Shown: piece by piece, positions 1 to 37,655 of the stretch | How the letters are laid out: the number at the start of each line of letters is the position of its first letter | Numbering within the stretch: position 1 is the first letter of the stretch | DNA from: Candidatus Bipolaricaulota bacterium | GTDB lineage: Bacteria; Bipolaricaulota; Bipolaricaulia; Bipolaricaulales; Bipolaricaulaceae | Direction of reading: 5' to 3' | NCBI GenBank assembly: GCA_014360945.1 | Contig: JACIWM010000002.1 | Coordinates: 1 to 37,655, forward strand | Length of the DNA: 37,655 nucleotides | Program-made: the position numbers and the translations under genes | The notes under the pieces: generated by a model | The model's database searches: none | Seen by the model: only the letters and a program-made list of their open reading frames with translations | What the model was told of the DNA's origin: nothing

Positions 1-89
1 TGGCGGAGGGAGGGGGATTCGAACCCCCGGAGGCTCGTCGCCTCACCGGTTTTCAAGACCGGCGGTTTCGGCCGCTCACCCATCCCTCC
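1..89 (-). tRNA. tRNA-Ser (anticodon UGA)
   Basis: Reverse complement GGAGGGATGGGTGAGCGGCCGAAACC..CGGTCTTGAAAACCG..GGGGGTTCGAATCCCCC TCCCTCC G CCA: 7-bp acceptor stem, loop CTTGAAA (anticodon TGA), long variable arm, G73, encoded CCA. Confidence 0.95.
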
Positions 90-134
90 GAGAAAATTTT
101 GGGTGGCCCTCCGCCTCGCCGCAAGCGCGGGATA

Positions 135-140
135 TATAAT
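135..140 (+). promoter_or_regulatory. -10 element TATAAT upstream of PIG-L gene
   Basis: Perfect TATAAT 17 nt before the ATG at 158; no clear -35 box. Confidence 0.5.
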
Positions 141-157
141 GAACCTATGGTCGGGGG

Positions 158-1120
158 ATGAGGAAGCGTTTTGGGCGGCTGATCCTGATGGTCGCGGCTA
201 TTCCCGCGCTCATCGGGTTCATCCCCGGTGTACCTCATCCCGGTATCCAGCTTTTCATGTGGTGGGTGCCCCTGCCTCCCCGCGTGGACGTTCCTGAGCC
301 GAAAGAGGGGGTGGAGCGCGTCCTCGTCCTTGCTCCTCATCCGGACGACGAAGTTTTGGGTGCGGGCGGAGCCATTGTGGACTTCCTCAGCCAAGGCCAT
401 CAGGTACTTGTGGTTTTCCTCACCGCCGGGGATGCCAACACCGCGGCCAAGAGATTCCTCACCTGGAATCCTCTGAACAAGGCCGAGGACTTCCGAGCCT
501 TGGGTTACCGCCGTATGAAGGAGGCCGGACAGGCCATGCATATTCTCGGCGTTCCCTGGGATCACCTCCTGTTCTTGGGCTATCCCGACCGCGGTCTCTA
601 TGCCCTTTACACCACCTACCGAGAGAAGATTTTCACAAGCCCATTTACAAAAATGGATCACCCGTTTTACACGAACAGCTTCAACCCCGAGGCCCGCTAC
701 ACCGGTGCCGATCTTCTCCGGGATCTGTGCACCATCCTTGAGCGCTATCAGCCCACCATCGTTTACTGTCCGCACCCGGAGGACGCACACTCCGACCACC
801 GGGCCACCGCGTATTTTTTGGCGGAGGCATTGGCGCAGGTCTCTTTGGCCCCGGAGGTCCGTTATTACTTGGTGCACGGCCATCGCTGGCCTCATCCCCT
901 TCGGCTTGTTTTGGATGCGGAGCTTCCCAGCCCGGCGGATTTTTTGGCCGAATGGGATTGGTGTTCTCTTCCTTTGAGCGAGGAGGCGGTGGCGAAGAAG
1001 CTCGCGGCCATCCGGGCCTACAGCTCCCAGCGCCTCACCAACGGCCGATTCCTGGCAGCCTTTGTGCGCAAAAACGAGGTCTACACCTATCAAGCTATGG
1101 AACTCGTTCTAGACAAGTGA
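158..1120 (+). CDS. PIG-L/LmbE family deacetylase with N-terminal membrane/signal segment
   Basis: VLVLAPHPDDEVLGAGG motif and CPHPEDAHSDHRAT (PIG-L zinc-site pattern); N-terminal hydrophobic LILMVAAIPALIGFIPG. Confidence 0.9.
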   Translation: MRKRFGRLILMVAAIPALIGFIPGVPHPGIQLFMWWVPLPPRVDVPEPKEGVERVLVLAPHPDDEVLGAGGAIVDFLSQGHQVLVVFLTAGDANTAAKRFLTWNPLNKAEDFRALGYRRMKEAGQAMHILGVPWDHLLFLGYPDRGLYALYTTYREKIFTSPFTKMDHPFYTNSFNPEARYTGADLLRDLCTILERYQPTIVYCPHPEDAHSDHRATAYFLAEALAQVSLAPEVRYYLVHGHRWPHPLRLVLDAELPSPADFLAEWDWCSLPLSEEAVAKKLAAIRAYSSQRLTNGRFLAAFVRKNEVYTYQAMELVLDK

Positions 1121-2720
1121 TGGCATAAGGCCGGAAAGCATGGGGCTCCACATGCTCTGCCACCTTTTTAAATTGAGGGTGGGAAAGGAAGGGGCGATGG
1201 AAGAGGCGGGCGGCGGGCCAGGCGCTCACCAGCACCAGGTGCCCACCGGGCTCGATCTTTTCGGCCAGCATTTGAGCCAGCCTTTTCATGCGTTGATAGC
1301 CCAGGTAATAAATGACCTCTGAGCAGAAGACGAGGTCGAATTTTCCCGGGGGTAAGGACTGGCCGATATCAAGTTGGTGGTATTCCACGGGAAGGCCCCG
1401 GCTTTTTTCCCGGGCGCGGGCCAGGGCCCGGCTGGAAATATCCACGCCCACGGCCTCCTTGGCCACGCCTTCTTCTACTAATTTGCGGCTAAAAAGACCT
1501 TCCGCGCAGCCCAAGTCCAATGCCCGCCGATACGGTGGCTCCCCGCCCGCTTTTTTGCGCGGCAAAATGGCAAGTTTTAGGTCGTATTTGCGCACTTCAT
1601 ACGGGCTTTTCGCGTAGTCCCAGGGGTCCTCTCGGCGGAAGCGAAGGTCGAAAAAGCGCTGCAGGACCCTGGGTCGAAGGAGGATTCCGTATACTAGAAG
1701 ATTCCCGACCTCTGCCAGGCCCCGGACGAAACCCAGAGCGTGCTTCGCCTTTTTTCCCGCGCCATACCAAGTCAAAACGGCGAAGCCCAAGCCCACGAGG
1801 GTGAGCTCGATGAACCTATAGGTGAGGGAAAAAGCGAGGGAAGCGGCTGGGGGCACTCCCAAAAGCCCGAGGATTCCGACTCTTCCGCTCTCCGCCGTGC
1901 CCACTCCCGCGGGGGTCAGCCACAAAAAGAGGGAGAGGAAGGCGTTGAGATTGAAATAAACGCCCATCTCTCGCCAGGAAAACCACCTCCCTTGGGCGAG
2001 CCCGAAGTAGAAAAACGGCCGGAAATAGTGGCAAAGGAAGCTCAAAAACTGGAAGAAAAACGCGGCGAAGAGGGCATGAAAATTGCGGCGGAAAAGAGAG
2101 CTCATGGACTCTTCCATTCCCCGAATTTTTTGCGCTAGCCTTAGAAGGGGTGGGAAAGGCCGGCCTAAAAAGGTCACGATTCGGCTGAGCCAGCCCCAGC
2201 CCAGGGCGAAGCTTACGGCGCCGAGGAAGATGGCGAGGCCCAGGATCACTAGTCCCAAAAGGGCCCAGAGGCGGGCTCGGTCGGAAAGGTAAGGGAGGAC
2301 GAGGCCTGCGCCGGCCACGGCGAAGCCCAAAAGCACAATTCCCGCGATGACTCGGTCCCAAACCAAAGTCCCGGCCACAGTGGTTGGATCATGGCCGGTG
2401 CGGCGCACGACGATCCAGCCCCGCACGGGCTCTCCCCCAAGATAGGCCACGGGAGTGATGTAGGACACGGCATATCCGGCCAAAGCTGCGGCCCAGGTTG
2501 TGCGGGAAGAAACGGGGACCCCCGCGCCCCGTAGCAAAAACCACCAGCTTCCCGCCCAGAACGTGAGGCCAAGGATCTCCAGCCCAAACAGGAAAAACAG
2601 GGCCCAAAGGGGCAAACTTTGCGCAGCGGCCCAGATCTCTCGCGGCCCACTTACCGCCACAAGGAACGAAAAAGCGCCGAGCCCCAAAAGCAAAAGAACG
2701 AAGATGAAAAGCCGGCGCAT
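1095..2720 (-). CDS. Fusion: N-terminal flippase-like multi-TM domain (LPG synthase TM / UPF0104 type) plus C-terminal NodS-like SAM methyltransferase
   Basis: About 330 aa of TM helices with GVGTAESG-type motifs, then [19 protein letters not shown]...[12 protein letters not shown]...VGVDIS...[13 protein letters not shown]...[11 protein letters not shown], a class I methyltransferase resembling NodS. Confidence 0.8.
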
Positions 2721-2729
2721 GGTGCTGAG

Positions 2730-2758
2730 AGTCTACGGAAAGGGAGAGGAACAAGCAA
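2730..2758 (-). promoter_or_regulatory. Putative promoter TTGCTT-N17-TAGACT, 9 nt before ATG at 2720
   Basis: -10 at 2730-2735, -35 at 2753-2758 on the minus strand; no SD before the ATG. Confidence 0.4.
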
Positions 2759-2760
2759 AG

Positions 2761-2789
2761 TTGAGAAAGCCCTGATTAGCTCGTACCAT
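2761..2789 (+). promoter_or_regulatory. Putative gyrA promoter TTGAGA-N17-TACCAT, 9 nt before ATG at 2799
   Basis: -35 at 2761-2766, -10 at 2784-2789, canonical 17-bp spacing; no SD. Confidence 0.5.
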
Positions 2790-2798
2790 TTGCGTGTT

Positions 2799-5192
2799 AT
2801 GCCGGAGCGGATCGAGGTGGCCTTCATCGAAGAAGAGATGGAGCAGTCGTACATCGACTACGCCATCTCTGTGATCCGGGGTCGGGCCATTCCCGATGTG
2901 CGGGATGGCCTAAAACCCGTGCAGCGCCGCATCCTTTACGGAATGCGCGAGCTTGGCCTTACTCCCAACCGTCCCCATCGCAAGTCTGCCCGCATCGTGG
3001 GTGAGGTCCTGGGTAAATACCATCCCCACGGGGACATGGCCGTGTATGAAGCCATGGTGGGGCTGGCCCAACCCTTCACCACTCGCTACCCCCTCGTGGA
3101 TGGGCAGGGCAACTTCGGCTCTGTAGATGGGGATGAGCCCGCGGCCATGCGGTACACGGAAGCACGCCTTGCCCCCATCGCCATGGAGTTCCTAGAGGAG
3201 CTGGATGAGGAGACCGTCGACTTCCTTCCAAACTTCGATGGCTCGCTCCAGGAACCCGAGGTTCTCCCTGTGCGCTTTCCTAATGTACTTGCTAACGGAG
3301 CCTGGGGTATTTCCGTGGGGATGACCACCCAGATTCCTCCGCACAACCTGCGGGAGCTCATCCAGGCCACCCTGTACGTTTTGGATCACCCTGAGGCTAC
3401 GGTGGATGAACTGCTTCAATTCCTTCCCGGTCCGGACTTTCCCACCGGCGGGATCATCGTTGGTAAAGAGGGGATCCGCGAGGCCTACGCTACCGGGGAG
3501 GGAAGGTTCATTTTGCGCGGCCGGGCCTTCATCGAGGACGGGAAAATCGTGATCACCGAGATCCCCTACCAGGTACGAAAAAGCGCGATCATCGAGGCCA
3601 TCGCCGAGAAGGTCAAAGCGGGCGATATCGAGGGAATCAGCGATCTCCGCGATGAATCGGACCGGGAGGGGCTGCGAGTGGTAGTGGAGCTGAAGAAGGG
3701 TGCGGATCCGGAGCGTGTTCTGGCCCAGCTTTATAAACTCACCCCTCTTGAGCGCACGTTTTCCTGCCACTTTTTGGTCGTCGATGGCGGGAATCCCCGT
3801 ACCCTTTCCTTGCCCCAGATCCTTCAGGCCTTTTTGGCATTCCGGCGGGAGACGGTGCGGCGCCGGACGCAGTTCCGCCTGCGCCAAGCTCAAGAACGGG
3901 CCCACATCCTCGAAGGTTTCCAAAAGGCTTTGGCCCGGCTCTCCGAGGTGATCGAGATCGTACGGGGTGCGGCGGAGCCGGCCCAGGCCGAGGCCCTGTT
4001 GGCCGCGGAGATCGGCCTTACCCAAAAGCAGGCGGAAGCTGTGTTGCGCATGCGCCTCGCCCAGCTCACGAAGCTTGAGCGACAAAAAATCGACGAGGAA
4101 CTGGCGGAGTTGCGCCGAAAGATCCAAGAGTATGAGGCGATCCTTGCCGATCCCAAAAAGCTCAATGACGTCATCCGCGAGGAACTCCGGAACGTGGCTG
4201 AACGCTACGGAGATCCTCGCCGCACCGCCATCCTCGAACGGGACGAGTTCGCCTTCGCTTTTTCCGCAGAGGTGCCGGCGGTGGATGTGATCCTTTGTGT
4301 GACGAGTAAAGGCTATGTGAATGTGACGGAACGGGAGGCGTTTCGGACCCAGGGCCGGGGTGGAAAAGGCGTGATTGGCATCCGTCCTAAAGAGGGAGAT
4401 TTTCTGCGTCAGATCGTACCTGCCAGCACTCGCGAGGACCTCTTGGTGTTCACCGACCGGGGCCGGGTGTTCAAGTTGCCGTTGGCCCGCCTGGACGTGG
4501 GAGATCGGGATTCCCCGGGAAAGAACCTGCGCCAGTTCCTGGACATAGAGCTGGACGAGGAGGTGCGGGCGGTGTGCCCCGTGGCCGACTACTCCCAGGG
4601 CTATGCCCTTCTGGCCACGCGGATGGGCCTGGTCAATCGAAATTCCCTCTCTGATTACGCCAATGCCCGAGCATCGGGAATCATCGCCCATGATGCGGAG
4701 GAAGGAGACCGCCTGGTGGACGTGACCATCACCCACGGTGGAGGGGAAGTGATCCTGGCTAGCTCCCAGGGGCAGCTCATTCGCTTTTCAGAGGAGGAGA
4801 TCCGCGTCACTCGCCGGCCCTCCAAAGGAGTGATCGGGATTAGGCTCAATCCCGGGGATCGGGTAGTGACCATGGTCTGGCTTCCGCCCGGGGTGACGGG
4901 AAAGAAGCTGCTTTTGGTGACGAGCCAGGGTTACGGGAAGCGTGTGGAGCTCGCGGATATTCCGGTTCAGGGGCGGGGAGGAAAAGGGGTGATCGGGATC
5001 AAGTTGGACGGGGAGGAATTGGTGGCCGCGGTCCTTGTGGGTGAGGAGGACGAGGTGGCCTTGTCCACGGCCCTGGGCAAGGTCATCCGATTTGCCGCCG
5101 CCCAAGTGAGCACCTTCTCCCGCTATGCGCGGGGGGTGAAACTTATTCAAGTCGATCCCGGCGACCGCGTGGTTTCCGCGGTGGTGGTGTGA
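2799..5192 (+). CDS. gyrA: DNA gyrase subunit A
   Basis: [24 protein letters not shown] active-site Tyr, C-terminal beta-pinwheel with QGRGGKG boxes. The start at 2799 (MPERIEV) fits homologs better than the ORF-track start at 2619. Confidence 0.95.
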
Positions 5193-6395
5193 ATGGATAT
5201 TGCCCAGGAAGTGGAGCGACAGCTCAGGATCATTGAGAAAAACGCGGAGACCCTCCTTCCCCGGGAGGAGTTGGCCCGAAAAATCGCGCGCTCGTTGGAG
5301 ACAGGAAAGCCCTTGCGGGTGAAGCTCGGGATTGATCCATCTGCGCCGGAGCTCACCCTGGGCCATGCCGTGGTCCTGCGGAAACTCCGGCAGTTCCAGG
5401 ATCTTGGGCACTTGGCGGTCCTGGTGGTGGGCGATTTCACCGCCCGCATCGGCGATCCCTCCGGCCGCTCCAAGGCCCGGGAGCCTCTCTCCCCGGAGAC
5501 CATCGCCGAGAACATGAAAACCTATCGGGAACAAGCCTTCCGCATCCTCGACCCGGCTCGCACCGAGGTGCGCTATAACTCCGAATGGCTGGGCAACCTC
5601 ACCTTCGCCGAGATCCTCGTTCTCACCTCCCACTACACCGTGGCGCGGATGCTGGAGCGCGAGGATTTTGCCCGTCGATTTCGGGAGGGATCGCCCATCT
5701 CCATCATGGAGTTCCTCTATCCTTTGGCCCAGGCTTACGACTCCGTGGCGGTGAAGGCTGACGTGGAGCTGGGTGGTTCCGATCAGCGCTTCAATCTCCT
5801 CGTGGGCCGGGATATCCAGGAGGCCTACGGGCAAGAGCCCCAGGTGATCCTCACCATGCCCCTTCTCATCGGGACGGATGGAGTACGAAAAATGTCCAAG
5901 TCCTGGGGAAACTACATCGGGATCACCGAGCCCCCAGAGGAGCAGTTCGGAAAAATCATGGCCATCCCCGATGAGATCATGCCCCAATACTTCCGGCTTC
6001 TTACAGACATCGAATGGGAGGACGTGGCCCATCTGCACCCCAAGGAGGCCAAGAAAAAGCTGGCCTGGACCATTGTGGCTCAGTTCTATGGAGTGGAGGA
6101 GGCGGATCGGGCCCAGGCCCATTTCGAGCGGGTGTTCGAGGAGGAGCGGCCGCCGGAGACCATGCCGGAGGTGGCGGTAGGGTCCCTTTTGGATCAGGAG
6201 GGCAAGGCCGCGGTGGTGGAGCTCTTGGTGGCCTCCGGTCTGGTCTCCTCCAAATCCGAGGCGCGCAGGCTTCTTGGGCAAGGTGGGGTGTGGCTGGACG
6301 GGGAGAAAGTCCCGGCGGATCGGGAGCGGGTGGAGGTGCGGCCGGGCATGATCCTGCGGGTAGGCCGGCGCCGCTTCGCCCGCCTCGTCCTATGA
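5193..6395 (+). CDS. tyrS: Tyrosyl-tRNA synthetase
   Basis: KLGIDPSAPELTLGHAVVLRKL (HIGH-like), VGGSDQ-like ELGGSDQRFNL, KMSKSWGN; C-terminal S4-like domain. ATG directly follows the gyrA TGA. Confidence 0.95.
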   Translation: MDIAQEVERQLRIIEKNAETLLPREELARKIARSLETGKPLRVKLGIDPSAPELTLGHAVVLRKLRQFQDLGHLAVLVVGDFTARIGDPSGRSKAREPLSPETIAENMKTYREQAFRILDPARTEVRYNSEWLGNLTFAEILVLTSHYTVARMLEREDFARRFREGSPISIMEFLYPLAQAYDSVAVKADVELGGSDQRFNLLVGRDIQEAYGQEPQVILTMPLLIGTDGVRKMSKSWGNYIGITEPPEEQFGKIMAIPDEIMPQYFRLLTDIEWEDVAHLHPKEAKKKLAWTIVAQFYGVEEADRAQAHFERVFEEERPPETMPEVAVGSLLDQEGKAAVVELLVASGLVSSKSEARRLLGQGGVWLDGEKVPADRERVEVRPGMILRVGRRRFARLVL

Positions 6396-6817
6396 ATTGC
6401 CCGTTTTGCCGCATTGCCCGCGGGGAACTCGCCGCACACCTTCTTTTCGCGGACGATGAGGTTTTGGCCTTTTTGGATGCGGCTCCCATGGCGCCCGGCC
6501 ACACCTTGGTCGTGCCCAAAACCCATGTGGAACGGTTCACCGAGCTTTCCGAAGAGCAGGCTAGCCGCCTTTTTGCTGTGGCCGTGCGAATCAGCCGGGC
6601 TCTCCAGGAGATCCTGGGCGCATCAGGGTTCACCGTAGGAATAAACGATGGCCGTGTGGCCGGCCAGGGTGTCCCTCATGTGCACATCCACATCGTCCCC
6701 CGCTTTCCCGGGGACGGCGGAAAATCCCTGCACGCCCTTTTGCCATACCGCCCGCTTCGTCCTGATCCAGACCTAGCTGCTCAGGTGCGGGCTCGCCTCA
6801 GTCTTCAAGAAAGCTGA
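6392..6817 (+). CDS. HIT family nucleotide hydrolase/transferase
   Basis: MNCPFCRIARGE...HVHIHIVPR (HxHxH). ATGA overlap with tyrS stop. Confidence 0.93.
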   Translation: MNCPFCRIARGELAAHLLFADDEVLAFLDAAPMAPGHTLVVPKTHVERFTELSEEQASRLFAVAVRISRALQEILGASGFTVGINDGRVAGQGVPHVHIHIVPRFPGDGGKSLHALLPYRPLRPDPDLAAQVRARLSLQES

Positions 6818-8699
6818 GGTCCGCCGGACAAACCGGGCCCTTGTAGTTTCCGGAAAACTTGTTGCCGTGCCCCATCACTTGCCCTCGGAATCCCCAGCCG
6901 GACCCGATACAGGTCCGTATCCCCAGCGCTACTCCGAAACCTTTGTTTGCGGAAAACTTATTCTCAAAAAGCTCGGCGCGGGCGAAATCCTGGAGCAAAA
7001 CCCCGCCGAGCCAGCCATTTTCCGCCACCTCGCTCCTTTGAAGGAAAAGGTAGCTTTGCCCGCCTGCGCCAATCCCGCACATTTCGTTTTGGGAGACCGT
7101 GACTTCCACTAATTCGGCCGTGCTTTCGTCCCAAAGCCAAATTCCTCCTTGAGGATGGCGTAGGATCTGAACGTTTTTGGCCGCAAGATGTGCATCCTGC
7201 CAAAGCTTTATCCCGGCTGTGTTCTCCTCGATGATGCAGCGGGTAAGCTCGGCCTCCGCGCCGGCCCCAAGGGTCAACCCCTCCGATCCACCGGTGATCC
7301 TCCCCCCAACAAGGCGAAGCTTCGCTCCAGCCACCAGCGAAAGAACGGGAGCGTTGGACGAAACACCTCTGAGCGTCACCTCGTCCTGAGCCCGGATTTC
7401 TAAGGGCTTATCCACGGTGAGCCCGGCCACATAGCTTCCCGCCAAAATTTCCAAGATCCCGCCCGGAAGGACGGCATCCACGGCCGTCTGAAGATCGGGA
7501 AAGTCCGGACTAGGAAAACGCAAAAAGTCCAGACCGGGAGTGGCTCGTTTCCTTCGCAACTCCGGTTGGACGTTTCCCAAAAGATCCACACCGTTTTCCC
7601 AAAACTCGTTGTCTCCTCCGAGCACGGGAAACCGGGAGAACCCGGAGACACCCGGTCCGAGGAAGCCTTGGATCGTGCATTCCCGAAGTTCGACCATGGC
7701 CGAATCGGAGGAGGAAAGGGCTGCACCCTGTCCCCGGAAGAAATGCGTTTTTTCCGCAACCACCGTGGAATCGCCGCGGGCACTGATTCCGTTCCAGCGG
7801 TTTTCGTTGAAATGGCAGCCCTGGAGCCGCACTGTTCCCCCACGAACAGAAAGGCCGTCCCAATTCCCTTGGAATACAGTGCCATAGGCTATGAACGTGG
7901 CGTTTCCCAAGACCTCCGCCCCGACATCCTGGTTTTTTATGAGGCTTGAGCCGAGGAGGAGGGCGGTGGCCTCGTCCTGGACGCGCATCCCTGGACCCTT
8001 GGTTTCTCGGATCTCCGTGGCCCAAAATTTCAAGCGTGCGCTGTCGCGGATCCAAAGGGTTGGTCCGGGATTTTCGGCAAAAACGGAGTTTTCCGCTTCA
8101 AGGACGCTTTTCTCCGCCACCCAGGCGCCGCCCATTCCGTTTTGCTGTATTGCGCTTTGTATCAACATCGCTTTCGCTTCGCCCAAAAGTTCCAGTCCAT
8201 AGCGCGCGTTTTCCGTAATCTCCGCGTTTTCCAAGATCAGAGTAGCTTGGTCTTTGGCGAACACCCCGGATGCCGCGTTTTGCACAATCCTTATGCTTCG
8301 CGCGGTCAGCGTGGCCTTTTCCGCGAGGAAGATCCCGGCGGAGGACAGATCTCGGTGCACATATCCTCCGCGACCGCCGCGGATGGTCAGGTTCTCCACG
8401 GTGATTTCTGCTTCCTTTCCGGCCCAAAGGACCGGCGGTCCGGCCACGCCGGCCTGAAGCACCGTGCGTTCCTTTCCCTCCCCCCGCAAGGTCACGGGCT
8501 TTTCCACCCGCACGTTCTCCGTCCAAATTCCCTTAGGGATGAGGATGATGCTATTGGGCAGGGCTGCATCCAGCACAGCCTGGATGGACTGGCCGGGTTT
8601 CACAGCGATGATGTTCTGGCCGGGTGGGGAGCGGGGGCTGCAGCCAAGAAGTCCCAGAACGGGAAGCAATATCCCCAAAAATGCCAATCTCTTTCGCAT
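6798..8699 (-). CDS. Lipoprotein with two right-handed parallel beta-helix (NosD/pectate-lyase-like) domains
   Basis: Signal MRKRLAFLGILLPVLGLLGC (lipobox). Two similar domain starts (IQAVLDAALPNSIILIPKGIW and LQTAVDAVLPGGILEILAGSY) with short N/G-rich coil repeats. Confidence 0.8.
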   Translation of the reverse strand: MRKRLAFLGILLPVLGLLGCSPRSPPGQNIIAVKPGQSIQAVLDAALPNSIILIPKGIWTENVRVEKPVTLRGEGKERTVLQAGVAGPPVLWAGKEAEITVENLTIRGGRGGYVHRDLSSAGIFLAEKATLTARSIRIVQNAASGVFAKDQATLILENAEITENARYGLELLGEAKAMLIQSAIQQNGMGGAWVAEKSVLEAENSVFAENPGPTLWIRDSARLKFWATEIRETKGPGMRVQDEATALLLGSSLIKNQDVGAEVLGNATFIAYGTVFQGNWDGLSVRGGTVRLQGCHFNENRWNGISARGDSTVVAEKTHFFRGQGAALSSSDSAMVELRECTIQGFLGPGVSGFSRFPVLGGDNEFWENGVDLLGNVQPELRRKRATPGLDFLRFPSPDFPDLQTAVDAVLPGGILEILAGSYVAGLTVDKPLEIRAQDEVTLRGVSSNAPVLSLVAGAKLRLVGGRITGGSEGLTLGAGAEAELTRCIIEENTAGIKLWQDAHLAAKNVQILRHPQGGIWLWDESTAELVEVTVSQNEMCGIGAGGQSYLFLQRSEVAENGWLGGVLLQDFARAELFENKFSANKGFGVALGIRTCIGSGWGFRGQVMGHGNKFSGNYKGPVCPADLSFLED

Positions 8700-8709
8700 G
8701 GCCTCGGCC

Positions 8710-8740
8710 ATTGTACAAAACAGAGGAAAAAGGTGGACAA
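8710..8740 (-). promoter_or_regulatory. Putative promoter TTGTCC-N19-TACAAT, 10 nt before ATG at 8699
   Basis: -10 at 8710-8715 (5/6), -35 at 8735-8740 on the minus strand. Confidence 0.4.
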
Positions 8741-8851
8741 GAACCGACCAATGCGTATAATTTTTGTGAGCCCTTCCGCCTGAGACCCACCCCATTCCAC
8801 CTCACGCCTCACCTCCCCCGGGCGGAAGGGCTCCCTAATTTTGCGCGATAG

Positions 8852-8880
8852 TTGACAGAACTGTCAAGCTGCGGTATCAA
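8852..8880 (+). promoter_or_regulatory. Putative nadE promoter TTGACA-N17-TATCAA overlapped by an inverted repeat
   Basis: Perfect -35 at 8852-8857, -10-like at 8875-8880; TTGACAG-AA-CTGTCAA spans 8852-8867. Confidence 0.55.
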
Positions 8881-8887
8881 CTGGCCC

Positions 8888-10522
8888 GTGAAGATCGCGC
8901 TCGGTCAGATAAATCCGAAAGTCGGGGATCTTTCCGGAAACTTGGCGAAGATCCGGGCGGCGGTGAAGGACGCTCGGAAAGCAGGTGCTGATCTCCTTAT
9001 CCTTCCGGAACTCGCCTTGTTGGGGTACCCCCCGCGGGACCTTCTTTTGCGTCGGGGTTTCGTGGAGGCCGCAGAAAGGGCGTTCCAAGAGGTGCAAAAG
9101 GAAAGCGAAGACTTGCCCATCGTCATCGGCCACATCGCTAAAGCTCCCAACTCTCCCCACAACTTTGCCGATCCATCCGCGTCCCGCTGGCTTCCTTACC
9201 ATCTCCATAACGCCGTGTTCCTTTTGGCCCAAGGAGACATTGTTGGTTATCAGCCCAACCGGGAACTTCCCAATTTCGATGTGTTCGAGAAAAGCCGGTA
9301 CTTTTTGCGGGGTGAGCGCACCGAGATCTTTGAGTTCTCCGGCCTCAGGCTGGGCCTTTCGGTTTGCGAGGATTTTTGGTACGAGGAAGGGGTGGTAGCG
9401 GAGCAAGCCGCGGCCGATGTGAATCTTATTGTGAACGTTTCCGCCTCGCCGTTTTTCCGAGGAAAGCCAGGGATCCGCTTTCGGCTTGGAAAAATGTGGG
9501 CGGCCAGAGCCAATGCCCCTGTGATTTACGTGAACATCGTGGGCGGCCAGGATGAGCTCATCTTCGATGGCCGATCCTTCGTGGTGCGGCCGGACGAGGA
9601 ATTTTTGAGCGTTTGCCCGGCCTTTGAGGAGGGCCTCTTCGTGGTGGACCTTGCTGGGCCTCCCGTTTCGCCTCCCGAGGAAGAAGGAATAGAAGACGTG
9701 CATCGGGCTCTTGTTCTGGGGATCCGTGACTATTGCTGGAAAAACGAGCTTAAACGGGTGGTGATCGGGCTTTCTGGAGGAGTGGACTCCGCGGTGGTTG
9801 CGGCCCTGGCCGCGGAGGCCATTGGCAAAGAAAATGTCTTTCCTGCCTTCCTTCCCGGTCCGTACACCTCCGGGCTTTCCTGGACGGGCGCGAAAAAAGT
9901 CGCGGAGAATCTGGGCCTTGAGCTTTTGGTGATCCCCATTGATTCCGCATTGGATGGATTCAAACGTGCGCTAAATCGGGCGATTCCATTACAAGGTGTG
10001 GTGGTGGAAAACCTGCAGGCGCGGATCCGCGGGGTGATCCTCATGGCCCTGGCCAACGCCCTTGGGGCAATCGTTCTTTGCCCGGGGAACAAGGCGGAAA
10101 TCGCCATGGGCTACAACACCCTCTACGGGGACACCGTGGGTGCCCTGGCGCCCATCGGCGATCTCCTCAAAGAGGAGGTTTACGCCCTGGCCCGGCACAT
10201 AAACGAGGAGGCCGGAAGACCGGTGATCCCGGAGGAGGTTTTGACGCGGCCCCCTTCCGCAGAACTTCGACCCGATCAAAAGGACGAGGATGACCTTCCT
10301 CCTTATGCTCTCTTGGACCCGTTTCTGCGGGCTCTCATGGAGGAGAATCTCCACACTCAGGAATTGGAGAAACGTTTCGGAGCCGCTTTAGCCAGAGAGG
10401 TTCTTTCTCGGTTTTATCGGGCGGAATACAAAAGGCGCCAGCTTCCCATGGTGTTGAAGGTGAGTGCAAAATCGTTTGGGATGGGCTGGCGTTTTCCTGT
10501 CACCCACGGTTTTTTAGGCTAA
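8888..10522 (+). CDS. nadE: Glutamine-dependent NAD+ synthetase
   Basis: N-terminal nitrilase domain (LPELALLGYPPRDLL, VCEDFWYEEG) and C-terminal synthetase domain (GLSGGVDSAVVAALA). GTG start at 8888 gives MKIALGQINPKVGDL. Confidence 0.93.
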   Translation: MKIALGQINPKVGDLSGNLAKIRAAVKDARKAGADLLILPELALLGYPPRDLLLRRGFVEAAERAFQEVQKESEDLPIVIGHIAKAPNSPHNFADPSASRWLPYHLHNAVFLLAQGDIVGYQPNRELPNFDVFEKSRYFLRGERTEIFEFSGLRLGLSVCEDFWYEEGVVAEQAAADVNLIVNVSASPFFRGKPGIRFRLGKMWAARANAPVIYVNIVGGQDELIFDGRSFVVRPDEEFLSVCPAFEEGLFVVDLAGPPVSPPEEEGIEDVHRALVLGIRDYCWKNELKRVVIGLSGGVDSAVVAALAAEAIGKENVFPAFLPGPYTSGLSWTGAKKVAENLGLELLVIPIDSALDGFKRALNRAIPLQGVVVENLQARIRGVILMALANALGAIVLCPGNKAEIAMGYNTLYGDTVGALAPIGDLLKEEVYALARHINEEAGRPVIPEEVLTRPPSAELRPDQKDEDDLPPYALLDPFLRALMEENLHTQELEKRFGAALAREVLSRFYRAEYKRRQLPMVLKVSAKSFGMGWRFPVTHGFLG

Positions 10523-11583
10523 ACCAGGCCCTCCGGCTTGGTCCGCCGCAAGAACGCGGGGATGTCGTAGTCATCGCGCACGCCTTCCCGGCGAAGCTGC
10601 TCGATGAGGAGGGCGCGCTCCTCCTGGGCCGGCTCGGTGGAGGAGATCTGGGAAAATCCGGTGGCAATCACGGTGACTCTTGTGCGGGTAAAACCCTCCC
10701 AAATGGTGGCGCCGAAGAAGATATCAGCGCGGTCGGAGAGGGCTTCGCGCACCACACTGGCCGCGGCCACCACGTCCTCCAAGGTGAGGTCCTCACCGCC
10801 GGTGACATTGAGAATAGCTTTTTTCGCGTCCTTGAGGCTGAAATCCAGGAGTGGAGAGAAGATGGCGCGGCGGGCAGCCTCCCGGGTGCGGTTCTCGCCC
10901 TCGGCCTCGCCGATGCCCATGATGGCTGTGCCCGCTCCCCGGAGGACTGCTTCCAAATCGGCGAAATCGAGATTGATCAGCCCCGGAACGGTGACGAGCT
11001 CCGTCACTCCTTGCACCCCTTGGCGCAGGACCTCATCGGCGAGCTCGAAGGCCTTGGTGAGGGGCATCTCCGGCGGGGCGATCTTGAGGAGCTTGTCGTT
11101 GGAGATGGTGATGAGGGCGTCCACCGCTTTGGCCAAGCGTTGGATTCCCATTTCCGCTTTTTGGGCCCGGGCCGGGCCCTCGAAGCTGAAGGGCCGGGTG
11201 ACGATGGCCACCGTGAGGATCCCCAGCTCCTTGGCGATCTCCGCCACCACCGGTGCTCCGCCGGTTCCCGTCCCCCCTCCCATCCCGGCGGTGATGAACA
11301 CCATGTCCGCGCCCTCGAGGATGTCGGCGATATCTTCCCGGGACTCCTCCGCCGCCTTTTTGCCGATCTCCGGATCACCGCCGGCACCAAGGCCCTTGGT
11401 GAGTCGGGGCCCAAGCTGCAGGTGTTTGTGGGCCTGCACTAAAGAAAGGACCTGGACATCGGTGTTCATGGCCACAAGCTCCACGCCACGCATGCCGGCG
11501 CGGAACATGCGGCTCACGGCGTTCCCACCGCCTCCCCCTATCCCCACCACAAGGATCCGAGCCGGGCTTTCCCCGTTCATCAT
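10519..11583 (-). CDS. ftsZ: Cell division protein FtsZ
   Basis: GMGGGTGTGGAP tubulin signature, NLDFADLEAVL T7 loop, C-terminal YDIPAFLRR peptide. Confidence 0.97.
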   Translation of the reverse strand: MMNGESPARILVVGIGGGGGNAVSRMFRAGMRGVELVAMNTDVQVLSLVQAHKHLQLGPRLTKGLGAGGDPEIGKKAAEESREDIADILEGADMVFITAGMGGGTGTGGAPVVAEIAKELGILTVAIVTRPFSFEGPARAQKAEMGIQRLAKAVDALITISNDKLLKIAPPEMPLTKAFELADEVLRQGVQGVTELVTVPGLINLDFADLEAVLRGAGTAIMGIGEAEGENRTREAARRAIFSPLLDFSLKDAKKAILNVTGGEDLTLEDVVAAASVVREALSDRADIFFGATIWEGFTRTRVTVIATGFSQISSTEPAQEERALLIEQLRREGVRDDYDIPAFLRRTKPEGLV

Positions 11584-12815
11584 CCACCGCGCAAAAACTG
11601 CCGGAACCACCCGAAGAGGCGGGACATAAGGCCCCGCTGGCGGCGCCGTTGTATCTCCCGCACGAAATCCTTTCCTTCCACGGCGAACTTCAAAAGGCCC
11701 ACTCCAGTGGCAAAGATCGGGGATTCCACGATCTCCTGAAAGCCGTGGACGTTCTTGGGAACGCTTCCCCGGCGCACGGGAATCCCATAGCGACGCTGGG
11801 CGAATTCCACGATCCCATGGAGGAGGGAGGTCCCGCCGGTGAGGACCATGCCGGCCGGGATGAGGTCACGATAGCCGGCGTCCTCCACCTCCTGCATGGC
11901 CAGATCCAGAATCTCCTCCACCCGCGGCTCGATGATCTTGGCCAGGCGCTTGCGGGGCACAAGCCTCGTTCCCTCTCCGCCCAGGGTGGCCACCTCGATC
12001 TTCTCGTCATCGCTCACGGAATCCACAAGGCATGTACCGTAAAGTTTTTTGATGCGCTCTGCTTCTTCAATGGGGGTCTGAAGGCCCACGGTGATGTCGT
12101 TGGTGATGTGCTCACCGGCGATAGGGATGGTCTTGGAAAACCAAATGTCTCCGCCGCGGAAGACGGAGATATCGGTGGTCCCGCCGCCGCAATCCAAAAG
12201 CACCACCCCGAGCTCCTTTTCCGCGGAGGAGAGGACGGCCATGGCCGAGGCCAGGGGCTCAAGGACGATCTGCTTCACCGCGATTCCCACAGCTTCCACA
12301 CATCGCACAAGGTTGTGCACGGCGGTGACCGAGCCCAAAACGATGTGAACATCGGCTTCGAGACGGGTCCCGGTCATGCCGATGGGATCAGTGATGCCCT
12401 CCTGGCCATCCACGATGTATTGTCGGGGGATGATGTGAATGATCTGGAGGTCCGGGGAGATGGGAATGGTCTTGGCCGCCTCGATCACGCGACGCACGTC
12501 ATCACGGGTGATGGTGCGGTCCGATCGGGTTATGGAGATGACCGCGGTGTTGTTCATGGAGCGGATGTGCTTCCCGGCGATGCCCACGTAGGCCTCGCGC
12601 ACCTTGGCATCGGCCATGTTCTCCGCTTCCTCCACGGCCTTGCGGATGGACTGGATGGTGCGGCCGATGTCCACCACCACGCCCTTTTCCAGGCCGCGGG
12701 ACGGGGCCACGCCGACGCCGATGATCTCGATGATGTCGTCCACAACACTGGCGATGAGACAGGCCACCTTGGTTGTGCCCACGTCCAGCCCCACCACCAA
12801 CTGCTCCCGCTTCAT
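11580..12815 (-). CDS. ftsA: Cell division protein FtsA
   Basis: GLDVGTTKVACL, LDCGGGTTDISVF, SGGTSLLHGI-type motifs; C-terminal amphipathic GLMSRLFGWFRQFL. Confidence 0.95.
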   Translation of the reverse strand: MKREQLVVGLDVGTTKVACLIASVVDDIIEIIGVGVAPSRGLEKGVVVDIGRTIQSIRKAVEEAENMADAKVREAYVGIAGKHIRSMNNTAVISITRSDRTITRDDVRRVIEAAKTIPISPDLQIIHIIPRQYIVDGQEGITDPIGMTGTRLEADVHIVLGSVTAVHNLVRCVEAVGIAVKQIVLEPLASAMAVLSSAEKELGVVLLDCGGGTTDISVFRGGDIWFSKTIPIAGEHITNDITVGLQTPIEEAERIKKLYGTCLVDSVSDDEKIEVATLGGEGTRLVPRKRLAKIIEPRVEEILDLAMQEVEDAGYRDLIPAGMVLTGGTSLLHGIVEFAQRRYGIPVRRGSVPKNVHGFQEIVESPIFATGVGLLKFAVEGKDFVREIQRRRQRGLMSRLFGWFRQFLRGG

Positions 12816-12828
12816 GCCCTCACCGTCC

Positions 12829-13485
12829 TCATCGTTTTTTGAGGATCACCAAATCCCCAAAACGCATGTCCACAACTGAATACCCGTCCAATAACCCTGC
12901 TCGCCAAAGCTCTTTGAGGATACCGAGTTTCTTGGGAACTTGGCAAATTGCACCGAAAAGTAAGGCCGGGGTGCCGGGAGCCACCGCCTCCCCTTGGGAT
13001 ACGTCCAGGACTGGGTATTTCTCGCGAATCCCCAAGGGAAGACGCATCCAGGCCAACGCGGCCTCCACCACTTCTTGACTCACCCGTCCCTCTTCAGCCG
13101 CCACGCCCCGCACCCAACCCTCCTCCGCTTCCTCCAAAATCACCCCTTCCTGGTCCACCCATACCTTTCGACCGTCTTGCAAAACCACAGCCACAAGCGG
13201 AGAGCGCTCGCGGACCTCTATTTCCACGCGCAAACAAAAAATGTTCACGCGTATGACAACCCCCAAAACCCGCGGGTCCGCAAGCAACCTCTGCCGCAGC
13301 GGTTCAAGGTCTAACCGAAGTATATTGGCCCCAAGGATTTCTCCTGTCAACTTTTCCACGGCCACATACCGGGTGGGATGGATCCGGACCTCTCGAACGC
13401 GAAGGGCTCCGCTCCAACGCAGGCCTACAAAACTACAAATCAGGGGGAGCAAAAAAAGGACGAGGATGCGGAGGGCGCGGATCAA
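12829..13485 (-). CDS. ftsQ: FtsQ/DivIB-like division protein
   Basis: Single N-terminal TM, POTRA-like VREVRIHPTRYVAVEKL, position between murB and ftsA; TTG start. Confidence 0.8.
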   Translation of the reverse strand: MIRALRILVLFLLPLICSFVGLRWSGALRVREVRIHPTRYVAVEKLTGEILGANILRLDLEPLRQRLLADPRVLGVVIRVNIFCLRVEIEVRERSPLVAVVLQDGRKVWVDQEGVILEEAEEGWVRGVAAEEGRVSQEVVEAALAWMRLPLGIREKYPVLDVSQGEAVAPGTPALLFGAICQVPKKLGILKELWRAGLLDGYSVVDMRFGDLVILKKR

Positions 13486-14366
13486 GTGCGGACGACCTCA
13501 AGCTCCAAGGTGAGCTGGACCCCGAAGACGCGCCGCACCGTGTTTTGCGCAAGCTCGATGAGGGAGAGGACGTGGGTGGCCATGGCTCCACCAAGGTTCA
13601 CGATGAAGTTCGCGTGTTTTTCCGAAATTTTTGCGGCACCAACTACCGTTCCTTTCAGCCCGGCCCGATCCAAAAGCCATCCCGCGGACACTCCCTCCGG
13701 GTTGCGGAAAATGCACCCCGCTGAGGGAAACTCCAAAGGTTGGGTTCGCCGCCGCTCGGCCAAAATTTCCGTGACTAGCCTTTTTTCCTCGGGGAGGCGC
13801 AAGCCCACCCTTAAAACGGGAAGTCTTTTCTCCCGAAAAACGGAATTGCGGTAGGAAAAGCGACACTCTTCCGGAGGGAATGTGGCCACGGAACCATCGG
13901 GAAGCAAGGTTTGCACGGCGGTGACAAAAGATGAAATGGAGCCGTAGCGAGTTCCGGCGTTCATGACCACTGCTCCGCCAGCGGAGCCGGGGACGCCGGC
14001 GAGGACCCATAAACCCCGGCTCACCAAAGTAGAAATGGGAACACCCGGCTCTACCCAAAGACCATCCTCCCTCTCCTCTTCGCGGCGAAGAAAGCGGGTG
14101 TGGATGACGAGGCCCGGAAATCCTTGGTCGGGGAAAAGCACTTTTGCTCCTCCCCCGATGATTCGGGACGGAATTTTCTCGGCCTGCGCGCGGCGCACCG
14201 CCTCAATCAAGGCCTCCACTGTGGCCGGGAAGAACAAAACCCAGGCCGGGCCGCCGATGCGGAAGGTGGTGTAAGGTGCAAGCGGCTCGTGTATTCGGCG
14301 CTCGCCCGGCAGATCCTCTAGGAGCCGGAGGAGAGCGAGCGCGCCATCTCGCGGGTCAAGCGCCAT
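13482..14366 (-). CDS. murB: UDP-N-acetylenolpyruvoylglucosamine reductase
   Basis: YTTFRIGGPA, GVPGSAGGAVVMNAG, SAGCIFRNPEG motifs. Confidence 0.93.
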   Translation of the reverse strand: MALDPRDGALALLRLLEDLPGERRIHEPLAPYTTFRIGGPAWVLFFPATVEALIEAVRRAQAEKIPSRIIGGGAKVLFPDQGFPGLVIHTRFLRREEEREDGLWVEPGVPISTLVSRGLWVLAGVPGSAGGAVVMNAGTRYGSISSFVTAVQTLLPDGSVATFPPEECRFSYRNSVFREKRLPVLRVGLRLPEEKRLVTEILAERRRTQPLEFPSAGCIFRNPEGVSAGWLLDRAGLKGTVVGAAKISEKHANFIVNLGGAMATHVLSLIELAQNTVRRVFGVQLTLELEVVRT

Positions 14367-15667
14367 ATGTCCCCCGCTCCGAATCCCACCACGATGTCCC
14401 CGGGCCGGATGCGTTCGGCCGCAGCCTCCATGGCCCGGTTCAAATCGCGGCAAAACACGGCTTTCCCCCCAGCTCGGCGGACGGCGTCAGCCACAATGCG
14501 TCCGCTCACACCGGGGATCGGCTCCTCAAACGCCGGATATATCTCGGTCACCACCACCTCGTCGGCCCACGCCAGGACCTGGCCGAACTGCGGGGCAAGG
14601 AGGGCGGTGCGCGTGTAGCGGTGGGGCTGGAAGATGGCGACGATGCGCCTTCCGGGCCAGCCGGAGCGCAACGCGGAAATCCCGGCGGCAAGCTCCGTGG
14701 GATGGTGGGCGTAATCGTCCACCACGAGGTATCCGTTTTCTTCCAGAATTTCTAGGCGGCGGCGGGGCCGGGGGGCACAAGCCAGATCGTCCCGCAGGCG
14801 GGAAATGGGAATGCCCAGGATATGGGCGGCGGCTAAAGCGGCCAGAGCATTGCGCACGTTGTGCTTCCCCGGCCCAGGCACCACCACCTCTCCGCGGCGG
14901 CGACCGAAGGCCCAAAGCTCAAAAACCGCCTGCTCCCGGAAGAACCGGACTCCGCGGGCCCGGAAGTCCGCGCCCGCACTCAACCCAAAGGTCACAACAT
15001 CGCGGTGATCGCGAACGATCTCCACAACGTGCGGGTCATCCACATTGGCCACGACTTTTTTGGCGTGTCCCAGAAACGCGGCGAACGCGGTTTTCAGGCC
15101 GAAAAAGCCGGCGTAGTTGTTGAGGTGGTCGCCATCAATGGAGGTGAGGACGCAGAGGTCCGGGGAAAGGCAAAGGAAGCGACCATCGGACTCATCCACC
15201 TCGGCCACCACCAATTTCTCCTTTCCCCAAGTGGCGGAGGGAAGGCCGGGGACCTGGCCACCGATGTAGTGTCCGGGCGAGGACTCGCGCATAAGCCAGG
15301 CGATCCATGTGGTGGTTGTGGTTTTCCCGTGCGTTCCCACCACGGCGGCCACGGACCTTTCACGCCAAAGCCAGCTCAAAGCACGGACGCGGGGAAGACG
15401 AAGGTCGGGATCAACGGCGCGGAGCTCGGGGTTGTCCGGGGCTACGGCGGAGGAGAAGACCACGGCGTCCAAGCCCGGCGGAAGATGCGCGGGATCGTGG
15501 CCCAGGTAGACTTCCGCCCACTCCGCCACCTCCCCAAGCCTGCGGGAGGCTTGGGCATCGGAGCCGGTGATGCTGGCCCCGCCCTGCCAAAGGAGCCGGG
15601 CCAGCCCGGACATGCCGTCCCCACCGATCCCCACCAGATGGACCTTCCGAAACTCCGGCCAGCGCAT
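14318..15667 (-). CDS. murC: UDP-N-acetylmuramate--L-alanine ligase
   Basis: VHLVGIGGDGMSGLA, VVGTHGKTTTTTWIA, VDDYAHHPTE motifs. Confidence 0.96.
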   Translation of the reverse strand: MRWPEFRKVHLVGIGGDGMSGLARLLWQGGASITGSDAQASRRLGEVAEWAEVYLGHDPAHLPPGLDAVVFSSAVAPDNPELRAVDPDLRLPRVRALSWLWRERSVAAVVGTHGKTTTTTWIAWLMRESSPGHYIGGQVPGLPSATWGKEKLVVAEVDESDGRFLCLSPDLCVLTSIDGDHLNNYAGFFGLKTAFAAFLGHAKKVVANVDDPHVVEIVRDHRDVVTFGLSAGADFRARGVRFFREQAVFELWAFGRRRGEVVVPGPGKHNVRNALAALAAAHILGIPISRLRDDLACAPRPRRRLEILEENGYLVVDDYAHHPTELAAGISALRSGWPGRRIVAIFQPHRYTRTALLAPQFGQVLAWADEVVVTEIYPAFEEPIPGVSGRIVADAVRRAGGKAVFCRDLNRAMEAAAERIRPGDIVVGFGAGDIWRLTREMARSLSSGS

Positions 15668-16735
15668 TTATTTCCCCCTTCCCACGCTCTTCACGATCTC
15701 CGCCACTTTTTTTGTCGCGTCGGGGCGAGCCCAGGCCCGCGCCGCCGCACCCAGCCTGACTAAGGTTTTCTCGTTTCGCCAAAGCTGAGAGATGAGAGAA
15801 GAAAACTTTGGGCTTCGAAGATCTCGGTCCTGGAGGAGGACACAGGCCCCTTTTTGCTGAAAAAAGGCCGCATTTTTCTTTTGGTGGGCATTGGCCGCGC
15901 CGTTCCAGGGGACGAGCACCGCGGGCCTTCCAGCGCAAGTCAATTCTGCAAGGGTGGAACCGCCGGCCCGGCTCAGGACCAGCCTGGCCTGGGCCAAAAG
16001 TTCGGCCAAGCCCTCGGTGAAGGGATGTACCGAGGCTTTGAGGCCGACGGAGCGGAGTTTCTTTTCGATTGTTGCGGGATCGCCGGCCCGGCCCACCACG
16101 AGCCTGAGGGAAATATCGAAAAGCTTGGCCAAGGCCGGGGCCGCCTCCAGAACCCCGTCTACAAGGGCCCGGGAGCCCAGGGAGCCTCCCAGGACCAGGA
16201 GCTCATCACCCAGTGTTTCGGGTATCTCCGTGAACTCCCGGCGCACCGGCGTTCCGGTGTACACAGTTTTTGCTCCGGTCGGGCAGCCCGAAGTGTTGGG
16301 GAATCCGAGGAGGACGAAGTCGGCGAAGCGCGCGAGGAACCGGTTGGCCAAGCCCATCACGGCGTTCTGTTCGTGGAGGACCACGGGGATGCCCAAGGAT
16401 TTGGCGGCCAGGGCTGGAGCCACGGCCGGGTATCCGCCCATGGCCAGGACCACGTCCGGGGAAAAAGCCCATACCAGGCGCCTGGCCTGGGCCAGGGCTC
16501 GGAAATTTTTGGCCAGGGCCACGGGCCACGTCCATGGCCGATCCCGGGGAAGGCCGTAGGTTTTTAGGGGGAGGAACTCGATCCAGGGCCGATTTTTGGC
16601 GATCCTGGCTTCCAAGCCCTCCGGCCGGCCGATCCAACCTAGAGTGTGAATGCCTTCCCTGTGGAGTTCCTCCAGCACGGCCAATGCGGGGAAAACGTGC
16701 CCGCCGGATCCGCCCGCGGCCACAAGGATCCTCAT
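15668..16735 (-). CDS. murG: MurG glycosyltransferase (lipid II synthesis)
   Basis: RILVAAGGSGGHVFPALAV, LHEQNAVMGLANR, SRAGGSTLAEL motifs. Confidence 0.95.
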   Translation of the reverse strand: MRILVAAGGSGGHVFPALAVLEELHREGIHTLGWIGRPEGLEARIAKNRPWIEFLPLKTYGLPRDRPWTWPVALAKNFRALAQARRLVWAFSPDVVLAMGGYPAVAPALAAKSLGIPVVLHEQNAVMGLANRFLARFADFVLLGFPNTSGCPTGAKTVYTGTPVRREFTEIPETLGDELLVLGGSLGSRALVDGVLEAAPALAKLFDISLRLVVGRAGDPATIEKKLRSVGLKASVHPFTEGLAELLAQARLVLSRAGGSTLAELTCAGRPAVLVPWNGAANAHQKKNAAFFQQKGACVLLQDRDLRSPKFSSLISQLWRNEKTLVRLGAAARAWARPDATKKVAEIVKSVGRGK

Positions 16736-17877
16736 GCCCACCCCTCCGGGATCACCACGGCTACCCGCGAAACGCGGGCCGACCGGGCCACGCCCAGGAT
16801 GAGCCCCACCAAGGCCATGCTCACGAGAATCGAGGTTCCGCCGTAACTCAGGAAGGGGAGGGTGAGGCCGGTGACCGGGACCACCCCCACCACCACCCCG
16901 AGGTTGAGCACGGTTTGGAACGCCAAAAGGAAGGAAGCTCCCAAAGCGTAGAGGGCACCGAGCTTATCCGGGGCCTGACGGGCCGTACGCCATCCCAAAA
17001 CCACCAGGGCCACATAAAGGCCAAGAAGCGCGGCAACGCCCAGAAAGCCGATCTCCTCGGCCACTACAGCGAAGACAAAGTCGTTGTGGGCGGAGGGAAG
17101 GTAAAACAGTTTTATTCGGGAACCGCCAAGGCCGCGGCCGAAAGGCCCGCCGGAGCCGATGGCCAAAAGAGCCTGATAAAGCTGGTAGCCTACGGTGTTT
17201 CGGTAGGCTTCGGGATTGAGGAAGGCCAGGAACCTCTCCAGCCGATAGCGAGCGGAAAAAAGGAGGGCTGTGCCCAAAGGCGCGGCCAAAAGGCCGCAAA
17301 GGAGGAGTTGGGCGGTGGGGACGCCTCCCACCCAGAGAAGAAAAAAGGTGAGGGTGGCGTACATGAGGAACATGCCGAAGTCGGGCTGGAGGAGGAGCAC
17401 GCTGCCAAAGAGACCAAGGACCAAGAGGTGGGGAAGGAGGCCCTGGCGTGGATTCTCCACGGCCCGATTGCGGCGAACGAGGGAGCCGGATAAATACAAA
17501 AGGAGCGCGATTTTCCCGAGCTCCGAGGGCTGAAGGCTCAAAGGTCCGGCCTCCAACCACCGGCCGCCCCGGCTCAATGGAGGAACGAGAGTGAGAAGGG
17601 TGAGGAGGAATGAGCCGAGGAGGAGGATGTCGTCCACGGCGGCCCAGTGGTGGTAATCCACGCGCCAAAAGGTGAGGAGGGCAAGGAGGCCGAGGCCCAC
17701 GGCCAATGCCTGGCGGCGCAGCATGGCCCAGGGGTCCCCATAGATCCGGGCCGAGATGGGAAAGGACGCTGTTCCCACGAAAACCAGCCCCGCCAGGACT
17801 AAGAAGGCCGCCACCACCAAGACCTTTCCCTCCAGGCCGAGCATCAAGGGGAGTGTCGTCCCACAATGCCCACGCAC
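16732..17877 (-). CDS. ftsW: FtsW/SEDS family glycosyltransferase
   Basis: Multi-TM; LQPSELGKIALLLYL, HNDFVFAVVAEEIGF, PFLSYGGTS. The start may instead be the ATG at 17844. Confidence 0.93.
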   Translation of the reverse strand: MRGHCGTTLPLMLGLEGKVLVVAAFLVLAGLVFVGTASFPISARIYGDPWAMLRRQALAVGLGLLALLTFWRVDYHHWAAVDDILLLGSFLLTLLTLVPPLSRGGRWLEAGPLSLQPSELGKIALLLYLSGSLVRRNRAVENPRQGLLPHLLVLGLFGSVLLLQPDFGMFLMYATLTFFLLWVGGVPTAQLLLCGLLAAPLGTALLFSARYRLERFLAFLNPEAYRNTVGYQLYQALLAIGSGGPFGRGLGGSRIKLFYLPSAHNDFVFAVVAEEIGFLGVAALLGLYVALVVLGWRTARQAPDKLGALYALGASFLLAFQTVLNLGVVVGVVPVTGLTLPFLSYGGTSILVSMALVGLILGVARSARVSRVAVVIPEGWA

Positions 17878-17941
17878 AAAGGAAAAGGATGGCCGCGGGG
17901 TTGGTCGTCAGTACTTTTGCACGGTGCGGAACGTCCGGAAT

Positions 17942-19219
17942 CTACGGGACAGCCGGGGTCTCTTTTTGGAGGCGGCGGAAGGCCTCCTTGAACGCTTCGC
18001 CCCGATGGGCGTAATCCCGGAATTGATCGAAGCTGGCGCAGGCCGGGGAAAGAAGGACCGTGTCGCCCGGATGGGCCAGCCGAAAAGCTCGGCGCAGGGC
18101 ATCAAGGGGATCGCCCGCAAGCTGGAAGGGAATGCCCCAGGTCCTGAGAAGCTCAGAGAAGAATTCCTGGGATTCGCCAATGAGGACGCAAGCCCGGACC
18201 TTTTCCCGAAGGGGAATCTCCAAAGCCTCGTAACCGCCGCGCTTGTGGCGTCCGCCCAGGATCAAAACCACCGGTCCTGGCACGGCCCGGAGGGCGGCAC
18301 ACGTGGCATGGGCGTTGGTTCCCTTGGAATCGTTGACGAAGGAAATCCCCCCGATTTGGCCCACCCACTCCAGCCGATGGGGACCATGAAGGATGGGCGA
18401 GAGGCTCTCGAAGGACGGCGGTTCTCGGCCGGGGAAGACGGTGGCCGTCGCGGCCCACGCCGCTTTCAAATTGAACACAAGGTGCGTAGGAAGCCCTTTT
18501 TCCCAGCCCGCAGGAAGTTTCACCTCTTCGATCACCATGGTCTTGGCTCGTGGGGAAAGAAACCCCAAGATTTCTCGGCCCAATACCGCAAGGTCTTCAT
18601 CCGTTTGACGCCGGAAAATCTTGGCTTTAGCGGCAAAATATTCGGCTAAGCTTCGGTGATAATCGAGGTGGTCGGGCGCGAAATTGAGCCAGACCGCCAC
18701 GTTTGGTCGAAATTCGTGAGTCCAAAGGAGCTGGAAGGAACTCACCTCCAGGACCCAGGGCCGGCCTTCCACTTCGTTTATGGTCTCGATGGCCGGATGA
18801 CCAATGTTCCCTGCCACCACCGGTTCCAGCTCCCAGTGGCGGAGGATGGCACCGATGAGCTCGGTGGTTGTGGACTTCCCGTTAGTGCCAGTGACAGCGA
18901 AGATCAAGCTGGGTTTGGCCAGCCGAAACGCGAGTTCTATTTCTGACCAAATAGGGATTCCCCGCCGCACCGCCTCCCGCAGGACGGGAACGGTGGGCGG
19001 GACTCCGGGACTGGGCACGATTAACTCTGCTTCCAAAACTTTTGGGGAATGACCTCCCTCCTCGAAAGTCACGCCGTGCCGTTCCAAAAACTCCCGCTCC
19101 TCTGGGGAAAGGGACCGAGCTTCGGAAAGAAAAAGCCCGACTTTTTGCGCGAGAACCTCCACCAATGCCCGGCCGGTGCGACCCAGACCCAGAACGGCGA
19201 TCTTCCCAGGAAGGATCAT
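17942..19219 (-). CDS. murD: UDP-N-acetylmuramoylalanine--D-glutamate ligase
   Basis: VTGTNGKSTTTELIG, NFAPDHLDYH, NDSKGTNAHAT, LSPACASFDQF motifs. Confidence 0.96.
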   Translation of the reverse strand: MILPGKIAVLGLGRTGRALVEVLAQKVGLFLSEARSLSPEEREFLERHGVTFEEGGHSPKVLEAELIVPSPGVPPTVPVLREAVRRGIPIWSEIELAFRLAKPSLIFAVTGTNGKSTTTELIGAILRHWELEPVVAGNIGHPAIETINEVEGRPWVLEVSSFQLLWTHEFRPNVAVWLNFAPDHLDYHRSLAEYFAAKAKIFRRQTDEDLAVLGREILGFLSPRAKTMVIEEVKLPAGWEKGLPTHLVFNLKAAWAATATVFPGREPPSFESLSPILHGPHRLEWVGQIGGISFVNDSKGTNAHATCAALRAVPGPVVLILGGRHKRGGYEALEIPLREKVRACVLIGESQEFFSELLRTWGIPFQLAGDPLDALRRAFRLAHPGDTVLLSPACASFDQFRDYAHRGEAFKEAFRRLQKETPAVP

Positions 19220-20130
19220 TCCCCCCGCAGGGCTTCTTCAATTCGGCGCTCGAGAACCTGACCTAGCGAGAATTTCTCCAGTTGCAGGTAGTACTCAGCG
19301 ACCTGGACCAACGCCTCCTCGGGAATTAGGCCGACGATCTCCGTTCCCACCACGGGGACCCCGAACCTTTGGGCCTCTCGGCGCACAAGCTCCAAGACCC
19401 GGGGAAGCGGGGTCTTTCGAAAATTCGTGAGGTTCATGGAGACCTGGACGATACCCCGCTCCCGCAGCTCCATGCCGAGGGCCTTCACGTAGCGAAGGCC
19501 GCCGGAGGAGAAGCGTACGGCCTTGGCAATTTCCTTAGCCACGCGGAGATCGGAGGTGCCGAGGTTCACGTTGAAGGCGATGAGAAACTCCCGGGCACCC
19601 ACGGCGGTAACCCCCGCGGTAGGATGCACAACGGGATCACCGAAATCCGGGTGCCAGTTAGGGTCTTTGATCTTCTCAAAAAAGCCCTCGAACTCGCCTT
19701 TGCGGATCTCGGAAAGGTCCTGCCGTTCGGGCCTGGTCGCGGACTCGGCATAAAGGTAAACGGGGACACGGAATTTTTTCCAGATTTCCTTTCCCACTTT
19801 GTGGGCCAGGGCCACACAGTCCTGCATCTTCACGCCGCGCACGGGCACGAACGGCACCACGTCCACGGCGCCCATGCGGGGATGCTCTCCGCGATGAACC
19901 CGGAGATCGATGCGGGGAAGGGCGGCGGCAAAAAGTTCCAAGACCGCCGTGGCCACCCCTTCCGGCGTCCCCACAAAAGTGAAAACACTGCGGTTGTGAT
20001 CGGGATCGGATTGCACATCGAGGAGCCGTACCTCGGAAACGTTGCGAATGGCTTGGGCCATGGCCTCAATGGCCGCCTTGTCTCGGCCTTCGGAGACGTT
20101 AGGTACGCACTCAACGAGTTTCTCCCACAT
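19216..20130 (-). CDS. ftcD: Glutamate formimidoyltransferase (transferase domain only)
   Basis: LVECVPNVSEGRD, SDPDHNRSVFTFVG, HRGEHPRMGAVDVVPF, FNVNLGTSDL motifs. Confidence 0.92.
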   Translation of the reverse strand: MWEKLVECVPNVSEGRDKAAIEAMAQAIRNVSEVRLLDVQSDPDHNRSVFTFVGTPEGVATAVLELFAAALPRIDLRVHRGEHPRMGAVDVVPFVPVRGVKMQDCVALAHKVGKEIWKKFRVPVYLYAESATRPERQDLSEIRKGEFEGFFEKIKDPNWHPDFGDPVVHPTAGVTAVGAREFLIAFNVNLGTSDLRVAKEIAKAVRFSSGGLRYVKALGMELRERGIVQVSMNLTNFRKTPLPRVLELVRREAQRFGVPVVGTEIVGLIPEEALVQVAEYYLQLEKFSLGQVLERRIEEALRGE

Positions 20131-20539
20131 CACGCACCACCAGGGTTATTAAGGCTTCGGCGGCGAGATCGCCGTCCACCTCCGCCTGGACCTGAGCCTG
20201 AAGGACAGGCCCGCGGCGCCGGAGGGCTTTGGCCCGGAAGGTGAGGCGGTCGCCCGGGACCACCGGCCGGCGGAACCGGGCCCGCTCCACCTCCGCCAAA
20301 ACCGCGAGCTTTCCCGCGCCCAAAAGGAGCCCGGCCGCCTGGGCCATGCCCTCCAGAATCATCGTCCCCGGCATGACCGAGGGAAAAGGCCGCCGAAAAT
20401 GCCCCTGAAAATAGGGCTCGTTTATAGTCACGCACTTCTGGGCCACCACCTCCTCCTCGGTGCGGGAAAGAACCCGGTCCAAAAGGAGGTAGGGGTAGCC
20501 CAGGGGCAGCGCCCGTTTGAGCTCCTCGACATCCATCAT
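20111..20539 (-). CDS. fabZ: 3-hydroxyacyl-ACP dehydratase FabZ
   Basis: YPYLLLDRV, GHFRRPFPSVMPGTMILEGMAQAAG active-site region. Confidence 0.92.
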   Translation of the reverse strand: MMDVEELKRALPLGYPYLLLDRVLSRTEEEVVAQKCVTINEPYFQGHFRRPFPSVMPGTMILEGMAQAAGLLLGAGKLAVLAEVERARFRRPVVPGDRLTFRAKALRRRGPVLQAQVQAEVDGDLAAEALITLVVRDVGETR

Positions 20540-21354
20540 CTCGTGGGGAACAGGTTCCAAAGGCGTTTCTCCACCTCTCCAGTGAGATCGGTGATGGTCC
20601 CGGCCCGGTAGTACATGACCACGTCCTTCGTGCGCAAAACGAGGTCATAGCCCTGCTCTTGGGCCACTTGCTGGGTGATCTCCAGGATTTTTGCCGCCGC
20701 CACCTGGGTGAGGAGCTGGTCCACCTGTTGGAAGGCGGTCTGCAGCTGCTGGACCTGGCTCAGGAACGCGGTGTAGTCGAGGATCACCACTTGGGCCTGC
20801 TCGACAAGGCTTTCCACCTGATCCGCCAGGGGCTTGGCCTGATCCCGCAAATTCTGCAAATCCGCGCGGAGGTTGGCGAACCCCGGGGAGGCGATCATCT
20901 TCTCCAGCATGGACATGTTCACCTGGACCTGGGCCTGGAGGTACTCCGCTTGGAGCTTGGCGTACTGCTGTTGGTAGGCGTCAGCGTTGATCTGGCCTTG
21001 GGAGTACTTCTCTTGCAAATCCCGGATGGCCTGGCTTTTGGCCTGAAGGGCGTTGCGTTCTGCGGCCACCTGGGGAAGGAACACCCGGGTGAACAAGGTT
21101 TCGGCATCCACCACTCCAATGCGGAAAGAGGCCCCGCCGCCGGCGGGAAGTGCTGCGACCTTTCCCTCTACGTCTCCGACGCGGGTCTGCAATGCGGTCA
21201 CCTGGGCCTGCAATGCCCCCAAATCCTTGGCCAAACCCGCGGTGTCCGCACTTTTCGGGCCGAGGACCACGCTTCCCACCACGCCCCCGACGAGTCCCAA
21301 GACCACCGCGCCGACAACACCGATAACGATCCAAACCGCAAGTTTTCCGCTCAT
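20536..21354 (-). CDS. OmpH/Skp-like periplasmic protein with N-terminal TM anchor and coiled coils
   Basis: N-terminal glycine-rich TM, FRIGVVDAETLFTRVFLPQVAAERNALQ..., C-terminal YDLVLRTKDVVMYY; located between bamA and fabZ. Confidence 0.75.
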   Translation of the reverse strand: MSGKLAVWIVIGVVGAVVLGLVGGVVGSVVLGPKSADTAGLAKDLGALQAQVTALQTRVGDVEGKVAALPAGGGASFRIGVVDAETLFTRVFLPQVAAERNALQAKSQAIRDLQEKYSQGQINADAYQQQYAKLQAEYLQAQVQVNMSMLEKMIASPGFANLRADLQNLRDQAKPLADQVESLVEQAQVVILDYTAFLSQVQQLQTAFQQVDQLLTQVAAAKILEITQQVAQEQGYDLVLRTKDVVMYYRAGTITDLTGEVEKRLWNLFPTR

Positions 21355-21363
21355 TTCTCCTCC

Positions 21364-23481
21364 TTAGAACATCGGGCTCATTCCAAACTCAAAGGCCGGG
21401 ACCCACGTGGGCTCCCGGTCGTTTGGCCACGATGCGGAAAGGCGGACAAACATCCCGCCCAAATTGACGGCCACCTCCAGCCCCGGTGCGATCTTGATGG
21501 TTTTGGTGCGCAGATCGACCCCAACATCCAAGAACGGGGCGAACCAAGCTCCCTGTGCAAGTTCAATGCGAAACTCCGCGTTAAGGAGGGCCAGACGATC
21601 GGTGCTTACCTTTTTTGCGCCCCGTACGGAATCCACACCGCCCAAGCTGAACTGGTAATCCGCGGGCAAGTCCCAGCCCACTTGGGCTAAAGCGCGCACC
21701 GCCAGGGCGCAGCGGTAGTCCCCAAGATCTGCGGGCCAAAAGCGGCTCACCTCAAGACGAGTGGAGACATACTCCACGCCCGGGGCGAACGTGCCGGCTT
21801 TGTCAAGGGAGATTTGGCTGCGTTGGCCATGGCGGGGGAAGAAAGGACTGTCCCGATCATCCCACAAAAGCCCCACCGAGAGGACATTGCGGGGAGGAAG
21901 GGGCTCATCCGGAAGCTTCACGGGCGATTCATGGGTGAAGCTCAGGGTCAGGTTCAGGTAGTCTCCGATAGGATAGGCCACGCGGCCGCTTCCGCCCAAG
22001 GTGAGCCGCTTCCCTTCCTCCTTGCGGTAAAGTTCTAACTGCACCTGGGTGAAAACCGGGAAGGAGCGCCCAGTGTAGCTCAAATTCCAGGTGGCTTCAG
22101 TGCTTCCTGCAATCCCGCGGGAGTAGGTCAGGGAAAGGTCCTGGGCGGTGCCAAAGATGTTCTTTTGGGAGTAGGAAAGATTGCCCACGAGGCCTCCATC
22201 AGGGGAAAGGCCCAAAGATCCCTGGATGCTTCCAAGCTTCTCGAGTTCTTTCACTTCCACGGTGAGGACCACCTCATCATCGGCCCAGGTTGGGGTAAGA
22301 GTGACGTCGCTGAAGTACCCGAGGGCCATGAGGTTTTGGCGGGCCACGATGAGTCTAGCTTCGGTGAGGATTTGACCCGGCCGAAGGCCGAGGACTCTCA
22401 GGATCACCCAGTCCGCGGTGCGCGTGGCCCCCTTGATCTCGATCCGACCAAGCTTTCCTTCTCGTACACGTATGCGAAGAACCCCGTTTTCCACGCCCTC
22501 TCCCACGAAGTCCGCAAGCAAATACCCCTCCCGCCGGTAGTAATCGTAAAGCTCACCCAGGGCCTGAAGGACTTGGTAGTTTTGAACGAGGCCTTGGGGG
22601 AGCGGGCCGAGGAGGGCCTGAGCTTGTTCCGGGGAAAGCGCAGTGAGGCCGGAAAGAACGATCTCCTTAATCGGGGCGGGCTCAGATAGAACTTGGCGCT
22701 CGGTGAGTTCCCACACGAGCTTGACCCCGTCAGGGGCGACCTCCGGAACGACCTGTGCTTCCGAGAAAAACACGGAGCGGGAAAGCCGGGCTAGACTCTC
22801 TTGGATCTTGGAAATCCGGCCCACCTCGCCCAAGGGAACATCGATGAGCTTCAACGCCTCCTCTTCGGGCACGGTGACAAGACCGCGCACCTCGTGGGCT
22901 ACGACCGGAAGCTCCTCAAATCGAATCACCAGGGTCTCCCCGGGAACGACCTCCGTGACCTGTACGGTGCCCATGTCTTTCTTTTGGTACTCGTCGAGCA
23001 CGGCTTTGAGGGCCTCCTCCAGCTTTTTGGCGTTCAAGATTTTTCCGGGTTTTATGTCGTGCTCGGACAGGATCTCCCGGACCTTGCTTTCGTAAACGCG
23101 GGGAGGGCTGAGGATTTCGCGGACCCACACCTCGATCCAGGACCACAGAGTTTTTCCGCCGCGGGGCTCCGGAGGGACGCCTTCAATAACAATTTTTTGC
23201 ACCACCGGGTACTCCACCACCCGGTAACGAACCACCACTTTCCCGTCCTCCAAGGCCACCTCCGGGGTGACCTGGGCGAAGTAGCCCATGTCCTCGAGGG
23301 CTTTGGCTCCGGCGAGGACTTTCTCTCGATCCACAACCTCCCCGATCTTGAACGGAAGCTTGGCCAAAATCTCCGCCGTGGACACGTACTCGTTTCCGAC
23401 GATCTCCACCCGCTCGACGGGAAAGGTCTGAGTCCAAGCCAGAACACCAAAAAGCACAGCGAAGAAGAAGCCTTTTCTCAC
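21364..23481 (-). CDS. bamA: BamA/Omp85 outer-membrane assembly factor
   Basis: Signal sequence, serial POTRA domains (VERVEIVGNEYVSTAEIL...), beta-barrel with GGVDSVRGAKK (L6 VRG motif), C-terminal Phe. GTG start at 23481 with upstream GAGGG. Confidence 0.93.
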   Translation of the reverse strand: MRKGFFFAVLFGVLAWTQTFPVERVEIVGNEYVSTAEILAKLPFKIGEVVDREKVLAGAKALEDMGYFAQVTPEVALEDGKVVVRYRVVEYPVVQKIVIEGVPPEPRGGKTLWSWIEVWVREILSPPRVYESKVREILSEHDIKPGKILNAKKLEEALKAVLDEYQKKDMGTVQVTEVVPGETLVIRFEELPVVAHEVRGLVTVPEEEALKLIDVPLGEVGRISKIQESLARLSRSVFFSEAQVVPEVAPDGVKLVWELTERQVLSEPAPIKEIVLSGLTALSPEQAQALLGPLPQGLVQNYQVLQALGELYDYYRREGYLLADFVGEGVENGVLRIRVREGKLGRIEIKGATRTADWVILRVLGLRPGQILTEARLIVARQNLMALGYFSDVTLTPTWADDEVVLTVEVKELEKLGSIQGSLGLSPDGGLVGNLSYSQKNIFGTAQDLSLTYSRGIAGSTEATWNLSYTGRSFPVFTQVQLELYRKEEGKRLTLGGSGRVAYPIGDYLNLTLSFTHESPVKLPDEPLPPRNVLSVGLLWDDRDSPFFPRHGQRSQISLDKAGTFAPGVEYVSTRLEVSRFWPADLGDYRCALAVRALAQVGWDLPADYQFSLGGVDSVRGAKKVSTDRLALLNAEFRIELAQGAWFAPFLDVGVDLRTKTIKIAPGLEVAVNLGGMFVRLSASWPNDREPTWVPAFEFGMSPMF

Positions 23482-25001
23482 GACCAACCCTCCTCTGGAA
23501 ATGCCCGATACTGTAAGGCTTCGGCCACGTGTTCGGCCTCGATGGTATCGGAGCCGGCCAAATCCGCAATGGTCCGAGCCACCTTCAGGGTGCGCACATA
23601 ACCACGGCCGGTGAGGGCGAGATGCTCAATGGCTCGGGCCAGAAGGCTCTTGGCCTCCGGGGTGAGCACACAATATTTCTTCACTTCCCGCGGCCCCATC
23701 TCCGCGTTAGTGTGCATTTTTCCGGAGAACCTGCGGGCCTGAATTTCTCGGGCTTCCGTGACCCTTTTTCGCACCGCCTCCGAGGGCTCGCCCCCGCCCT
23801 CGCCTAAAAGCTCTTCCTTGGTGAGGCGGGGCACATGCACGAAAAGGTCGATACGGTCCAGGAAAGGTCCAGAAAGTTTTTTCCGGTACTGCACGATCTC
23901 ATGGGGGCGGCACCGACACGGCTTAAGGGGGTCCCCAAAATGTCCGCACGGACAAGGGTTCATGGCTCCCACCAGCATGAACGAAGCGGGGAAAGTCACG
24001 CTCACCCCGGCCCGCACCACCGTGATCCTCCGGTCCTCCAGGGGCTGACGCAGGGTCTCCAAAACTTTGCGGTCGAACTCGGGAAGCTCATCAAGGAAGA
24101 GAACGCCGTGATGGGCAAGACTGATTTCACCGGGAACGGGGATTCCGTGTCCTCCGCCCACCATGCCCACGTAGGAGATGGTGTGGTGGGGAGCGCGGAA
24201 CGGCCGCCAGCGCAAAAGGGGGCGATCAGGAGAGAGGAGCCCGGCCACGGAATGGATGCGGCTCACCTCTAATGCCTCCTCAAAGGAAAGGGGCGGAAGG
24301 ATTCCGGGAAGGCAGCGAGCAAGCAGGGACTTTCCTGCGCCGGGCGGGCCGATCATGAGGAGGTGGTGGCCGCCAGCCGCCGCGATCTCCAGAGCTCTTC
24401 GAGCGTGTTCCTGCCCCTTCACCAAGGAAAGATCGATCCAATCCGGCGGCGGGGCCTCGGGAATGACCCGGGGCGCAGGAGGGATGTCCTTCTCCCCGCG
24501 CAGGAAGGCCACGGCTTCCCCCAAATCGGCCACGGGAAAAACTTGGATTCCTTCTACCAAGGCCGCCTCGGAAGCCGAATCCCGGGCCACCACCATCTTT
24601 GCTATCCCTGCCTCTTTGGCAGCCAGGGCCACGGCCAAAACACCCCGCACCGGGCGGACACCCCCGTCTAAGGAAAGCTCGCCCAAAAACACCGTTTCCT
24701 CCGTGCGGGCCCTGGGGATTTGCCCGGTGGCAAGAAGGAGAGCCACAGCCAGAGCTAGATCGAATCCTGCTCCTTCCTTGCGCAGATCCGCGGGGGCGAG
24801 GTTGGCGGTGATGCGAAGCTGCGGAAACTCCAGGCCTAAATTGCGGATGGCGGCGCGCACCCGATCCCGCGCCTCCGAAACTTCTTTCTCCGCAAGGCCC
24901 ACGATGGTGAACCCCGGAAGGCCCGGCCCCACGTCACACTGGACCTCCACCAGTTTTGCTTCCACCCCGTAGGGCGTTCCGCTAAGAACTTGAGCGAACA
25001 T
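23478..25001 (-). CDS. comM: YifB/ComM-family Mg-chelatase-like AAA+ helicase
   Basis: VQCDVGPGLPGFTIVGLAEKEVSEARDRVRAAI, GPPGAGKSLLARCLPGILPPL, GAMNPCPCGHFGD. Confidence 0.94.
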   Translation of the reverse strand: MFAQVLSGTPYGVEAKLVEVQCDVGPGLPGFTIVGLAEKEVSEARDRVRAAIRNLGLEFPQLRITANLAPADLRKEGAGFDLALAVALLLATGQIPRARTEETVFLGELSLDGGVRPVRGVLAVALAAKEAGIAKMVVARDSASEAALVEGIQVFPVADLGEAVAFLRGEKDIPPAPRVIPEAPPPDWIDLSLVKGQEHARRALEIAAAGGHHLLMIGPPGAGKSLLARCLPGILPPLSFEEALEVSRIHSVAGLLSPDRPLLRWRPFRAPHHTISYVGMVGGGHGIPVPGEISLAHHGVLFLDELPEFDRKVLETLRQPLEDRRITVVRAGVSVTFPASFMLVGAMNPCPCGHFGDPLKPCRCRPHEIVQYRKKLSGPFLDRIDLFVHVPRLTKEELLGEGGGEPSEAVRKRVTEAREIQARRFSGKMHTNAEMGPREVKKYCVLTPEAKSLLARAIEHLALTGRGYVRTLKVARTIADLAGSDTIEAEHVAEALQYRAFPEEGWS

Positions 25002-25338
25002 CTTCTTCGGAAAAGGCGCCGCGGATGTGCTGGATCCCCTGGGGCGTCACGGCCACCACATCGAACCGCACGGGAACCCAGGGTTTCCCTTGGAGATAGG
25101 CCTGAGCCGCGTGCCAAAGGTGCTGTCGTTTTGAAAGGTCCACGGCTTCCTCCGGCCGCATGAACGTCGGGTCCGCCCGGCTTTTCACCTCCACGAACAC
25201 CAAGGTCTCCCCGTCTTTAGCGATGATATCCACCTCGCCGCCGCGCCAGCGCCAGTTGCGCGCAACAATGCGCATCCCTTGGGCTCGGAGATGCTTCACC
25301 GCCAACTCCTCCGCGGCTTTCCCCTCCACAACCCCCAT
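24982..25338 (-). CDS. YraN/UPF0102 family putative endonuclease
   Basis: ARNWRWRGGEVDIIAKDGETLVFVEVKSR, RFDVVAVT; 118 aa; next to comM. The GTG at 25329 is an alternative start. Confidence 0.9.
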   Translation of the reverse strand: MGVVEGKAAEELAVKHLRAQGMRIVARNWRWRGGEVDIIAKDGETLVFVEVKSRADPTFMRPEEAVDLSKRQHLWHAAQAYLQGKPWVPVRFDVVAVTPQGIQHIRGAFSEEDVRSSS

Positions 25339-25347
25339 ATTACAAAA

Positions 25348-25378
25348 TTGGCCGAAAGGCGGGCTTTGCCCGTATACT
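25348..25378 (+). promoter_or_regulatory. Putative promoter TTGGCC-N19-TATACT, 8 nt before ATG at 25387
   Basis: -10 TATACT at 25373-25378 (5/6); inverted repeat CGGGC-TTT-GCCCG (25360-25372) lies in the spacer. Confidence 0.5.
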
Positions 25379-25386
25379 GAAAGGTC

Positions 25387-26673
25387 ATGCGGGTCCTCAT
25401 TCGCGGCGTGGCGGTCATTCCTAAGCCTGAAGTGGGGGTCATCCCCAAGGCCGATGTGGTCATCGAGGGCCGTCGTTACGCTGCGGTCGTCGTGGGCGAG
25501 GAAGTCTCCGGGCCGTTCGACAAGATCGTGGAAGGCGAGGGAAAGCTCCTCATCCCGGGGTTGGTCAACGCCCACACGCACTTGGCCATGACCCTCTTTC
25601 GGGGGCTCGCCCAGGATCGGCCCCTCATGGATTGGCTGGAAAAAGAGGTCTGGCCGCGGGAGAAAAAGCTCACCGGAGAAATCGTGCGCTGGTTTTCCCT
25701 TTTGGGCTTGGTGGAAATGATCCGCTGCGGGACCACGGCCTTTGCCGACATGTACTTTTTCATGGAGGAGGTGGGCGAGGCTGTGGAGAAGGCCGGGGTG
25801 CGAGCCCTCCTTTCCTACGGGATCATCGCCCCCACTCCCGAGCGGATCGAGCCCGAGCTGAAAAAAGCTGAAAGTTTTGTCCGGGAGTGGGATGGGGAAG
25901 CGGAGGGCCGCATCCGTGCCGCCTTTTCTCCCCATGCTCCTTACACCTGCGGCCCGGAAGTGTGGAAGAGGACGGTGAGTCTGGCCAAAGAGCTGCGAGT
26001 GCCCATCCATACCCATCTTTCCGAGACGAAGGAGGAGGTGGAGCGGTTCCGGGCGAAGGAGGGCCGCTCGCCCGTGGAGTGGCTGGAGGAATTAGGGGTG
26101 TTCGGCGTCCACACCCTCGCTGCCCACGGGGTGCACCTTTCCGAAAAGGACATAGAGATCCTCGCTGCTCACAACGTGCACGTGGCCCATTGCCCCACCT
26201 CCAACCTGAAGCTGGCCTGCGGGATCGCGCCGGTGGTGGAGATGCTGCGGACCGGGGTGAACGTGTGTTTGGGGACGGACGGCGCGGGCTCCGCCGGCGA
26301 CCTGAACATGGTGGAGGAGATGCGGCTTGCCGCCCTTTTGGCGAAGGTTAAAACCGGGGATCCGCAGGCCTTGCCCGCGGCGGAAGCCTTGGGCTTGGCC
26401 ACTTGGCGTGGAGCAGCGGCCCTTGGCTGGGGAAAGGAATTAGGTACAATTGAGCCCGGCCGGCGAGCCGATGGCGTCATCATCAGGCTTGACCGAGCTC
26501 ATCTTCTTCCCAATTACGATCTTTTGGCCAATTTGGTGTACGCGGCCCAAGGATCGGAGGTGGAAACGGTGTTCGTGGACGGGCACTTCCTCCTCCTTGA
26601 GGGGGAGATGCAGACCCTCGACGAAGAGGAGATACTGGGGCGCTGTCGGGAGCTGGCCAAGAAGTTCAAATGA
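25387..26673 (+). CDS. Amidohydrolase, MtaD/S-adenosylhomocysteine deaminase-like
   Basis: [75 protein letters not shown]. Confidence 0.88.
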
Positions 26674-26723
26674 AACGGAACCCCTTCCCTCGCGCCGGGG
26701 ACGGGGCGATTGGAGGTGAGAGT

Positions 26724-26996
26724 ATGGCGCTTTCCAAGGAACAGAAGCGGGAGATCATCGCGAAGTTCGCGCGGGACCCAAGCGACACAGGCTCGGTGGA
26801 AGTGCAAGTGGCCCTTCTCACGGCTCGGATTGAGCAGCTCACGGAGCACCTAAAAGTTCATCGGAAGGATTTTCATTCCCGGCGGGGCCTATACATCTTG
26901 GTGGGGCGACGGCGCCGGCTCCTTCGCTACCTGAAGGAGAAGGATCCGGCTCGCTACCGCCGCCTAGTTGAGACTTTGAACATCCGAGGGATCTGA
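26724..26996 (+). CDS. rpsO: 30S ribosomal protein S15
   Basis: [36 protein letters not shown]...RRRLLRYL; strong SD TGGAGGTGAG before ATG at 26724. Confidence 0.97.
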
Positions 26997-26997
26997 T

Positions 26998-29343
26998 ATG
27001 CCTGAGGTCCAGACGGAAGTAGGCGGGAAAGTGGTGAAGCTGGAGACGGGGAACCTCGCCCGTCAAGCCAGCGCTGCCGTCCTCGTCACCTGGGGCGATA
27101 CCAAGGTCCTCGTGACTGTGGTCTGCCAGCCGCTCGCTCAAGACCCTGGGTATTTCCCGCTCCGCGTGGATTTCGAGGAGCGGTTCTATGCGGGCGGGAA
27201 GATCCCCGGCGGGTTCTTCAAGCGCGAGGGAAAACCCTCGGATGAGGCGATCCTCGCGGCCCGGCTCATTGACCGGCCCATCCGCCCCCTCTTTCCCAAG
27301 GGCTACAAGGAGGAAGTGCACGTAGTGGCCACCGTTCTTTCCGCGGAGAAGGATGCTCCGCCGGATGTGGCCGGTCTTTTGGGGGCCTCGGCAGCCCTGA
27401 TGCTCTCTCCCGCGCCGTTCCTGGGCCCGGTGGCCGGGGTGCGCGTGGGCCTCAAAGACGGGCAGTTCATCCTCCATCCCCGCGATCAGGACCGGGAAGA
27501 AGGGTTCATGGACATTGTCGTGGCCGGCACAAAGGACACCGTAACCATGGTGGAAGGGCTCATGAAGGAAGTGGACGAAGAGGATGTGATCCGCGCCATC
27601 TCTTTGGCCCATGAGGAGATAAAAAAACTTGTGGCACTGCAAGAGGAGCTGGCGAAGCTGGTTCCGGTAACGAAGAAGGAGGTTCCTCCTCCTGATCCCC
27701 TGGAAGGGGAGGTGCGGGAGAAGGTCAAGGCCCGTGTGTGGGAAAGACTTCACGAGCTTAAGCGCGCGCCGGGAAAGAAGGCCCGGGATCAGATGGCCGA
27801 GGCCTTGGCGGAGGAGGCCGCGGAGAGCGTGGCCCAAGAATATCCCGAGGCTGACCGCGAGCGGGTGAAGACTCTGGCCAAGGCCCTGTTCGACGACGTG
27901 TATCGGGAGTACGTGCGTTGGTCCATTCTGGAGTTGGGCGAGCGCATGGATGGTCGCCGGCCGGAGGAGATCCGGCCCATTTCCATCCAGGTCGGGCTTC
28001 TTCCGCGCGTGCACGGTTCAGCCCTCTTCACCCGCGGGGAGACCCAGTCCCTGGGCACCTGCACCCTGGGCGCCACGAGGAAAGATGCGCAGATCATCGA
28101 CCTCATGATGGAGGAGGGCTTGAAGCGCTTCATGTTCCACTACAACTTTCCGCCCTTCTGCACCGGCGAGGCCGGCCGGATTGGCGCTCCCTCCCGCCGG
28201 GAAATCGGGCATGGAAAGCTTGCGGAAAATGCCCTTCTTGCGGTGATTCCCTCTGAGGAGGAGTTCCCCTACATCATCCGCGTTGTCTCCGAAATTTTGG
28301 AGTCCAACGGCTCTTCCTCCATGGCCTCCGTGTGTTCGGGGTGTCTGGCGATGATGGATGCCGGCGTGCCCCTTAAAGCCCATGTGGCCGGAGTGGCCAT
28401 GGGGCTTGTCACCGATCCCGCCACGGGAAGATACCGGATCCTCACGGACATCATCGGTCTTGAGGACCATTTTGGGGACATGGACTTCAAGGTGGCCGGG
28501 ACGAGGAGGGGGGTCACCGCGTTCCAGCTTGATGTGAAGACAGGCGGGCTCACGCCGGAGCTCATGCGGGAGGCCTTGGCCCAGGCCCGCGAGGCCCGCA
28601 TGTACATCCTTGATCTCATGGAGAAAGTTCTGCCCGCGCCGCGGCCGGCCCTCTCGCCCTATGCGCCCTACCTGGACGTGGTGAAGATCAACCCGGAGAA
28701 GATCGGAATTGTGATTGGGCCGGGTGGCCGCACGATCCGGAAAATCCAGGACGAGACGAAAACCCAAATCGAGATCGAGGATGACGGCACGGTGAAGATC
28801 GTGGGCGAGGGCCAGGCGGGAGTCCAACAGGCCAAGGAGATGATCCAAGAGCTCACCGAGGATATCGAGGTGGGCATGACCTTCCGTGGCCGGGTGGTGA
28901 GAATCGTGCCCTTCGGGGCCATCGTGGAGATCCGGCCTGGCGTGGACGGCCTCATTCACATTTCCAACCTCGCCGAGGGCCACGTCCGCAAGGTGGAGGA
29001 CGTGGTGAAGGTGGGCGACGAGGTCACCGTGGAGGTAGTGGAGGTGGACGAGCTTGGTCGCCCGCGGTTCAAGTTGGTCCAGGAAAAACCGACTTTGAAG
29101 GTGGGCGACATCATTCCGGGCCGGGTCACCAACGTTGTGGACTACGGGATCTTCGTGGAGATCGCCCCGGGTGTGCGCGGGCTTGTGCACCGCTCGCGGC
29201 TGGGCACGAACGAGGAGCCGGCAAAGGTCGCGAAAAAGGGCGATCGAATGCTGGTGGAGATCGTAGAGATCGATGAAGAAGGCAGGTATAAGCTTCGCCG
29301 GGTGGTGCCGAAGGGGCCGATCCGCGTGGACCAAAAGAAATGA
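26998..29343 (+). CDS. pnp: Polyribonucleotide nucleotidyltransferase with KH and two S1 domains
   Basis: GERMDGRRPEEIRPI, LFTRGETQSLGTCTLG, GDMDFKVAGT, KH IGIVIGPGGRTIRKI, then two S1 modules. Confidence 0.96.
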   Translation: MPEVQTEVGGKVVKLETGNLARQASAAVLVTWGDTKVLVTVVCQPLAQDPGYFPLRVDFEERFYAGGKIPGGFFKREGKPSDEAILAARLIDRPIRPLFPKGYKEEVHVVATVLSAEKDAPPDVAGLLGASAALMLSPAPFLGPVAGVRVGLKDGQFILHPRDQDREEGFMDIVVAGTKDTVTMVEGLMKEVDEEDVIRAISLAHEEIKKLVALQEELAKLVPVTKKEVPPPDPLEGEVREKVKARVWERLHELKRAPGKKARDQMAEALAEEAAESVAQEYPEADRERVKTLAKALFDDVYREYVRWSILELGERMDGRRPEEIRPISIQVGLLPRVHGSALFTRGETQSLGTCTLGATRKDAQIIDLMMEEGLKRFMFHYNFPPFCTGEAGRIGAPSRREIGHGKLAENALLAVIPSEEEFPYIIRVVSEILESNGSSSMASVCSGCLAMMDAGVPLKAHVAGVAMGLVTDPATGRYRILTDIIGLEDHFGDMDFKVAGTRRGVTAFQLDVKTGGLTPELMREALAQAREARMYILDLMEKVLPAPRPALSPYAPYLDVVKINPEKIGIVIGPGGRTIRKIQDETKTQIEIEDDGTVKIVGEGQAGVQQAKEMIQELTEDIEVGMTFRGRVVRIVPFGAIVEIRPGVDGLIHISNLAEGHVRKVEDVVKVGDEVTVEVVEVDELGRPRFKLVQEKPTLKVGDIIPGRVTNVVDYGIFVEIAPGVRGLVHRSRLGTNEEPAKVAKKGDRMLVEIVEIDEEGRYKLRRVVPKGPIRVDQKK

Positions 29344-30623
29344 CCGAACTCTATACCGGGTGCTTTTCCGCCACCACTCCCGCTGGCCTTGAGGTCATCG
29401 TCGAGCCCATGCCCGGCTTCCGCAGCGTGGCCCTAGGACTTTGGGTCAAAGCCGGAAGCCGGGAGGACCCGCCGGGAAAGGAGGGCCTGGCCCACTTTGT
29501 GGAGCACATGACCTTCAAGGGCACCCAAAAGCGCACGGCCCTGGAGCTGGCGCAAAGCATCGATGCACTCGGTGGCCATCTGAACGCCGCCACCACCGCG
29601 GAATACACGTTTTATTACACCGAAGTCCTCAACACCCATGTCCTTGAGGCCCTGTCAATCCTGCACGAGCTTGTCACCATGCCGCGATTTTCTCCGGAGG
29701 ATTTGGTGCGAGAGCGGGTGGTGGTGTCAGAAGAAATCCGCTCCGCCGAGGATGACCCGGAGGACGTGGCCTTTCGACTTCTCGCGGAGACCCTTTGGGC
29801 CGATGATCACCCTCTGGGAAAGCCGGTGATCGGCCGGCTGGACACCGTTTCTCACGTGGAGATCCCCGACCTTTGGGGTTTTTTCGAGGGGCACTATCAC
29901 CCCAAGGGCATGGTCCTTGTGGCCTGTGGCGGGGTTGAACCAGACGCGGTTTTTCAGGCGGCGCAGATGTTCACCGGAGAAGGGAAAGGGACGTGCCAAG
30001 CACGTACCCCACCGAGGCCTCGAATCGGCTTGGGTTTGGCGGAGAAAAACATCCAACAAGTGCACTTGGCTTTGGGCTTTCCCACTGTGCCCGCTTCCTC
30101 CCCCGAGCGGTACGCCCTGGAGGTCCTGAACTCCATCCTTGGCGGAGGGGTGAGCTCCCGTCTCTTTCAGCGGGTGCGGGAAGAGCTTGGCCTGGCCTAC
30201 TCAGTCTTTTCGGCCACAGCTTACTTCTCCGATGCCGGAGTCCTTTCCATTTATGCCGCCGCCGAAGAGCGTAATTTCCCGCGCCTGATCGAGGTGATCC
30301 ACGGAGAGGTGGAGAAGCTCGGTAAGGAAGGGGTGCCCAGGGAAGAAGTGGATCGCGCCATCCAGCGCATTTCCAATGCGTTCCTCCTCAACCTTGATGA
30401 CCCAAGCGGCCGGATGGTGCGGTTGGGGACGGTGGTGTCTTTAGGGAGAAAGCCGATCTCGCCGGAGGAAGTGGTGCAGAGGTTTTCGGCGGTGACGGCG
30501 GAGGAGGTGCAGGAGCTGGCGCGGCGGTTTTTGCGGCCGGAGCGGGCGGCCTGGGCCGCGGTGGGACCTTCAGCCGATCGCCTCCGCCAAATCCTGCGCA
30601 ACTTCGTGGAGGTGAGCCTGTGA
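29340..30623 (+). CDS. M16 family (pitrilysin-like) zinc peptidase
   Basis: GLAHFVEHMTFKGTQKRT (HxxEH), NAATTAEYTFYY; downstream of pnp with ATGA overlap. Confidence 0.93.
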   Translation: MTELYTGCFSATTPAGLEVIVEPMPGFRSVALGLWVKAGSREDPPGKEGLAHFVEHMTFKGTQKRTALELAQSIDALGGHLNAATTAEYTFYYTEVLNTHVLEALSILHELVTMPRFSPEDLVRERVVVSEEIRSAEDDPEDVAFRLLAETLWADDHPLGKPVIGRLDTVSHVEIPDLWGFFEGHYHPKGMVLVACGGVEPDAVFQAAQMFTGEGKGTCQARTPPRPRIGLGLAEKNIQQVHLALGFPTVPASSPERYALEVLNSILGGGVSSRLFQRVREELGLAYSVFSATAYFSDAGVLSIYAAAEERNFPRLIEVIHGEVEKLGKEGVPREEVDRAIQRISNAFLLNLDDPSGRMVRLGTVVSLGRKPISPEEVVQRFSAVTAEEVQELARRFLRPERAAWAAVGPSADRLRQILRNFVEVSL

Positions 30624-31135
30624 GGATCGCCATCTACCCGGGGAGTTTCGATCCCATCACCTACGGGCACATCGACGTCCTGCGCCGGGCCAAAAGGCTT
30701 TTCGACAAACTCGTGGTGGCCGTGGTGGAAAACCCCAGAAAAACCCCGCTTTTCACCGCAGAGGAAAGGAAGAAACTCGTGGAGGAGGCCCTCGCGGAGG
30801 AAGGAATTTGTGGGGTGGAGGTCATCACCTATTCCGGGCTCCTTGTGGAGTGCGCCAAGAAAGTGGGAGCGGTGGCGGTGGTCCGGGGCCTTCGGGCCAC
30901 TTCTGATTTCGACTACGAGTTTCAGCTCGCCCTCACCAACCGCGACCTTGATAGTGACATCGAGACCGTGTTCCTCATGACCGCCGGCCAGTACTCGTTC
31001 CTTTCCTCGTCCATCGTCAAAGAGGTCAAGCTCTACGGTGGGGATGTCTCGAAATTCGTGCCCCGCTGCGTGGAGCGGGCCCTGGAGGAGAAGTTTCGCA
31101 AGCTCGGGGGGAAACCCAATCCCCACGCCCTTTAG
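30620..31135 (+). CDS. coaD: Pantetheine-phosphate adenylyltransferase
   Basis: [53 protein letters not shown]. Confidence 0.97.
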
Positions 31136-31146
31136 GCCACAGGGTC

Positions 31147-31176
31147 TTGGCAAGCACCGCCTCTTTGCCCTATCCT
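31147..31176 (+). promoter_or_regulatory. Putative sucD promoter TTGGCA-N18-TATCCT, 8 nt before GTG at 31185
   Basis: -35 at 31147-31152 (5/6), -10 at 31171-31176 (4/6). Confidence 0.5.
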
Positions 31177-31184
31177 TTGCGGCC

Positions 31185-32054
31185 GTGGCCATCTTAATTT
31201 CTGAGAACACCAAGGTCTTGGTGCAGGGCATCACCGGGTCGGAGGGCTCGTTTCATACCCGGCAGATGGTGGCCTACGGGACAAAAGTGGTGGCCGGGGT
31301 CACGCCCGGAAAAGGCGGGCAGAGCCTTGATGGGATTCCCGTGTACGACACGGTGGCCGAGGCCAGGGAGAATCACGGGATCGACGTCTCCGTAATTTTT
31401 GTGCCCGCAGCGTTTGCGCCGGAGGCCATTTTGGAGGCGGCCGACGCCGGAATTCCCCTTATCGTCTGTATCACCGAGGGGATCCCCCTTCATGCCATGC
31501 TTCGCACTTATCACCTTCTCAAAAGCTACGGGGTGCGCCTGATTGGTCCCAATTGTCCGGGGATCATCGCGCCCGGCCGAGCCAAGATCGGAGTAATCCC
31601 CCATGCTCCGTTCACGCCCGGCCCGGTGGGGATCGTGTCCCGCTCCGGCACCCTTACTTACGAGATCGCCTCCCACCTTTCCCAGCGGGGGATTGGGCAG
31701 TCCACGGTGGTGGGGATCGGTGGCGACCCCATCGTGGGCACCACCTTCGTGGAGCTCCTTCCGCTTTTTGAGGAGGACCCGGCGACCGAGGTGGTGGTGA
31801 TGGTGGGGGAGATCGGCGGGGCGGCGGAGGAGGAGGCTGCGGCGTACGCCAAAGAACATATGACGAAGCCCTTGGTTGCGTACATCGCCGGATTTTCCGC
31901 GCCGCCGGGGAAGCGCATGGGCCATGCGGGCGCCATTGTCACCGGCGGGGAGGACACGGCCCAGGCCAAGGCCCAGCGCTTAGAGAAACTTGGCGTTCCC
32001 GTGGCCAAGACCCCGGCCGAGGTGGCGAAGATCGTGGAGGGGATCCTCAAGTGA
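31185..32054 (+). CDS. sucD: Succinyl-CoA synthetase alpha subunit (SucD-like)
   Basis: [52 protein letters not shown] active-site His. The ORF-track start at 31038 overlaps coaD. Confidence 0.92.
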
Positions 32055-33133
32055 GCCGCACTTTTGGCCTTGTGGGCCTTCCCAACGCCGGAAAGTCCAC
32101 GATCTTCAACGCCCTCACCGCCGCCGGCGCCCGGGTTGAGCCCTATCCCTTCTCCACCCTCCAGGCGCAAAAGGGCGTGGCGCCCGTGCCTGATCCCCGC
32201 CTGGATCGCCTTCACGCCCTTTTCCCCGAAAAGAAAAAAGTTCCCACCACCATCGAGGTGGTGGACATCGCCGGCCTTGTGGAGGGTGCCTCCCGTGGGG
32301 AGGGCCTGGGAAACCAGTTCCTCGCGGATATCCGCAATGTGGAGGCTATCCTCCACGTGGTCCGCTGCTTCGAGGACCCGGATATTGCCCATCCCATGGG
32401 CGAGATAGACGTACGCCGCGACATCGAGATCGTGGAAACCGAGCTCCTCCTCAAGGACCTGGAGACCCTGGAAGGCCGCAGGGAGCGGGTGGCGAAGACT
32501 GCACGCATTGGGGACAAGGAGGCCAAAGAGGAGCTGAATCTTCTTGAGCAGCTCATCGAGGCCCTGAAGAGGGGAGTTCCCATCCGTAGCGTCGCTCTTT
32601 CTCCCGAGGAGAAGGAGAAATTGAAGGGGATTGCGCCCCTCACCCTGAAGCCCGTTCTTTTTGTGGCCAACGTGGGCGATTCTGGGGAGAACGAGCACTC
32701 CGCGCGGGTGGCGGAACTGGCCCGCGAGCGGGGAGCGGGCTGGGTGGCCATCCGTGGGCGGCTGGAGATGGAGCTTTGCGAGCTTCCCGAGGAGGAGCGC
32801 CGGGAATTCCTCAAGGAATACGGGCTTTCCGAATTGGCCGTGGAAAGGCTCGTCCGTGAGGCGTATCGCCTTCTTTCCGTAATCACGTTCTACACGTTTG
32901 TGGGCCCGGAGGTGCGGGCGTGGACGATCCCAGCCGGCACAAAGGCTCCCGAGGCTGGGGCTGTTATCCACACGGACTTTCGCGACCGCTTCGTCCTTGC
33001 GGAGATCATGCGCCTGGAGGACCTGGAGCAGTATCGTTCGGAGAAGGCCCTGCGGGAGGCGGGAAAAATCGTGCGGGCCGGCCGGGACTACGAGGTCCGA
33101 GACGGCGATGTGATCCACTTCATCGTCGCCTGA
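32051..33133 (+). CDS. ychF: YchF (OLA1-like) GTPase/ATPase
   Basis: [47 protein letters not shown]-like C-terminus. GTGA overlap with sucD. Confidence 0.96.
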
Positions 33134-33981
33134 TGGCCACCCTCGCCCTCCTTTTGGTCACCGCCATTTGGGGCTGGACGTTTGTCCCCGTGAAGGAAGC
33201 GATGGGGGAAGTGGGGCCGTTTTGGTTTCTAGCCCTCCGCTTTTCCTTGGCCTTTTTGTGCACCGTTCCCCTTCTGCGTCGTCCCCTGCCCTGGCGGGAG
33301 GCCCTTCTCCTTGGGCTTTTTCTTTTCGGCGGGTACTTCTTTCAGACCTGGGGGCTACGGTACACCACCGCCCAGAAATCCGGCCTCATCACGGGTCTTT
33401 CCGTGGTGCTGGTGCCGGTGGTGGCCATGTTCTTGGGGGAGAGGGTTTCGGTGCGGATGTGGCTTGGGGTTCTTCTGGCCGGGCTTGGGGTTGTGGCCCT
33501 TGCCGTGGGCGGGACGGGCGATTTAGGCGGAACAGCGTTCGGCGATGCTCTCACCGTGATCTGCGCTTTTTCCTTTGCCGTGTATATTGCCCTGCTCGCC
33601 CGTTATGCCGGCGCCACCTCGATTAGCTCTCTTTTGCCCCTTCAGCTTTTGGTGGTCGCTGCCCTCTCTTTCTTTGGGGGCGCGATCTTTGGGGAGGTGA
33701 CGTGGTCTTTTTCCGGGCAGGTGTGGATGGCCCTGGGGATCACCGGAGTTCTCGCCTCGGCGGTGGCCTATTATGTTTTGGCCTGGGCGGAGAGTCGGGC
33801 GGGAGCCACGAAAACCGCGGTCATTTTGGCCATGGAGCCCGTGTTCGCTGCGTTCTTCGGTTGGATCCTCCTCGGGGAGAAGCTCACTTCCATCCAGATC
33901 CTGGGAGCTTTGCTGGTTTTAGCCGGGATTTTTGTGGTGCGCACCGTTGACCTGAGGAAGCGGAGCCCGGATAATTCCTGA
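33133..33981 (+). CDS. EamA/DMT-family transporter
   Basis: About 10 TM helices; TAIWGWTFVPVKEA, RYTTAQKSGLITGLSVVLVPV, two-fold EamA repeats. Confidence 0.9.
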   Translation: MATLALLLVTAIWGWTFVPVKEAMGEVGPFWFLALRFSLAFLCTVPLLRRPLPWREALLLGLFLFGGYFFQTWGLRYTTAQKSGLITGLSVVLVPVVAMFLGERVSVRMWLGVLLAGLGVVALAVGGTGDLGGTAFGDALTVICAFSFAVYIALLARYAGATSISSLLPLQLLVVAALSFFGGAIFGEVTWSFSGQVWMALGITGVLASAVAYYVLAWAESRAGATKTAVILAMEPVFAAFFGWILLGEKLTSIQILGALLVLAGIFVVRTVDLRKRSPDNS

Positions 33982-33985
33982 GCCG

Positions 33986-34072
33986 GGAGGGATGTCCGAA
34001 CGGCAAGGAGCCGGTCTCGAAAACCGGTAGGGCCTTATGGCCTTCGGGGTTCGAGTCCCCGTCCCTCCGCCA
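33986..34072 (+). tRNA. tRNA-Ser (anticodon CGA)
   Basis: GGAGGGA...CGGTCTCGAAAACCG...variable arm GGCC-TTAT-GGCC...GGGGTTCGAGTCCCC TCCCTCC G CCA. Confidence 0.95.
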
Positions 34073-34145
34073 GCGCCCGTAGCTCAGCGGATAGAGTGCC
34101 GGCCTGCGGAGCCGGAGGCCGCAGGTTCAAATCCTGCCGGGCGCA
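34073..34145 (+). tRNA. tRNA-Arg (anticodon GCG)
   Basis: GCGCCCG TA GCTC AGCGGATA GAGT G CCGGC CTGCGGA GCCGG AGGCC GCAGG TTCAAAT CCTGC CGGGCGC A; loop CTGCGGA gives anticodon GCG; no encoded CCA. Confidence 0.92.
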
Positions 34146-34146
34146 T

Positions 34147-34758
34147 TTATTTTTTGCGCGGTTGGATCACCTCGTCCACGATCCCGTAGGCCTTGGCCTC
34201 TTCCGCGCTCATCCAAAAGTTACGGTCTGTGTCCCGCTCGATCTTCTCCACAGGTTGCCCGGTGTGGAAAGCGAGAATCTCGTTCACTCTGCGGCGCAAC
34301 TTGATGATCTCGTCGGCTTCGATCTTGATGTCGATGGCCTGGCCGCCCACTACCCCCCAGGGCTGGTGGATCATGATGCGGGAATTGGGAAGGGCATAGC
34401 GTTTGCCTTTGGCTCCACCGGCGAGGATCAGGGCCGCTGCGGAGGCAGCGATCCCCACGCAGATCGTGCGCACCGGGCAGCGCACATACTGCATGGCGTC
34501 GTAGATCGCCAACGCGGCTTGCAAATCTCCGCCGGGGCTGTTGATGTAAAGCTGGATGTCCTTGTCGGGATCCTCAGCTTCAAGGCAAAGGAGTTGGGCG
34601 ATGATGTTGTCCGCAGCGCCTGAATAGATCCCGCCTCCGGCACTGGCCACGATCTCCCCGGAAAGGAAGATGATGCGATCCTTGAAGAGGCGGGCGAACG
34701 CCCGCTCCCAATAGCGCATCATGCGCAGTTCCTCTTCCTCGAAGTACTGTAGCCTCAT
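34147..34758 (-). CDS. clpP: ATP-dependent Clp protease proteolytic subunit
   Basis: [34 protein letters not shown] (Ser/His active site), [28 protein letters not shown] before ATG. Confidence 0.96.
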
Positions 34759-35852
34759 TCCCCCCTCCTTATGTGCTCCAAAACCCAATCGGCGGTGCGT
34801 TCGAAAAGAAGGCGGTTGTGGACGATCTCTTCGTTCTCCCCTTCTTCGGCGGCCAGACGCCGCACCTCCTCCGGATCGGGCGCAAGACCCTTCTGTTCGC
34901 TCAGGCGATGGATGAGGATTTCCCGGCGCAGGCGGCGGGCCACCGCCTTCTCCACCTCCGCCCGCACTTCCGGCTTTTTGGGGAACTTCTTCATTTCCTC
35001 CTCCACCGTCTCGGCCAGGAACCGCGGAGGAACCGGGATCTGGAGGGCCTCGGCCAGGGCATCCAAGGCCTGGCGGCGCAGCTCATCGCGGCGCTTGGCC
35101 TCGGCTCGGGCCAAAAGCTCCCGCCGCACCTCTTCCCGTAATTCCTCCCACGTGGTCTTTCCGTAGTGTCTTGCGGCCTCCTCCAAGGAGGGCAGCATGA
35201 GCTGATAAACACCGGCGATCTCGAATTCCTCGGCGTGGCCCTCCTCATCCTGCAGGATGATTGATGTTCCGGCTCGTGCGCCAAGAAGCTGGCGGCCGAT
35301 GGGGCGATCGGAGCTAGCCACCCCTTCCCAAACTTGTTCGCCGCGGCGGATGTGGACGATATCACCCTCCTCGGCCGGGCCGTCCTTGGGTACCAAGGTG
35401 GCCGCCTCCCGCCGGAGTTCGGCTAAAACCTCCTCCACTTCCTCTTCTCGCACCTCCGCGGGCGACGGCTCCGAAATAGAAATGTTCAGCTCATCGGGCA
35501 CGGTGAACTCCGGCAGGACCTCAAATTCTGCGTGGAATGAGAATTTCTCGCCTTTCACGAACTCCACGGTCTTCACCTGAGGAGAGGTCAGGGGATGAAG
35601 ATCGAGATCTTTTATAGCCCGTTCTAGCCAATCCTGAATGAGGTGCTCCCGTACATCCGCCCAGAATGCGTCCTCGCCGTAGCGGCGCAAAAGGAGATCT
35701 TTCGGGGCTTTCCCTGGGCGGAAGCCAGGGATCCGCAACTCCTGGGCCAAGGCCCGGAGGACCTCCGCCTCCGTGCGGAGGATGTCCTCCTTGGGGACGT
35801 GGATCTCCAAGGTCACAAGGGTTCCGTCGCGCTTCACTTGGATGTTCTCCAT
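34755..35852 (-). CDS. tig: Trigger factor
   Basis: N-terminal ribosome-binding signature [18 protein letters not shown]; helical C-terminal domain; adjacent to clpP. Confidence 0.92.
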
Positions 35853-35867
35853 GGGCAGGCTTTGGGC

Positions 35868-35873
35868 ATTATA
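35868..35873 (-). promoter_or_regulatory. Extended -10 (TGGTATAAT) of tig promoter
   Basis: Minus strand TGGTATAAT 15 nt upstream of the tig ATG; no SD between. Confidence 0.55.
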
Positions 35874-35877
35874 CCAG

Positions 35878-36546
35878 CTACCACCAAAGACCCGAGGCCC
35901 GGGCCACGCTCCGCCCCAAAAGGTGCACGGCCACGACCTCCGCCCCCTGAAAAACCGCGTCCAAAACCCCCAAAAGGAAAAGCACGACGACCACGATGAT
36001 CCCAAACTGCTCAAGCTTCATCATTTCTAGGCGCCAGCGCAGGGGCAGGAAATAGGAGAGGATGCGGGAGCCGTCCAAAGGAGGCAGGGGGATGAGATTG
36101 AAAAAGGCGATGACGAGGGAGATCACAGTGAGCATGGCCAGGAATGTGAAAACAAGAGAGTTTCTCACGCCGGCGAGGTAAAGAAGGCGGGCCAGGGTTG
36201 CGGAGACCCCGGCAAGGACGATGTTCGTGGCCGGTCCGGCCAGCCCCACCCACATCATCCCCCGCCACGGATCCCGGAAGTAGTAGGGATTGATGGGGAC
36301 GGGCTTGGCCCAGCCAAACACCACCAATGGCACGCCGGTGAAGCGGCGGATGAGGATCAAAGCCAAGGGAAGGATCACCGATCCGATGGGATCCAAATGG
36401 CGCAGGGGGTTGAGGGAAAGCCTTCCGGCCCGCTTGGCCGTGGGATCGCCAAGCCAAAAGGCCACAAGCCCATGAGCCACCTCATGGGGAATGACGCAAA
36501 GAAAAAGAGCTACAACAGCAAAAACCGCGGACAAAAGAAAACTCAA
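35878..36546 (-). CDS. Site-2 protease family (M50) membrane metalloprotease
   Basis: IPHEVAHGLVAFWLGDPTAKRAGRLSLNPLRHLDP and FNLIPLPPLDGSRIL; TTG start overlapping the upstream stop. Confidence 0.92.
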   Translation of the reverse strand: MSFLLSAVFAVVALFLCVIPHEVAHGLVAFWLGDPTAKRAGRLSLNPLRHLDPIGSVILPLALILIRRFTGVPLVVFGWAKPVPINPYYFRDPWRGMMWVGLAGPATNIVLAGVSATLARLLYLAGVRNSLVFTFLAMLTVISLVIAFFNLIPLPPLDGSRILSYFLPLRWRLEMMKLEQFGIIVVVVLFLLGVLDAVFQGAEVVAVHLLGRSVARASGLWW

Positions 36547-37655
36547 GGGGCCTCCTCTCCTGAGACAACCAGCACTTCCTCCCGCAAAAGAACCACCGTT
36601 CCCGGTGGGCTCCCTTTAGGCTTCCGCACGTAACGGGCCTCAGTGTAGCTCACCTCCACCTTCCGTTCACCCCGGGCCTTGGAAAACCAGGCGGCAAGCT
36701 GGGCAGCTCTCTGCAAAACCTCCTCAGGGACTTTCCTTCCCCCGTTTTTGATGAGCACATGCGCCCCCGGAACTCCCCGGGCATGAAGCCAGATATCGTT
36801 AGGGCTAGCGCGCCGCAAAATTTCTTCGTTTTCCTTGGCGGAGCGACCAACGAGCACTGTGAACTCCTGAATTCGGTATTGCCGGGGCTGCCGTGGTGGC
36901 TCCTCCGCGGACTTGGGCTCATCGGGCACCACATACGGCGCAAGGTCCGGCCTTTGCTGAAGAAGCTCAATCTCTTCTCGGATTTTTGCGATCTCCGCGG
37001 TGAGCTGGGCTCGACGAGCTGGGATTTCCTCCAGTCGGCGCCGCATCTTCCCCGCCCGCCGATAAAGCTCCTGAGCAAAACGCACCGGGGGAACGGTCGG
37101 ATCCAGTTCCAGCTCAACCGGGTTCCCGTTAAAACCCTCCACCGTGACCTTGGCCACTCCTTTTGGTATCTCCCCAAGGCGGGCCAGGATGAGATCGGCC
37201 TTTTCCTTCAGGACAGGCCAGGAACGCGCTTCCTTTTCGGCCTCCTCCAGGATAGTCAATGCCCGCGTCCGGCGGGCCAAAGCGCGCTTGAGCTCCGCAA
37301 TCCGCTCTTGGGCCAGTTCTCCGAAGACCCGGTTTTCTAACACCTGATCCAATGCCTCCCAAAAGGTGGGAAATTCCCCGGAGGGCTGGCCCAGATCCGG
37401 GCGGGCGAAGAACGAGGCCACAAGGCCCCGAGACGTGGCGTAGAGGTACCCCTGGGCCGGCAGGTTCCGAAGCTCTTCCGCCCAGCTTCGTAGCTCCTCC
37501 GCTGTTGCCGTTCGACCGAGCTTGGCTTCCAGGGCCCGACGAAGCTCGGGACCCAGGCCATCCTTTGGATCGCCAGATTCGAAGGACACCTCCTGGTATT
37601 GCCCTTCATGAAGGGAAGCGGAGCGGCCATCGCGGAAGAAGACGAAGATGTTTCC
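36543..37655 (-). CDS. NFACT family RqcH/FbpA-like protein (partial, 5' end beyond window)
   Basis: C-terminal NFACT-R region NDIWLHARGVPGAHVLIKNGGRKVPEEVLQRAAQLAAWFSKARG...VSYTEARYVRKPKGSPPGTV; frame open to 37655 (GNIFVFFRDGRSASLHEGQYQE). Confidence 0.9.
   Translation of the reverse strand, partial: GNIFVFFRDGRSASLHEGQYQEVSFESGDPKDGLGPELRRALEAKLGRTATAEELRSWAEELRNLPAQGYLYATSRGLVASFFARPDLGQPSGEFPTFWEALDQVLENRVFGELAQERIAELKRALARRTRALTILEEAEKEARSWPVLKEKADLILARLGEIPKGVAKVTVEGFNGNPVELELDPTVPPVRFAQELYRRAGKMRRRLEEIPARRAQLTAEIAKIREEIELLQQRPDLAPYVVPDEPKSAEEPPRQPRQYRIQEFTVLVGRSAKENEEILRRASPNDIWLHARGVPGAHVLIKNGGRKVPEEVLQRAAQLAAWFSKARGERKVEVSYTEARYVRKPKGSPPGTVVLLREEVLVVSGEEAP

Follow-up and report, generated by a model that had tools for sequence, protein, structure and literature searches.

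The window analysed here, a stretch of 37,655 nucleotides, is an entire contig of a fragmented 1.28-Mb genome of a Candidatus Bipolaricaulota bacterium. Close to one of its ends lies a gene for a 541-residue protein, which, as the preliminary description had proposed, joins a multi-helix membrane (TM) domain to a NodS-like methyltransferase (MT) domain in one open reading frame at 1095–2720 of the minus strand; the protein is referred to below as the fusion. A PIG-L family de-N-acetylase gene had been placed immediately opposite, and this is exact in that the two genes converge tail to tail, sharing 26 nt, and form no operon. The neighbours of the fusion are tRNA-Ser (at the contig end, beyond PIG-L), PIG-L, gyrA, which starts at 2799 and is divergent from the fusion, and tyrS. 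The features of the locus are:

158–1120, plus strand: PIG-L family de-N-acetylase, 320 residues, carrying the motifs HPDDE and HPEDAHSDH; convergent with the fusion
158–238, plus strand: N-terminal basic stretch and hydrophobic helix of PIG-L (residues 1–27), a predicted N-in anchor or signal from hydropathy and charge only
1095–1120, no strand: tail-to-tail overlap of PIG-L and fusion, 26 nt (23–104 nt in other fusion genomes)
1095–2720, minus strand: fusion gene, 541 residues, MprF-like membrane domain and NodS-like methyltransferase, stop codon at 1095–1097
1098–1634, minus strand: NodS-like class I SAM methyltransferase domain, residues 363–541, SAM motif LDLGCAEG at 401–408
1635–1793, minus strand: linker, residues 310–362, basic past the last membrane helix, predicted cytoplasmic
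1794–2690, minus strand: LPG_synthase_TM domain (Pfam), residues 11–309, with the modelled helix pattern and fold of MprF flippase subdomain 1 and invariant E277 and R302
2721–2798, no strand: gap of 78 nt between the divergent start codons of fusion and gyrA

All three domains that had been expected score above their Pfam cut-offs: LPG_synthase_TM (PF03706) on fusion residues 11–309 (98.3 bits, cut-off 33.4), NodS (PF05401) on residues 363–499 (43.2 bits, cut-off 24) and PIG-L on the product of 158–1120, which carries both zinc-binding metal-site motifs (104 bits, cut-off 28.2). The protein motifs quoted in the preliminary description are present and largely conserved among relatives. A beta-helix/NosD-repeat protein (6798–8795 of the window) adjoins tyrS and stays near the locus in most fusion genomes, and the same genome encodes a second, unfused LPG_synthase_TM protein (13312–14289 of another contig) with 37% identity to the fused domain.

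Conservation of the fusion

A census of 100 Bipolaricaulota genomes, searched for the MT domain with a threshold of E<=1e-60, found it in 25, of which 22 belong to the family of the window (f1). The fusion is genuine and conserved: it is read through intact in a single open frame in 18 genomes from genera g1, g5, g6 and g11 of one Bipolaricaulota family, which rules out an assembly artefact. In G004 the sole interruption is a run of N within the membrane part, and in G007 and G060 it is the contig end. The two parts are separate genes, with an 8-nt overlap and a plausible ribosome-binding site, in G018 alone rather than in all relatives, and this split is probably secondary because the G018 MT nests within the fused group of the MT tree, with modest support (94/78). 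Among named relatives the closest, a Candidatus Bipolaricaulota MAG, has a fusion 73% identical to that of the window. Beyond the family of the window the fusion was found in none of 389 genomes (289 from other phyla), a thin sample, and a wider contig scan gave a sole match, L033, possibly a duplicate of G005, whose contig is equally long at 65,013 bases. In two genomes of genus g5, G021 and G026 (L055 and L054), the fusion is absent between gyrA and PIG-L, which are left side by side.

The two domains and their structural relatives

The AlphaFold2 model of the fusion has a mean pLDDT of 83, and an AlphaFold model of the TM domain alone a pTM of 0.82. A profile sequence search of the TM domain against the PDB matched nothing, whereas a Foldseek search with its model did, the top five matches all being MprF (9j8s, E 2.4e-4 and TM 0.61 by query; 7duw), with TM scores of 0.56–0.61 by query and rmsd values of 5–8 Å. 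The modelled helices (2–24, 38–65, a broken pair 72–88/97–108, 112–144, 147–173, 214–243, a second broken pair 249–268/273–286, and 291–318) correspond in order to those of MprF subdomain 1, namely TM1, 2, 3a/3b, 4, 5, 6, 7a/7b and 8 (PMC8131360). E277 and R302 are invariant in 15 of 15 aligned rows, and are likely the counterparts of the MprF gate pair, Glu280/Arg304 (PMC8131360), to judge from a match of motif and spacing (25 compared with 24 residues) rather than a residue-level alignment. The lysyl-binding Asp234 of MprF has no obvious counterpart in the fusion and appears unconserved.

MprF is a lysyl/alanyl-phosphatidylglycerol synthase and flippase. Both proteins combine an N-terminal subdomain 1 fold and an apparently conserved Glu-Arg pair with a C-terminal cytosolic domain that modifies head groups, the cytosolic side being a prediction for the fusion. 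They differ in that the catalytic domain is a methyltransferase in the fusion and a GNAT-fold aminoacyl-transferase in MprF, and in that the fusion is without both this synthase domain and subdomain 2 (TM9–14), which forms part of the periplasmic cavity of MprF (PMC8131360). The fusion is also far from reaching the NCBIfam MprF cut-off (20.8 bits against 600). Its basic residues cluster past helix 5 and past helix 8, which places the MT in the cytoplasm by prediction, consistent with its use of SAM. An enzyme that uses SAM has to be cytoplasmic.

In the MT domain, Methyltransf_25 and general class I methyltransferase models of Pfam reach 57 bits. When the model of the fusion was compared with the PDB by Foldseek, the top five matches were all NodS (3ofk/3ofj), with E values of 3e-9 to 2e-8, TM scores of 0.75–0.80 by target and 22–23% identity. 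The resemblance to NodS that had been suggested therefore holds for the fold and the Pfam family, but does not extend to orthology, which is ruled out by the score against the NodS equivalog NF041650 of NCBIfam (58.5 bits, cut-off 300) and by the MT tree, where the fused MTs make up a clade separate from NodS and from plasmid PIG-L operons, although the deep branches are poorly resolved. NodS is the rhizobial enzyme that N-methylates deacetylated chitooligosaccharides. The fusion shares with it the fold, the DPW-Y-S-YE N-terminal motif and a partnership with an amino-sugar deacetylase. It differs in being joined to a membrane domain, in its separate branch of the MT tree and in having no nodC- or nodA-like genes adjoining; no nod gene context (nodABC, nodU) was found beside it. 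The fusion resembles a cross between MprF and NodS but belongs to neither, since its scores fall far short of both equivalog thresholds and the fused MTs branch as a separate clade.

Linkage of PIG-L and methyltransferase genes

The PIG-L protein of the window falls outside the BshB, MshB and Mca subfamilies, which were ruled out by their scores (63.5 against 182.5, 27.4 against 224.35 and 26.6 against 277.15 bits, respectively). Its nearest solved relatives by sequence are archaeal diacetylchitobiose deacetylases (PH0499, 8bgn; E 1.5e-10), although only about 55 residues align well and they lack the N-terminal hydrophobic helix found in the window protein.

Within the family of the window, a convergent PIG-L gene adjoins the fusion in each of the 21 genomes that have it, the two genes overlapping at their 3' ends by 23–104 nt, and the expected co-occurrence of the two genes is thereby borne out. 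Taken alone this adjacency is weak evidence, because gyrA is nearly as constant a neighbour (beside the fusion in 18 of the 20 genomes that allowed the test), and family synteny was accordingly set aside as proof of function. The genomes G021 and G026 keep PIG-L without the fusion, so that PIG-L works without it, and in G018 PIG-L is located elsewhere in the genome. G072 and G073 have the MT with no PIG-L adjoining. In family f6, a standalone MT lies directly behind a large, secreted-looking PKD-domain protein (L108 6153–8963, L109 6455–9488; the PKD call is by Pfam in L108), again with no PIG-L adjoining, and this protein is a possible other partner or substrate.

The evidence outside the family block is stronger, and the proposed tie between MT and PIG-L reaches far beyond the window. 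In G040, of Bipolaricaulota family f4, PIG-L is followed after a 7-nt gap by a standalone MT on the same strand, about 41% identical to the window MT. The closest standalone MTs have NodS as their top Pfam match, at 85 bits (the MT of G040) and 64 bits. A NosD-like/DsbA-like fusion gene lies downstream of the G040 pair. In a second phylum (50 genomes), a standalone MT relative is present in 16 genomes, full-length in 15, and is convergent with a long PIG-L in 8 of the 13 loci examined, from a 104-nt overlap to a 300-nt gap. This PIG-L likewise has an N-terminal hydrophobic helix, and the layout is tail to tail as in the window. PIG-L of this type occurs there in 16/16 genomes with the MT and in 2/34 without it (Fisher p 3e-11, shared ancestry uncorrected), and the long PIG-L of Bipolaricaulota in 25/25 and 25/75, respectively (Fisher p 1e-9, shared ancestry uncorrected). 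The presence of PIG-L also without the MT is as expected if the MT acts on the product of PIG-L.

The pairing of a deacetylase with a NodS-like MT recurs across unrelated lineages. Sulfitobacter, Comamonas, Acinetobacter, Novosphingobium and Deinococcus have plasmids that carry genes for an acyl-CoA dehydrogenase, PIG-L and a NodS-like MT in succession, with a glycosyltransferase adjoining; the Sulfitobacter and Comamonas loci were chosen since PIG-L was visible in them, and the other plasmid loci were chosen otherwise. These proteobacterial and Deinococcus operons resemble the window in having PIG-L and a NodS-like MT side by side, but differ in their short, soluble-type PIG-L, another MT clade (97/94 support), the same-strand order of PIG-L and MT, and the lack of a TM domain. 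The plasmid gene set (L074, L075, L076, L078, L080, L119) is widespread and uncharacterised, and often lies near catalase, trehalose synthesis and ligD stress genes. In Cupriavidus PIG-L is about 4 kb from a NodS-like MT, and in Rubrobacter a polysaccharide deacetylase stands in place of PIG-L. NodB-like domains occur in fusion proteins with a glycosyltransferase and a NodS-like MT, annotated in RefSeq as 'trifunctional', which likewise physically link the MT with an amino-sugar deacetylase and with enzymes related to membranes or glycans, but have a NodB-like (polysaccharide) deacetylase and GT2 where the window has PIG-L and the MprF-like domain. A NodB-like deacetylase is part of a glycosyltransferase-MT-deacetylase cluster in G162, and in G236 (L127 6574–7985) a YdjC gene (chitooligosaccharide deacetylase-like) and the region of the NodS-like MT gene overlap, both on one strand. 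In the PIG-L tree, the MT-linked long PIG-Ls fall in three separate places (f1, G040 and the second phylum), and because they do not group together the linkage probably arose more than once, which would speak for function over common descent.

These data bear on whether the MT acts on an amine at all. The domain could instead act on an O- or carboxyl group in some other lipid or glycan; its likeness to NodS would then be generic for class I enzymes, and PIG-L would be an envelope gene with loose ties to it. In favour of this, the sequence of a class I methyltransferase leaves the acceptor undefined, many unrelated methyltransferases match too, and 25 Bipolaricaulota genomes have the long PIG-L but no MT. 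This reading is distinctly unlikely, as NodS structures rank first in the whole PDB, the closest standalone MTs match NodS best within Pfam and PIG-L is always present in MT genomes. We tentatively favour N-methylation over O-methylation as the putative reaction.

They also bear on the role of the TM domain, which might do no more than anchor the protein or offer a surface for lipid binding, while the MT N-methylates a lipid-linked or soluble amino sugar without any flipping. The standalone, TM-less MTs found with PIG-L in G040 and the second phylum make the domain dispensable for the linkage, and the missing subdomain 2 points the same way. An invariant, gate-like charged pair and many invariant core residues nevertheless exceed the needs of an anchor, and G018 retains the TM protein as a separate adjoining gene, so that this simpler role seems rather improbable.

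A proposed head-group modification and the sides of the membrane

The best explanation, which we hold tentatively and at somewhat less than an even chance, is a membrane head-group enzyme built like MprF, with a NodS-like MT and a PIG-L partner, that deacetylates, methylates the freed amine and passes the lipid between leaflets. The fusion would be a membrane-bound head-group modifier in which a NodS-like, SAM-dependent MT replaces the aminoacyl-transferase of MprF, and its partner a membrane-anchored PIG-L de-N-acetylase. PIG-L would deacetylate an N-acetylhexosamine borne by a lipid or by a glycan linked to one, a type of substrate suggested by the membrane domain. The MT would then methylate the freed amine on the cytoplasmic side, and the MprF-like domain would hold the lipid and pass it between leaflets. 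Deacetylation followed by N-methylation of an amino sugar is the best-supported reading of the chemistry, and in Nod-factor synthesis N-methylation occurs strictly after de-N-acetylation (PMC5080398). That PIG-L and the fusion act as a pair, as had been suggested, is supported by their recurrent linkage and co-occurrence, but not by the arrangement of the genes, which are convergent and not co-transcribed, nor by an adjacency within the family that barely exceeds that of gyrA. Against the best explanation stand the distant similarity to NodS, the convergent genes, which are not obviously co-expressed, the apparent loss of Asp234, the genomes in which the MT has no adjoining PIG-L (G072, G073 and G018) or PIG-L no fusion (G021 and G026), and the predicted sides of the two enzymes.

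The relatives of the window PIG-L have 4–7 basic residues, then an 18-residue hydrophobic stretch, usually with few or no basic residues after it. According to the positive-inside rule, the basic-flanked side of a membrane helix faces the cytoplasm. The basic N-terminus preceding the hydrophobic helix thus predicts an extracytoplasmic catalytic domain for PIG-L. A conflict of sides remains, which the preliminary description had ignored, with PIG-L predicted outside the membrane and the MT inside. A two-way, MprF-like scramblase domain that returns the deacetylated lipid to the inside could reconcile the two; alternatively, the hydrophobic stretch of PIG-L may be no full membrane crossing. The MprF protein PaMprF scrambles lipids passively and in both directions (PMC11980842).

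The predicted sides would also fit the reverse order, in which the MT methylates an inner-leaflet lipid head, the TM domain exports it and an extracytoplasmic PIG-L deacetylates later or elsewhere on the same molecule, in agreement with the direction in which MprF works (PMC8131360). The MT would then not use the amine freed by PIG-L, however, and the simplest account of why it pairs with deacetylases of three unrelated families would fall away; Nod-factor synthesis, moreover, has methylation come after deacetylation (PMC5080398). The reverse order seems unlikely. The reading in which deacetylation comes first can be drawn further, into a two-faced unit outside symbiosis, with outer-leaflet deacetylation by PIG-L, return by an MprF-type scramblase and NodS-like N-methylation, yielding N-methyl-hexosamine lipids in Bipolaricaulota, and with a TM-less convergent pair in the second phylum; in this full form the proposal is doubtful.

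In the literature searched, no paper dealt with the TM/MT fusion or with PIG-L/NodS-type operons, and none was relevant to the envelope lipids of Bipolaricaulota, a little-known phylum. The PIG-L/MT linkage in unrelated bacteria suggests an unstudied route to methylated amino-sugar lipids or glycans. If deacetylation and N-methylation do proceed as proposed, the 'modify and flip' architecture of MprF would be extended to methylation, and the deacetylate-then-N-methylate chemistry of Nod factors would be a general, repeatedly assembled envelope theme far outside symbiosis. The small size of the membrane domain, the MT and PIG-L would allow biochemical testing.

The tail-to-tail arrangement of MT and PIG-L is seen in two phyla (L150, L152, L153, L154, L155, L158 and L159) and in a single genome elsewhere, G361 (L131), and the recurrent overlap could reflect antisense coupling of the convergent genes. 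In two Acinetobacter phage records, an MT overlaps an LmbE-like annotation.
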